A stretch of DNA of 64,000 nucleotides, taken from contig NC_091272.1 of the NCBI RefSeq assembly GCF_042100115.1, positions 4,154,001 to 4,218,000 on the forward strand, read 5' to 3'. Positions 1 to 64,000 of the stretch are shown here, one piece after another. The position numbers were made by a program, and so were the translations under genes. This stretch comes from Alternaria dauci (lineage: Eukaryota; Ascomycota; Dothideomycetes; Pleosporales; Pleosporaceae). Position 1 is the stretch's first letter; each line of letters begins with the position of its first letter. Under the pieces are notes generated by a model. That model ran no database searches. It was given only the letters and a program-made list of their open reading frames with translations, and was not told the origin of the DNA.

Positions 1-139
1 AATATCTGCTAATAAGATACTACAGGCGAACGACCCAGGTATCCTGTTCAATGTCTTCAGGTCTTTTACCAGCTACCCTACTCCTGGACCTGCGCTTAAC
101 AAGCTTTCCAAGCGTCATGCTAAGGACCTTGCGTATTAG

Positions 140-700
140 TTTGTGGTACAGATTTTGGAATCAGGTAGCTTATAAATGGTTTAGTTCGGGTTTGACTTCT
201 TATCCATAGCATTTTTTCCTTTGTTCCCATATTGAGGCCTTCGAGACGGTGCATTAGAGCATTAGTGGAGTGTACATAGCATTTTACAATCATACTGTCT
301 TGTATTTCAGATCATCGTGTAGTCTGAAGGTGCTTGATGCATTGTTGCTGCATACGTAGCATAGTTTCGAGTAGTACATGCACCGATGTGAGAAAATGCT
401 GGAGGGCAATGAAACAAGAACAGCCATTGAGTGGTTAGGTGAAGGGGTTTAAGTAAAAGCTTCTAGATAAAAGTGTCTGCGAAAGTGAGAGAATAAGACG
501 TGCTGGAAGAGGACCAAAACGTGCGTTAGTAGAAGATAATATACATAGAGAAAGACAATAACACAAGGACATCGAAGGAGAGCAAGATAACCATAGTAGC
601 CTATGCCGTTGATGGTGTTTGTTGATCAGCTAAAGAGGCGAACGATATTAGGTACTAGCTACTCTTTCGCAGAATATTCGGTCTGTGTCGCAAGTTATCT
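140..700. other. Intergenic, AT-rich, nothing recognised
   Basis: No ORF of recognisable type and no RNA gene was seen. The stretch is AT-rich compared with the coding parts of the window and probably holds the 3' UTR of the minus-strand FAD monooxygenase on its right side. Confidence 0.5.
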
Positions 701-1966
701 TCACCTTTGCATTGGATGTTCGCCGAACTGGCTCCGGTTGCCCATCTGCACGCCATGAGCTTGCATCTGTTTGCCGTATTCCATCACCTCCTCTTCCCAT
801 TTCTGTAGCTCCTCCATCCCCCCTCCTTCGATGATCCTCTCAACAGCACCAGCAAGTTTCATAGCATCAAGAGCGGCCTGGTTCGTACTCGCAGCAGTGT
901 GCGGTCTGAAGCCTGCCAGCGCATCGCCCAGCAACAGTATCTTGCCATTAGCTAGCAAAGCAGAGGGTGCGATGACATCTGTAATGGTCTGTATGAACGG
1001 CACTTCGGTCTTGTTGACGAGCTCAGAGAACTGTGGCGGAAGACTCTCATTCGCTACGTTCTTTTGGCGTCTCCATACATCCTCCTTGATTCCACCTGGA
1101 GGGAGTGTAATGTGGTGCCTCTTCCCTTCTTTGTCTGTCATGAGCTCGATGTGCTCTGGTGACTCTTCTTTGTAGTTCACATACCAGACCCAGTTCAACA
1201 GTCGTTCGCCGGGTTTGGTCGTTCCGTTCTTGCCTGGGATTGTATACGCTAATATCTGAATACCCTCGGTATGGTAAAATGCGAACTTCTCGACGAAGAC
1301 ATCGGTGGCAGCCTGAGAAACCTGCGTTTCGGGTACCGTACCGCGCCATGCTACGTATCCCGCATACTTTCGCTTCACATCGGGAAAGTATTCGGCACGT
1401 ATCTTGGAACTGGGTCCATCAGCTGCGATCACAAGGTCTGCGCCGGTCGTGGATATTTCCCCAGATTTGTGCTGAACTGTGATCTTGACGGGCCCTGAGG
1501 AATCCAGTGGCGAGGAAGACGAAGGATTCGGCGCCGCGACACTCGTTACTGTACACCCGTAATCATACGATGTATTTCCTTCGCCTTCCTTCGTTGTTGG
1601 TGTCTTCGCGTATTCGGTTTCGGTACCATCGTAATTGGTTCGTAGAAGGTGATACAGCAAATCCCAGCTCGTCATACGCTGCTCTTGGTCGTGACGGTCT
1701 ATAACCTTGCCACCCTTGTCGAGATATAACCTTTGGTGACTTGGAACTGTCAATGTAGTTTGGCTCCGGTCGTGCGTCCTGAAGAACTTCTGCACGTCTT
1801 GTCCAGCCACTACACCAGCACCCTGATCCTGGAGAAGAGGTGTCGGGTTACGCTCAAAGATGCGAATATTGAGGTCTTTGCGAAGGCGTTTCAACGCAAC
1901 ACCAGTCAAAAGGCCACCTAACGATCCCCCTACGATCACAATGTCCTTCGGCTTTGTTGGTGCCAT
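701..1966 (-). CDS. FAD-dependent aromatic-ring monooxygenase-like protein
   Basis: Single-exon protein of 421 aa. It starts with a Rossmann FAD-binding motif (VIVGGSLGGLLTG, about residues 10-22) in place of the textbook GxGxxG. A DG motif (AADGPSS) near residue 185 and a GD motif (GDALAGFRPHTAAS) near residue 350 follow, in the order seen in class A flavoprotein monooxygenases. The overall pattern resembles salicylate hydroxylases and 2,6-dihydroxypyridine 3-hydroxylases, which use NAD(P)H and O2 to hydroxylate small aromatic rings. There is no signal peptide or membrane segment, so it is probably cytosolic. The true substrate cannot be read from the sequence. No adjacent aromatic-degradation genes are visible, so it appears to stand alone. 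The class is well supported; the substrate is unknown. Confidence 0.9.
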   Translation of the reverse strand: MAPTKPKDIVIVGGSLGGLLTGVALKRLRKDLNIRIFERNPTPLLQDQGAGVVAGQDVQKFFRTHDRSQTTLTVPSHQRLYLDKGGKVIDRHDQEQRMTSWDLLYHLLRTNYDGTETEYAKTPTTKEGEGNTSYDYGCTVTSVAAPNPSSSSPLDSSGPVKITVQHKSGEISTTGADLVIAADGPSSKIRAEYFPDVKRKYAGYVAWRGTVPETQVSQAATDVFVEKFAFYHTEGIQILAYTIPGKNGTTKPGERLLNWVWYVNYKEESPEHIELMTDKEGKRHHITLPPGGIKEDVWRRQKNVANESLPPQFSELVNKTEVPFIQTITDVIAPSALLANGKILLLGDALAGFRPHTAASTNQAALDAMKLAGAVERIIEGGGMEELQKWEEEVMEYGKQMQAHGVQMGNRSQFGEHPMQR

Positions 1967-4187
1967 TGTGACGTGTTGCGAATGTAAGAATGCAGCGGAA
2001 AGAAGCGTTAAGATGGAGCTCCTGGCTCGACATGTTGACGCGACATGTTGAGCTTGGAGACGACCGTGATCTGCTCCAGGGTCCGGTCTTGCATTACGTG
2101 CGATGACATGCTGACGGTATTTAGGACAATCGGAGGCTTCGGCAGTCGAAATGCGTTGCTTATGACATCATGATTTCCACCCACACCACTTCCGCTCCAA
2201 CATGCTTACCGAATCTGATAGCGATACACTCCCCATTATATCTATAGAACTCCGAGTTTTGCGACCGATAGGCGGAGGGCCCCTGCTTTTCAATTTTCTG
2301 AAGTTCTATTTTGATGATACTCCCCCGCTTGCAGAAAACATAAAATCATCTATAGAATTCATAGTTGGTGCATCCTTCTTACCCTTCCTCAAATTGGCAT
2401 CTAACAGGAATTGAAAAAAGATAACTAAGAAAAGACGTGATGCGAACGGTAATCTCTACCTGGGTAGCGACCCTTGTTTTCTTCCAAAAGACAGTGTAAG
2501 ACTATATGGTTCCTTATATCTGAAGGCTGATATTTCCTGACTAATGCATATCTTCTAATATCCGATTGCATCAACGGCTAGCTCTTTTTTGCACAGACAG
2601 TACGTAGATTCTAGAAGTTGTAACTAGCTCATCGTTGTTTGTCGATTATTGCAGTACTTGAGTCAATCATGTTCGCAGGATCGAGAGTGGAGATGCTGAT
2701 CATTACCCGGTCGGGTGTTGCAGTATCCAGGTAGTTGCGAATGCATTTTTCGGCATGCGGTTGAGTTGATGGTCTTCGACTGCATTGAAACACGACCCCA
2801 TCACGGGGACGCGATACGTCCACGGCCGGAAGGCATCAACACCCTGCCGCGACGGTGCAGCCACACTGGGCAGCTTGTATCACCACACGTTTCCTCTTAT
2901 CAGGTGCCTCTGGCGGGTCAGTTTTGCCGTGCTCTCGGCCCGGGGGTGTTTCCGCGGACTACCACATGGCCAAAGAAAGTTGTGTCTGATCCACAGCTAC
3001 CTGGGTACTGGCAACCAGTGTGTTGCATCGACGACAGGAGTGCAAGTGATCTTCTAGAAGACTGACATGAAACCTTTCGGGCTGACAGGGAGTTTGGGCC
3101 TGATCTGACGTAGGGCGGTGTTTTCAAAGTTGCGCAGGATAAGAGAACGCATGAACGTCAGACTTCTGCCGGTCAATGGAAAGAGGTGCGAGAAGACACT
3201 GAAACCACAGTACCACATGGATTCCTGTACACACGGGATCAAGTTGCATTAATATGTCAACTGCTATAACCGCAGAGTTCAGCGCGTGCAGCATTGGAAC
3301 GCGCCCTGTGCATATCGAGCTCAGCGCTGTACCCGCAACAGTGGCATCCATTGGGTTCAGGGCGACGCGGTCTGGACCTGAGCTACAGTGAAAGGGAGCC
3401 TTCATGCAGCGCTACCCGATGTGGCTGACTCTGAACTCGCATCCAGACGAGAGAGTGTAAAATTTGGTGTTGTGGTGTTGTGGTGACGAAGGGCGGTTCC
3501 TGGGGGATCCCAGGAGATTCTAAGGCTCTGGCGTGCCGAAACCTCCGATGTCTGATCTCGGATGCGACGATCCAGCACGAACCAGAACACGATCAACCGC
3601 ACAATGTCCCCAACCGTCTTCTTACCGTTCACACATCCGTGCACTGTATATCGACCAGCATGGTTTGAAGGCGGCCGTCAGACTGCTCTCCGCGGTCGCA
3701 GTTTGGCAAGGTAGTAGCTTGTGCTCCCATGGTAGCCGTCGTGACACATCTCTCCGCCATAGCGTTCACGTATCCCTCCATGCCGATGATGCGCTCCCTC
3801 CCCGTTACACACCAGGAACAATCACTAGCCTCTGGTGGCTAAATGCCATTCGACCCATCTAACGTCGAGCAATCCCTTGCCGCTTAGGCCACCGGAGCCA
3901 CAGCTAAGCCCTCCCTGTCGTATTCTGTGCTGATTCCGGCCCATGGGTGAGGTAGTCTTAATACTTCTTACGTCTTCCCGTCCTTCATGGTAGTCGCGTG
4001 CCGCCCCTTTCGCATATGTGCTCTTTGCATGACCTGTCCCGTCTTGTCGGTACCAGCTGCCTCCATTCCTTCCGCTCCACGTACCCACCTTCGTTTTGTT
4101 AAGTAAGAGGCAGAGCCTGATACTCGAATCCTTATACCTTATCGACTGTTAATCGAAACTATCACATCCGTTTGGTATCCACACAGC
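1967..4187. other. Intergenic spacer, no gene recognised
   Basis: About 2.2 kb between the 5' end of the FAD monooxygenase and the start of the 7TM-RGS gene. The first 600 bp are AT-rich. Several short ORFs exist on both strands, but none carries a recognisable domain or a convincing intron-joined continuation. It may contain degraded repeat DNA; no terminal repeats were found by eye. Confidence 0.5.
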
Positions 4188-6015
4188 ATGATCAGCATGG
4201 CGCCTCTGTTGCGCCCACGAAGACTCGATGGCACGACAAGACCCAACACTGACGCTCTTGGTATCCTCTATGTCGTCGTTGCTATAGTGTACACACTGGT
4301 ACTGGGTGTTGAGTTGTTCTTCCTCCATCGACGCAGAGAAGCCTTTTGCTTGCAGATCAGGAACCTCAAGGTCGTCTTCGCAGCAGTGCTTATGCTGCAC
4401 ATTTATCTCATCCTCGTCCTGCTTGTTTACCCTTGGAATGGCCTCTTCCCGTGCTCGGCCGAATTCTGGATCATGTCAGTATTTCTCCCGTCTGGTATGG
4501 CATTCTTCCAAGGTAAGTCTGGCGGCCCAATGTAGTGTTGAATGCGTACTGAGTTTTCTTAGCCTGCAATGCCAAAGTACTCACAGCATACGAGAGCCAG
4601 CGCCGGATGACACGCAACTTTCTAGAGGGTGCGCGCAGGAAGCGGATATCTTACACCCCCCTTGGCCTATACGAAGCATGGCGCGGTCTTGATGCGGCAA
4701 AGCAAGTGTATTTTGGAACTTTGGTCGGACTAGTACTTTCGGTAGGTAATGATTCGTGGTGGCTCAAGTTATAAGCAGCTAACGGCCACAGTTTCTACCA
4801 GCCATCATGCTGTATTTCGGCTCCCGTCGTTTCCATGATGCCTATGGTTTCTTTGGTGTTCCAGCTAATTACCACGAGTGTCGCAGGGGTGGCGAGTGGT
4901 ATGTTGAGCGGATGTGATTCTCAAATCATTCCATTGACTCCAAAGCAGGATCCCTTCAATATTCGTGCAGCTATTCTGGACGATGATTGTTGGACCTTGG
5001 ATACTGTGGAAGATCCGCAACATCAAGGATGTCCACTCTTGGGCCTGGCAAACGAGACTCGCAATCATGGCGGGGTACGTACGCCTACACTACGTGTTAT
5101 TCACATAACTTACTTGGATATTAGCCTTCCGGGAACGCCGCTCTGGATCGCCTTTACATACTCGGACATGTCCAAGGTCCAAAGTATCAACAAGTTCTTT
5201 GCACCAGCTGGGTGGTAGGTGCAGTCGATTTGAAAACTTCATTGTCAATTCTAATACTACCATATAGGTTCATACCGTCACTAGTCGTCTGCCAACAGGT
5301 TCTGATCATCATACCACTCCGAGACGCATTGAGGGCCCGCCCCAACCGACGATCATCCATTTCTGAAACAGACTCGCTCAACTCTAACCACTCGGTCATG
5401 TCTGAAAAGTCAACTACAGTAGTCTTCACGAAAGAGATGAGGTCCAAGACATCAATGCAGTCACTAGAGTCCGCTATTGAACATAGTATCGAGCCTCTCA
5501 TCGCCTGGGCTGCTGCTCACGAATTCACGGCCGAGAACTGCATCTTCCTCCGCGAAGTGCGCAACTTCAAGAAGAAGTGGGGTAGCTCGAGTGTTGTCAC
5601 CACTGCTCAACGGCGGCAGATGTTCAACGAAGCGTCTTTGCTTTTCTACACGCTCGTCAACCCCTTCACGGCAGAGGCACCAATAAACATCGAATACAAG
5701 ATTTTCAAGACTCTCCAGGTCATGTTCGCAGACGTGGAATTCGATCCATACATGCCACGCAGTCGGACACCTGACGACATCAAGTCACCAGTCATTCGGG
5801 AGAACGTTGTCTGCCCATGGGAGGATACCTTGAGCCGACCAGCGAGCATCGACTCCAGCATCACATCCTCGTCTACGGCGAGCACACGGACTCTAGTCCC
5901 GAGTGAATTTACAGACGACATTTTCGATGCCGCTTTCGAAAGCATCAAGTACCTTGTCTTCACCAACACCTGGCCGCGCTATGTGGAGCTCGCTGGCAAG
6001 CTTCCATCACCATAA
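4188..6015 (+). CDS. Seven-transmembrane protein with C-terminal RGS domain (fungal GprK-like receptor class)
   Basis: Predicted 524 aa from six exons: 4188-4512, 4563-4741, 4792-4898, 4949-5074, 5125-5214, 5268-6015. All five introns are 50-53 bp GT-AG introns and the frame runs through every junction. Hydrophobic segments lie near residues 24-47, 63-87, 89-108, 155-175, 204-224, 236-255 and 276-293, giving a plausible seven-helix N-terminal half. From about residue 340 the protein reads as an RGS domain (for example FTAENCIFLREVRNF and the terminal TNTWPRYVE). RGS domains accelerate GTP hydrolysis on heterotrimeric G alpha subunits, and fungal proteins of this layout (GprK/RgsC-like) act at membranes in G-protein signalling. 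The linker before the RGS is Ser-rich. The specific orthologue is uncertain. The start was chosen as the first ATG upstream of the first helix. Confidence 0.88.
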
Positions 6016-7447
6016 ACTAATGACTGCGAGACATCATTGTCCATGTAATTGGATGGTCTGGCAGAGCTAGATCTTTCACTTTGTTAATACGCTCATTAAT
6101 ATTGATTGGAATACAGACCAATATCTCTACACTGCCATGCAAGGCTTCGTCGCGGTAATAACAACTATTACCTCTCTCATTTGTGGTTCGTCCATGTTGT
6201 TGGATAGTTTGATTTGATCGCTCTCGGATTGGAAATACCCTCAATGACACGGCGTCCCTTTTTTCCATCTGCTATTTTAACAATGTCACATAATTTCCCA
6301 TCTCATGTTCACTTGTCATGGCACCTAAGACAGCCAGAAAACTGGGCGCCTAAAACGCCAGGTGATCTAGAAAGCCTTGGAAGCTTGCCACTGCTTCACT
6401 TCTTCCGTTCATGCGATGAGCTACACACTGACCTCCCGGAAGGAAAATGATCCCGAGTCCTGACACATTTTACGTCAAGAGTACGTGCTGCGGATCGGGA
6501 GGCGTGTTTGGCAAAAACCCCGGTAGGACTGTTAGCCTACATTGAGGTTTCGACGTGTTTTGACAGCTGTGTGGGGCGAACATGGAAATCTGAGAGCGCA
6601 CTATAGATGGTAGATCGTGACTCACGACTCGCGACACCATCGTCAATCAGTGTACCACCTGCTGAACTCACTCGTATACCTCCTTCATCTCTGTTCACTT
6701 TTCGAGTTTGAACAAGGTCGTTCGGCGACTCCGTATACGACATTATACCACGCTGCTAATGCACCTATGCGACCTACGCCGCAATCCCATTGTACGGCAC
6801 AGCAAGCCACCAACAGCGCCTTCCCCTGCCTTTGGGTTGCCTTTCTCTCCGTAGCATAAAAACGGCTCAGGTGCTAGTCTCGGCACATGCGGTTATGCAT
6901 CGAGGGCGTGCGTGCTCGGAAGGGTCGACGTACCGGCGCTGTGGTTTCGCGTCTTGGGGCGTCGAACGTCGCAGGTTGTTCTGTTGGGGTGCGTCGAAGG
7001 ACCAATGGCCAAGAAGCCGGGTTTTAGTCGTCGTGTAGTGGGATGCCTTAGTTTGCGAGAGGATGGATGGAGCTGATATAGGCTAATTGGGTTGTAGAGT
7101 TCCAAGGTTGTGCTCTTGGGGTAAGTGGTTTCGTGTGTTGTCTGTCTCGGTTGCTGTCCTCATAGCGGGAACGGGGATCTTGAGGTTAGGTGCATTATCA
7201 TGATTATTGGAGCAGTTTATATTCGAGGCTCTCTCTAAGAGTCCGCGTACGCATTGTGAGGTTGCGCATGTGTGGTCAGGAAGAGACGTGATGTTCTGTC
7301 AAAGTGAAGAACGCGCTAGCATGACTCAGCTGTACATTGCGCGTTCTGATTTCGATTGTTCGAATAAACCAACACACCACACTCCCCTCAGTCACATTTT
7401 GCAATATCGTCATCACCCAATATCACCAAACCAAGCAATGGGGTATG
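6016..7447. other. Intergenic, nothing recognised
   Basis: Short overlapping ORFs only, on both strands, without domain signatures. The left part should include the 3' UTR of the 7TM-RGS gene. Confidence 0.5.
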
Positions 7448-7651
7448 TCAGGTCATTGTGAAATTCTTCCCACCTTTCTTTACTGGCTCACAAACCGGTG
7501 GTGTAGTAGGTCGCAGAAACGTCTTTCGGGCACAGGCGCCCAGACCGCAACTATAGCAACAGTAATGGGGGCAGTTGGTGCATCGAGGGTTGTTCGGGTA
7601 TGCGCCATCACCGGAGTTTGCGGTTCCACAGGTGCAGCAGTACCAGCCCAT
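7448..7651 (-). CDS. Possible small Cys-rich zinc-ribbon protein
   Basis: A 67-aa ORF starting MGWYCCTCGTANSGDG. A Trp-x-Cys-x2-Cys pair is followed by a second CTNC pair and a third CYSC pair, so the first 40 residues hold three Cys pairs with an Asn in the linker. This recalls RanBP2-type zinc ribbons (W-x-C-x2-C...C-x2-C), common in small fungal proteins of unknown role. The rest is short, basic and without features. It is isolated between the 7TM-RGS gene and SPT20. Further exons on either side cannot be excluded. The regular Cys spacing argues for a real gene, but the short length keeps confidence moderate. Confidence 0.45.
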   Translation of the reverse strand: MGWYCCTCGTANSGDGAYPNNPRCTNCPHYCCYSCGLGACARKTFLRPTTPPVCEPVKKGGKNFTMT

Positions 7652-8343
7652 GTTGAGATGTATAGGTGAAGTGACTATACCTATGTTCTACGTCGTGGAG
7701 GAGGCTGAAGGTGAAGGGACAGAATAACCGGAAAGAAGGCCATGGATTTGTATCACGAGTTTTGGCTGTGTGTATGCACACGGCGGGCTTCAGTCCATCT
7801 AGTGAGAGTTGTACACAGTAACATATCAGCAACATTCGAGGGGTGTCAATGCAGCCGACTCGACACACCGAGTCTTGTACAGTGCGTTGTAAGATGGTTG
7901 CAACTCGGAAGCTGATGACTCGAGAGCCAGTCAGCAACATGTCGGGCGGAATTCCTCTACTCATACATGTCCCTCGAGGTCACGTGGCGGGGGACGAAAC
8001 AGGACAGGGCTTCCTTGGCGCAAGTACGGGGAGGCAGCGGCGCATCAGCTCGGATCAGCAAACATCACGTCGCCCATCTCCACGCGTCGAGACGTCTGCC
8101 ACAAGACGCCCGACCGCCCCCGAGTCTCCTGCCCGTCGCGCACTGCCAGCACCACCGCGGGCATTGTGCGCACACTCTGCGCCTGCCCACTCCTCTCGCG
8201 CACCTGCAGGCCACCATACATAGACGACTGTCGGCTGTGGTTGCCCAGGCGGATAGTCCGTCCCACGCCCGCCCCACTGCGAATTCACCACCTTGAGCTC
8301 CCTCACCACCACCACCACCACCACCACCATCACCACCTCGACC
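7652..8343. promoter_or_regulatory. Upstream region of SPT20 with CAC microsatellite
   Basis: Leads into the SPT20 start codon. The last 150 bp are C-rich and pyrimidine-biased, typical of fungal 5' UTRs, and contain the CAC repeat at 8304-8337. Overlapping ORFs on both strands here are low-complexity shadows. Confidence 0.4.
8304..8337 (+). repeat. (CAC)n microsatellite in SPT20 leader
   Basis: About eight uninterrupted CAC units followed by an interrupted CAT CAC CAC. It lies just upstream of the SPT20 ATG, presumably in the 5' UTR. Confidence 0.85.
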
Positions 8344-11280
8344 ATGTCCGGCCCAGTCGCCGTCGCCCGCCCGTCGCAGCCCGCCCGCCTGCGCCGGGAG
8401 TCTCAGCGGCCTGGAGTCGCGCGCACCATGACGCGCCAGTCCAACGTCGAGGACGAGGGCGCCAAGCACGACGAGGCCAGGAAATATGGTACGTCTACGT
8501 TGCCTACGACGGTGCACACAGCGCAGTTGCTAACACGCACCGCAGTCTACACGCAGCAGGACATCCTCGCCAGGCACAAGGGCAAGCCGCCGTCGCTCCG
8601 TGTGTACCTGCACCCCAAGCACTTCCGCTTGAACGACTCGCAGGAGACGCTGTCGTATGCCTCGCCCATGCGCGAGCTGCTCCAGGCCATCAAGGACAAG
8701 GAGGTGCCCCACAACATGGTCGAGGAGCTGTACGAGTTCAACACGCCCTGGTACGACAACTGCCTCATCGTCGAGGTCCACGACTACCGCTCCGCCGGCG
8801 TCAAGCCCAAGGACGACACCAACAGCACGGGCGAGGCCGGTAACCCCGCCTTCTCCATCCACAACTACAACAGCTTCATCACCCCCTCGCCCTTTGCCCC
8901 GTTCCCAGCCAACAAGCCCGACGCGAAGCCCGGCCAGCCCAATGCACAGAGCAAAGACGACGAGGCCAAGGAGGACAAGGAGAACATGCCCGCTCCTGGC
9001 CACAACGGCGCCCTGTCCAAGCAGCCGGGCATTGGCAAGGTCAGGACAGTGGTGCTGTTTCCAACTCCGCAGTCGCAGTTGGCCGACATGCAGCTTCTGG
9101 CCACCACACCCGTCCCTGACATGGCCACGCTCAAGAGAATGCAAGCCCAGGGCAGAGCTGGCGGCATGCCACCCACGCCCATGACTGCAGTACCCTCGAC
9201 GCCCACTTTTCCCAACGGACCCAGTCCGAAGCGCCAGAAGATGGTTCTCGACGACAGCAACGTGCACGAGTTCGAGGCCGAGTTCCTGAATGCCACATGC
9301 CCGCCCCTCTACCTGGAGCCCACCAAGAGCTTCGGCCAATCCCTCGTCCTCATGGATGCCATCACACATCCGAACAACAAGAACCCCGCCCCTCCACGCA
9401 AGACGCGCAAGAGAACTACCGCCGAGCTGGCTGCCGACGAGGCCGAGGCGCAGAACATGCAGCGCTTCATGCTGGCAGGCGACGAGTTCCAAAGCATCAT
9501 GACGGCCACCGCTACAGGCAACGACGACAACGCTGTGCGCGCTGCTGCGAATTCCCAGACCTTTGCCCGCTTCAAGACTATTGCAAACATCCGCGCAAAT
9601 CACGAGGAAGCCGACCGGAGGAAGAAGGAAGAAGACGCCCGAATCGCTCAGGCTAAGCGCGCGGCGCAGATGGAGGCCGAGATTCAGAGAAAGAGGGAGC
9701 TGGAAAGCAGACAGCAGGCCGAACTTGCGGAGCGTCAACAACAGCAACAAGCCCTTCGTCAGCAAGCGCACCAGGCGCAACTACAGCAAAGCCAGCAGCA
9801 GAACGAGGCCGCGCGAGCCGCTGCGGCAGCACAGCACCAGATGTCAAATGCGGCAGCGATACAGGTTACGCAGACACCCCAATCGGCTACACAGTCTCAG
9901 TTTTCACCTACGATACGCCAGCAGACGCCCATGGCCGCCTCTGCAGCTTCGCCGTTGGTTGGAGGGCAGTCTGCGCAACATTTGGGCGGCACTCCCATGG
10001 TCCCAACAGCCTCGAACCAAGCCATCAATAGCCCTGCTCGCCCACCGTCTGCCGTCTCTAACCATCAAAATATGATTCGCTCCGTTAGTCAGCAGCAGAA
10101 CCTGAGCCGCACCGGCACGCCGCACATCGTACAGGGCACACCCGTAATGAACGCCTCGATGCCGAATCGCAACATGACGCCTACTCCCAGCCGCATGAAC
10201 CAAGGCAGCCCATCCATGGCAATCCAAGGGCAGACACCAATGATGATGCAGACTCCTCAGCCCAACCAGAATATGACGCCTGAACAGATGCAGCAGATGC
10301 AACAGCAGCGCTTACAGCAGCAGATTCGCATGCAGCAAATGCAGCAACAGGGAGGATCACCAGGTAATCCACAGCAGCAAATGCAGCAAATTGCATTCCA
10401 AAAGGCTGCCCAGCACATCCAGACACAAGGAGTGCCTCCAGGCCAAAACCCGCAAGCATATCGCAACCACCTTGCGCAGCAATATTTCAACCAACTGAAA
10501 CAGCAGCAGCAAAATCAACAGCAGATGGCCTTGCAAAACATGTCCCCTCAGGGAGGCATGCAGCAAAACGGTATGCCTCCACAAGGCATGACCTTTGCTA
10601 ACCTGAGCCTGCAGCAGATGCGACAGCGATATCAGCAGCAGAAGCAGACGGTCATGCAGAATTACGGTCAGAACATCCCTCAGCAAATCATGCAACAGAT
10701 CCATCAGATGGAAATGCAAATCAAGCAACGAGAAGCGCGTGAACAGCAGCAACTCGCCATGGCCCAGAACATGCAGAATGGCATGGGTAACCAAATGAAC
10801 GGTGGACAAATGAACGGCATGCAGAACGGCATGCAGAACAATAACCCAGCCAACCCAATGCAAATGCAACAGTACCAGCAGATGCTCCAACAACAACGTC
10901 AACAGGCTGCCAATCAGTCGCGACTCCTGCAAATGCGTCAGCAAGCCATGGCGAGCGGCGGTCAACTGCCCCAGGGCATGATGGGCAACATGAATGCCAT
11001 GAACGGCATGCAAGGCGGTGGTATGCAGGGCATGAACATGGGTAACATGGGCAACATGGGCCAGGGCATGAACATGGCGCAGATGGGACAGATGAACGGA
11101 GGCATGGGAGGTATGCAGGGCGGACAGATGAATGGTGGCATGCAGGGTATGCAAGGAATGCAGGGCATGAATCCGCAGGCGATGAACCAGATCATGATGA
11201 TGCGGCAAGCGCAGCAGCAGGCCCAACGGATGGGACAGCAAGGTGGACAGCAAGGTGGGGATATGGGGTGGACTGGTTAG
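8344..11280 (+). CDS. SPT20: Spt20-domain protein, SAGA co-activator subunit
   Basis: Predicted 959 aa from two exons, 8344-8488 and 8546-11280. The ATG at 8344 sits in an ACCATG context; the frame stays open further upstream but without ATG. The intron (GTACGT...CGCAG, 57 bp) is a multiple of three and stop-free, so retention would insert 19 residues. The Spt20 domain starts right after the junction (VYTQQDILARHKGKPPSLRV, residues 49-68) and includes the conserved stretches VEELYEFNTPWYDN and VRTVVLFPTPQSQ. A second conserved block (LYLEPTKSFGQSLVLMD) follows. The C-terminal 500 residues are Gln/Met/Asn-rich low complexity, as in many fungal Spt20 proteins. Spt20 is a structural subunit of the SAGA histone acetyltransferase/deubiquitinase complex in the nucleus. 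Confidence 0.93.
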   Translation: MSGPVAVARPSQPARLRRESQRPGVARTMTRQSNVEDEGAKHDEARKYGTSTLPTTVHTAQLLTRTAVYTQQDILARHKGKPPSLRVYLHPKHFRLNDSQETLSYASPMRELLQAIKDKEVPHNMVEELYEFNTPWYDNCLIVEVHDYRSAGVKPKDDTNSTGEAGNPAFSIHNYNSFITPSPFAPFPANKPDAKPGQPNAQSKDDEAKEDKENMPAPGHNGALSKQPGIGKVRTVVLFPTPQSQLADMQLLATTPVPDMATLKRMQAQGRAGGMPPTPMTAVPSTPTFPNGPSPKRQKMVLDDSNVHEFEAEFLNATCPPLYLEPTKSFGQSLVLMDAITHPNNKNPAPPRKTRKRTTAELAADEAEAQNMQRFMLAGDEFQSIMTATATGNDDNAVRAAANSQTFARFKTIANIRANHEEADRRKKEEDARIAQAKRAAQMEAEIQRKRELESRQQAELAERQQQQQALRQQAHQAQLQQSQQQNEAARAAAAAQHQMSNAAAIQVTQTPQSATQSQFSPTIRQQTPMAASAASPLVGGQSAQHLGGTPMVPTASNQAINSPARPPSAVSNHQNMIRSVSQQQNLSRTGTPHIVQGTPVMNASMPNRNMTPTPSRMNQGSPSMAIQGQTPMMMQTPQPNQNMTPEQMQQMQQQRLQQQIRMQQMQQQGGSPGNPQQQMQQIAFQKAAQHIQTQGVPPGQNPQAYRNHLAQQYFNQLKQQQQNQQQMALQNMSPQGGMQQNGMPPQGMTFANLSLQQMRQRYQQQKQTVMQNYGQNIPQQIMQQIHQMEMQIKQREAREQQQLAMAQNMQNGMGNQMNGGQMNGMQNGMQNNNPANPMQMQQYQQMLQQQRQQAANQSRLLQMRQQAMASGGQLPQGMMGNMNAMNGMQGGGMQGMNMGNMGNMGQGMNMAQMGQMNGGMGGMQGGQMNGGMQGMQGMQGMNPQAMNQIMMMRQAQQQAQRMGQQGGQQGGDMGWTG

Positions 11281-11649
11281 AGTCCACTCCACCACTCATT
11301 CAACTTCATCCTCTTTCTCTTCTTTCAAGCTGTTTTAGTAGGAACTTCTGGACGGCGACACGGCATAAAAGGTGTTTTTGGGCATGGGGAAAAGTTCATT
11401 CTTCAAAGATACCCCCGGTGTTGGGATGGGACTTTATATCTTATTTACGACAGTCACGGCACATTAGGGTTTTTGATTGGCATGACTGGGTGGCTTGTTA
11501 ACTTGCTATTATTGTAAGTGTAGGGCCCTTGTCAGACACCCTATATTATCACTAAACTCTGGGACCATCATCTCCGATTGTATGTCTTGTGACTATGCGT
11601 AGGATCTGCATGCGGTACACCCTCGGTCGTCCCGTGCCTCTTGCAACGC
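11281..11649. other. Convergent 3' intergenic region
   Basis: About 370 bp between the converging 3' ends of SPT20 and the J-domain gene. It contains both 3' UTRs; no other feature is seen. Confidence 0.5.
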
Positions 11650-12900
11650 TCACTTGTTCGCTCTTCCCTTGCCCTTGCCCTTGCCCTTCTTCATTCCAGC
11701 CTTTCCAGCGTTCTTTACCACTGGCTTCTTTTCTGCCTGCTTCTTCTCCGCCTGTCTCGTCTCTGTCTGCCTCTTTTCTGTATCCTGTTCCTCCCCTTTG
11801 TGCTTTCCATCAACCTCACTATGAGCCATCTTGTACCCGTGAGCCATCTTGTATGAACAGTCTCCACATGCCGCAGCACCTCCCAACAGACAGGAGAAGA
11901 AATAGAGCTTAACCGGCTTAACGCAAAAGTCGCATATTGCAGTACCGTCGATTCGATGCCAACCCAACTTCACGGCCTCGACCTGGACATCAGGTATAAA
12001 TTCCGAAGCAGACTTGGCATCTGCGTGTAGCTGGCGAACCCACATGTTGGCTGAGCGGACACGATGTTGTAGGCGCGATGCTTCTACGTTTGCGGCACCA
12101 CTGAAGAACTGCTGCAAGTAGTCTTGAACCATAGTCTCCTCCTTTATCCGTGTTTTCTGTGCTACCATTTCTTCTCGCGCTTTCGCCGCAGCAAGGTATG
12201 CTTGAGCTTTTCTTTCTTGCTCAGCGCGATGCCGCTCCCAGACTCGCGCTTCTCGTTCTTCGGCCTCCCTTTGACGCTGTTCGCGATGCTGCTTCGCTTT
12301 AACTTCTTCCTCTTCTTCCCATTGGCGGAGGCGTTCTTCGGCCGCCTTTTGTCGTTCTCTTTGCGCTCGCTCCGCTGCTTGCCGTGATCGCTCCTCTGCG
12401 ACTTTCTCCTTCTCTTTTCGAGCAGCACATTCTGCTTCGGCACGCGCTACTTCCTCTGCTTGACGCTTCTTCTCTTCTGCAAGTCGTCGCTCTTCCTCTA
12501 GCATACGTGCTCGCTCATATGCTGCCTCGAGACGTTCTTGTTCTTCTTGTTTCGCATATTCTGCAAGATTGCTGCGGTACTCCTCCCATTCCTCCTGTAC
12601 TTTCTCGTACTGTGCATCATACTCGCCTCGTGTCGTGGAGTTTCTCAGTACGTCGAATGCTTCGTGTACCTATCATTCGTCAGTTGATCTTCACAAAGCT
12701 TTGTTGGTAAGTACACGGACCCGTCTGAACTCGACAGCGTCTATCGTCCTGCCTGGCGCTTTCTTATCCGGATGATGTAGCAGCGCTAGCACACGGAAAG
12801 CCTTTTTCAAATCTGCTGCTGTAGCGTACTGATCCACGCCCAAGTCGAAGTAATGGTCAGGTATTTCGGGCTCTGTAGGCTTGCAGATACGCATCTTCAA
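11650..12900 (-). CDS. J-domain (DnaJ-type) co-chaperone with coiled coil and Cys-rich C terminus
   Basis: Predicted 401 aa from two exons, 12900-12715 and 12669-11650, joined across a 45-bp GT-AG intron. The J domain occupies residues 15-80 and has the HPD tripeptide at 43-45, needed to stimulate Hsp70 ATPase. Residues about 80-230 are an Arg/Glu/Ala-rich, almost continuous charged helix or coiled coil. Near residue 290 a CDFC pair, a single Cys and a CGDC pair suggest a treble-clef-like zinc site. The last 50 residues are Lys-rich and end in a KGKGKGKGR-type tail encoded by a short CCCTTG tandem repeat. No targeting peptide is seen. A cytosolic or nuclear Hsp40 is likely; the client or partner is unknown. 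Confidence 0.87.
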
Positions 12901-13231
12901 GAGAGTCTGCGCTCACTTCTAGCGTTGCTGTCGGATGTGCATGATTTTAATACTTTACGCGTTTTGGAATGCTGCAATTACTGCGCTTAGAATGAGACGT
13001 TTTGACGAACTATGTATTATAGACAATCACATAAAGGTGAAAATGAATCTCAAACGCTTCGTGAGTGGTGAGGTCGACCACACCTGGGCAATGCAGACGT
13101 ATTGGGAACGAGCAACGAACAACAAGAAAATACCGATATTATGTGCCCTACACCGAATTGAGCGAATAATCTAGTACAATCATTACCGTGGATTGTAGAT
13201 GTCTATTGTTCCCTATCCTACAGTAGGTCGG
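12901..13231. other. Intergenic, nothing recognised
   Basis: 331 bp between the start of the J-domain gene and the 3' end of the PSST-like gene. AT-rich, with no features seen. Confidence 0.5.
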
Positions 13232-14002
13232 CTATTTTCGGTACCACATTCTCGTCACCTTTGTATGACGAATCTTTTTCTGCAGCTGGAAGATACCATA
13301 TAACAATGCTTCTGCTGTTGGTGGACAACCTGGAACATATATGTCCACAGGAATGATTCTATCCACGCCCCTTACCACACTATAGCTGTAGTGGTAGTAG
13401 CCACCACCATTCGCGCAACTTCCCATGCTAATCACCCATCGTGGCTCGGGCATCTGATCATAGCATTGCCGAACAGCGGGCGCCATTTTGTTGGTGACTG
13501 TGCCGGCAACAATCATTACATCCGCCTGACGAGGGGACGCGCGAAAGATAATTCCTAGCCGGTCCTGGTCGTAGCGAGGCATTGAGCAGTGCATCATTTC
13601 GAGGGCACAGCAGGCGAGACCGAAGCTTAATGGGTGGAGTGAGCTTTGTCGCGCCCAGTTGAGTATCTGATCCGCGGATGTCCTGAAACCGTCAGTGGGT
13701 AAACCATGGTTGTTTGGAGAGCACATCTTACAAGATATGTTCGACAACGCCTCTGGGCTTGACACTGGCGGATGGAAGGAGAGTTTCACTGCGCTTTCGG
13801 TCGATTTTTAGGTCTCCGGAAAGAGAAGAGTAGCTAGAGAGTCCGCGGTACTCTGCGACTTCGGACATGTAACGCGAGACACGAGGTGTTGTGATATATG
13901 CTAGGCATCGTCAGTACCTACAATACACCCAAAATCACGAAGTGAGAACGTACAGAACGCATGGTAGGTTTTGCAACTTATGAAGTCTCGGAACTTCGAC
14001 AT
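13232..14002 (-). CDS. Variant complex I 20-kDa (PSST/NuoB/NDUFS7) subunit
   Basis: Predicted 222 aa from three exons, 14002-13954, 13900-13732 and 13682-13232, with 53- and 49-bp introns. The N terminus is basic and hydroxylated and could be a mitochondrial presequence. From residue 80 it is clearly PSST, the subunit that carries iron-sulfur cluster N2 and forms part of the ubiquinone pocket of respiratory complex I. The four N2 ligands are present: C97, C98, C162 and C192. The conserved core ([36 protein letters not shown]) and the end TRMWYRK match the family. Oddities: the near-invariant SLWPM is SLHPL here (H89, L91), CAVEMM is CALEMM, and VVRGCDR is VVRGVDR. These changes in such a conserved protein suggest a second copy rather than the standard gene. 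Divergent to a transcription factor gene 232 bp away. Confidence 0.9.
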
Positions 14003-14234
14003 AGCTACAAAGAGTATTCGAAGGAGGTAGGTTAACTTCTGCAGCACATTTGCGGATAGAAGATAGTATGGGTAGAGAACATGTCGTAGATCACGTGTCT
14101 TACTCTTTAGGGTAAGGCGGGCGCAATTAAAGCCCACATGAAAGGAAAGCCCACATCCTTTTTGGTACCAAAAACCCACATCCAACCCTGAAAAGCCCAC
14201 ACTTTGGGCGACACCAATGACGAAGAGCTAATCA
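14003..14234. promoter_or_regulatory. Shared divergent promoter with repeated AAAGCCCACAT element
   Basis: 232 bp separate the start codons of the PSST-like gene (minus) and the C2H2/fungal_trans regulator (plus). Four direct copies of AAAGCCCACAT or one-mismatch variants lie at 14129-14139, 14146-14156, 14171-14181 (AAAACCCACAT) and 14192-14202 (ending CAC). A perfect 16-bp palindrome (TTTTTGGTACCAAAAA) is at 14159-14174. Such a cluster is most simply read as binding sites controlling one or both genes; the adjacent regulator is the natural candidate. The repeats are seen directly; the function is inferred. Confidence 0.55.
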
Positions 14235-16266
14235 ATGTCAGATCACACCGAGACAAGAGCTGGAGGCACATCCCATCAATGTCCCACGTGCAGCAAATTC
14301 TTTTCGAGTAATAGTCACTTGCGGCGACACGAAGCCAGCCGTAGGTTCAGTATCATGGAGTCAGCCATCTGATGGCTAACAGCAGTGAGATACGCGCAGT
14401 CGGTCAAACACTTGCGCCTTTTGTAACCGTGCCTTCATCCGTCAGTACGTCTCTCGTGTAGCATTATTAGCCCCCAGCAGACTAACGTCACCCCCTGCAT
14501 AGTGATGTCCTGAGAAGGCATTCAAAGTCGTGTCAACAAAGAGGAGAACATGATGCAATAGCTTCAGCTAGACCAGGACGACCACCTCGGTCTCGAAAGA
14601 CTGATGGTCAGGCGGAGATGTCAGGGCTCTTCGCTTCCGGTATCCACACGAGTAACACTAATCTTCACACCACGATGAGGGCAGAAGACGCGCAGACGCT
14701 CTTTCCCTATCCGATCACATTCCTATATCGTTATACGGACCCTCGCCGCGATTCAATTCTCAATGCCTTCGCTGATGAACGAACACTTGCGCAACCTACC
14801 AACAACGAAATAATCTCCAATGCAAGCAATCAAGTATTCGAGGGGGACATGGCACTTTTCGGCATCTTCTCAGACCTCTTCATGGACACGAGCGCAGATA
14901 TTTGTGCTTCGACGTCAATAGCGCCAGGGAGATCTCAGCCAATACCCATTTTTCAGTCCAGGGTTGATGAGCTTTGTTCTAAGCTCTTTTCGTACAGTAA
15001 GTCTCGTCGGACGGCTGTCCCCGATCGTGATGATACATTTCCAGTAAACGCTGCGCAAGCGGTTTTCACTGCAGAAAACTTCGAGGCATGTGCGTGGGCT
15101 TACTTTACGGTCTTCCATCCCCAACAGCCTCTTCTACATTGGCCAACGTTTGACATGCATAATGTCTCGCTATCTTTGTTGCTTGCCGTCGTATTTGGAG
15201 GATCGGTTCACTGTTCTCCAACAGACGGCGCATTATCCTGTCGTGCCTTCTTTGATCTAGGCGAAGAGTTCATATTCGAGCAATTGCGCCATGTCGTGCT
15301 AGCGAGACATAATTTGCATAGCGATCCTCGCGCATTGGAGCACGTGCAAGCCGGTTTGCTCATCGTGGCTTTACAGAGTAGCTTCAATAGTGAAGCAGTT
15401 CGGCGAAGGGTTCGGGTCTCAAGGCACCCCGAGCTGGCCGTTGCCATACGATCTCTCAAGTTGCTTGATCCAATGAGTGATACGAGCCCTCACAACGAGG
15501 TACCAAGATGGAATGACTTCATCGCAGAAGAGTCTAGAGTGAGGTAAATCAGCCGCCAGTCTATCCGCAAAACTCCAAGTTAATTGCAGCACTAACCATC
15601 CTAGGATCGTACATTTCATGTGCGTCATGGATTACATGAATGCCTTCTTCTTCAACCTGCTGCCAAATCTGGCTATAGGAGAAATTCACAAACGGCTTCC
15701 GTGCAACGATGCGCTTTATGACGCTTGGACGCCAGAAGAATACGAACAATTGTGCATTGAATCGTCGCGCCCAACGAAACAGATACCCAGTATCAAGCAG
15801 CTGATTGCTTTGTTAATGAGCGAGAACTGGCTGGATGAGCAGAGAAATCCGGTCCTCAACATACTCGAGCTCAGGCACCTCATGATCTGCATATTTGGTA
15901 TGTCATGTCATCTGTTCTCATTTCCCGCACAATGAGCATAGGCTAACGCAAATGGTAGCACTGCATTCAATCATCTTTGTATCGCGAGCTGCGCTTCTCA
16001 CACAGTCGTCACACAATGACCTACTTCGCGCAACGAAGCGTTGGAAAGACCTTTGGGATACTCTGCGCGCAAAACGTGAGGCGGAGCATAAGAAGTCGTT
16101 GGGTTTCGTCAGACATGGTTTGGAAATGTGGTGGGTCGCATGTAAAGTCCTTGAGCTAGCACACGCTGGTGACTTGCAGAGTCGCTACATGGCAGTTAGC
16201 CCCACGGACTCGCTCGTGGATTTGCATGGTTTTCTCAAACAGTACGGGAACTGTGTAGACGATTGA
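14235..16266 (+). CDS. C2H2 zinc-finger / fungal_trans-domain transcription factor
   Basis: Predicted 600 aa from five exons: 14235-14340, 14390-14444, 14503-15543, 15605-15897, 15959-16266. Finger 1 has C16, C19, H32 and H36; the last ligand is encoded across the first splice junction, which selects the acceptor at 14389. Finger 2 is CCHC type with C44, C47, H60 and C64. A basic linker (RPGRPPRSRK) follows. The middle of the protein (for example ACAWAYFTVFHPQQPLLHWP) is the fungal-specific transcription factor domain found after Zn2Cys6 or C2H2 DNA-binding regions. It should act in the nucleus as a sequence-specific regulator. It shares a short divergent promoter with the PSST-like gene, so it may regulate that gene and itself. 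The target pathway is unknown. Confidence 0.87.
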
Positions 16267-19200
16267 GAGTGGTTTGGCTGGAGGAGTACTATACGGCCGT
16301 AGGTGAGAGATAGGTACTCTGGTGACCTGATATTGATGTGTACGGATAATCTGCGTTTAAAGGCATGAAATTATTCACGCAAAATCTTCTCAAATCCTTC
16401 TTGCCATGAAATGACAATCGCGCCATCACGACACGTGGGAAAACTCGAGAAGATTTTCCCACGAAAAAAAGTCAAGACGGTTACTCTATAGTCTGGGCTG
16501 GTCTACTAACAGCCAACAAGCCCTTCACCGCATCGATGTGATGAGCTTTGTCGCTATTGTGTTTCATATTAAGACGCTCCGACCCAACCCATGGGTGCGG
16601 CCTGTGGCGTCCTAACCCAAGGTAAACTATTTTAGCGAAATGACATAATGTCTGGAAAATATCAAAGCGTTTCAAACACAAGCTTTTCTGACACGGGAAC
16701 TGACAAGAAACAGGTAGCAGGGTACACGTTCATGCGTTCTGGAAGCGTCGCTGGCGATGCTGTGATGTGTTGGTAGGTGTTATCGGTCCTTTTGAGGAGC
16801 GTCAATTGTGTAAGGGGGAGTGAAAGGTGGGTTCGCATTCGGGTCTCACAAAGACCCGGTGTGCATCGATCGGTACTTCGGTTTTTCGGTCTTCATGCAT
16901 GTGGTGGGGTGGAGGAGCAGGATAGACTGGTACGCTTGTAGGAACGGCGGTTTGGAAAAGTAATGTGGCAAGGGCCTCGCGTGATCGGAGAGATCTGACG
17001 TCCGAACGTGTAGATAGGGCAGAGATATACTTACGTCGCAACACAGTACGTGCCGTTGTAATGCTGGTCGCATCGTGAAGAATGCTTGCTTGGTACCACA
17101 TGGGTCCGAGATGAGAGACGACCGTGTAGCGACTCGAGTAATATCATCGGACGGGCAGTGGGTGGATCTAGGCACTAGTTTACACTTTTGCTTTTCAGCT
17201 TTTTTTTCGAATCGCGACGGCGTGGACGCGGACTTGGGGAACTGCAGATGCGAAGGCGAAGCGCGAACGCTATACGCACCAAGGCGGAAGCGCGCAGCTA
17301 TCGACGCCGCAGATGGAAGCTTTGGCGGTTTGGGTCATTGCAAATGACTGTGGATGGCCTCGATCAGACTGAAGAAATTTCTGCTGTTGCTAGAACTTGC
17401 GACTGGTTTTGTTGTCGTGCGTTGTGGGTATAGTGTAGTGTTTATGCGCAGGCGAAGGATTGGACGGAAGGGCGTTACGCCGTTCACCAAGCGCTATTGT
17501 TTGACAGCAGGCGGGGCGGGATATTGCTGCACGGCGTAAAAGCATTGTTTCGACGTTATCGCGAGATGCCGTGAGCGATGACGGAAGGAGGATTGTGTCC
17601 CGAAGCTATCGCTTGTTTGAAACACGACAGCAGCGGAGGGGTAACATGACGGGCGGGGGCTCATGCAAGCAACACCAAGCCGGAGATGCACATGGCAGAT
17701 TAGCAGTAGGGTGGTGAGCGATGTTCTGAGGGTGGCATGACCACAAGGTAAGGTGGATTATGTGGATGATGAGCCCAGTTTTCTGTTTTATTGCCTAGAA
17801 AAATAATGGGCAAACGCAGGTTCGCCGTCCAAGGGCGCGATACCGAGATCCGGGTACCCGATGTCTTGGAGTCTTGGAGTTTCAATCTTATCTCAAGACA
17901 GTAGGGTCTCCCTTGGGGTGAGATTGAGCCATGACAGGGACGGGAGTCGCGAGTCGCCGTGGGGGGAGGATTGGTGCAGGTCATTTCCGAATACAACCTG
18001 CGGGCTTGGTGGATCGTGGCAATGCGGATTGATGAGTTTGCAAGAATGGAACAGAGCGATGCGATGATAGCAAGACGTGGCATTGTCAATGATGTGATTA
18101 GGAGTTGGGAATTCGCGACAGTAGACCACCTGGTCCAATGACGGCCATTGCTGCAGCCGCGGCAGTGCACGTGTTTTCTTTGTGCGTGTGGCGCAGCACG
18201 GCATTGCCATTGCCATTGCCGTTGCATGAACTCGACATGGCTTTTCCTGCCAGACGTACCCAACGACTTGATGAAGAGACGATTCATCGAGTGCTCGACC
18301 CCCCAGGCTCAGGGATGGCGACAAAGCCTGACTCGGCTCCCAAGGGTTCCTTCGTCCTCGTCCGGTTCGCGCAACGGTGCAGGTGGAGATTTCATCAGGA
18401 CAGCGCGTGGCGGGCCCAAGGAATGGGTTTTTGCCTCGGCGGGCTGCCAAACTCGACTGGACGCATTCGAGGCGTGCCAGAGCCGTTTGACCAATACCGA
18501 TGAGAGTGATCTTCCCCAGGTTGTTGGTGAGACTGACTCGCTTGGTGTTCTCTTTTGGGCGGCCTGCTGTTTAGGCGCCGGAGTTCTGGAGCCGCACACG
18601 TCTTGCAACGGACCTTGCGCGCGCAACCGTATTGGCAGGAATAGACTGGGCGGCTGATTTGGGCCTTGAGCGGGTGTGGCGGAGCGTGACGATGGCCAGA
18701 GTCTGGCAGGAGAGGCGGGATCATGGCAGGAGAGGGATGACGGTGCAGCTGTACATACTGTACCTGGTGCGCAAGAGATGGGACACGGCATCAGTGAGTT
18801 GCGGCGGGCATCCTGGAGCGTATCATGCAGCGTGGAGCAGGCCGGCAGCCGGCACCTCGTCACATGCTTGCCAGTGTCGCCCTCTCTCGGCCATTCCCGT
18901 TGGCGGTGGCCAGACGGTGAGCTGAGGCTTGGTTTCATGGCGCATCCAGGCACGGCATTGTGAGTGGACAGCTTCCTTCGTGTCGTTTCAGCGCCTAGGC
19001 TGGCCGGGCGCTGCGGAGCCAATCAGCCGCCTGTTCCGTTGCCTCAACCCCTGCGTCGGCCTCAGCAACCCTCGCAAGTTGCGAACCTCATATCCACTGT
19101 TTCCCTCGCTCCCCCTCTGACCTCACGCTCCGCCGTCCCTTGTCGTGTCGATTCCATACCTTCGTTTCTTGTCCATTTGTTGCTCACTCGCTACGGCAAC

Positions 19201-19833
19201 ACAGTACATACACCTTCGCTTCTCATACTTTTCACGAGCTCGTTTTCCACGTCCCCTAATTCCACGCCCTAGTGCCTCCTCCGCCCCCGGTGAAGACAAA
19301 GTCTATTGACGTCGCCGCTCAATACCCTCGTCGGCCCTATTCGCCTTCACCGTCGCTACTATCGATACCGAGCATCGCCAGTTCGCCGCTTACGCACTAT
19401 TGTCTGCCAATTCCACCCGAGGACTGGTCCGAGCCTCGTTTCCAACAACACCCCAACTACCCCCAATTCACCATCTCGACGTGCAGCGCACTGTCGGTTC
19501 TCCCCAATCCTTGTGCACACACACCGGCTACTTCACGACACATTGTGATGTATTTTCCGTGACCACGGCCTATTCCCGCCCCACACTGTCAACACCAGCC
19601 GCTTCGCAAAGCGCCCGTGGGATATAGGTCCATTGACAACGACGTCGCGCTATTTCTCCTGCTTCAAGAACCCCGTCATCCACAGCACCTGGTAGTGCGC
19701 AACACTTCACTGATCGCATCACGTCGCATCACGTAGCCTCGCATCTTCGAGAACCTGCAGCTAGCATCCCTTTGTGAGCACCGACTCACAAGCGACCTGT
19801 ACCTCTCCACAACCGAATCACAACTACCGAGAC
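16267..19833. other. Long intergenic region, no gene recognised
   Basis: 3.6 kb between the transcription factor stop and the ferric-reductase-like start. It has a hairpin-forming inverted repeat at 16434-16463. GC-rich stretches around 17.7-19.1 kb give long overlapping ORFs on both strands, but these are compositional and lack domains. The last 700 bp are C/T-rich, as in fungal leaders, with a tandem CGCATCACGT pair at 19715-19734. Confidence 0.5.
16434..16463. repeat. Perfect 10-bp inverted repeat (hairpin)
   Basis: The arms CGTGGGAAAA and TTTTCCCACG are perfect complements separated by 10 nt and followed by an A-run. It lies about 170 bp beyond the transcription factor stop codon. It could be a 3' UTR hairpin or the remnant end of a small inverted-repeat element. 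Confidence 0.7.
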
Positions 19834-21681
19834 ATGTCTCTCACCAGACTCCTCCGCCTCCGTGGCGCCCAACCAGCCACACCAATCGCCAAGCGCCACT
19901 TTCTGTCGAATTGGGATGCTGCCGAATTCGATGATCTCAAATACTCGTACGGTCTTGAGGGTGTGGACCAAGTCGGCAACTACCTATGGGTAGACACATT
20001 TCTCTACCTCCTTATAGGCATATCTGGACTGCTCATCATTCTGCGCATATCAAACATGTGGTGGAAACACAGCCGTCACCTGAGCGCAATGGGAAACCCA
20101 AAACAAAAGTACTGGGAGGTCAACCGGACAGGCTGGTGGCCGTGGCTCAACAGGCATGTCCTCATGGCACCCCTCTGGAAGAAGAAGCACAACGCCCAAC
20201 TCCAGATCAGCAGCGCCATCGACAACGGAACCCTTCCTGGTAGATGGCACACCATCATGTTGTTCATTTATGTTGGCCTCAACGTCGCCTGGTGTGTCGC
20301 GCTCCCCTACGACGTGCTCGACCACAAGGAGACCCTCGCCGCGCTCCGTGGACGCTCGGGAACACTGGCCGCACTCAACCTCATTCCCACCGTCCTCTTT
20401 GCCCTCCGCAACAACCCGCTCATCACTCTTCTCCAAGTCTCGTACGACGACTTCAACCTGTTCCACCGCTGGGCTGCGCGCATCACCATCCTCGAGGCCA
20501 TCGTTCACACCATTGCTTGGTTGTACAACACTAAGCTTGCAGCAGGATGGCCTGCCGTTACAGCCGCTCTCCACACTGAGGGCTCGTACGGCTGGGGTAT
20601 GGTCGGAACCGTAGCCTTTACCTTCATTGGCATCCAAGCATGGTCGCCGTTCCGCCACGCCTTCTACGAGACATTCCTCAACATCCACCGTCTCTGTGTC
20701 ATTGCCGCCCTCCTTGGTCTCTACAAGCACTTGGAGCTGCACCACCTCCCCCAAGTCCCATGGATGCAACTCATCTTCTTCTTCTGGGGTGCCGAGTGGT
20801 TTTGCCGATGGGCCTCGATCATCTACTACGGCTTTGGTGTCAGGCAACGATCTTCAATCACCGTCGAGGCCATGCCAGGAGAAGCTGTTCGTCTGACCAT
20901 CAACATGGTCCGCGAATGGACTCCCCGCCCAGGATGCCACGTGCACATGTGGATGCCAGCCCTCTCCTTGTGGTCTTCGCATCCCTTTTCAGTTGCCTGG
21001 GCTGCCACCCTCACCCCCGACTCAAAAGAAATGACACTGCCCATGCTTGAAGGCGATGTCCTCGCCATGCATGGCCGTCCTCAAAAGTCCAAGCAAATCA
21101 GCCTTGTCTGCCGTGCCCGTACAGGCCTTACGCGCCACATGTACGAAAAGGCGTGCAAGAGCCCCAACGAGCAATTCACCACCTTTGGTTTCATCGAAGG
21201 TCCGTATGGCGGCCACCACAGCCTGGACTCGTACGGCACCGCAGTGCTCTTCGCCGGTGGTGTAGGCATTACCCATCAGGTCATGTACCTCAAGCACCTC
21301 GTCAACGGCTACAACAACGGCACTACCGCCACACAAAGAATAGTCCTCATCTGGACAGTCCCCACATCCGACTGTCTAGAGTGGGTACGGCCCTGGATGG
21401 ACGAGGTCCTCCGCATGAAGGGCCGCAAGCAATGTCTCCGCATCAAGCTCTTCATCTCAAGACCCAAGGGTCGTGTCGAGAGCAGCAGTGAGACGGTCAA
21501 GATGTACAGTGGTCGCCCGCAAGTATCGAGCTTGATCGAAGATGAGGTCAAGAACCGTGTCGGTGCCATGGCCGTCACAGTTTGCGCGTCAGGCGGTATG
21601 GCAGATGGAGTAAGGCATGCGGTCAGACCGTTCCTTACGCAAGGTAGCGTGGACTTTATCGAGGAGGCCTTCACATACTAA
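19834..21681 (+). CDS. Ferric reductase-like transmembrane flavocytochrome
   Basis: Single-exon 615 aa; the ATG at 19834 (MSLTRLLRLRGAQ) was chosen because the open frame upstream has no ATG. Six or seven hydrophobic helices cover residues about 45-330. His pairs typical of bis-heme binding occur in FHRWAARITILEAIVHTIAW and in NIHRLCVIAALLGLYKH. The cytoplasmic half has an FAD-binding HPFS motif (SSHPFSVAW, near residue 385) and an NAD(P)H-binding GPYGG motif (near 462) followed by LFAGGVGITH. This is the FRE/NOX superfamily layout: electrons pass from NADPH through FAD and two hemes across the membrane, usually to reduce ferric chelates for uptake. No permease or multicopper oxidase partner is nearby. 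The subfamily (iron or copper reductase, or another acceptor) cannot be settled here. Confidence 0.92.
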   Translation: MSLTRLLRLRGAQPATPIAKRHFLSNWDAAEFDDLKYSYGLEGVDQVGNYLWVDTFLYLLIGISGLLIILRISNMWWKHSRHLSAMGNPKQKYWEVNRTGWWPWLNRHVLMAPLWKKKHNAQLQISSAIDNGTLPGRWHTIMLFIYVGLNVAWCVALPYDVLDHKETLAALRGRSGTLAALNLIPTVLFALRNNPLITLLQVSYDDFNLFHRWAARITILEAIVHTIAWLYNTKLAAGWPAVTAALHTEGSYGWGMVGTVAFTFIGIQAWSPFRHAFYETFLNIHRLCVIAALLGLYKHLELHHLPQVPWMQLIFFFWGAEWFCRWASIIYYGFGVRQRSSITVEAMPGEAVRLTINMVREWTPRPGCHVHMWMPALSLWSSHPFSVAWAATLTPDSKEMTLPMLEGDVLAMHGRPQKSKQISLVCRARTGLTRHMYEKACKSPNEQFTTFGFIEGPYGGHHSLDSYGTAVLFAGGVGITHQVMYLKHLVNGYNNGTTATQRIVLIWTVPTSDCLEWVRPWMDEVLRMKGRKQCLRIKLFISRPKGRVESSSETVKMYSGRPQVSSLIEDEVKNRVGAMAVTVCASGGMADGVRHAVRPFLTQGSVDFIEEAFTY

Positions 21682-22788
21682 AGAGGGTCTTGGTCGACAA
21701 GTCAAGTCTTGTACGATATTGTTGGCAACGTTCCGCTTTATTCATTTCTTGCTTGGTCAGAACCACCTGCCATCCATCGCACCGCATCGTGCACGACGCT
21801 ACGCTCGACTATCCTGGGTATGCCGCACCCAGGTTCATTGTACATCATCGGCAGCACTCACATAACTATACTAAAACACTATCTTTCTTATCCTCCATCC
21901 TTGTTCACTTCTTGTAACTACTTGTTCATAATCATTTACTTCTTGTCCCACATGTCCTCGTCTCATACTTGTCATGTCTCTCTTTGAATCTCTGATTGGG
22001 CGTTTTATGAGCGATGCATTTGTTAGCGTTGTCTTGGTTTTTGTAGATATTCTAGCGTAGCTTTGTGTATAGTATCCATCTATCAGAAAAGCTCATCATC
22101 TTGTACAATTTCCTCCTGTTGCTTCGGCTCTGCGTGTGCGACTTGGGCTTTGTATTCACTTATCTTGTAAAGAGATGAGCTTGGGTCATGGTAAGAGATG
22201 TCCCTGTAGCAACTGCTCATGAGACATGTATTGACTTCGTACACGGTCCTTCCAGGTCTTAGCCCGTAGATCAGAACAACAGCTATCGTTCTAGACACCT
22301 CTACATCATCGCTAAGCCCACCCAGTCGTCACTTCCCCCACTTGGATCGTTTGAGGGTCCACGTAATCGCTGTCTTCCTTCCAGTGTTCGTGGCTTAGTC
22401 GGCCAGGTCAGACCGCCGACTTATCCGTGTCGCGTCGGCGATTGGTCGAGATGCATGAGGGAAGTGGAGTCGGCCAACTCGCGATCCCCACAATGGTGCC
22501 GCAACGTTTAAAGTGGCGGTGACGACATGTGGCTGTACAGGTGCGACTGCGACACACCTTGTATCATGGCAGGGTGTATAAATAAGAAGGTGCTACTTCG
22601 GCGCCGACGGGGTCATTCCTCCCGAAGTACACGACAAGGGCTGTCAGGAACCTTGGCTACTACTTTTATTATTTATATTCTCCCACCAGACCTCCAACTA
22701 CAGCTCAACTCGAATTGCAACATACACGTCTCCACCTAAAGTAACCTAATCGACGAAATTTAGAGGCATCCCTACATACGGAAACATC
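21682..22788. other. Intergenic; promoter of the CVNH-LysM gene
   Basis: 1.1 kb. The left part holds the ferric-reductase 3' region. The right part leads to the lectin gene and has a TATA-like site at 22577-22584. No other gene was recognised. Confidence 0.5.
22577..22584 (+). promoter_or_regulatory. TATA-like box upstream of the CVNH-LysM gene
   Basis: TATAAATA lies 205 bp before the start codon, within a plausible range for a fungal core promoter with a 150-170-nt leader. Motif only. Confidence 0.35.
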
Positions 22789-24037
22789 ATGTCAGGCTAC
22801 GGTAGCTACAACGGCTCTGGCTCTGGCTACAACCAGAGCGGCGGATACGGACAGCAAGGAGGCCATCAGCAACAGGGTGGTTACGGACAAAACGACTACA
22901 ATGGCGGCGGTGGATATCAGCAGCCTACTCACCACCAACCACCACCTCACCATGGTGCAGCCGGCCAATACTACGGTGGCCAAGGAGGCCCTCAAGGTTA
23001 CGGACAACAAGGAGGTTACGATGCGGCACCTCCTCAGTACCAGCAGCTTCCTTCTGCTGCAGCCCACTCCTCCAACTCTGGGCGCAACTCGCTGAACCAG
23101 GGCCAGTAAGTGTCCCCACAGGGATTCCATATGAGACATTTGCTGACGTTGTACGCCTACCTGCAGTCAGAACCAATACGGCGGCGAAGGTGACCCTGAG
23201 GGTGACCGCGGTATCATGGGCGGTATCGCTGGTGCAGCGGCAGGAGGATACGGGGGCCACGCTCTCGGTGGTAAAGCCGGCCACGGCGTAGCAGGCACCG
23301 TCATTGGCGCTCTCGCCGGAGCATTCGCAGGACACAAGGGCCAAGACGCGGTAGAAGACAAGTGGGACGAGCACAAGGAGAAGAAGAAAGAAGAGGAAGA
23401 GCGTAAGCGATACGAAGAAGAGGAAGAGCGCCGCCGAAAGTATGGGCAGCAACATGGCGGTCCTCCCCCAGTCCAGCACCACCAAGATTCCAGCAACCGC
23501 TCGCACGACCAGCGCATCGCAGGAGACTTTGGCGGAAACTTTTCTGACTCGTCGCGCGATATCAGGCTCGATGCGCACGGCGACTACACACTGCATGCCC
23601 AATGCCGCCGCGCAGACGGCTCCTACCAATCCTCTTCCATCTCGCTGAACCGCATCCTAGAAAACGACGGCGGCAGCTTCCGCTGGTCAGGCTCCAACAA
23701 CAGCGGCGGCGGTGGCGAGAATACCTACACCGTCCAGCAAGGCGACACTCTGCGTGCCATTGCCTCGCGTTTCTCACACTGCTCCTACGAAGACCTTGCT
23801 CGCCACAACAACATTGTCAATGCGGATCAGATCTGGCCCGGCCAGAACCTACGTATCCCAGGTGGAGACAGTAGTCGTGGGGGTGGCGGCTTTGGAAACT
23901 CTGCGCGCAACATGACGTTGAGAAACGGTGGGCAAAAGCTGGAGGGTGAGCTGGAACATCACGGTCAGTGGCATAGGAGGGAGATTAATCTGGATGAGAG
24001 GATTAGCAACCAGAATGGTGCCTTGGTGTTTGTTTAG
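22789..24037 (+). CDS. CVNH-LysM lectin with Gly-rich N terminus
   Basis: Predicted 395 aa from two exons, 22789-23105 and 23167-24037, across a 61-bp GT-AG intron. Residues 1-110 are Gly/Gln/Tyr/His-rich low complexity. Residues about 125-165 form a Gly/Ala zipper-like hydrophobic patch (GGIAGAAAGGYGGHALGG), then a highly charged Lys/Glu helix. A cyanovirin-N homology domain follows (from RDIRLDAHGDYTLHAQC) and is interrupted by a LysM module (NTYTVQQGDTLRAIASRF to WPGQNLRIPGG) before its second half (ARNMTLRNGGQKLEGEL to NQNGALVFV). LysM nested inside CVNH is the type III fungal CVNH-LysM lectin layout; such proteins bind mannose-type and chitin/GlcNAc-type glycans. No signal peptide is seen, so it is probably intracellular. 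Confidence 0.9.
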
Positions 24038-24300
24038 AGGATGGGAGCAATGAGGAGGTACCGAGGAAGGCACCCATTTGACATATTCGCCTTTAACCCT
24101 GTAGTGTATTAAGAACCATATCATCTTTGTTCCTGTCAGGCGATGGCGACAACACTTTGGATGACTTATTCCACACGAGGTATGCCACCCCATAACCAGT
24201 ATCATTCCCATATGAGTTACAACTGCAACAAGATGAACTAACTACATGCCACTCATTTACCCAAGTTACCACCGACATGATAATAAATCTCTAATCCCAA

Positions 24301-27300
24301 CTATTGCGCATGACTCGCCCCACCCGCACCGCCAGGCCCGCCAGCAAAATTCATCTGAGCCAGAACGTCCCTCTTCCAACTATCATCCTCACTCTCACTC
24401 GCTGTAGAATCGCGATTCGCTACTCTCAACCCACCACCACCACCACCACCACCTCCTGCTCTACTATCATACGAGCCGTGACTAACATATCTCGTTACCT
24501 CTTCATTGTATCCAGGATCATATCCCTGGCTATGTTGTTGCGAGTCCATTGTCCATGTTTGTTGATTTTGCGGCTGCTGTTGCATGTTCGGATCTGGTGA
24601 CGTGTTGTCGTAAGAATGATAAGGCGTGCTGTCACTGTAAAAGTCTCGGCCATTCCACGTCCCGCCCTGATTTCCCTCATCGGCGGGACCAGGACGGAGA
24701 ACATCGGGTACCTGGCCACTGAGACCGCTGCCGCTAGATTGATACTGCTGTTGTTGTGGATGGTATGCGTTTTGATAGTTACCAGGTTGATGTTGGTGCC
24801 CTTCTTCGTTGAAGGGACCAACTCGATCAACAGGCGAATAATCCATTGCCCCACCTTGTTGCGCATCTAGATTGGGGAGGAACGACATGCGGTTGTCTGT
24901 TGGTGTGCGATCGCTAGGGTCGTGGAGCTCGACGCCCTGAGTCTGGCTTGGTGGTGGATTTTCAGGAATGCTTTGATAGTACTGTTGTCCTGGTTGCAAT
25001 TGTTGTTGTTGTTGTTGTTGCTGCTGCTGCTGCTGCTGCTGTTGCGATAACGAGAGATTGCTCATTGTCGCTGTCATACCGAGCAAGCTTGGTGCTCGAG
25101 TCGAGCTTGCTTTCAAACTTGCTGGTCCCATTCTGCCCATGCCAAGCATGCTTCCGCTCATACTGACACGTCCTGCGCCGGGTTCTTCGCTAATCATGTG
25201 CGCGTCTGAGCCGTTTGGATCGCGGATACTGTATTGCGCAATTGTGCGCATCTTTCTTGTCACCCAGCCCGCTAGAATCTTTCCTCTTTGTTTTTCACCG
25301 AGACGAGACCTGTGGAAATCGCCTTTCTGCACAAAAGATACGATATCGATAACGAGTTGGTGTTCGTTCAAGATGGCATTCACGATGACAGGCACCATGC
25401 TTGCAAGGAAGTTGCGACGGAAAATTTCGACAACGATGACGACAAGACCACCTGCTTGGAAAACGGCACTGCAGAAGGTTAGTAATGTGATCAAGTAAAA
25501 GTAGGTGGACAATACGAACCATCCTCCAGGAACAATGTTCCGGTGGCAGCGCTCTACGGATTGCTCAATATCCATTGAGAAATGATTGAGGCCGTTGACT
25601 TCGAACGTATCGCCAATGCTGCCCAGAACAAACAGAACTTGCATGTCAACTGGCGCACCATTGGGGCCAATCGGACGCGTAACGTTGTGTAAAAACCCTA
25701 GGTCTCCAGTGCGGACGTATCGTACGTTCGGGTCTCCGTCAACGGTCCTGCCATTGAAGCGTTCTGCATCCAAACGTTCTTTCGAGCCGTAGAAGCTATG
25801 CGCATTCGCTTCGGACTGGACCCAAATCTCGCCATACTCGCCGACCAGACAAAGCTGATTGGTCTCTGGGTTCACGATTGAAATCTGTGTACTGACTGGG
25901 ACCATACCCGAGTCCTGGACTAACAGAGCACCAGGTTCGGTATCTGGGTCGACGGGCATGACAAGACCTCTTCGAAGGGCACCGACGTCGAGATGTAGCT
26001 CTATGGGTTCGATGCACATGTATGAACGCGATGCGACCATGGGATTCAGTACGTGCGAGTAGACTGTGTTGATTGCTGTCCGGTCCAGACTTGCTGGTGA
26101 GAAGTGTACTCGCACTAGCTGGTCTATTACGTGTTAGCAGTCAGATGCATACCCAGAACTGCAATACTTACAAACGTCTACACGTGGCCGGCCATCAGTC
26201 GCGATCATGAGGTTCTTGAGCTCGTGCAAGGCCATGTTTTTGCCAGCCCCTCGCGCAATGGCGTGATCCAGCATTTGACTCGTCGCATAAGCATCCTTGA
26301 TCTTATATCTCGATAACGTTTGGAAGAGGATGTTTGGATTTTGTGCAAAATCGACAGGTGAAACAAGGTACGTTGGCGCTGCGAGGAAGATACCCATAAC
26401 GCAAGTGTGTATGAAACCAAGACCAATCGTACTACGAACACATCCAAGGACGGGTCGTGTGCTCGTCATCTGGCACGTTTCTTTCTGGACTTTGCACAGC
26501 GCCATGATTTGGCTGTGGCCTAGTTGCACAGCTATGCGTCTTTGGTCAGGTGTCCAATATGTCCATACTAGGACAGGGAAGCCAGATTGTATCCAAGCGG
26601 GTCGTATTGTGAGCTTGAGATCACGGCAACCGCTAGACTGCTTAGGTGGCTTCGTGGTGTTGTAGGTGTTCGGTACGTTGATCTTGAGAATAACTGCCGA
26701 CTGCTTGATGTGCTGCGATACTTGCTTGACCTTCATCAGGTGGTCTACGTCGGCATTGACAAGGATAGCCTTGACTTTGAAGTCGGCAATGATATGTAGC
26801 AGTGCGGGCGCATCTTCATTGAGCCTGTTCTGGTCGATTGGTGCCATGGGTATACACACGGCTCCAAGGACAAAACACGCGTGTACGGCATAGACAAAGT
26901 CTTCCGAGTGGGTGTACATCAAGAGTAGGTGGTCACCAGTCTGAACCTTGACCTTGTTCTTCAGGTACATGGCGACTCCTGCGACCTTCTGGTCAAACTT
27001 TTTCCAGTTGACGCCTTTGCCCTCTTTGCCCCGGCCATCTACAGTGCAGTAGGCGAGCTCTTCAGCTTGTCGTTGTACGCGCCATTGCATAAGGTCATGA
27101 ATGTTGGAGAACTGGTTGAGCGGCGTCGACGTTCTGTCGTCAATGACGACTTCTCTGTGATCCACTCCGGAGTACTGCTTGTCTCCAAGCATCAGAAACT
27201 GCTGACGTGCCATCGATGCTTCGTAAGACCACATGCCGCCAGCAGGGTCATCACCTAGCGCAATATTCTGGACCGACCTCTCGACGCCGAACTTGACGTG

Positions 27301-30300
27301 AACACAGGGCAGTGAGCCATTGTCAAACTCTCTTCGGCAAAGCATGTTTCCAATTTCTCGTCGGCCGTTCTTGATGACTCGCGGAAGTGTATTCGGTGCA
27401 GTGATCATCACACAATACACCCGAAGGTGATGTTCCTGGTACAATACCTCCATACATCGCTCAGAAAGAGAGTCCAAGAAAGGAATGTCAAGCTGTTGAG
27501 GTGGCCCGCCTGGATTTGTGGGAGCAGTGGATGCGGCTTGTGTCTCGATAAGGATGATTGGTAAGTATTCGCCGTTGACGTAGGAATCGAAAGACGAGCT
27601 ACGCAATGTTAGATCAATCACCTCGAAACTAAATGGCACTTACCAGTCGTAGATCTTTGGAACAGCCTTCATAATACTGGTAACAAGATGCTGCACGAAG
27701 AAATACCTATGTTCGGCTTCCAGCTGGCCATGTTCTACCCATTCGACGCGCTGCCTAATCCGGTCCTCGTATAGGCCCAATACGAAAATTTTGCCTTCTA
27801 CCACGCATCCCAGCAGTCCAGTACGCAGAAACTCGAGTTCGAGCAGTTGCGGGGTTGGGCTGCCTTCAACAAAACGATATGGCCGAGCGTGGAAGATGGT
27901 CTCAGTGTGCTTCTGCAGCTGCCAAAAACCTCCGGACAATGATGGCGAATCTACCCAAATCTCTCCTATCGAGTAGGGTGAACACAAAAGGTTAGTCTCG
28001 GGATCTACGATGGCCAGCGTCGCGTCTGGTATTGGGTAGCCAAAAGCACCGACTCTCATAGTGCCGGGTTCGTTGACACGCTTGCTCACTTCTTCTCCTA
28101 TGGCCAAAACAACAACTTCGTTCAGCTTCAGTGCTTCCTTGTCTAGCAGGATTTCGGTCAGCTCGGTTGGACTCTTCTTCTTCTTTGCCTTGGTGTTATT
28201 CGTGGTGCCACCTCCGATGAGACTTGAGTAACCGTTGGCTGCCGCGCCCTTGTCCTCAGTCTCATCTTCACCATCCGATTCCTCTGGTGCTATGCTCAGC
28301 GGACATCCCATACGTTCTTCACCACCCAACCAATCGCGTACTGAAATTATCATGCCGCCGTGCTCGGGCAAGCAAAGCATAGGTGCAATGAGCTCTCGTG
28401 CTCTGGGATTCCTCAGAGGTCTGAAGTAACGGTCGCCAAGAATCTCATGAAATTCGCAGTCGACAGTGAGTGTGTCAATCAGGCAGATCTTGACCGAGCC
28501 AAAGTTGGGTTCGGTGTTCTTCTTGAAGTTGCGTGTAGCCATGGGGTCCTGCTGATAGTTGTAGGCTGCGCGTTTGAGGCCCGGATAGTCAGCGATTAGG
28601 ATGTTGGACTTGTATTTGGTGATGAGGTGTGCATATAGACCTGGCGTCTCCATTGTCGGTGTCTCGAGCCAAACTGTAGTGTGACCACCGTAGACAGCAA
28701 ACAGGACACTGAGGATGAGACCAGCGCTTTCGCGTGGGTCGAGGTAAGAAAGAATGACTTCAGTCGGCGTTCTGCTCTGCACTGGTGCGACGAATTTGCC
28801 GGATGAATCTCGAAGATTGCCATTGAAAGTATCCTGACTTTGGTGGTTGGCGGGTATTGTGCTGATCATGGCGCTGATGCAAGCCATCTGGTGCATGATG
28901 GTGCGGTGGCTCAGTACGACACCACGCAAGTCGCCGGTGGGGGCGCGCGAGAACTCGATGTATGCTACTTCGGGGACTTGCAAGGCCGGCGTGTCGTCAT
29001 GCTTCTTGGGGTGGTAACTTCCAAACTCGTTTGTTTTCCACCACTCGACTCCGCTCGGCCACTTGAGACGGTTCTGGCTGATGTCACGATGGAAGGCCTT
29101 GAGGTTGTTGTCCGTGGTCAGTGCGAGATGTGCCTGAGTTGTGGTCAAGAGGAGGATGAGTTTCTGATAGTCATCGACGCTATTGATGGGTACCGCTACA
29201 ACGCCTGCGATGAAGCATCCCATCAAAGCCACGACGAACTCGATAATCTCCGTGTCTCTGTACACGAGCGCTACGCGATCGCCACGATACAGGTTGCTTT
29301 TGTCCCTAATGACTTTGGCTACCTTTTCGGCGCGACTGGCCACTTTCTCCCAAGTGATGGAAGCCGTTTCCTTGCCCTTTGCATCCAAGACCCAGAAGGC
29401 AGTGGTCCTCGGCTGTGTGCGGGCGCGATAGCGCAGTACAGCGCCGATGTTGTCGAACTTTGACATTTTGATGTTGTGGTTGTGAGGGTCGTAGACGTCG
29501 AATGGCAAGTCTCGAGGTTCCAGTGGCATCATCGTGTCTGCAGCGCCAATGGGGAGATCGCTCGGGTTCATCATGGGCGGCGGTATCGCCGCGGTTGGCG
29601 AGAAGGCGTCGCCTGTGGAGTAGCGGTTCGGTCCGCCGTACGAGTCGCGCTGGTCCTGCATCTGCTGGCCCGTAAAGTCGGAGAAATAGCCCTGATTCAC
29701 GTCCAGCATCGTGCTCCTCCTGCTAGCCTCGCCCGGTGAGCCATATCCGTTCTCGAAGCCTTGCTGGGTGTCCGGGTTGAAGGCATAGTTGCCCATCATG
29801 GTCGGCTCGCGCGAGTAGGTGTACTCGGGCGTCTGCGGGCGCGGGATGAAGGTCTCACTCCCTTGGGATAGCTGGGAAGCGTTGCGCTGCAGTGACGTGG
29901 TGCGTAGGCCGAGCTGCTTCTCTTGGAAACGGCCTACCTGGCTGGGCGGGTATGCCATGTACTGGGAATTGCCGGCGGTGCTCGTCGAGGAGCTGGCGTA
30001 GTGCCCCATGGACGAGCCCATGGTGCCCGGGGCGGAGCTGTCATGGTACGAGTCGGGGCGTGGGAGTTGGATATGGGGCGGGTGGAGCGGGTTGGGCGCA
30101 GAGAGGGCGGCGAGGGATGCGCTGCGGGAACCCGAGGCCTCGCTGTGGGTGAGGCTCTGCTGGCGGACGTCGTTTTGCAATTGCGCCGCGAATTCAGGGC
30201 CCAGATACTGTGACAGCAGAACCGTCTTGCGTTTCTCGTAACTGCGACTGGTTAGTGCACGTGGGGACGGATGCGAATGCGACAACGACAGCGACGGCGA

Positions 30301-30440
30301 CGGCGACAACAACAGCGACAGGCACAAGCCAGTCAGGTGCGGAAGGAGAGTACCCACCCCTTCTGTGTAATGTCGCCCTCGTCGAGTTCGTGGTCGAGCT
30401 CCTGCAGCTTGGCCTGCAACTCCGGATTCGTCTCCGCCAT
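24301..30440 (-). CDS. CPS1: CPS1/DIP2-type protein with two adenylate-forming domains
   Basis: Predicted 1961 aa from five exons: 30440-30358, 30247-27644, 27598-26172, 26123-25520, 25468-24301. Exon 1 gives a DMAP1-binding-like N terminus (LQELDHELDEGDITQKG) whose continuation (RSYEKRKTVLLSQYLGPE) begins exon 2, as in DIP2 proteins. Two AMP-binding (acyl-CoA synthetase/NRPS-adenylation-like) domains follow, about residues 290-880 and 1070-1720. The C-terminal 240 residues are low complexity with a poly-Gln run and a Gly run. The family includes CPS1 of Cochliobolus heterostrophus, reported as a general fungal virulence factor, and animal DIP2; the biochemical role is thought to be in lipid metabolism. 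The last intron is 51 bp, a multiple of three and stop-free. Divergent from the thioesterase gene. Confidence 0.9.
25001..25044 (-). repeat. Poly-Gln-encoding trinucleotide repeat in CPS1
   Basis: About fifteen CAA/CAG codons on the coding strand (TTG/CTG on plus) encode an uninterrupted Gln run in the C-terminal tail of the CPS1-like protein. Length polymorphism between strains would be expected. Confidence 0.85.
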
Positions 30441-30935
30441 GGTGTCTCTCGTTTCCGGCGGCAGGAGAGATGGAGCGGATCGAGTCGATTAGGGCGTGGC
30501 AATGCGCGACATGTCAAGATAGTGATGATATGAGGCGCGTGGAGGCGACGCCGAAGGGAGTCGAGGGCAATGCGCGCGTGAAGAATGGCCAAAAGGAACG
30601 AGAGCAATGGGTGCAACAGAGCCTGTCGTCGAGTGCCTGCAGTAATCCCACATGGGCTCGAGACAAGTCAGGTACGCGCAGGCCACCACCACCCACTGCC
30701 GCCGTATTCCCCCCAGTATGACGTTTTACCCCGGAGCGCCCAAGTCGCCGTCTTAGTCAGCCGGCGCTGCCCCTTGAGTATCCATGTATGGGCGTGCGCG
30801 TTGTGCCTCGGCTCGAGGATGTTTGCTGGCTGCTGCTGCTCCCGAAACGCGACCGAGCATTCATGTACTCACTCCTAACCCAACCCATACTGACACGTCT
30901 GCACTCTCTCTTTTGCTGCTGACATACTCGACACC
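30441..30935. promoter_or_regulatory. Divergent promoter of CPS1 and the acyl-CoA thioesterase
   Basis: 495 bp separate the two start codons, which face away from each other. Both genes act on acyl chains or acyl-adenylates, so shared control is possible. No specific binding motif was identified. Confidence 0.4.
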
Positions 30936-32115
30936 ATGGCTACCCTCATCCGCCCGCCGCCCATGAACCACTCGCAGTCCGACATCGAGAATGTCCTCGA
31001 ACTGACGCAGCTGTCCGACATCGATCCTGACCTCTTCACCAACACGCGTCCTCTATGGCATCCCCCCGGTGCGCGCGGCATCTTCGGAGGCGCTGCCATT
31101 GCCCAGACGCTGAGTGCAGCCCAGAAGACGGTTGACCCCGACTTCACTGTGCATTCCATGCACTGCTACTTTGTGCTTGCCGGCAACGCAGACATTCCCG
31201 TCATCTACCATGTCGAGAGGGTGCGGTCGGGAAAGTCGTTTGCGACGAGGACCGTCCAGGCGCGACAACGGGGAAAGGTCATCTTCACGACTACCATGAG
31301 CTTCGTGCGCCAGAACAGCGGAGGAGCTAGAAAGGTCGAGCACATCACTCCCATGCCAGACGTCCCAGGTCCTGTCGAGGGCATGGACGACGTGGAACAC
31401 CCCGGCGGCCATGGCCCTTTCCAGAGCCAGCGACTGCCAATCAAGAACGGCAAGTCCCTTCACATGTCACTCCCAGCCTGCCACCCCACTCTAACCCCCT
31501 TGCAGACGACTCCGATCAGCCTCACACCAAGAGGTGCCGACAGTGGGTCAAAGCACGTGGCCGCATCTCCCCCGCCGGCGGCCACGAAGCCCACCTCTCC
31601 GCCATCGCCTACATGTCCGACAGCTACTTCATCGGCACTGTCGCCCGCACCCACAAGTTATGGCGCTATTCCACACAGCGCAAGAGTGAAGAAAAGTCTA
31701 GCATTGACGAGGACGTGCTCAAGGCACTGCTAGAGATGGACGATGCCGAGCTGAGGCGTCAGAAGTTTGTTGACGAGGCAGATATCCAGCGCATCAAGCG
31801 TATAAAGAATGGCGAGGATCTTTCAAACGACGCCGACGCGCCGCCCGAGATTGGCATGGTAGTCAGTCTCGACCATACCATCTACTTCCACAACCCCCGT
31901 AGCTTCCGCGCTGACGAGTGGATCTTCACCGACATGGAGACACCCTGGGCTGGTGATGGCCGTGGCCTTGTCTACCAGAGAATGTACACCCAAGACGGCA
32001 CACTCATCGCGAGCTGTGTACAAGAGGTAATAACTTTGCTCCCTACACATGCAATCAGCCATGCTAACTTGACCAGGGCGTTATTCGGCTCAAGCAGCAC
32101 GACAGCAAGCTGTGA
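30936..32115 (+). CDS. Peroxisomal acyl-CoA thioesterase (TesB/ACOT8 type)
   Basis: Predicted 357 aa from three exons: 30936-31449, 31506-32026, 32077-32115. The first intron uses a GC donor (GCAAGT...TTGCAG); no GT donor keeps the frame. The double-hotdog TesB fold is evident from GARGIFGGAAIAQTLSAAQ, VHSMHCYFVLAGNADIPVIY and VERVRSGKSFATRTVQARQ in the first half, and from LDHTIYFHNPRSFRADEW and YTQDGTLIASCVQEGVIRL in the second. The protein ends in Ser-Lys-Leu, a canonical type 1 peroxisomal targeting signal, encoded in the 13-codon last exon. The family hydrolyses acyl-CoA to free fatty acid and CoA, adjusting CoA pools during beta-oxidation. Divergent from the CPS1-like gene. Confidence 0.92.
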
Positions 32116-32747
32116 GAACGTAGTCATAGTTGTCGAGATTCATGTTTTCGCTTATCCACTTGTATAGACTTAGATATTTTATTCATTCCCACTCACACTG
32201 CAGCGGAATTATACCATCTCTCATTCTACTTCTTCCGGCCTACCTTGTCAGCCTTTGTATACTTGTTCGAGGATATCCATTTTCACATGTCTACCAAGCG
32301 AGAAGCCTGTACTCAGTAATGTAAGCTCACTATTCATCTGAATGTGCTTCATGTGTTCGCGCTCCACACAGACCAATCACTGATGCCTAAAGTCGTATAC
32401 ACGCTAACACGGCAATCCACGCTCTCAAAGGTTGCCCAAAGAAGCAAACCTGGAATACGTCATGCCGATCAGCCCTACCCGCACCCCTCGAAACAACCAA
32501 ATCCCATGGCATACGCAACTCTTCTCCACAAATCTGCCCCAAACCCATGACCTCGAACTTTTGCAAGATGGAGCTCACCTCTTATCCAACAACAACCTGC
32601 CCGCGTGAACATCTGCATCTCCCGATCTCAAAGTCCATGAATCATCGACTCCGCATCTAGCACCATCAATTTACACTGTCGTCATCTTACCTTCACGTGT
32701 GCACACGTCGAGTTAGAGCTACGCATATATAGTACACAACCGCATCA
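32116..32747. other. Intergenic, nothing recognised
   Basis: 632 bp between the thioesterase stop and the NTF2-like gene start, co-oriented. It contains the thioesterase 3' UTR and the next promoter; no motif stands out. Confidence 0.5.
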
Positions 32748-33745
32748 ATGGATTCCACTCCCGTCAACCCAAACTCCATGCCTGCAGCAACCAGTGGCTC
32801 TCGCTCCAAACTTCTCTCAACAGGTCTCAAGGACTTTCTCAGCAAACCCGCCCTCAAGCATCCACAAAAAGCATTTACCGTACAACTCTGGAACGCGGAA
32901 CAAAAGGCCAACCCTACTGGCAATAACCCACCTCCACGACTAGTAGCCGGACAGCAAAGAGCAGACATGTCGACTTCAGCCAGTGGACAGGCGACGGGAG
33001 ATATCGTGAGCAACGCAAACTCAGGATTCCCAAAGACAAGCGATGCGCCGGGTGAGCAGTTTGAGCCCAGGCAAACAGCCACGAGTGAAGAATATGAGCC
33101 AGACCCGAGCAAGAGCATCAAGCTGAGCCCTCAGCGGCAAGCATTAGTTGATGATGTATGCACACATCCCTCATGTCGTCACGCTCAACTAGAGGACAGA
33201 GCTAATAACTTCCGCAGATCATCGCCCTCTACTCCTGCCAGCCCACTGTCCAACGCGTAAAGCGTTACACACCAGACTGCGTCTACGACGACCAGTTTGT
33301 CTACGCAAACGACCGCTACAAAATGGCCGGCCAATGGTTCGCCCTGCCCAAACTCTTCAATGCTTCAGTCAACGAATCCTACCAAGTAATCCGTTCCGAC
33401 GACGAAGTCATCCAGTTCAAAAATAAGCAATCCTGGACGTTCCGTCTCATTCCCAAGACTGCTACCATCACCGGATTGGTATCGCTTAGTCTGGATCCCG
33501 CGACCAGGGACAGCGAGTTTATGCAAATCAAGTATCACAAAGACCAGGCGAATGACAAGGATTACAGCCATAAAGGAGTAGGGTTTAGCTTCAAGAAGTG
33601 GCAGGCAGACAATGTAGTCAAGCACATGGACGCGCCAGAGTTGAAGGAATTCGAGCAAGACAAGGGGGCCAGCAAGGAACATGTTCGGACATATGCAAGT
33701 GGAAAGGAAGAAGGAGATGCACCAAAGAAGGATTTTACAAACTAG
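32748..33745 (+). CDS. Conserved fungal protein with NTF2/SnoaL-like domain
   Basis: Predicted 311 aa from two exons, 32748-33155 and 33218-33745, across a 62-bp GT-AG intron; the joined frame reads ALVDD-IIALYSCQPT. The first 130 residues are polar and probably disordered. From about residue 135 an alpha+beta region (IIALYSCQPTVQRVKRYTP, CVYDDQFVYANDRYKMAGQW, YQVIRSDDEVIQFKNKQSW) resembles NTF2/SnoaL-like cone folds. The family is widespread in filamentous fungi without an assigned reaction. The C terminus is Lys/Glu-rich. No signal peptide is visible. The gene is well supported; the function is unknown. Confidence 0.82.
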
Positions 33746-33829
33746 TTCTATGGGTCCGATGAGTAGCTGGTGCAACACACTCCACGCATGAATATGATCA
33801 AAACTTTTTTCGCACAACTCCAACAACCA

Positions 33830-33958
33830 GGTCGCTTAGCTCAGTTGGTTAGAGCGTGGTGCTAATAACGCCAAGGTCGAGGGTAAGCAATTGTCCTGTA
33901 CAGACTGCACGAGATACATTCTAACATTCGCAATTAGGTTCGACCCCCTTAGTGACCA
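33830..33958 (+). tRNA. tRNA-Ile(AAU) with a 55-bp insertion in the T arm
   Basis: The acceptor stem pairs GGTCGCT (33830-33836) with AGTGACC (33951-33957); the discriminator is A. The D stem is GCTC/GAGC with a TAGCTCAGTTGG A-box. The anticodon arm is TGGTG-CTAATAA-CGCCA (33857-33873), anticodon AAT, so isoleucine. The variable loop is AGGTC. The T stem starts GAGG (33879-33882), is broken by 33883-33937, and resumes with G, loop TTCGACC and CCCTT. Without the insert the gene is a standard 74-nt tRNA. There is no intron at the usual position after the anticodon. The B-box reads through intact because the insert ends in G (AGGTTCGACC). A T8 run follows at 33975. Confidence 0.88.
33883..33937 (+). 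other. Spliceosomal-like intron inside the tRNA-Ile T arm
   Basis: The 55-bp insert begins GTAAGC, contains CTAAC (33921-33925) 12 nt before its end and ends TTAG. These are the donor, branch-point and acceptor features of the short spliceosomal introns elsewhere in this window. It lies between positions 52 and 53 of the T stem, not at the bulge-helix-bulge or 37/38 site cut by tRNA endonuclease. Removal by splicing is inferred. Confidence 0.6.
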
Positions 33959-33974
33959 TTGCAGTCAGTTCTTC

Positions 33975-33982
33975 TTTTTTTT
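33975..33982 (+). terminator. RNA polymerase III T-run terminator of tRNA-Ile
   Basis: Eight consecutive T residues begin 17 nt after the tRNA discriminator base, the usual pol III stop signal. Confidence 0.75.
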
Positions 33983-34727
33983 CACTTCGAATGTGTGAAG
34001 GTGACTGTTTTTCCCAAGTGACATGTTTTTTTCTCTCCCTTAGTGGCAAGACTCTACCTTCCTCCGGTCGCGCGTTCGACCCTCGCTGTGATCACTACAC
34101 TTCTTTTGCTCTGATGGATGTTTTTAAGTGAGAATTGTGGAAGGAAATGGTAAATGGGTGTTTGTGCATTCGATATGGATACTTTGCTCGTATCAGTACA
34201 GGATGACTTATGCACAACAGTCTGTCATCTCATAACGTGCCAGCACTACAGAACATTATGTTGTACAAGTCACTCACTCAAGTATATCCGCTCAGAAGCT
34301 GGTGGACCACATTATAGATTACTATAACTGCAAGAGTTATCTAGACTACTCAAGCAAAAGGCCACCTTCATTACTTCGTCACTCGCATTACCCCAAACCA
34401 TACCGCGCAGTGCGTATCGCAGGACACTGTAATAAGAGCTGGCCGATACGGCGCAGTGAAAACGCCCATGGCCAGGATATGCAACTTATTCGCCGCATAC
34501 GGGCCACGCCACCTAAAAGAAGAGAAGGAGGCCGTTGAAGATCACGGAGGGATGCCGAAGTGTTCAATCCGTCCATCTTCGAGTATCCGTGTCGTGTCGT
34601 TGTATAGGGGATTAAAAAGGGTGTTAGGTAAAGTCTTGCAATAAAAGAGTGTAAGAAAGGCGAAAAGCGTGCTTTTGTACGTCTGGTACTAGGAAGTTGG
34701 ATGCTGGGGTTGATAATGATCAACTGC
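33983..34727. other. Intergenic with tRNA-like relic
   Basis: No protein gene is seen. Close to the tRNA are a T-rich stretch and a second T-arm-like fragment at 34066-34094. The right part is the 3' flank of the wall-protein gene. Confidence 0.5.
34066..34094 (+). pseudogene. tRNA 3'-half relic (T arm plus acceptor strand)
   Basis: GGTCGCGCGTTCGACCC continues through CTCGCTGTGATCA and aligns position by position with the 3' half of the upstream tRNA-Ile (GGTCGAGGGTTCGACCC through CCTTAGTGACCA). The T stem has one mismatch and no matching 5' half was found nearby. Most likely a partial, degenerate duplicate. Confidence 0.4.
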
Positions 34728-35888
34728 TTAGACAAAGTAAGCGAGGGCGGCGACACCAGCCACAAAGGCAGCCAGGGGCTTGGCGGAGCTAGCGGCGCCA
34801 GTGTACTCGGGGTAACTGGGGGTGGTAGTCGAAGGAACATGGTTGGTGGCTGAAGAGGCAGGAGGTGTGGCCTTGTAAGAGGATGAAGGACCGGGAACGA
34901 TGACGCTGTTAGATGCCTCGGGAATAGGGACAGGTTCGGTGGCGATAGGAGGAACGACAGGGTAGGTGGAGGTCTCATGTACATAATCGCCTGTAGAAGC
35001 CCAAGTGCAAGGAGTAGACGACTCTTCTGGCACTTCAGGCGTGTAGCTTGGTGGTGGGACTACAACGGTAGAGTAGATGGTCGTCTCATCTGGCACGTAG
35101 GGGGTTGAACTTGGAGATGGCACAGTAAAGGTCTCGGTCTCGGGGCAAGGAGTGGACGACGATTCAGGTACTTCCGGTGTGTAACTTGGTGGAGGGACCA
35201 CGGTGGTAGTAGAGACCTCAGGGGTCGAGCTGGGGGGCGGTACGGTGATAGTCTGGGTATCAGGGCATGGGGTGCTAGAAGACTCAACGTCAGGAGGAGT
35301 GTAGGTAGATGTGACAGCTGGGGGTGTGCTAGAGTATTCGACCGGAGGAGTGTAGGTAGATGTGAAAACCGGAGGAGTATAGGTGGATGTAACACTCGGG
35401 GGTGTGCTAGTCGCCTCGCAGGGTGTGCTGGAGGACTCAACAGGAGGGGTGTAGGTGGAAGTGACAGCTGGAGAGGTGCTTGTCTCTTCACATGGCGTGC
35501 TGGAAGATTCAACCGGGGGAGTATAGGTCGAAGTGACAGCTGGAGGAGTATAGGTCGATGTAACACTTGGAGGGGTGCTAGAAGACTCGACGGGAGGCGT
35601 ATAGGTTGAAGTAACAACCGGGGGAGTGTAAGCTGATGAAGATGGGACCGGAGGCACAGTGCTTGAGAACTCCGGGATGGTGCTGCTATCTTCATCACAA
35701 GGAGTGCTAGCCGCCTCGTGAGGGTGTCCTCTGTGTCCTCCGTATCCTCCGTATCCACTAGGCTTTACGCCCTTGGACTCTCCGCCCCAGGATCCAAAAT
35801 GGAACTTGGGCCCACCGTAGCCACCTCCACGATGGGGAGCAGCGTAGACAGCGCCCGCAAGGGCCATCATCGCGAACGAGTATCTCAT
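34728..35888 (-). CDS. GPI-anchored Ser/Thr/Pro-rich repeat wall protein
   Basis: Single-exon 386 aa. An N-terminal signal peptide (MRYSFAMMALAGAVYAAP) is followed by a short Gly/Tyr/His-rich stretch. A long Ser/Thr/Pro region then carries degenerate tandem repeats built on TSTYTPPV and ESSSTPC or ESSSTPP, with scattered Cys. The C terminus (SSAKPLAAFVAGVAALAYFV) is a hydrophobic tail after small residues, the pattern of a GPI-attachment signal. Such proteins are heavily O-mannosylated and end up in the plasma membrane or covalently in the fungal cell wall. No enzyme domain is present; a structural or adhesive role is likely but not shown. Repeat number is probably variable between strains. 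Confidence 0.88.
   Translation of the reverse strand: MRYSFAMMALAGAVYAAPHRGGGYGGPKFHFGSWGGESKGVKPSGYGGYGGHRGHPHEAASTPCDEDSSTIPEFSSTVPPVPSSSAYTPPVVTSTYTPPVESSSTPPSVTSTYTPPAVTSTYTPPVESSSTPCEETSTSPAVTSTYTPPVESSSTPCEATSTPPSVTSTYTPPVFTSTYTPPVEYSSTPPAVTSTYTPPDVESSSTPCPDTQTITVPPPSSTPEVSTTTVVPPPSYTPEVPESSSTPCPETETFTVPSPSSTPYVPDETTIYSTVVVPPPSYTPEVPEESSTPCTWASTGDYVHETSTYPVVPPIATEPVPIPEASNSVIVPGPSSSYKATPPASSATNHVPSTTTPSYPEYTGAASSAKPLAAFVAGVAALAYFV
35270..35625 (-). repeat. Degenerate tandem repeats coding TSTYTPPV/ESSSTP units
   Basis: Direct repeats of roughly 24-60 bp inside the wall-protein gene encode alternating TSTYTPPV, ESSSTPC and ESSSTPP blocks. Repeats are visible on both DNA and protein level. 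Confidence 0.8.
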
Positions 35889-38102
35889 TTTGATTTGAAT
35901 GGGGAGTTCTTGTTTGTATCGAAGATGGTGAAGACGGAGGTACGAAATAGAAGTGACAAAGCAACCGTAGCGAAAGAGCTGCTGTAGAAGCGATTGAAGG
36001 CTTACTAGAACTTGGATGGGAAGATAGATGAGACTTAGGGAGAAAGCAACTTAATATACCCATTAGGAGAGGCGGAATCTCCGCAATCTACCAGCCTTCT
36101 GCTTTGCCATACCCATAGAAAGCCACGGCAAGGTCACATCCACGCGCGACGGTGGAGGGGCCCCGAAGTCGTTCTCCACAATCATGCGAGTGGGATTTAG
36201 TTCCAAATCTCCACGAGTCCATCGCGATTGTAACGTCGATCATACCGCGGAACGAGGCCCCTCTAGAGTGGAACACATGTCTGGAAACGCTCCCCAACCG
36301 AGTTCGCCCTAGCAACCGGCCAACAATTTCTGGAATCAGCCTATGGCTGCATTGCAATTTTTCAGGATGCATGAGCCTTACCAGAATGATTTGTGCAGTG
36401 ATGTTTGGAAGAACGTGGCGTCCAATATGGGTTGGCAGCATTAGAGGTTGGAACTCACAGTTGTACCCCAGCCACCATAACAAAGATTAACTACAGTAGC
36501 AGTGACATCACGCAGACTGGAAATAGGATAGCTCGCCGGCTACAAAATCAAGCCCTGTGATACTGGTCTCCAAATCGTGTCTCCGTATCTTCTGGTACCA
36601 TTCGGTAAGACAAAGCTCATGATATGGGTCTGGATTTGGACAATCGACCTGCATTGCGCGGAGTAAGTGCCGCTGAGGCATTGTTGGTTTATCCCTCGCG
36701 AGCTACGAGCTGTGCATACATGGGCAGGCTCGATATGATAGCGCCAAAAATCGAAATTCTGGATGTTGCTGACATTATTGTTTAGCATTATAGCAAATTC
36801 TAGAGTTCCTTTCCGTTATTGTTCAGAGACTGTCAAGTAAATATTTGCGCACTGTGGAAAGGATCCAATACACAATTCCCCAACCTCCGCTGAGGCTGGA
36901 ACTACGCAAACTACAATATGCGCTTCTTCGTACACAAGAAGGGCTCAGGCATGGCAAGAATATCTTTGTGCATTGCGTAAACCGTTTCCCATGTTCATGC
37001 CACCCGTGGAAGCAGTGTGGCCGGTCTCAATAGTTTTGGCTGTTGAACCAGCCATCGCGAGTAGCTGAGAGTGGCTGCAGATACATGTATTGACAACCAG
37101 TGAGTCCCTACGTTGTAAGTTCTCCAGCGCAACGTGGTTGGCGGACTCCCTGGAGGCTGGTAGTGTCCCAGCAGGCTTTCGTAACGTTCGCTTGCCTCCA
37201 CTACCCCGCAGTGCTCCAGCCAGTATCTGCGGTCTCACAGTGCACGATTGTGACACCGTTGTGGCCCAGAGTTCATTTTCCCGTTGCCGTGAGGATTCAA
37301 TCGCGCGTCAACTTAAAACTTGTCGATGGTTCCTGCTGCAGCTGCCGCCGTTGTTTTGCAGTGGGCTGAGAAGTGATCGCGGCAGACCTGGAATCAGTTT
37401 TGCTGGCAGGACGAACAAGAGCTGCCGCATACTCCGGCATCGCCGCTTATTGGCGCTTCGTGCAAGCGGCTGCAATACTCACGTGTGCACAACGTTAAAC
37501 GGCAAGCTCCACCACCCTGCACAAGCGTGGTCAGAACAAATCTTCCCAATATCACCAGATCTTCTCTTGGCCTATCAGCAGATCATGATCTCGCTCCGAG
37601 CCTATCCTGATTCTAGATTGTGATCAAGAACTAGATACTGGAAGTGCGGGGCCTGCTATCCGTTGCCCTGGCGATCTACCCTTGCCTGAAGTCCTCGAAG
37701 TAACGAAGCACGTTGTATGACGATCGATACACCTGAGAGAGTACAGCAATATTTTCCGAGGACTCTCTGGGGCTAATCGAGGATGCTTCCCCCTCACTAG
37801 GTTCCTCCAACTACCGCTAGCCGTACCTCAACATCCGTGAGATCTCAGAGTCGCTCGATGATTGATAGTCTCCCAAAGCCCTGGGTCGAACTTTAACGAG
37901 CCCTGTGCGAGTAGTGCAGGCGGTATCACACGCTGTTTGTGTAGCAGTGGTGTTACTGAAATCCGACATCGTAGATTGAACGGGTGTGGCTGACTGATCA
38001 TACACAATGTGTTTGTTGAGGCTGGTGGCAGACCCGCTGTAACTTCCACGAAGCCGCTGTGCATCAGATTTGCAAAAGTACGCCAAGTCTAGTACAGCTT
38101 GA
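35889..38102. other. Intergenic, no gene recognised
   Basis: 2.2 kb between the wall-protein promoter and the 3' end of DML1. Apart from the TATA-like site, short ORFs on both strands show no domains and no credible spliced continuation. Confidence 0.5.
36051..36058 (-). promoter_or_regulatory. TATA-like box of the wall-protein gene
   Basis: TATATTAA on the minus strand, about 165 bp before the ATG at 35888. Motif only. Confidence 0.35.
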
Positions 38103-40062
38103 CTAGTCGTCGTCATCACTTTCTGAGCCGCTATCCCAGCCTTCGTCGTACTCCTCTGCAAGAACTTGTAAGCCGTTACAAAGGGCTTCCTTTTCTTCGA
38201 TACCCATCATTCGCTTGACGATCTGCTCGACTGCTCGGATCTGATCAGCAACAGCGGTACTCGTCGTGAGCCCAGTGTGTACAGCGAGTTTAGTGGAATG
38301 ACCGGATCCTATGTTCAGTATTGACTGAGGAAAGCTGTCAAGTAGAGGGAATAGTAACGGTGCGGCAAACCTGAACCGTATTAGCATATGTATAATCTCT
38401 GACGTCTTACCCTGACTCTGTGATGGACTTGAGACTAGCATCGCAGCCGCGAGAAGGGGTCAACCAGTTGCAGGCCTGTCCAGATCCGACAAAGTGTGGT
38501 ATGGTACAAAATGCAGACACTCACCTCTGCAATGCTGGACCACTGTCGAACCTGTCATGAGGATCACGTTCGTTATCTTGAGACAGAACCCACTCTCCAC
38601 GAGAAGCCTCCGCCCGTCCAAAAACATGCTCTTTCTTTCCTTTCCTGGTAGCTGTCCTATAGTCGCGACTGAAGGTATCAATGTCGAAATTACTTAGATG
38701 ATCGTCGCTCTCACTAGTCTGCCTGGACGTCATGGAACCAACTTTCTCTGCTTGTTCAGCTTCATCCAAAGCTTTGTCTGACAAAAAGTCTGGATCTGCA
38801 AAGCTCATCTCGAGTTTCGCTATGCGTCGTTTTCCTGTACTGTTGATAGTGTTTTCCAGGTCCTGGAGCGTGCCTCGTCCGCCCAAAGATGCTCTCAACC
38901 GTGAGGATATGGTCATGCTCTCCAGACCGACGACTTGCAAAGCTGCAATGTGCCAGGGCGACGTCGTGTCCAATGACAAATAACCTGGTAGTTTGGCGGG
39001 ACTGTTTGACATTGGCACATATACTGATGATTGCTCGCCCAGCACTTGGAGCGATCGTGCGGAATTCGCAATTTGTTGTAAACGTTTTTCCTAGGGTATT
39101 TTAGTTATTCGCTGTTTCAAGATGTTGAGTGGTAACCTACCCGAGGAGTCGTAGTACTAGCGCCGTGATCACCCAAACCCCATGTCCAGATGCTCATCTT
39201 TCCATACTCGTCCCTCAATCTTTCGAGCCAACCTGACGCCCAACCTCCCCAAGCATCGTCAACACCTGTGAAGATTTGCAGTCCCTGGATACCATCGCAT
39301 TCTTCGACGAATGGCCGCAGGTCTCTGTCAACTAGATCGACTTCTCTCTCAAGCTTCTCGAAAAGGTCCATGCCGACGTCCCAGCTCTCAAAAGGCATGA
39401 GCTTGTCGTTGACGTCAAACTCGGACAGTTGTACGATCGATTTTGGATGATAGTAGACACGGCTATAGTCTGACCAGTACCGGACGGATGATGTACTGAG
39501 TGGAGGAGGATCCAGACCGGCATCAAGGTGCTCCTGGTAAGCGGACTGTGGAATAGTCTCGGCTGCACGCTGGACAATAGGTTTGGACGGCCAAACTCCG
39601 TTCTGGTCTAGTATGCTTCTGTCGTCTTCGGCCTCGTACAGCGCATTGATTTTTCTCATACTGCCAAAAGCACCTTTGAGGTCGTATATGAGGGTTCTCG
39701 GTGTGAAAGTGTCGGATCCATCTGGGGCAACACCTGGCCTGAAAAGTATATCATGGTTGATGGGCGACTCGGGCTCAGGTGGATATGTGAAGTAGGACTC
39801 CTATGACGATGTCAGGTTGAGCGTCACAAGCAGTTTGGTACGATGAGTCAAGAGACGGAAATGTATGGCGACCAGAACAGTAGACGGAAGAGGACAGTGT
39901 ATGTAGAAGAAAGTGCGAGCTCGATAGTTGCAGCACTAGAAGCCAGCGCACAACTGACAATCGATGGGATGCCAAGACTTCGCGACTTACCTGTGTATTC
40001 CAGAAGTGAGTGCCTAGGTAGTTGCTTTGCTTGCCGAACTGTAAAGTCACGATTTCGTGCAT
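38103..40062 (-). CDS. DML1: Dml1/Misato tubulin-like protein
   Basis: Predicted 529 aa from five exons: 40062-39991, 39800-39141, 39090-38525, 38434-38411, 38370-38103. The N terminus (MHEIVTLQFGKQSNYLGTHF) is the diagnostic Misato segment II tubulin/FtsZ-like start. Conserved blocks include RTLIYDLKGAFGSMRKINAL, NQGVWPSKP-like (QNGVWPSKP), VYYHPKSIVQLSEF, and the C-terminal PLLDSFPQSI and GLTTSTAVADQIRA. It ends in an acidic tail (SGSESDDDD). Dml1/Misato proteins act in mitochondrial DNA inheritance, mitochondrial distribution and chromosome segregation. Exon 4 is only 24 nt and was placed by frame (SLKSITES between ALQ and GFAAPLLFP). Intron 1 is 190 bp, much longer than the others; the intron after exon 4 is only 40 bp. 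Confidence 0.9.
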
Positions 40063-40383
40063 GGTGGCGAAAGCGCGTGAACGAATTATACGGTCGCTTG
40101 GATAAACGATGAGTTAGTGTTGGTGTGAGCGAGCGAGATGAGATAAGTGTCGACGGTGTTGATGGAGGTAAAAGATGATTGGTGAGGTCAAGTTCTGCTT
40201 CTGCCCCGCACGTGGACACGCGACAAGGAGAGAACGCCTCCACTACAGCAGTGACGCTCCATTGCTGCTTACACAGGCCCGAGATGACATAATCCAAGTA
40301 AACGTTCGCGTACGGCGTAAGAAAATGTTGTGGTTGATTTGATTCGATTAGCCTACAAACACTCGGTGATTGCATAGATCATC
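40063..40383. other. Short intergenic, DML1 upstream / PRP18 downstream
   Basis: 321 bp between two minus-strand genes. It must hold the DML1 promoter and the PRP18 3' UTR; no motif was recognised. Confidence 0.5.
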
Positions 40384-41472
40384 TTAACCCATAAGCTGCA
40401 GCTGATCAGTTGGCGGCCATCTGGTCTGCGCAAAGCTCAAACATCGCTTGATGCTCTGCAGATACTTCCTTGTCATCTCGTCACTCATGATATGCGCCGC
40501 ATTTTTGTCGCTTTCATGGAGCTTCTCTCGCGCACTTCTCTCGTGAATGCCCACCATGGTGACACCGATGGGCCATGCCGCCTTGCCAATACTGAGACGT
40601 AGATATCCATCGTTGGCGTCGACGTATCTTCGCTCCTGGGCAGCGTGCACAATCTCTACAACGGGCTCAACGATGCTGTCTGGAAGATCGAACTTTTCCA
40701 GCTTCTTAAACAGGGGTCGCATGTTCTCACGCGCTTGTACCATGGCTGCATAGGCCTGCTTGCCTTGATAACTCTCTTTGACTTCGGGATCTCGGCGTAG
40801 GAGCGTGAGGTCCCATTCTTTCAGCACCATGGTAAAGTAGCTCGCTAGTTGCCTGAAGAGGAATTCACGGCCTTGCTTGTCCTTGGGAACCTGGGGATTG
40901 ACCTTCATGTCCTTCTCGGGTACTAGTTGTAGTGTTGTGGGTATCGGACCGTCCGTCATGATGGCTGCCAGGCTGTCTGCGCCTACGCGCTTCTTGTACC
41001 GCTTTAGACGTTGTTTGTGTGTCTCGCCGAATAGCCGCGCTGGTTCCTCGAGGGCTCTCAGCTTCGCGACCAGCTCTTCGTCTTTGATGTCTTCCTCTTC
41101 GGGAACTGGTGTACCGTCTCCTTCGCCTTCCTTCTTCTTGGGCGGAAGATCAGGAAGTCCCAGTCGCCTTCGCCGCTGCCTTTCTTCCGCCTCTTCCTCT
41201 TCTTCTCTTATGCGTCTTGACTCTTCGGCCATGCGCATTCGCTTTTCCCGGCGCTCAGCTTCTCTTTCGGCCTCGTCCTCTTCAGCTTTGCGCTTCTTCT
41301 CTAGCCGTTCTCGGCGCGCCTTTTCCGCAGCTTCTTGCTCGGCGATGTATGCGGCCTGCCGTTGGGCTTCGATCTCGCTGCGCTTAAGGTACTTTTTCTC
41401 GTTTGACTCGGCGGGCGGCGCTGTGTCTTTGCCCTTCTTGATGTGAGCGGACATCAACTTTGCAAAGTCCAT
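40384..41472 (-). CDS. PRP18: Pre-mRNA-splicing factor 18
   Basis: Single-exon 362 aa. The start MDFAKLMSAHIKKGK at 41472 is the family-typical N terminus; an in-frame ATG 78 bp upstream would add 26 unrelated residues and is less likely. Residues 30-110 form a charged Arg/Glu/Lys coiled coil. A PRP4-like short motif (FGETHKQRLKRYKK) precedes the C-terminal Prp18 helical domain (about 200-345), recognisable by LRRDPEVKESYQGKQAYAA, CxxR-type PLFKKLEKFDLPD, NDGYLRLSIGKAAWPIGVT and GIHERSAREKL. Prp18 acts with Slu7 in the second catalytic step of nuclear pre-mRNA splicing. Head-to-head with SAP18. Confidence 0.95.
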   Translation of the reverse strand: MDFAKLMSAHIKKGKDTAPPAESNEKKYLKRSEIEAQRQAAYIAEQEAAEKARRERLEKKRKAEEDEAEREAERREKRMRMAEESRRIREEEEEAEERQRRRRLGLPDLPPKKKEGEGDGTPVPEEEDIKDEELVAKLRALEEPARLFGETHKQRLKRYKKRVGADSLAAIMTDGPIPTTLQLVPEKDMKVNPQVPKDKQGREFLFRQLASYFTMVLKEWDLTLLRRDPEVKESYQGKQAYAAMVQARENMRPLFKKLEKFDLPDSIVEPVVEIVHAAQERRYVDANDGYLRLSIGKAAWPIGVTMVGIHERSAREKLHESDKNAAHIMSDEMTRKYLQSIKRCLSFAQTRWPPTDQLQLMG

Positions 41473-41758
41473 GTTTGCGACTGCAATGACCGGTGTCTGA
41501 TATGGGTTGACGTGTCGAGGATGGGTGAGTGATGGTTGCGACACGGGCATTCACCTGGGCTGCAGGGTACTTGCCGAAGAATGGCGCTAGTGGGAGCTCT
41601 CCACGTCGCGCTCCTTCACCTAAACTCTCCAACAAAACCTCCGCATTCCGCGCCTGACGTCACACTGTCGCGAAAGTTCCAGGACATTGTCGCAGTCTTC
41701 CTAAGAATATCCTATCATATCGGCTATTTTGGCTGCCTACGAGGCTGTGTAGCTCGCC
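41473..41758. promoter_or_regulatory. Divergent promoter of PRP18 and SAP18
   Basis: 286 bp between the two start codons. It includes a near-consensus cAMP-type TGACGTCA-like site (CCTGACGTCACAC, about 41655-41667). Shared regulation of the two nuclear genes is inferred from the layout. Confidence 0.45.
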
Positions 41759-42600
41759 ATGGCTGCTCCCGCGAAGATTGACCGTCAAACAACAACGCCC
41801 TTCCTCTTGCGTCTTTTCTTCAAACAGGGCTCATTCCACAGGTAGGTCCTTCTGTGTTCATTCCGTCATATGAAGCGACCAATGCCCTGACAAACCAAAG
41901 GCTAGACGAGTTCGACCCAGCACTACCACGTCTTCCAAGAAACGTTCAAATCTACACATGGCAGAGCTGTAGTCTGCGCGAACTATGCACGCTACTCCTC
42001 AGCGCAGTACCAACACTACTGCCACAACCGTATGTCGGATCGCGTATCGCATTTCGACTCGTATACCCAGACATTCAAGGCTCCAGCCGGCCAGACTCAC
42101 CAGGACGCTTCATATCACGAGACATAGGCTCGGTCATTGTAGGCGCGCCATCACGGAATGAGGACACGGACATGGTAGGCGCCGACGGTGAGAGTGCCGC
42201 AGAGGCACTCAAGCAGCTCGACGGTGACCCAGACAAGACATTGGCGGACGTCAGGTTCATGATAGGCGACTATGTAGCATGCGCTATACTCCCACCACTA
42301 CCCGACGGCAGTGTACCGGCTGCTCCTCCGCCGCTATCTGGACCGGGCAGGGGACCCTCAGGACCCTATGGGCGGGGGCGCGAGAATGGCTTTGGTGGAC
42401 GGGGCGACTATGGCGGCTTTGGCAGAGGGGGCAGAGGAGGTGGAGGTAGATTCGATGACGGCAGACTAGGTAGAGGCGTACCATTTGGTGAATGGAGGAG
42501 GGGCGAAGCGCCACCAGAGCGAGAGCCAGGCTTCGGAAGAGGAAGGGGGCGAGGGGAAGATGACTGGCACGATCGAGGCAGAGGCAGAGGACGGTGGTAG
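41759..42600 (+). CDS. SAP18: Sin3-associated polypeptide p18 homologue
   Basis: Predicted 260 aa from two exons, 41759-41841 and 41901-42600, across a 59-bp GT-AG intron. The start is GCCATGG. The ubiquitin-like SAP18 fold is recognisable from KIDRQTTTPFLLRLFFKQG, VQIYTWQSCSLRELCTLLLS, RIAFRLVYPD and TLADVRFMIGDYVACAILPP. The last 80 residues are an RGG-rich tail (GGFGRGGRGGGG and similar), longer than in animal SAP18 and suited to RNA binding. SAP18 is a component of Sin3-HDAC and of the ASAP/exon-junction-associated complex, linking transcription repression and RNA processing. It is paired head-to-head with the splicing factor PRP18. Confidence 0.93.
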
Positions 42601-45600
42601 GAAACAATCTCCGTCGTGACTTCACAGCATCCTTGACGCGACTCGAAAGAAAATATTGGAGCTGCATGGCCCAACGGCTATGCGAGACGTGGGGACATCC
42701 TTTGAAACGCGTGAGTGGTTGTAAATGCTCTCAAGACTCAGAGCTGATACTGATCCCGAGGAAGGTAGTGCAAATCCATCCAGATCTCAACATTCCAAAT
42801 CTTTGGGCTACCGCCAGACTTTGAGCGCCTCCCTATCTTCCTACTTCTTACTCTGAATCGCCCCGGTGCATTCTCATTTCAAGCCAAATCTCTCGACATA
42901 CTTCCATTACAAGAATCACGCCAGGGTAGCAGGGCAGTCGCGCCTTGGATAATCTTTCTCGGCTGGTGAATGTGGAGACGACTCAAGACCGATACCGCGA
43001 GAAGACCTTGAATATGCATCCCGTAAATAGACATGCGTCTGGTCCTGGCGCACTACTCACACAACGTCTTTCGGCCCCAACATGACATCCGCGCTCTATT
43101 GAAATCATGTCCCTGCATGGCGACGTCGTTCACGCCATCCCGCAAGTGATAGTAAAAATGGCAATATTGACGCGCTGCAGAGCTGAGATGGTGTGTTGGA
43201 CTTCATGGTCAAGGACAATAACGTGTGGAGGCGAAGCAAGCGGCGTTAGGTGTGTATAGACACGTGGGGTAGCAGGTGCAAGAGAAAGGGACAACGAACG
43301 TCATCCCACATCAAGAGAAAGACTTAGCTGCATTGTCAAGCTGGAATTAATGGCTTGCCAGATATTCCCGTTCAAGAGGCCAGGAATTCCAAGTTGCACA
43401 GTCCACCTGGGCAACTTTTGGCGCAAGATAAAAGTCTGGAAGATCACATGACTACACGGTTGGTGGCGATTGGGCAGGCACTACCGACATTCCACCAACA
43501 AGTTTGCTCGGGCCGCTGAATGTTTGACTGCCCACCTGCATGCGTCGCATGCAGGGTTTTGCAAACGTCCACACAAGGCCTTTGTTCTGTCGTCAGAGAT
43601 GCGTCTATCGGCCGCTCTTCTGCAAGCGGGAGATGTTGATCAGGCGATCCGCCTGTACGCCAGATGTGTGAAGGAAGCATGCAGGATCGTTGGCTCGCTA
43701 GAGGTTAGACGCCGTACACGACGGCCTGTCGACACAGTCCTGCGGCAGACCCGGCATTCACAGCGGAAGCTATCGTTAGTGGGAGCTTGGCTAGCATGCA
43801 GAGTGCGTCAAAGAAGAGATGGTGGTTCGATGAAAGAGGGACATGGATGTTACACCGCATGTCGCGCAAGACGCTGACTGCCAGTCAGTACAAGCTAGTG
43901 GTGTGTATGACCCATGTACAGACATGGGCAGATGCTTCAGATGCAGAGTCTCAATCCTAACAAAAAAGGGCCTTGGGCTGGGGCTGGGGCACAGACAGAC
44001 TCAGGTAACGGAGATTGGGTTGACAGATCCGATTCGATTGAATCTCGATCCAACTCGGCCATGCAAGAGCTTAGACCTTGCCGCATCAACCCCAGCGCAT
44101 GCTTGAGGCTCAGTCTATATTGGAAGATGTGCGCGTACCCAATCGTCACTCTCATGTTGTTCGAGACTCATCGAGAAGGCTTGCATACTGAGTGAAGCCG
44201 TTGTATGCAAAGGCATGAATGACTTCTGGCTACGGTCGGTACCTGCCTAATCCCGCATGGCCGGCATCCTCCCTGTCTGGACCCGGGCGAAATGGTGAAC
44301 GGGTAGTTTATCGGATGAACGCTGGCCAATTATCACCAGACGTTGTTCCGATTGCATCATGGAGGGATTGACGGTGGGGAAGTAGATCATCTGCCAGCAG
44401 GTAGCGCAGAAATGCGGTCAGTTCAGATTGGGAAAGATCGATGGCTGTGCAGGTCATCTCTTTGACGCATTGTAGAGGGGTCTGAGAGAACCCTGCACGT
44501 CTACCGCAAAAGCGGATGTGCTTGTGGGGGGTATCTTTTCAAACAATCGAAAGACATGTTCGCTTACCTTCTTTCCGCATTTCACTTTTGCATCTCTAGT
44601 AGGCAAGGCGTCGTAGACTTGCATTGCTTGTCTGATATGCATAGAGAGCAGTTTCTTTATGGGTTGAGTTGCGGCATCAAGACCTTTTTCTTGCTCTTAC
44701 CTAATCGCTTTCACCGACTCAAGTTTATGCGTTTCGTTCTCGAAAAGCCTCCCTGGCTCGAGATCTCCATGCCTGCATGTCCCACGCTATGAAGACGCTG
44801 ATATCTTCGTAGACCTGGATATATGGTTTCCATTCCTACAAGCGTATTCTAGAAGGACAAGGCAAAGCGCATCCAACTATTCTAGGACCAAAATAGCTGG
44901 CGTAAAATTCCAAGCCGCAATCAGAATAGGCATTGATGCGGGTGAATCCTCGGGTCCTAATCTGAAAAAGGTTGCTGCGCCGGAAACTGGCTTACCGTGC
45001 CACTCTCTCGTTAGCTTGTTCAAGCGCTGAGGCGCGCGGAAAGTTGTTATGGCTTCCTATACGTCAACCCAGAACGGCATCCAACCTACGAATTACAAAG
45101 CGGTATCTTTCTTTGGCCACGACTATGCTCTTGGACCCCATGATGTTATTCTGGTGGATGTGCCGCTCCAACGCAGTCTCAAGGTTGAGGCTGCCTAGGT
45201 GGTGGACTGCAGATCCGAATCGATCACAATCTCGCTTTGCCGGATGCGGAAAAAAAGAATATCGGTGTAAAGTCTGCAGTCTCGATTGTCATTCCTCCGT
45301 GGTCAGATTACATCTGAGCATCTGCAATCGTTCAATGTTACGACACTGACGTTTGCATCTAGGACACCCTCGTTGGAAAGCCATCCTTTGGTCATGGTCA
45401 GTGCGCACAATACCAGATTCTAGGCAGTCCACTTTGGCTCCCCTTGACGCTTTGAAGCATCGTTCCCTACATGGTATAATCTTGGCTGCCATGCCATGTA
45501 CGTTTTGGTACACCCATTGATGAACTGCAAAAGCCGGCCTACACCAAACAGCCCCCTCCCAATGCTTAGCGAGCTGGGCGTTCGCTATGCCCTGCCCTCG

Positions 45601-46166
45601 AGGCTGTGTGTGATTGGTGTGGGTAGCCCCAATATTTTTTCTACGAAGACAAGTGATTGGCGGTATCTGACCTTCTGACCGATGTACGTGCCTTCCATGC
45701 ATGTTCGATCTAGAAAGTTGTGCTTACCTTCATGCATTAGCGTGTAGTCGGGTCAAATTGCCATGGCCTTTGTGGATCGCCATGCGACAAGTACTCCACC
45801 TCGGTATTGGAGACCGAGCAGCGGGTAGTGAGGAGTTAGCGGCGTTATGCAAGTTCCCCCGGTTAGCAGATAGACACAGCCAAACTTTCACTACAGACCT
45901 TTGTCCTCGTTTTCCATACGCGCGATATACGTGAAAGTCACAGGAGCTGTGGGTGATGTGATATTCTATAAAATTCTACTGTCATTCAAGGACGTGTAAG
46001 TACAAAAGTAATTCTATAAACAACACTTCACGAAAGGAGATGGTACAGAAACATGCCGAAGCACAGTGATGACTTGCCTCCCCAGCGCCAGATAACCCAA
46101 GAAATCGATATACAACATTCGAGCAAAGAATCATGTCCGCATCGTGCTCATTGGTACCATTTCTAC
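42601..46166. other. Long intergenic region, no gene recognised
   Basis: 3.6 kb. Short ORFs occur throughout but none has a recognisable domain, signal peptide or credible splice continuation. Could include decayed repeats or non-coding transcripts. Confidence 0.5.
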
Positions 46167-47315
46167 TCAATGCTTCGACTTGATCTGCTTTGTACGAGTG
46201 TTCTGTAACTTCATCTTGAGACGTTTCACAAGCAGCTTCTCCTTGGGACCGAGAATGGCCTTCAACTGGAGAAGCGTCATCTTTTCGTTCTTGCCGCTTC
46301 TTCCGCCTCGGTCCAAATGTGTCCAGTAATGGTCGCGAAGATTATCTCCCCTCGAGAAAGGCCTGAGACACACTTTGCAAAAGTGGTTTCTCACATCGCC
46401 ATGGACAGTTCTGACGTGGCGTCGAAGATGTTCCGGGCGCACGAATCTACCCGAGCATGGGTTGCCAGAATGATTCTTGTCCTCCAGAGGACATACGTAG
46501 GGCCTCGGTTCCGAAGCAGTTGAAAACGAGCATGCCATATCACTCCACTTCCCTAGCTTCATGACACTGGAGTTTGCTCCAGAACCCCGGGAGTTGGAAC
46601 TTGAGGATTTGTGGGATGAGTCATCATCATCGCTTTCAGATTCCTCAGACTCTGAGTCACTGTCCATGTCACTGTCCTCGGAATGCTTGACCAAGTCCTG
46701 CTTTAATGGTGCTAAGTCGACATTCTCAGGAGTTGAGTATTGAATCGATGCAGGGTATGAGACGTAAGGCGTTGCCACTGAGGGGCCAACTTGTGGAAGG
46801 TAACTTTGGACCGGCTGCAGCTGCAGTTGGTTGCAGACCGGACCGTCGTGGTAGGGCAACGGGAATTGTTGCGAGCCCCATGTGTTGATATCGGGGTAGC
46901 TAGGTCTCCAGATAGGCTCTGGCTCTCCAGACCAAGCCTCATGGCTAGATGAAGAACGGACGTGTCGAAAAGCTGGCGCGTCCGCTTGGTTGTACATAGC
47001 CATGCCGGTATAAGGCGGCGTAGGCACGCTCTCAGTGTGGCTAATCGACGAACTTGTCGACACTGGGCTACCGCAATGCGGTTCGACAAGTATCCAAGGA
47101 TCAAATGCATCTACCGAGGCGCTCAAAGATCGTGTAGTTGTGGGTTCCTGAGGGTAGGGATGGGTGTATGATTGTTCGTCGAACGATCTGTGGCCAGGTT
47201 TTGACGTGATGGGTTCATGTGAGTCACATCTCGAAAGATGGTGTGAGCCAGGATAACCCACCGCGTATTGGTGGGGGCTTGAGGTAAAAGATTGGACTCG
47301 TCGTTGTTCCATCAT
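46167..47315 (-). CDS. C2H2 zinc-finger protein, probable transcription factor
   Basis: Single-exon 382 aa starting MMEQRRVQSF. Residues 1-220 are polar, Ser/Pro/Tyr/Gln-rich and probably disordered. An acidic Ser/Asp/Glu run (SDMDSDSESEESESDDDD) precedes two zinc fingers. The first is non-standard: CPLEDKNHSGNPC has 11 residues between its Cys pair, then 12 to His and a His after 4. The second is standard: CKVC, 12 residues, H, 3 residues, H (RPFSRGDNLRDHYWTH). A conserved basic tail (LDRGGRSGKNEK and a Lys-rich helix) follows. The finger pair and the RGGR tail recall BrlA-like fungal developmental regulators, but no specific orthologue is claimed. Nuclear DNA binding is likely; targets are unknown. 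Confidence 0.83.
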   Translation of the reverse strand: MMEQRRVQSFTSSPHQYAVGYPGSHHLSRCDSHEPITSKPGHRSFDEQSYTHPYPQEPTTTRSLSASVDAFDPWILVEPHCGSPVSTSSSISHTESVPTPPYTGMAMYNQADAPAFRHVRSSSSHEAWSGEPEPIWRPSYPDINTWGSQQFPLPYHDGPVCNQLQLQPVQSYLPQVGPSVATPYVSYPASIQYSTPENVDLAPLKQDLVKHSEDSDMDSDSESEESESDDDDSSHKSSSSNSRGSGANSSVMKLGKWSDMACSFSTASEPRPYVCPLEDKNHSGNPCSGRFVRPEHLRRHVRTVHGDVRNHFCKVCLRPFSRGDNLRDHYWTHLDRGGRSGKNEKMTLLQLKAILGPKEKLLVKRLKMKLQNTRTKQIKSKH

Positions 47316-50300
47316 GGTGAAGTGATGCTAGATTTCAGTCAGCGGTGATTGTAAGCGTCGACTAGGCGCACATACTATGTGTATGATATACACACTTGGA
47401 AAGGAGCGTAGGAATAAGAGAATGGTCTATAGCACAAGACTTTGTAGATCTGAGATCTGGAGTTGATCGTTACATTGACCGGAACACACCAACGTAATAT
47501 AGATCAGATGCAATAGTGAGCCAGAAACCATGCCACACCCTCCGAGGATCATGTCGGTGGGTCCCGTCAGCACACGAAAGAATGCTAACGATTCGAAGGA
47601 TCCGGCACCTTGGTACCTGAGCGACTTGGCGTGCCAGCATGCATGCCGCTTTGGCTGCATGCACAGCCTGACCGCGAACAAACAACGGGCGGCTCGAACA
47701 GACATGAATGACCTGTTAATATGCAGCACAGCCAAATACTGGGGTCATGCACAGATCTGGCTTTGTTAGGCGATGGGAGTTTTGCAGGCATGTACCCTGG
47801 TCTCCAAGTCCCTATTGACGCTGCTGATGCATGACTTCTCAGTCAATGCCGTTGTTTCGGCCGTCTTTCTAGCAGGTACTTGCAACCGACGTAGTTTCTG
47901 ACCGGCATCTCGTAAATTCTCTCCAACAAGCGGTAGGGGCCTAATCCTTCTGTGGAGCACGACGATCCGCCTGATCAGGGTCTCGATGTGGATATGGTGC
48001 GTCTGCTTGATGGCGTCTGCTCAACCGACGTTACGTGGGACAGCTGCTAACCTAGTCGGCTCTGTGCTTTGACGTGTGGCAAAGATGGTTCGACCGCCAG
48101 AGCGTGGATGTTGTGTACGGCTAACCGTACTAGGCACTGAGGAATGAAGAAGATCTGTGACTAAGATAGTAGTTTTGGGTCTGGCAGCCACCTAACGGCT
48201 GCAGCAGGATGCGCCGTTGTCGCTTAAGCACCAGGGAAGATGAACCTTGACTTCGTGCATATCGAAGGCCGTGCCCAACCCAAGCTCTTTGATGCTGCGC
48301 TGAACTCGTTTCAAAGGCCCCTACTACAGCCACACGTACTATTTGCAACTCCAACCATTCTAGATGATGTCAGAAACCAATAATCATTGTGTTATTCGAC
48401 ATCCGTGGTCACCGTATCAATGACTAGCCATTCATGTTGCAGTGCTAGTAGATTTCTCATACCTTACTTTAGCTCGAATGGTAGTTGGTGATTGCGATGA
48501 GAAGCATGTTGGGTTTCCGAAATATGTGGACCTCGTGAATCGGTTCTAGCCAGAAGGGTAGCCGCGGAACCACAAGTGCTCTGGTGGCATGGGGTATGTA
48601 TGTGGAGACAATTCATAGAAAACGTTATACAGCTTGAATCACTGTGATCCTAATTTGATGTGGCAGCGGGATGTTGCGTGAGCTTGAACATCTCCACCAC
48701 TCTGCTAATCTGGTTGGAATCATCGCTATCTCGCATAAGGTGACGATACGATGCGACTGGTAATGCGGCACGGTCTGGGAGGGTTCACCATCGTGGCGAA
48801 GATCGTTACGAGTCAGTAGTCGATCAACATGTTACAAGCCGACCTTGGTTGCATCTCAAGCTGTTGAAGCCAATCAAGCGACCTACTGGCCGCTTTTCCC
48901 TTGAGCTACGACATAGGATCAAGGCTCGTGGCGTATGTTATAAGAATATCGGACTGACCGAGTGCATTTAGGTCATGGATGTGGTCCTTCTAGATCATGG
49001 CTACCGAAAGCTACTAGAGTGTGACCAGCTAGTCAAACTACATGGACTGTGAGTGCGGGAGGACTAGACGCTTGGGCATGACGACTGATGCTAGTAGTCG
49101 TGTCGACGGGCCAATACCAAGATGGTAATATCGAGCGAACTCGAAAGGTTGGTCTGTGGGGAAGCGCGTGCCGCGAGTATGGAGACCTCCGGCAGGCTCT
49201 CCAATAGGGGGCCGCAGGATGGGTTGTGAAAAGCCCGCATTTCTGACGGAAGCAGATTGTCGAATGGCTTGAATGGCCTGTTTTCGAGAAGACCATGCGT
49301 TGTCAGCCACTCACAGCCGCGCGGGCACAGGATATTCACAGAGGCGCGGCTCTTGGACTGGCTTTCGCAAGAAGCGGCAACCGCTCGATTGGTCACCTAA
49401 CGCCACGCATGAACCAGGTCATCACGTGTGTATGATACGTTGGATCTGATCTGTGCGTATGAAAAGTTTTCGTAAGACTCATCATGCATAAACAGAATAT
49501 TGCAACTGAGCTGTTAATCATCGCGTCCCCAGTAGACGTGACGAGACGGTATTGCTGTTTGACGCTAACGGGAATTACTCGAGGTAAAGACGCTGAAGGA
49601 CTGGATAGTATGATGCAGCTGGGATCTAGTTGCGGTAAGGCCATGTTCGGCTATACCTTCCAAGGGGCGTCTTGCTAATTACAGCATGCCTCAACTGTAA
49701 ACCATCATATGGCGTGTCTTTGGAGTTAAGCGTGGCCGGGCGGTCCGTCGATAAGACAGGGTTCCGCTGTGGTAGCGATTTCAAATTGTTGAAGTGCATA
49801 TTGCGCTGTGAATCTCGAGCAATGGCTGGATATTGAACATTAGTTCAGAATCGATACCGAAGAAAGGAATGCTTGGTACTGTGGTCAAAAGAGTGAGAGG
49901 CACTTTCGGAATAACGCTGAATCCTGGCGTGTATACATGCCCTACCTAGGTATGGAGTGGAGAAAGTGTCCAAGTTTTGTGCCGGAAGACTCAGTCACTG
50001 GCTTTCAGCGATCAGCCACGACTCGCCAGTAAGGCGTCACCACCTTTGGGTACAGGGTTGCGAGTCCTGAGCTGTAGCCGAAACCATGACCTTGCACACC
50101 CCCGCGCGGTCGGACTTGCCGGGATTAACGGAATGGAGAAACGTATTTCTTGGTGCCGCATCCCCGACACAACATTCTTATCCCCGCTGCGTGTCATCGC
50201 TTGGCCGCCCAGTTGAATGAGGTGGTGATGTGATGTGATGGTCAGAGCTGCATACGCGCGCTTAGATGGAGGATCGCGACTTTGTCAAGAATCTGAGCCC

Positions 50301-51649
50301 GAAATCTCGCTTCGCTGCAGCAAACCTGACTTGGATGGAAATGATCTCAGTTACGGCTGCTGTTACTTCTTGGATCCAGATGGAGTAGACGGAGCGATTG
50401 GCGACATGATTGAAGATGAGGGAGAAGACGGAGATGCCAAACGAGATTAGCGGAGTACGAGGGTACGGTACCAGTAGGGCTGATCACGCCAAGTCTACTA
50501 ACCGGTAACAGAAAGGTCTTCTTTCGACGCCACAAGCCAGCTGCACCCCATGGAAAGTCAGTCAATCTCACCGGCTGATGTGCGTCTCTGATCACGTTTC
50601 GTCACACATCATTTACGCCCTAGAACGCTACGGAACTCCGTAGCGTTCCATGCCTATGTGATGATTTTCGCACCAAACTGCGAGATTTCGCACCAAAGGG
50701 CACGGTTAAACGACATGTCGTTTGTACCCTCTTGTAGGAGGACAGCTGCTTGTCAACGAGAGGTCTTTGCCATCTCGTAGACTTCCAGTTTCACGGACAT
50801 TGTGGAAGGAGTAGCGCGAGATGACCCCTCGCCTGGAGCGACAGCACCAATACCTTCACTCTACGTCCGTTATTCCAGACTTGATTCCACGCTCATCACT
50901 CGTCAACGTTCTCATGAAAAATACCTCCTCGCAACGGAATGGACTCAACATCATGGACATCTGGATTTCAGAAACTACATTTCTTGCTTCCCACATAGAA
51001 TCGAAGCAGTCATACCCAGCACTAATCTATAAAAGCATTAAATGGTCACTGCAAACACTTATGGCAGCCAACAGCAGAGCAAGATTATCGCAAGTCTTCG
51101 CAGCCTTAGCACCATGACAAAGATTCAGTGTTGGAAAAGTCCAACCATGGAAAAGCGATGCCCAGATACGGATAGGCGCCCACATGGTGGCACATGCCTA
51201 TCATCGAAATACGAATTCGATCCGAACTCAACTTCGGAATGCCACCATGGCCCGTACCGCTGCGTCGCCTGCAGCCGTTCCGCCCTCACGTACGCTTACC
51301 GATCACAACGCGAACCGTTACGACCGAGTGGATAGGACCGAGAAAAGGGCCGGCGGAAGCACAACGGAAAGCGCCCGGTGGGAAAGACGGATAGCTTAGC
51401 GAGGGCTGTCGCGATTCTGATTGCGCCTTTGCCCAGGAACGCTTTGTCGCTACAATATCGGAACTGCCGTGTTGGGGCTGATCCGATTTAAAGTTTAGTT
51501 TGATCGGTCTGATGATGCCCAAAATAATCGAACAATCGGAGATTGTAAAGCTTTGTAGCCCAGAGAAGACGAATGAATAGCGCACAATCGGATTGATTGA
51601 TTGGATCTCGTGAAATATCTAGGTACAACGTAAAAATCTCCACAAATGC
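47316..51649. other. Gene-poor region, nothing recognised
   Basis: 4.3 kb without a convincing gene on either strand. An imperfectly explained hairpin plus direct repeats lies at 50623-50697. The remainder is mixed composition with short, domain-free ORFs. Confidence 0.5.
50623..50648. repeat. Perfect 12-bp palindromic hairpin
   Basis: GAACGCTACGGA, two bases, then TCCGTAGCGTTC: perfectly complementary arms with a 2-nt spacer. Two direct copies of TTTCGCACCAAA follow at 50666-50677 and 50686-50697, 20 bp apart. Confidence 0.75.
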
Positions 51650-54331
51650 TCATCGCGCTCCAGGTCCTAGTCCAACCCCGCTCCGCCTCGCCTGGATGAC
51701 AGCATGAAGACACCGCCCTACAGCTTCCAAGTCACCCAAAAGTGTAACATGCCCACGGTCGCTAGACACGACCCCACCTCTAACGACACTGTACCCCTTG
51801 GGCACCATCGCTGCGCGAGCGAGAACAACACCATCACCACTCGCAAATGCAAGTTCGTCGTACACATCCGCGCGTTTTATAGCTTCCCGGCTTTCTACTT
51901 TCGCGCCGTAAACTGTCGGTGTGGACTTGCCATAAATGAGCGCGATGGGCGGGTATGAGTTTGACATTTCGTGTTCGGGTCGGTGGTCTAGTTCTTGTTT
52001 GAAAGCCTTGACTTCGGCGAGCGTTCGTGTAAGATACTGTATCGCTTTGTCGTAAGGAATCGTAACGTCGGTGGCGGGATTTGGATCTTTGGATGTCTCA
52101 AGGTTGTGTTCATGGCCCATTTGCGGGCCCATGCCTGCTTGCTCCGCGCTTCCTTCTGTGACGTTGTTGGCGACGTTACGAGCCACATCCGTGGCGTCCC
52201 TCGCAGTGCTACTTTTGCGAGCGGGAAAGGTGGGCAGTGCCGAGGAGACGGCGTTCATCAGGCCACTAACGCTGAAGTTGCTATCTTTGGGTTGCTCAGG
52301 GCGAGGCAAAGGCGCTGCTATGCACGGAGAAAGGCGGTGTTCCTTCCATGTATTGACGTCAAAAAAGTCTACGGGGTACTCTTCCTTGGTGCGCTTGTTA
52401 ATGAAGCACTTGCCGTCTAGGGGCAGAAGAGCGAATGATGTTCTGATGCTGAAGTTCACTTGGGCTGTGAGCACGCGTGAAGAAAAGAGGACGTCGTCGC
52501 CATTGCGGAAAGGGCCAAGGATATTCACGCAGCGTTGAGGCACACCAGCATATACGACACCAGCTACTAGATCCGGACGCTGATTGATAACGTGACGAGT
52601 GATCAAGCCCCCCAGCGAGTGTGCCACAACAATTGCACCTCGTTTCTCAGGAGGAACACCTGGCTGATTGCAGGGCAGTGACTCTAGAAACTGTATCATC
52701 CGCCGGCTCAGGAAGTGCGGCGAAAGCCGCCAGTCATAACCGTAGTTGTGGACCCTAAGCTTACCGTCTCTTACGTTGTCACAGGCATTCAGACGCTTGA
52801 AAAGACGCTTGGCGATGTCGACAGGGCCAATGTGGGTCAGCATGCCACTTGGTATGATGCTTTCCTCCATGCGCTCGTCGGCATCGGGGTCTAAAGGCAC
52901 TTCCAAGTCTACTTTACGCAGATTCAGTCCGACTTTGATAGGCACCCAAAGCTGCCGGTGGGGTGGCTCTGCTGAGCGCAGGATAGACCCCCGATAACCT
53001 CCTAGGATGACCAAGTCACCCTCGAGCTCCTGCAGCGCTTGTGTGAAGTATGGATGCGACTCATTGTCGGCGTCTCCGCCCTTTGACGGCAGACGCTTCC
53101 TCCTCATCGAGTCGCGACGCGATGCCGATGCGGGCACGCCTGTGCGGGGGTTGGCCATTTGCGGGGCAACATCGTCGGTTTCGCGTGGTTTGGACGTAGT
53201 GCTGGCGTTGCGGCTCCTGAACATTTCGGCACTAGAGGTCAAGTTGAAGTTTGGAAACGAAGGGCTGGGCAGTTTGAAGTTGGAGTCTGCCCAGCTGTCT
53301 CGAAGGGCCTTCAGCCTACTGTTGACCTGCTCTTGAACACTTTCGAAGCGCGTGTCGTCGCCGAGAGAAGATGCAAAAGATCGGGTGCGGTATACGAGCA
53401 AGGAGCCCTCGGAGTTGGACCGCCGCAGCTTGGGCGTCGGTCGCTCGCTCGGCACCTGGAGTGATGGGGCGATGGTGGAACTGCTGTCGTCGCTGAACTC
53501 GCGCTGAGGGATTGGGGCGGTACTGGGCTGTTGTGGAATCCGAACGAGGCTTCTTGATGTGCCATTGGACTCTGCCGGCGTGGAGTGGTGGGCGCCGTCT
53601 CGCTGTGGTATCTCGCGAGGCGGAGCGCCGCTAGCAAAGGTATCTCTCCTCCGTCGGTCCAAGGTGCGTGGCTTCTCAGTATCGAGCGACAATGCCGACA
53701 AACTCGGGAGGGAAAAGTGGAGGTCCTTGTAGGTCTTGGTGATGGACGTGGGGAGGCTAAAGGGCATGTACTTGCGCACCGTGTCACCCATGGAGCCGCT
53801 CGACGATGCCCGCCGCCGCCCGCTCTGGAGGGTGTCGCGGAGTATGGATCGGTGGTCGCCCGCCTTGTCCTTCTGGAACGTCTTCGGACCTGCTCGCCAC
53901 GGCGAGGGAAGTCTCGTTCGGGCGCCGCATTGTCGCTCGCGGTCGTCATTGCTCGATGTCTGCGTCGGCTTTGGCCTCACGTCAGCCTTCTGCACATGTT
54001 TCGTCGGCTCAGTGCTCGGTGTCGCCTTGTTCAGTTCCGGTGTCGAATCGGTGGCCTCTTGCCAGCCATCGAAGAAGGCGCCGTCTTCTGTTTCGTCCAG
54101 GGCTGCGGCTTTTTCCGCTGCCGGCGTTTTGGGCGACGTCAGACGCGTCTGCTGCTTTCCTATGCTGACTCCGATGGCTGACTGTGCCGTCTCCAGCTCA
54201 AATGCCCGTTCTTCCGGCGATTCGTCTTCGGACGGTGTGAGGTCATCGTCGACAATGGACGCGAATTGAATGTCGGCAAGGGCACTCTGGCGACGTGCAT
54301 GCGTCGCCGAGGCAGCAGATGTCTCTGCCAT
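51650..54331 (-). CDS. Large lipase/LCAT-like alpha/beta hydrolase
   Basis: Single-exon 893 aa. The first 440 residues are polar, Ser/Pro/Arg-rich and probably disordered, with one conserved patch (MPFSLPTSITKTYKDLHFSL). From about residue 445 an alpha/beta hydrolase of the lecithin:cholesterol acyltransferase/lipase group follows: LEGDLVILGGYRGSILRSA, YGYDWRLSPHFLSRR, and the nucleophile elbow AHSLGG with the presumed catalytic Ser at residue 572. A downstream HxxxGP-like region and a C-terminal GDGVVLARAAM / DRGHVTLLGD pattern are consistent with catalytic Asp and His positions. No signal peptide is present. Proteins of this type hydrolyse or transfer acyl chains on phospholipids or neutral lipids; the exact substrate is unknown. 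Confidence 0.88.
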   Translation of the reverse strand: MAETSAASATHARRQSALADIQFASIVDDDLTPSEDESPEERAFELETAQSAIGVSIGKQQTRLTSPKTPAAEKAAALDETEDGAFFDGWQEATDSTPELNKATPSTEPTKHVQKADVRPKPTQTSSNDDRERQCGARTRLPSPWRAGPKTFQKDKAGDHRSILRDTLQSGRRRASSSGSMGDTVRKYMPFSLPTSITKTYKDLHFSLPSLSALSLDTEKPRTLDRRRRDTFASGAPPREIPQRDGAHHSTPAESNGTSRSLVRIPQQPSTAPIPQREFSDDSSSTIAPSLQVPSERPTPKLRRSNSEGSLLVYRTRSFASSLGDDTRFESVQEQVNSRLKALRDSWADSNFKLPSPSFPNFNLTSSAEMFRSRNASTTSKPRETDDVAPQMANPRTGVPASASRRDSMRRKRLPSKGGDADNESHPYFTQALQELEGDLVILGGYRGSILRSAEPPHRQLWVPIKVGLNLRKVDLEVPLDPDADERMEESIIPSGMLTHIGPVDIAKRLFKRLNACDNVRDGKLRVHNYGYDWRLSPHFLSRRMIQFLESLPCNQPGVPPEKRGAIVVAHSLGGLITRHVINQRPDLVAGVVYAGVPQRCVNILGPFRNGDDVLFSSRVLTAQVNFSIRTSFALLPLDGKCFINKRTKEEYPVDFFDVNTWKEHRLSPCIAAPLPRPEQPKDSNFSVSGLMNAVSSALPTFPARKSSTARDATDVARNVANNVTEGSAEQAGMGPQMGHEHNLETSKDPNPATDVTIPYDKAIQYLTRTLAEVKAFKQELDHRPEHEMSNSYPPIALIYGKSTPTVYGAKVESREAIKRADVYDELAFASGDGVVLARAAMVPKGYSVVRGGVVSSDRGHVTLLGDLEAVGRCLHAVIQARRSGVGLGPGAR

Positions 54332-55529
54332 GGCAATCTGGCTGGAATAATAGAGGATAGGTGTATGGGCAGCAAAAGTGGCCCCGAAGTTGGCCTGCCA
54401 TGTTTACGGTACTTGCTCCTCCGTAGTGTGGCAGTGTCAGCTTTCCGCCCAGTGCCGGAAGCAGCGACAGCCATGGCTATCCATCCCAGCGACGCGGCCC
54501 AGCTTCATTCTCGATCCCCGTCGACGGACGAGCGACGGTCAACTGTAGTCGCAACGGTACAATGACGGCAAGCGCCATGTATTTAATGACAGTGACAAGC
54601 GTCACGTCAAGATGCGTCGATCCCGTCCGCCCAGCCACCAGCCACACAGCCACGCGCCACGCCTTCACATGACAACATACCCCTCTTGGTCGTGTGCGTC
54701 GTCCCGAGGCAGCGGCTCACACGGTACCGGTGTCTGCAATCGCAATCGCAATCTCAAGCTCAGTCGGTATGCTATCTTTTGCGTCTTGATAACGAGCTGT
54801 CAGCGTGATAGCTAGCATCCCTTTGTCCGGTGCTGGCCAACTCCACGTCGCATCGGCAACAAAGCAGCGCTCGATCCGACGTCCACGCTGCATCTAGCTC
54901 TTCTCGACACGTCGCTCTTCATCCAAGACGTCTGATCGATATGTTCTTGTTGCGCAGCGACTCTTCAACATGTACACAAGAAGCTGTCATGCGGCTCCGC
55001 GTCTTCCCGTTGATGCATATCGCCTAACTTCCCGAGGTCGGATCAGGGTTTGCAAACAGCTCAGGAACAAGTCAGCCGATCTCCATCAGACCACAAATCC
55101 AGTCGTACCGTTAGTAACGCGTTTGCAAGTTTGCGGGCTTTATCAGCCAATAAAATAACAAATCCCATTGTCGAGCGAGCTCCAGGTCTCGTCTCCCTTT
55201 GGTAGCCGAGCTATAGACATGCTCGCAACGAGACCGGTTGTCACGTCCCGTACGACCGACAGTTTGACAACGAATGACAGTCGTCACAAAAACCTAGTTC
55301 CAAACAGAGGCATGGCAGGCCAACGCACGAGCATCACCATACCTGCTATTGCGTAATTAGTGAACAGTGAGCCAAGTCCACAACTTGAAGATATATCTTC
55401 ACAGCCGGGCCGACCAGATCGTCATCCTTGACCATTTTTATTCCCTCACTTTGGTTTCGAGTATCATTCCCTGGAGATCTATATCAACGTAGAGTCTGCT
55501 TCATATCTAAACGCAGATCAATATCGAAC
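54332..55529. other. Divergent intergenic region, nothing recognised
   Basis: 1.2 kb between two divergent genes, including both promoters. No TATA box or repeat stands out. Confidence 0.5.
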
Positions 55530-56261
55530 ATGTCTCCTCTACTCAGCCTCCCAGCACCATTGCCATCAGAGTCTGTCACGCTCGGGCAGCTCCTCACCAA
55601 TCCTCTAACACCATCTTCCAACTCCCTCAAGCCCTCCAAATCTCCTGCTTCACGGAAATCATCAAACCAGTCGAAAGACAAAGACCAGCACGCCATATCC
55701 CATGTTACCATCGACGAACCATCGCAGGTTTTCGAAAACCTGCGCCATGAGCCCACAGCACAAGCCTTCCTCCGCAAGATGACACAACAAAACAAGCCAG
55801 TCTACTTTGTCACCGGACTCCAAACATCCAAAGCTTCATGTCACAAGCATGCGGCTGTGTCAGACGAACCCGTAACCGAGGCAGCTTCAACCCCGCAACC
55901 ACAACTCCCCCTCCCCTTTCGACGGGTAGACTCGGCATCTAACATGAACTCCCCTTCTTCACCTACCGAATCGGAACCTGCAGAAACAGTCCTCGCGATA
56001 CAGCTGCAGAAAGTTAGGTGCCGTGTTGGTGCTATTAATGAGCCACATTGTGTCTCGGATGTGGACTACATCTGGAGCTACCATTTGATTGACGACGATG
56101 AGGTGGACGATTTGCAGCTTTCTATTGGCCTAGGGAAGGCGATAGAGGAACGTGAATGGAAGGCTTTGGCGGGAGTGTCACAGAAGCGCGAGGAGAGAGG
56201 TGCAAATCATGATTGGTCTTATGATTACGAAGAGAGCGACGATGGTATCGGTGGATTCTGA
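55530..56261 (+). CDS. Uncharacterised fungal protein (243 aa)
   Basis: Single-exon ORF starting MSPLLSLPAPLPSESVTLGQ at the ATG at 55530; the frame extends upstream without ATG. A Ser/Pro/Lys-rich first 60 residues is followed by a more ordered section (RHEPTAQAFLRKMTQQNKPV, then YFVTGLQTSKAS) and a second one (ETVLAIQLQKVRCRVGA, DVDYIWSYHLIDDDEVDD). The VYFVTGLQ-type strand, the DYIWSYHLI block and the acidic end (DWSYDYEESDDG) look like a conserved fungal family rather than a random ORF, but no function is known to me. No signal peptide or membrane segment. Its stop lies only 80 bp from the stop of the convergent minus-strand gene. Confidence 0.7.
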   Translation: MSPLLSLPAPLPSESVTLGQLLTNPLTPSSNSLKPSKSPASRKSSNQSKDKDQHAISHVTIDEPSQVFENLRHEPTAQAFLRKMTQQNKPVYFVTGLQTSKASCHKHAAVSDEPVTEAASTPQPQLPLPFRRVDSASNMNSPSSPTESEPAETVLAIQLQKVRCRVGAINEPHCVSDVDYIWSYHLIDDDEVDDLQLSIGLGKAIEEREWKALAGVSQKREERGANHDWSYDYEESDDGIGGF

Positions 56262-56341
56262 TCAAGTTTTTCTCGTCAAGACATGTCAATGCAAATCTGT
56301 TGGCTTAATTTTAGATGCGTATGCAGATAGGGTGATCTCTC

Positions 56342-58298
56342 TCAATCCATTGCATCCCGACCCACAATCTCAAGCCCATAGACCTCTGTGTATTCCCTTC
56401 TTGCATCCCTCTCAGCATCAGTCTCGCTGCTGCCGTTTCGCAAGTTCCTCTGCGTCAGCAGCTTCAGCATCACTGCCTGACAATGCTCAACGTGCTTGGC
56501 CTTGAATGTCTCCAACTCCTGTACCTTCTTCTTGTAATCGTTCATATCGTCTTTCATATCACTGATAGTGAGTTTCAGTTGGACAATGTATTCATTCTTC
56601 TTGCTGTTTTCCACCTTCATAGCAGTTTTGGCCTCGGTGAGCACTTGAACCTGTTCTCTGAGCGCGGCACTGTCCGGGGTGTCCTTTGCGGTGGTAAAAT
56701 CGATGAAATCAAGCAAGGATGTAGGGTCTGGGTGCATCGTCTTCTGTTTCCTGTTCGTTGTCATGGAAGAGTTGGGCGGTGGTAGTGCCGCCGTGCGCTT
56801 AGAAATGGCGAACTGCTTGTCAGGTTTGGCAAACGGGTAGGCTGTCTCCAAAATGTCGTCTTCGTCTTGAGATATTATGGAGTTTGTGGAAACGGTCGTT
56901 AGAGGCTGTGTCTGCTGTCGGTGCTTGCTACTCTTGTCATCTTCAGGTACGTGTACTTGATCATGCGTGGTAGCAACCACGGCAGATGCGCCCGCGGTAC
57001 GCGTCTTTCGTGACTCCTGCGTCAACGGCGGTTGGCTCGTTTCCTGCTCAATGCCACGTCCAGGCCCTTGGAATATTCGTCGAAGTCGCATCCAATTGCT
57101 CTTGATGAGTGCCGCTAGCTCTCTGGGTCGCGCGTCCTGTCGAGTGACGAAACCTCCGTCGTCCTGCAGCCTGGCGTCAATGAGCGCGAGACGCACGCAT
57201 GCACTGAGTCTGGCAAATCACACCTTCGATGTGGCGACAACATCTTTGCCCTCAGTTAGGAGTTGGAATGCAGGCGCAAAGTTTACAGTGCCGCTCAATG
57301 TTTCAGGCAGCTCTAGCTCAAGTAAGTTGTCATCGAACAAGCACATCCGCCAAGGTCCAGACAATGTCTGTACTTTTGCAACTGGCTTGGGACGGCGGAA
57401 AGCTGCCCAGGCTTGTGTCTCATCTTCGCTGCGGAGGCGACCTAGGAGAACTTTACCAGGAAACAAGGCAAAGTACTCTTTGCTGTCGGGTTCCAGCAAG
57501 ACGATCCCCTGCTCTTCATAGGTTGGGATCGGCAACGTTTGGAACCAATGTTCGACTGGAATGACGTCCCTCAGCATCTTGATATAGTATGCTGCCGGAT
57601 CCTTGCGCGGTTTCGGTTGGGGCACACCAGGCCGTTGTACACTGTCCACTAGTTCCTCGCCAAGGTCAAGGGCGGATGACGATGCGAGAGAAGTTGCAAC
57701 CTGTTCCGTCGACCACCCAGGATCCAGTCCAGTTGCTGGCGGCAGACTATCCGGGCCTTTCTCAAGATTCATTCGTATGGCTGTCAGTAATGAAGACGGT
57801 ATCTGGGACACTACGCTCTCGGAATACCCAGCTTCCAACATAACGATCTTGACGACTCTCTTTACGCGCTCCTCCCATTCATGGGCTCCGACGCGACACC
57901 ACGGCAAGAAATCCGACTGCGCAAAAGGAGTGTGACCCTCCTCGCCGCCTCTGTTGTCATCGTAGTGTATCTCCATCAGAGTTTTGTGGTTCTTCCTCAC
58001 TCTGCGCAAATGACTCCATACTCGAGAGCCATCGTTGGTTCCTAGGAGCACCCGACCGGGGTAGAACGGATGTCCGTAGTATATATCTTGTGGTGATGCT
58101 TCCGCTGTAGGGTAAAGCTCAGGTGGGATTGCGTCGCGGAGTTTCGCTAGCACCAGCGGATATCTCCTCTGCTGCTCCGTGAGGAACGCTGCATCGATGC
58201 GTACATGTTTTGTAGGCAGCTGTATTCGTTAGCTTCTACAGTTGTCCTTTGATGTCGCATTATGCCAGTGTACGAACCGCATCATTAGCAGGCGCCAT
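56342..58298 (-). CDS. Uncharacterised protein with duplicated N-terminal module and C-terminal coiled coil
   Basis: Predicted 612 aa from three exons, 58298-58278, 58219-57224 and 57163-56342. Exon 1 encodes only MAPANDA; its donor is GTTCGT. The two long ORFs are in one frame, separated by a TGA at 57218; a 60-bp intron (57164-57223) removes it and keeps the frame. Two related segments occur: LRDAIPPELYP...PFYPGRVLLG...SRVWSHLRR near residues 30-80 and LRDVIPVEHWF...ALFPGKVLLG...TQAWAAFRR near 230-300. The last 110 residues contain a coiled coil (KKNEYIVQLKLTISDMKDDM). No known enzyme domain was recognised. Sequence-level duplication suggests a binding or scaffold role; this is inference. 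Confidence 0.75.
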
Positions 58299-60349
58299 GC
58301 AAGAAACTACCCTGCGTAAATCGTCAGCGATCGTCGTAGAAGCGATGCTCACCTGCATATTACTGCCAGTGAGTGTGGTTCTAGAGCATCCGGACTTGTT
58401 CGGGTGTTGTTACGCGTTCGAGAGTAGAGGACGCGGCTTACACGGTTTCTGGGCTATCACCGCAAGGATGCAGCGTCTTGAAAACGGCTCTGTGTAGTGG
58501 TTATTGAGCTTACGTCTCGCCTTCGCTTGTTCGTGATCGATTTCCTAGCGTAGTCGCAGATTGGCAGGCGCAAGACGCCCGAGGCAACAAATCAGGCTAC
58601 AACCGACACTAACCCGATTAGACCACATTCATGTTGAATCTCTGTTTACTGTGGTCCGCGACTGCACGAAGTGCTTTCGCGCCGACTCATTTGAATTATG
58701 AGCCGCAATCTGCTCGACTGCATCAGACTCGGCTTCTCAAAAGAAAAATGAGGAAGCCTGTGAACGACCGCTCGTTCACTATTCCGGTCGGCTTTGTTAG
58801 GCTAGTAGAAGGGAAGGGAAAGATAACATGTACTTTCGGAAGATACCGACATTTCGAGTAAACGATACGCAGAACTTGACCGACTTTACCAGTCCTCTAT
58901 GCTCTCGTCTGTGGTCCTTCTCTTGTTCGCTTGAGATCACTAAGAAGTTGGAAAGGTTCATCAAATTCCATTCTATCCGCGAAGCAATCGTTTTCTAGAC
59001 TAGCACTCCGGCAATCGGCCCAGACGTATACGACATGTCCATATCCTCCAGCAGATTTGACTCCCCTTGAAGCTCGCCCATAATTACTATTATGAACTGC
59101 TCGACGAGTCTGCATGTGGTAGGCTGCCAAGGTACGTAGGTAGACCTTTTCCAGGGGCAATTCGTTGAGTTTTCACTCAAGTCTCAGCACGCGGGCCAGA
59201 AAATGGATGGGAATGGGGTGGATGGTGCCTGCATGTGTCATGGTGTTATATCGAAATTTTGTGTAGTAAGGGAGTCTGCTGCTGCAAAGACCGGACTTCC
59301 ATTTTCCTCTGCGAGCGGCGTGCGGTTGGACTTCTGGTTCTCTGGTTCCTTGCTGAGTTTAGCTATTCCAATACGGTGTACTGTGTTTCCCCTTTGCAAT
59401 TGCTTCGTTTCGACATTGGGATTCTCTGTTCGTTTACATCTGCGAAGCAGGAAATTTCGACCTGGGATGTCATGGACCAGAGATGGCGGTGTGGGTAGAC
59501 AGCTGAGTGAAGATCAGTCGCATGAATCCCACGACTCCATAGTAATTGATCCTCTCATTGATCAAGCCCGGAGAGAAAAACGGCACTGGTAATCTGTCAG
59601 TACGATTCTTGAGCCTTTAGTGTCACAGTTTTTGAAGTGACACCGTGCGCGTGCCACTTTACAGCCCTTGCCTCATACGAACAACCCACCACCAATGCTT
59701 CCAGGCGGCCCGAGCGGGCATGTCCCGTAACATCGCGCAACAAGCTTCTCAAGCTTTCGTACGTAATTCCGTCATCTGCGATGTGAGTCGTAGGAGGAAT
59801 CTAAAAACAAAGTACTCTAGACAAGGCCTGGGTGACTGACGCAAGGTCGTAACTTCAGCCGCACCTTCCGCTGAGTTTGGCTCCACACCCCTCACCAACG
59901 CCACACCTCCAGATCTCCAGCTCGCCATCATATCTCAAAATAACCATGCTGCGACCGCCACGCACCCGCCGCACAAACGTTCCGATTTTTAAATGCCCCA
60001 CTGGTATCGACCGGCGTGCGATCTCCGCCCCTGTAGCGCGTGCGATGAGGGAAAGTGCCCGAGTCTGAGCGATGGTTTAGCTCAACGCACGTGCCATCTC
60101 GTAAGCAGCGTCATACCTCTTCGTGTTCGGTCATGTCGGCTTCCAGCTTCCAGCTGCAAATTTGCCTAGTATTGTGGTACTTGTGCATCACCGTGCTTTA
60201 GAACTAGCGACTAGAGCAAGCGTACATGCTAGATGGTGGTGGTGAGATGGGATGCTTAAAGCAAGCCCTTCAGCCTGGTGGCGGTAAGGAGCCACAGCCT
60301 CTGAAACGGGGAACAAAGCAAGTCTCATCTTCAAATTCAGAACGGCATC
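58299..60349. other. Intergenic, no secure gene
   Basis: 2 kb between divergent genes. A possible tiny two-exon ORF (59720-59992) was noticed but is not secure. No repeats or RNA genes were found. Confidence 0.5.
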
Positions 60350-62070
60350 ATGGTAAAATCCTACATGTTGAAGACTTTGCTGCCGGTGGCTGTAGTCACC
60401 AGCTATGCTGCTGCAGAGACTTGTGCTGGGGGTGAATGGGACGTCATTGTCGTCGGTAAGTTCGCACTTGCACCTACCACCTGATTCCAAGGTTAATATC
60501 TCTAGGTTCTGGTCCAGCGGGTATCGTCACAGCAGATCGTATGAGCGAAGCTGGCAAGAAGACTCTACTCCTAGAGCAAGGCGGCCCATCGTACTACGTA
60601 ACCGGCGGTCGTGCCCGTCCGGAATGGTTAAACGAGACTGAACTCAGCCGCGTTGACGTCCCGGGGCTGTACAAGTCAATCTTCTCGAACTCTGGCGAGG
60701 GTAACCTGACCTGCGCATCAGACGTCGTAAACGCGTTCCAAGGATGCACTGTCGGTGGTAACTCGGCAATCAACGCTGGGCTGTTCTTCCAGCCGCCCGC
60801 GAGCGATTGGAATCGCTACTTTCCGGATGGCTGGAAGGACGCCGACATGCAATCCGCGATTCGCAAAGTCAGGACAAAACAGCCGAATACAGACAGCCCA
60901 TCGCAGGATGGCAAGCGGTATCTGCAGAGCGGCTACGAGGCTGCGAAGCAATGGCTTGTCGATGGCGCAGGGTATACCGAGGTTGGCCTGAACGATGGTA
61001 TCGAAGACCATAACAAGACGAAAGTGTTCGGGCACCCCATATGGTACTACGAAAATGGCCAAAGGAGTGGACCAGTGAAGACGTACCTCCAATCTGCACT
61101 GAACCGAACGAACTTCTCATTCCAGACTGGTACCAAGGTGTTGCGTGTCCGTCGAGATGGCGATGTAGCAAATGGTGTTGACGTCCAGACCAATGGTGCA
61201 ACCAGCTCACACAGTATCTGTATCAAAGAGGGCGGAATGGTCATATCTTCAGCCGGCGCACTTCTCAGTCCCCAATTGTTGATGTGGTCAGGTATCGGCG
61301 AAGCAGAGACTTTGGGAAACCTCTCTTTGAAAGGTCACGTTACTGTCCCTGCTCAAGACTGGATCAACAACACCGAGGTCGGCAATGGCGTCTTCGATAA
61401 CCCAAACACTTTTATCGAGCTTTATTCCGACGAAATCGCGTCATACAACTATGGCTACTCAAACCCTCCGCCAGCTGACGTTGATCTATATCTCAACAAC
61501 CGCTCAGGACCCTACACACTCGCCTCTCAAACAAGCGCGTTCTGGGATTACATCGAACAGGGCGATGATGTGGTGGGTTGCCAGGGCACCATTGATTCTT
61601 CAGGTGCGATGGATTTTATGGAAAACGGTACCATCACACTCAACGTATACGGTACCTCTGGCCTCCGATCTGTCGGCCGCGTGAACTTGGATGCCAGGGG
61701 TATTGCCCTTCCGAACTCAAATTTCTATTCTGATCCCCGAGATGCAACAGCAATTGCCACATTCGTCCACAACATCTTCCAAGCTCTTCCTCCTACCCTA
61801 ACTCCCCTCAATATTGCCAAAAACTCGACGCTCGAGCAAATTTCAACATGGTTGACCACGCCAAGTGCTTACACACGTGGCAACGTGCAGCATTGGAGCA
61901 GCAGTTGCAGGATGGAATCATGCGTTGATGCGGATACAAAGGTGATTGGTATGCAGAATCTGTTCGTAATCGATGCAAGCATTGTGCCGCCTCTTACTAC
62001 CAACCCGGTCATGGGTGTTATGATCGCGGCAGAGCGAGCAGTGGAGAGGATACTTGCGTTGTGCAAGTAA
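60350..62070 (+). CDS. Secreted GMC oxidoreductase, cellobiose-dehydrogenase-type flavodomain
   Basis: Predicted 556 aa from two exons, 60350-60455 and 60506-62070, across a 50-bp GT-AG intron. A signal peptide (MVKSYMLKTLLPVAVVTSYA) is followed by the FAD-binding VVGSGPAG motif (residues about 34-41), the GMC signature around GCTVGGNSAINAG, and the C-terminal VQHWSSSCRM block that carries the catalytic His. The last motif, NLFVIDASIVPPLTTNPVMG, is typical of the dehydrogenase domain of cellobiose dehydrogenases (CAZy AA3_1-like). There is no cytochrome domain and no carbohydrate-binding module. Several N-x-S/T sites support secretion. It probably oxidises a sugar or oligosaccharide outside the cell and passes electrons to quinones or O2; the substrate is unproved. 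Leads a co-oriented block with an SDR. Confidence 0.92.
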
Positions 62071-62388
62071 GTACATGGGATTTAGAAATCATTTCAATTC
62101 AATTCACAATTTTTCCGCCCATGTTTGAACCACGAATTTCGTGTTGTGTTGATTTTCCGAACAGATACTCCCGATAAGCCCCTTGCATACTACCGTGATC
62201 CTAGTACCTGACGTTTGCCATGCCGAATGTGGATACGGTTTACGTCATGCCATCACCATTCTTGCATTTCGCAAATAGTATTTGCCATCATCGGGCTCAA
62301 CATCTAGACACATGCAAGGACTTTTAGCTTGTCCCTCAAAAACAAAGCATCATCATGTCTCATAACTCTGGCGAAAAGCGCGCCTCAA
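62071..62388. other. Short intergenic between GMC and SDR genes
   Basis: 318 bp containing the GMC 3' UTR and the SDR promoter. No motif recognised. Confidence 0.5.
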
Positions 62389-63315
62389 ATGGTACTTCAC
62401 CCCGACCGTACTTCTCTCCGAAGACATATTTATCAAGAAACACCAGGCTCAAACTTCACGCCGACTGAACGTCACGATACGTATTCCTACATCGCCCCCG
62501 CCAATGCCAACCTCTCGGGAAAACACGTTCTCATCACGGGTGCTTCCAAAGGCGTCGGCCGCGCCACAGCCATCAGCTACGCAAAAGCAGGTGCATCCTG
62601 CATAGCCCTTGGCGCGCGCTCCTCGCTATCCGACGTCATCTCAGAAGTTCAATCTGCAGCCAAACATGCAGGTCATCCAGAACCACAGGTGTTGGCCCTG
62701 AATCTCGATGTCACTAGTAAGGACAGCGTAGATACTGCGGTGGAAGAGGTGGCCGAGAAGTTCAAAGGCAGACTCGATGTCCTTGTTAACAATGCGGGAA
62801 GTCTCGCCCCCTTTGCTGGTATCCCAGACTCGGACCCCGACGCCTGGTGGGGCGACTACGAAGTCAGTGTCAAAGGCCCTTATCTCGTGACCCGCGCATG
62901 TTGGTCTCTACTCCTTGCTGGCTCCAAGATTATCATAAACCTCACATCTATCGGCGCTCTCATGGTCGTTCCGCAAAGCTCATCTTATGGACCAGCGAAG
63001 CTGGCTTCCTTGCGCTTCACAGAGTTCATTGCCCAAGATCACGGCGAGAGCAAAGACGGGATGGTAGCTATCGCTGTGCATCCTGGTGGTGTACAAACAG
63101 AACTTGCATTGAGCATGCCAGGGCACATGCATGGGTGGCTTGTTGACACCCCGGAGCTGGCGGGGGACACGTTGGCTTGGTTGGGGAACGAGAGAAGAGA
63201 ATGGTTGAGTGGGAGGTATGTTAGTGCGTGCTGGGACATGGAGGAGTTGGAAAAGAAGAGAGAGGAGATCGTTAGGGGGAATTTATTGAAGATGCAGTTA
63301 ACGGTTGATGTGTAG
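62389..63315 (+). CDS. Short-chain dehydrogenase/reductase
   Basis: Single-exon 308 aa; the ATG at 62389 (MVLHPDRTSLRRH) was chosen because the open frame upstream has no ATG. A nucleotide-binding TGASKGVG motif at residues 50-57, NNAG near 133, a Ser before the active site and the YxxxK pair (Y200, K204) make a complete classical SDR. PGGVQTEL follows, as in NADP(H)-dependent members. No targeting signal is present. The enzyme should oxidise or reduce a hydroxyl/carbonyl on a small molecule; the substrate is unknown. It is 318 bp downstream of the GMC oxidoreductase and co-oriented, so joint use in one pathway is possible but unproved. Confidence 0.92.
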   Translation: MVLHPDRTSLRRHIYQETPGSNFTPTERHDTYSYIAPANANLSGKHVLITGASKGVGRATAISYAKAGASCIALGARSSLSDVISEVQSAAKHAGHPEPQVLALNLDVTSKDSVDTAVEEVAEKFKGRLDVLVNNAGSLAPFAGIPDSDPDAWWGDYEVSVKGPYLVTRACWSLLLAGSKIIINLTSIGALMVVPQSSSYGPAKLASLRFTEFIAQDHGESKDGMVAIAVHPGGVQTELALSMPGHMHGWLVDTPELAGDTLAWLGNERREWLSGRYVSACWDMEELEKKREEIVRGNLLKMQLTVDV

Positions 63316-63868
63316 CTGTCTGTGTGGGCAGCCGTGTGCAGAATGTTGACTGGATACGTCAGATAGCTACGTCAACGGAGAGGTTGTTTCAGGCTCAAAA
63401 GCAAAAGCAGTTGTAGGAGAAGTATGGTTCGTGGAAGAAGCAATTACAGCCCCGATCCACATTTGTGACCTCTTGTTCGTACACGGCGAATGCTGGTCTT
63501 CAGTTTCCCAAGAATTATGAATAGCTGACGTCGGATGGATGCAAGCACTTATTCCTTGGCAGTGGTCCTGGACGTACTGTACCCACCCATCACGTTTTGC
63601 TCTTGCATGCAAGCTCACCACGTGGGGTATCCGCTTCCCGCTATGATTCAAGATGTGATGCGCGCCGATGCAGCGATCCCCTCGTCTCTTCTACTGCAAT
63701 GTCCGATGGAAAGACACTCGCCAATTGGGGCAAAGAATGGCTATATCGCGGCTGTCGCGGCTATCGCCGACATGATGTAGACTCGAAGATGCCAAAAGTG
63801 TCATCCTCAGCTATAAGACATTACTCACGCCTTCCTTGTGGCATCATCCCTTTATTCCAATTCACAAC
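63316..63868. other. Intergenic, nothing recognised
   Basis: 553 bp between the SDR stop and the start of the truncated right-edge gene; presumably its promoter. Confidence 0.5.
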
Positions 63869-64000
63869 ATGGCTGTCGCGCCAGATTTTCTCTGGCCCCT
63901 TGTGTCTGCCACAGGCCTCCTGGCGCCAATTTGCTTGCTCGCCTACTTCTGTTTTCGAGTCTATTGTCTTGCGTACATGCAAGCAGTTGGAAAATACCAG
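63869..64000 (+). CDS. Start of a membrane-anchored protein, cut by the window edge
   Basis: Forty-four codons from an ATG in an AACATGGC context to the right edge. The N terminus is strongly hydrophobic (PLVSATGLLAPICLLAYFCF) and then becomes polar, so it has a signal anchor or first transmembrane helix. The family cannot be told from this piece; membrane-anchored oxidases or transport proteins are both possible. It is co-oriented with the SDR and GMC genes. Confidence 0.5.
   Translation, partial: MAVAPDFLWPLVSATGLLAPICLLAYFCFRVYCLAYMQAVGKYQ

Follow-up and report, generated by a model that had tools for sequence, protein, structure and literature searches.

At least seven tRNA genes, of six tRNA kinds, are split by spliceosome-type inserts in this 34.9-Mb, ten-contig Alternaria genome. 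We consider it very probable that these inserts are spliceosomal (U2-type) introns in nuclear tRNA genes, and that the corresponding pol III pre-tRNAs are spliced by the spliceosome. The evidence observed directly comprises the anatomy of the genes, their splice signals, the restored cloverleaf, compensatory changes, and exons that are conserved while their introns diverge.

A tRNA-Ile(AAU) gene interrupted in its T arm

The window, the whole 64,000-nt stretch of DNA analysed here (C1:4154001-4218000), contains a tRNA-Ile(AAU) gene at 33830-33958 on the forward strand. The Rfam family RF00005 matched the full length of this interval (45.2 bits, gathering score 29, E 2.1e-06), with the surplus letters falling into the model's T loop. 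The surplus corresponds to a 55-nt insert at 33883-33937, located in the T arm between tRNA positions 52 and 53. Without the insert, 74 nt remain and form 21/21 standard stem pairs; ARAGORN called tRNA-Ile(aat) once the 55 nt had been excised and reported 0 tRNAs in the uncut window. The sequence-only reading had described a tRNA-Ile(AAU) gene that is split in the T arm, folds correctly only after removal of 55 bp, is interrupted away from the tRNA-endonuclease site, and keeps its B box intact over the 3′ junction. Each of these statements was borne out, the insert lying at 52/53 and the canonical site at 37/38.

As delimited by the Rfam alignment and by comparison with paralogues, the 5′ exon (33830-33882, +) comprises the 5′ strand of the acceptor stem, the D arm, the anticodon arm (AAU), the variable loop and T-stem bases 49-52. 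It contains an unbroken A box, TAGCTCAGTTGG, at 33837-33848 (+), an internal pol III promoter element. The GT-AG insert (33883-33937, +) opens with the 5′ splice site GTAAGC (33883-33888, +), which was compared with introns of the same genome. It carries a branch-site-like CTAAC at 33921-33925 (+), with the intron's last base lying 13 nt beyond the presumed branch A, and closes with the 3′ splice site TAG (33935-33937, +) within an intron end reading TTAG. The 3′ exon (33938-33958, +), delimited by the Rfam alignment and the stem-pair count, supplies T-stem base 53, the T loop TTCGACC, the 3′ strands of the T and acceptor stems, and the discriminator A. The B box, GGTTCGACCCC, at 33937-33947 (+), spans the 3′ junction: the intron's last base serves as the first G of the box. 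At the predicted joined exon junction, GAGG is followed directly by GTTCGACC. A T8 run at 33975-33982 (+), beginning 16 nt past the gene end, is the likely pol III terminator.

Split tRNA genes across the genome

A genome search with RF00005, in which 63 of 931 candidates were scored, gave 60 loci among the matches listed; 17 of these lie in a mitochondrial-looking stretch of C3, and three of the other 43 are split, namely the window Ile gene, Arg(CCU) and Thr(UGU). On the RF00005 loci read, ARAGORN found a tRNA in all others and in none of these three. A search for A-box/B-box spacing with room for an insert returned nine places (reversed control, five). Four proved to be split tRNA genes, namely Ile, Arg(CCU) and two Arg(UCG), and the other five matches were judged non-tRNA. 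A sister A/B-box pattern returned nine places (control, 22), including Lys(CUU); its other eight matches were judged non-tRNA on their first 80 letters only. A motif search combining branch site, AG and B box gave 14 places (control, 15), five being split tRNA genes. Ser(CGA) came only through this branch-site search, and the other six genes came through searches without a splice motif. The pattern GGTARNGC..GTWWG..CTAAY gave 32 matches (reversed control, 58), of which three were the Arg genes and the others were judged non-tRNA from the letters listed, and a D-arm pattern gave 33 (control, 11), with the Thr gene alone recognised as a tRNA among the matches listed. In a search for relatives, a 17-letter pattern had 0 matches in genome contigs and three in viral contigs, which we took as chance arising from the size of the collection.

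A split-tRNA scan was also conducted, allowing 40-80-nt inserts with any of 17 donor pentamers and an AG end, whose removal must yield a cloverleaf. The Ile site was its sole match on both strands of the window, and 10 Mb of Markov-1 sequence (one strand) gave 0 matches; chance origin of the Ile split was rejected on this comparison. Trivial matches on fetched loci, with the junction at the edge of an intact tRNA or inside a mitochondrial tRNA cluster, were discarded by reading. The scan permits one intron and therefore missed the two-intron Arg(UCG), Lys and Ser genes. The searches cover part of the tRNA set, and seven is a lower bound, since Ser(CGA), a two-intron gene, escaped the one-intron scan.

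Besides the window gene, the set comprises Arg(CCU) at C5:2292900-2293022 (-), with a 51-nt intron in the T arm at 53/54; Thr(UGU) at C1:4371869-4371992 (+), with a 52-nt intron inside the D stem; two Arg(UCG) copies at C1:2924332-2924467 (+) and C1:4510157-4510293 (-), whose T-arm introns, at 53/54, measure 51 or 52 nt; Lys(CUU) at C5:1096690-1096844 (-), with a 50-nt intron in the T loop at 57/58 and its last base outside the sequence read; and Ser(CGA) at C1:2406974-2407125 (+), with a 50-nt intron in the T arm at 53/54. The usual anticodon-loop intron is also present in four of the split genes, the two Arg(UCG) copies, Ser(CGA) and Lys(CUU). ARAGORN recognised all six distinct joined sequences as tRNAs (6/6) and none of the unjoined genes (0/7). 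After joining, Ile, Arg(CCU), Lys and Arg(UCG) form 21/21 stem pairs and Thr forms 20/21; joined Ser forms 7/7 acceptor and 5/5 T-stem pairs and is called Ser(cga). ARAGORN names joined Arg(UCG) tRNA-Leu(taa), with the anticodon intron at 35, and the name Arg(UCG) used here assumes an intron at 37/38. One split Arg(UCG) copy has, about 300 bp upstream, a further tRNA gene (L080 1083-1171, +) that itself probably contains an anticodon-loop intron.

Copy number and exon conservation

The seven genes might be disrupted tRNA pseudogenes, in which intron-like insertions broke redundant copies and are never removed; we regard this as improbable, and it is the alternative that survives best. Copy number speaks in its favour. 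Four uninterrupted Ile(AAU) genes are present (L002-L005; two on C10, the others on C5 and C8), together with uninterrupted Arg(CCU) (L038) and Lys(CUU) (L042-L044) genes. Another Thr(UGU) gene (L091, C2:292130-292330, -) has an anticodon-loop intron and no D-arm insert. BLAST had given no second Thr(UGU) copy, and the idea of a single-copy gene was dropped when a pattern search, with at least 149 matches against 142 in its reversed control, revealed L091. With such copies at hand, most of the split genes could be silent, and the window Ile(AAU) copy, given its four uninterrupted paralogues, is probably redundant and dispensable. A review likewise presumes most non-canonical insertions in tRNA genes of eukaryotes to be pseudogenes (PMC4090602). 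Such redundancy may not extend to every kind: BLAST of the genome gave no uninterrupted Arg(UCG), and both copies found are split, the BLAST copy counts, that of Arg(UCG) included, being lower bounds. The strongest candidates for necessity are Arg(UCG) and perhaps Ser(CGA).

The exons themselves argue against decay, as do inserts that end at splice signals. The window Ile gene differs from the intact L002 and L003 at 4/74 positions, all in the T stem, and the four differences form two compensatory pairs with one partner on either side of the intron. Against L004, and likewise against L005, a fifth difference joins these four. Its 5′ exon is identical to L002, L003 and L004 at 51/53 positions, the differing T-stem bases being 50 and 52, with one additional difference from L005; T-stem bases 50, 52, 62 and 64 thus tell the window gene from its four paralogues. 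Of 3,000,000 trials that placed four random substitutions in the Ile tRNA, 91 gave two compensatory pairs without the loss of any pair. The sequence-only reading had named several intact tRNA-Ile(AAU) copies as one half of what would make the split gene a disrupted pseudogene, the other half concerning its RNA. The copies were found, but a pseudogene is unlikely nevertheless, because of the two compensatory T-stem changes and because six more tRNA genes are split alike, both detected Arg(UCG) copies among them.

Compensation also reaches other stems in other genes. Between Arg(CCU) and L038 there are 17 differences, 16 of them in stems, with six two-sided compensatory changes and 21/21 pairs kept; 17 random substitutions kept every pair in 26/500,000 trials. 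Split Thr differs from L091 at 11 positions, with five two-sided changes, four from pair to pair and one from mismatch to pair. The last of these concerns acceptor pair 4:69, a T-T mismatch in L091 and C-G in the split copy, and 20/21 stem pairs form in the split copy against 19/21 in L091. As far as they were read, the split Lys exons equal those of the three intact Lys(CUU) genes; the anticodon introns differ.

In the two Arg(UCG) genes, 85 nt are identical, made up of the first 65 nt and the 20-nt last exon and covering the exons and the anticodon intron. Their T-arm introns differ at 17/52 columns, with GTAWGT, TACTAAC and AG conserved, and their flanks are 32% and 22% identical, about the level of chance. 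If the exons changed as fast as the intron, the probability of finding 72 exon bases unchanged would be ~4e-13, a naive estimate that ignores gene conversion; to produce this pattern, gene conversion would need to break off at both edges of the intron. Conservation of the 3′ exon beyond the intron makes sense if the intron is removed. Taken together, compensatory changes and identical exons beside diverged introns make the split genes unlike decayed pseudogenes.

The inserts resemble ordinary introns

All seven inserts have GT-AG ends and measure 50-55 nt. Their 5′ splice sites are GTAAGT in three genes and GTAAGC, GTAAGA, GTATGT and GTTAGT in one each, close to GTAAGT. A branch-like CTAAY, whose A precedes the last base by 9-13 nt, occurs in 7/7 inserts, although the Ser(CGA) gene was itself found only by that motif; the Arg(CCU) insert has a second CTAAC farther upstream. 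Among 20 ordinary intron-like sites of the genome, the median length was 53 (47-71) and the median branch distance 11. These sites were picked from 33 rows of a motif pattern whose reversed control gave 11, so some may be chance; incomplete rows, non-YAG ends, the longer of overlapping rows and a tRNA row were dropped.

In the window, four of ten strict intron-like sites, 45-62 nt long, reopen a reading frame when removed: 33156-33217 (+), 15898-15958 (+), and two starting at 27643 (-) and 26171 (-). The first of these is an ordinary intron, GTATGC..CTAAT..CAG, in a neighbouring protein-coding gene. The resemblance of GTAAGC, CTAAC and TTAG to the introns of the window's genes, which the sequence-only reading had asserted, thus holds.

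Could the inserts instead be non-canonical BHB-type introns, cut by the tRNA splicing endonuclease and spliceosomal in looks only? D-arm and T-arm introns of this type are on record for nucleomorphs, as are comparable non-canonical introns for Cyanidioschyzon (PMC4090602), and a simple BHB score, weak in the six genes tested, came out alike in four canonical controls. We nonetheless find this explanation barely plausible: GT-AG ends and a branch-like site, spaced as in the mRNA introns of the genome, are present in 7/7 genes, and the minimum-energy fold of the Ile precursor, inspected by eye, has no BHB at the junction. The insert lengths also exceed the 10-36 nt of the anticodon introns that ARAGORN reports in the nuclear genes read (calls spanning two genes left out). 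Canonical tRNA introns are a separate matter: the insert positions (52/53, 53/54, 57/58 and the D stem) all avoid their site, 37/38.

A group I or II self-splicing intron was also considered and rejected, the inserts being merely 50-55 nt long and no Rfam intron family appearing among the matches. Group I and II introns have a catalytic core and run to hundreds of nucleotides.

Promoter boxes and terminators

Read by eye, the A and B boxes are unbroken in Ile, the three Arg genes and Ser, the Ser A box being one place off the consensus. Where an intron sits at 52/53 or 53/54, its terminal AG would supply the G at 52 or 53, and the B box would thereby survive in the DNA. The Thr intron splits the A box, which its GTAAG partly remakes. 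The T-loop intron of Lys(CUU) (L093, C5:1096690-1096900, -) splits the B box and contains GTTCGATTC, suggestive of a possible replacement B box, in a gene whose search pattern required such a box. The first run of at least four Ts begins 1-38 nt past the gene end in 6/6 genes read (Lys downstream left out), and TATA-like stretches lie upstream of several split genes (by eye). We find it hardly credible that long pol II transcripts contain the tRNA-like sequences as tRNA-derived exons, own the introns and yield no tRNA: GT-AG introns are typical of such transcripts, but the cloverleaves are complete and carry compensatory changes, and the T runs and TATA-like stretches just described speak against it.

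Relation to known introns

Spliceosomal introns in fungal U6 snRNA genes remain the nearest precedent, as the sequence-only reading had suggested: there, too, a small RNA gene transcribed by pol III carries an mRNA-type intron, according to a 2017 paper (PMC5832005) whose references include Tani and Ohshima 1989 and Canzler 2016. The Alternaria host differs in being a tRNA, with several isoacceptors and several positions affected. That paper singles out U3 and U6 as the only small structured RNAs in which introns are known to be frequent, and fungal U3 snoRNA genes likewise combine a structured RNA, though a different one, with a normal spliceosomal intron (PMC5832005). The two full-length, above-cut-off U6 genes of the present genome (C1) have no intron, so that they offer no in-genome U6 precedent; a further U6 match above the cut-off lies at C1:5437718-5437778. 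A divergent U6-like sequence (L094, C4:1141949-1142058, -) scored 43.9 bits, just under the family cut-off.

Spliceosomal introns in the rDNA of lichen fungi are a second case in which the spliceosome works on RNA from a polymerase other than pol II, there rRNA from pol I, and yeast removes them from pol I rRNA (PMC8527467). Fungal U6 and rDNA introns are therefore precedents for the spliceosome on pol III and pol I transcripts, respectively.

Canonical eukaryotic tRNA introns, removed from 37/38 by endonuclease and ligase, share with the inserts the status of an intervening sequence in a tRNA gene, whereas the inserts differ in position, in length and in their GT-AG and branch signals. The non-canonical tRNA introns of nucleomorphs and Cyanidioschyzon share the D-arm or T-arm position, and nucleomorph tRNA genes with two or three introns have been reported; by contrast, those of Guillardia are 3-24 nt long and those of Cyanidioschyzon rely on BHB motifs (PMC4090602). 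The tRNAscan-SE 2.0 paper limits eukaryotic tRNA genes to one intron (PMC8450103). Searches of an open-access library gave, among the papers listed, no title or abstract reporting spliceosomal introns in tRNA genes. Judged by their sequence, the inserts appear to be spliceosomal introns, and the tRNA host class is apparently unrecorded within the literature searched.

Proposed maturation and its consequences

Pol III transcription, splicing, dependence on the spliceosome and the order of processing are set out here as a prediction from the gene features. Pol III would transcribe the Ile gene from its intact A and B boxes, giving a pre-tRNA in which, as in the other split genes, the T or D arm could not form while unspliced. 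The uncapped precursor would be seen as a short fungal intron, with U1 at GTAAGC, the branch at CTAAC and a TAG end, and nuclear splicing would join the T arm to yield a 74-nt tRNA-Ile(AAU). RNase P and RNase Z depend on a complete T arm and acceptor stem and would be expected to follow the splicing step. The precursors of Arg(UCG), Ser(CGA) and Lys(CUU) would each be processed by two machines, the spliceosome and, once the arm has been joined, the tRNA endonuclease.

More tentatively, it is possible that in the Alternaria lineage the spliceosome has become obligatory for tRNA maturation, with every Arg(UCG) copy and perhaps every Ser(CGA) copy split in this way besides carrying an endonuclease-type intron, so that decoding of particular codons would depend on pre-mRNA splicing capacity, and with introns having spread to places where the pol III boxes stay intact or are restored.

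Introns of tRNAs and of mRNAs are treated as belonging to separate worlds, each with its own enzymes. If the preferred reading is true, the spliceosome can process pol III pre-tRNAs, some tRNAs need two splicing machines, and translation of particular codons is tied to splicing. It would also explain tRNA genes that standard annotation misses, as ARAGORN missed all seven uncut. The split genes put intron gain to a natural test in very short, structured genes, whose base pairing reports on exon function.

Genomic context

The window also encodes an LCAT-like protein of 893 aa, 88% identical to an Alternaria incomplexa protein and 96% identical over 59% of its length to a protein of Alternaria sp. 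MG1. On C3, a stretch near the contig end (C3:3344209-3399162, L060-L063) has 23-38% GC and dense organelle-type tRNAs; a mitochondrial genome seems to have been joined to this chromosome contig. Just downstream of the split Ile gene, at 34040-34097 (+), lies a tRNA-like 3′ remnant, TTAGTGGCAAGACTCTACC...GTTCGACCCTCGCTGTGATCAC, which drew no Rfam call, had no further copy in a DNA search of the genome, and gave no cloverleaf on any GT-AG excision in a scan. The window further encodes, at 40384-41550 (-), a Prp18-like splicing factor (Pfam Prp18 and PRP4).
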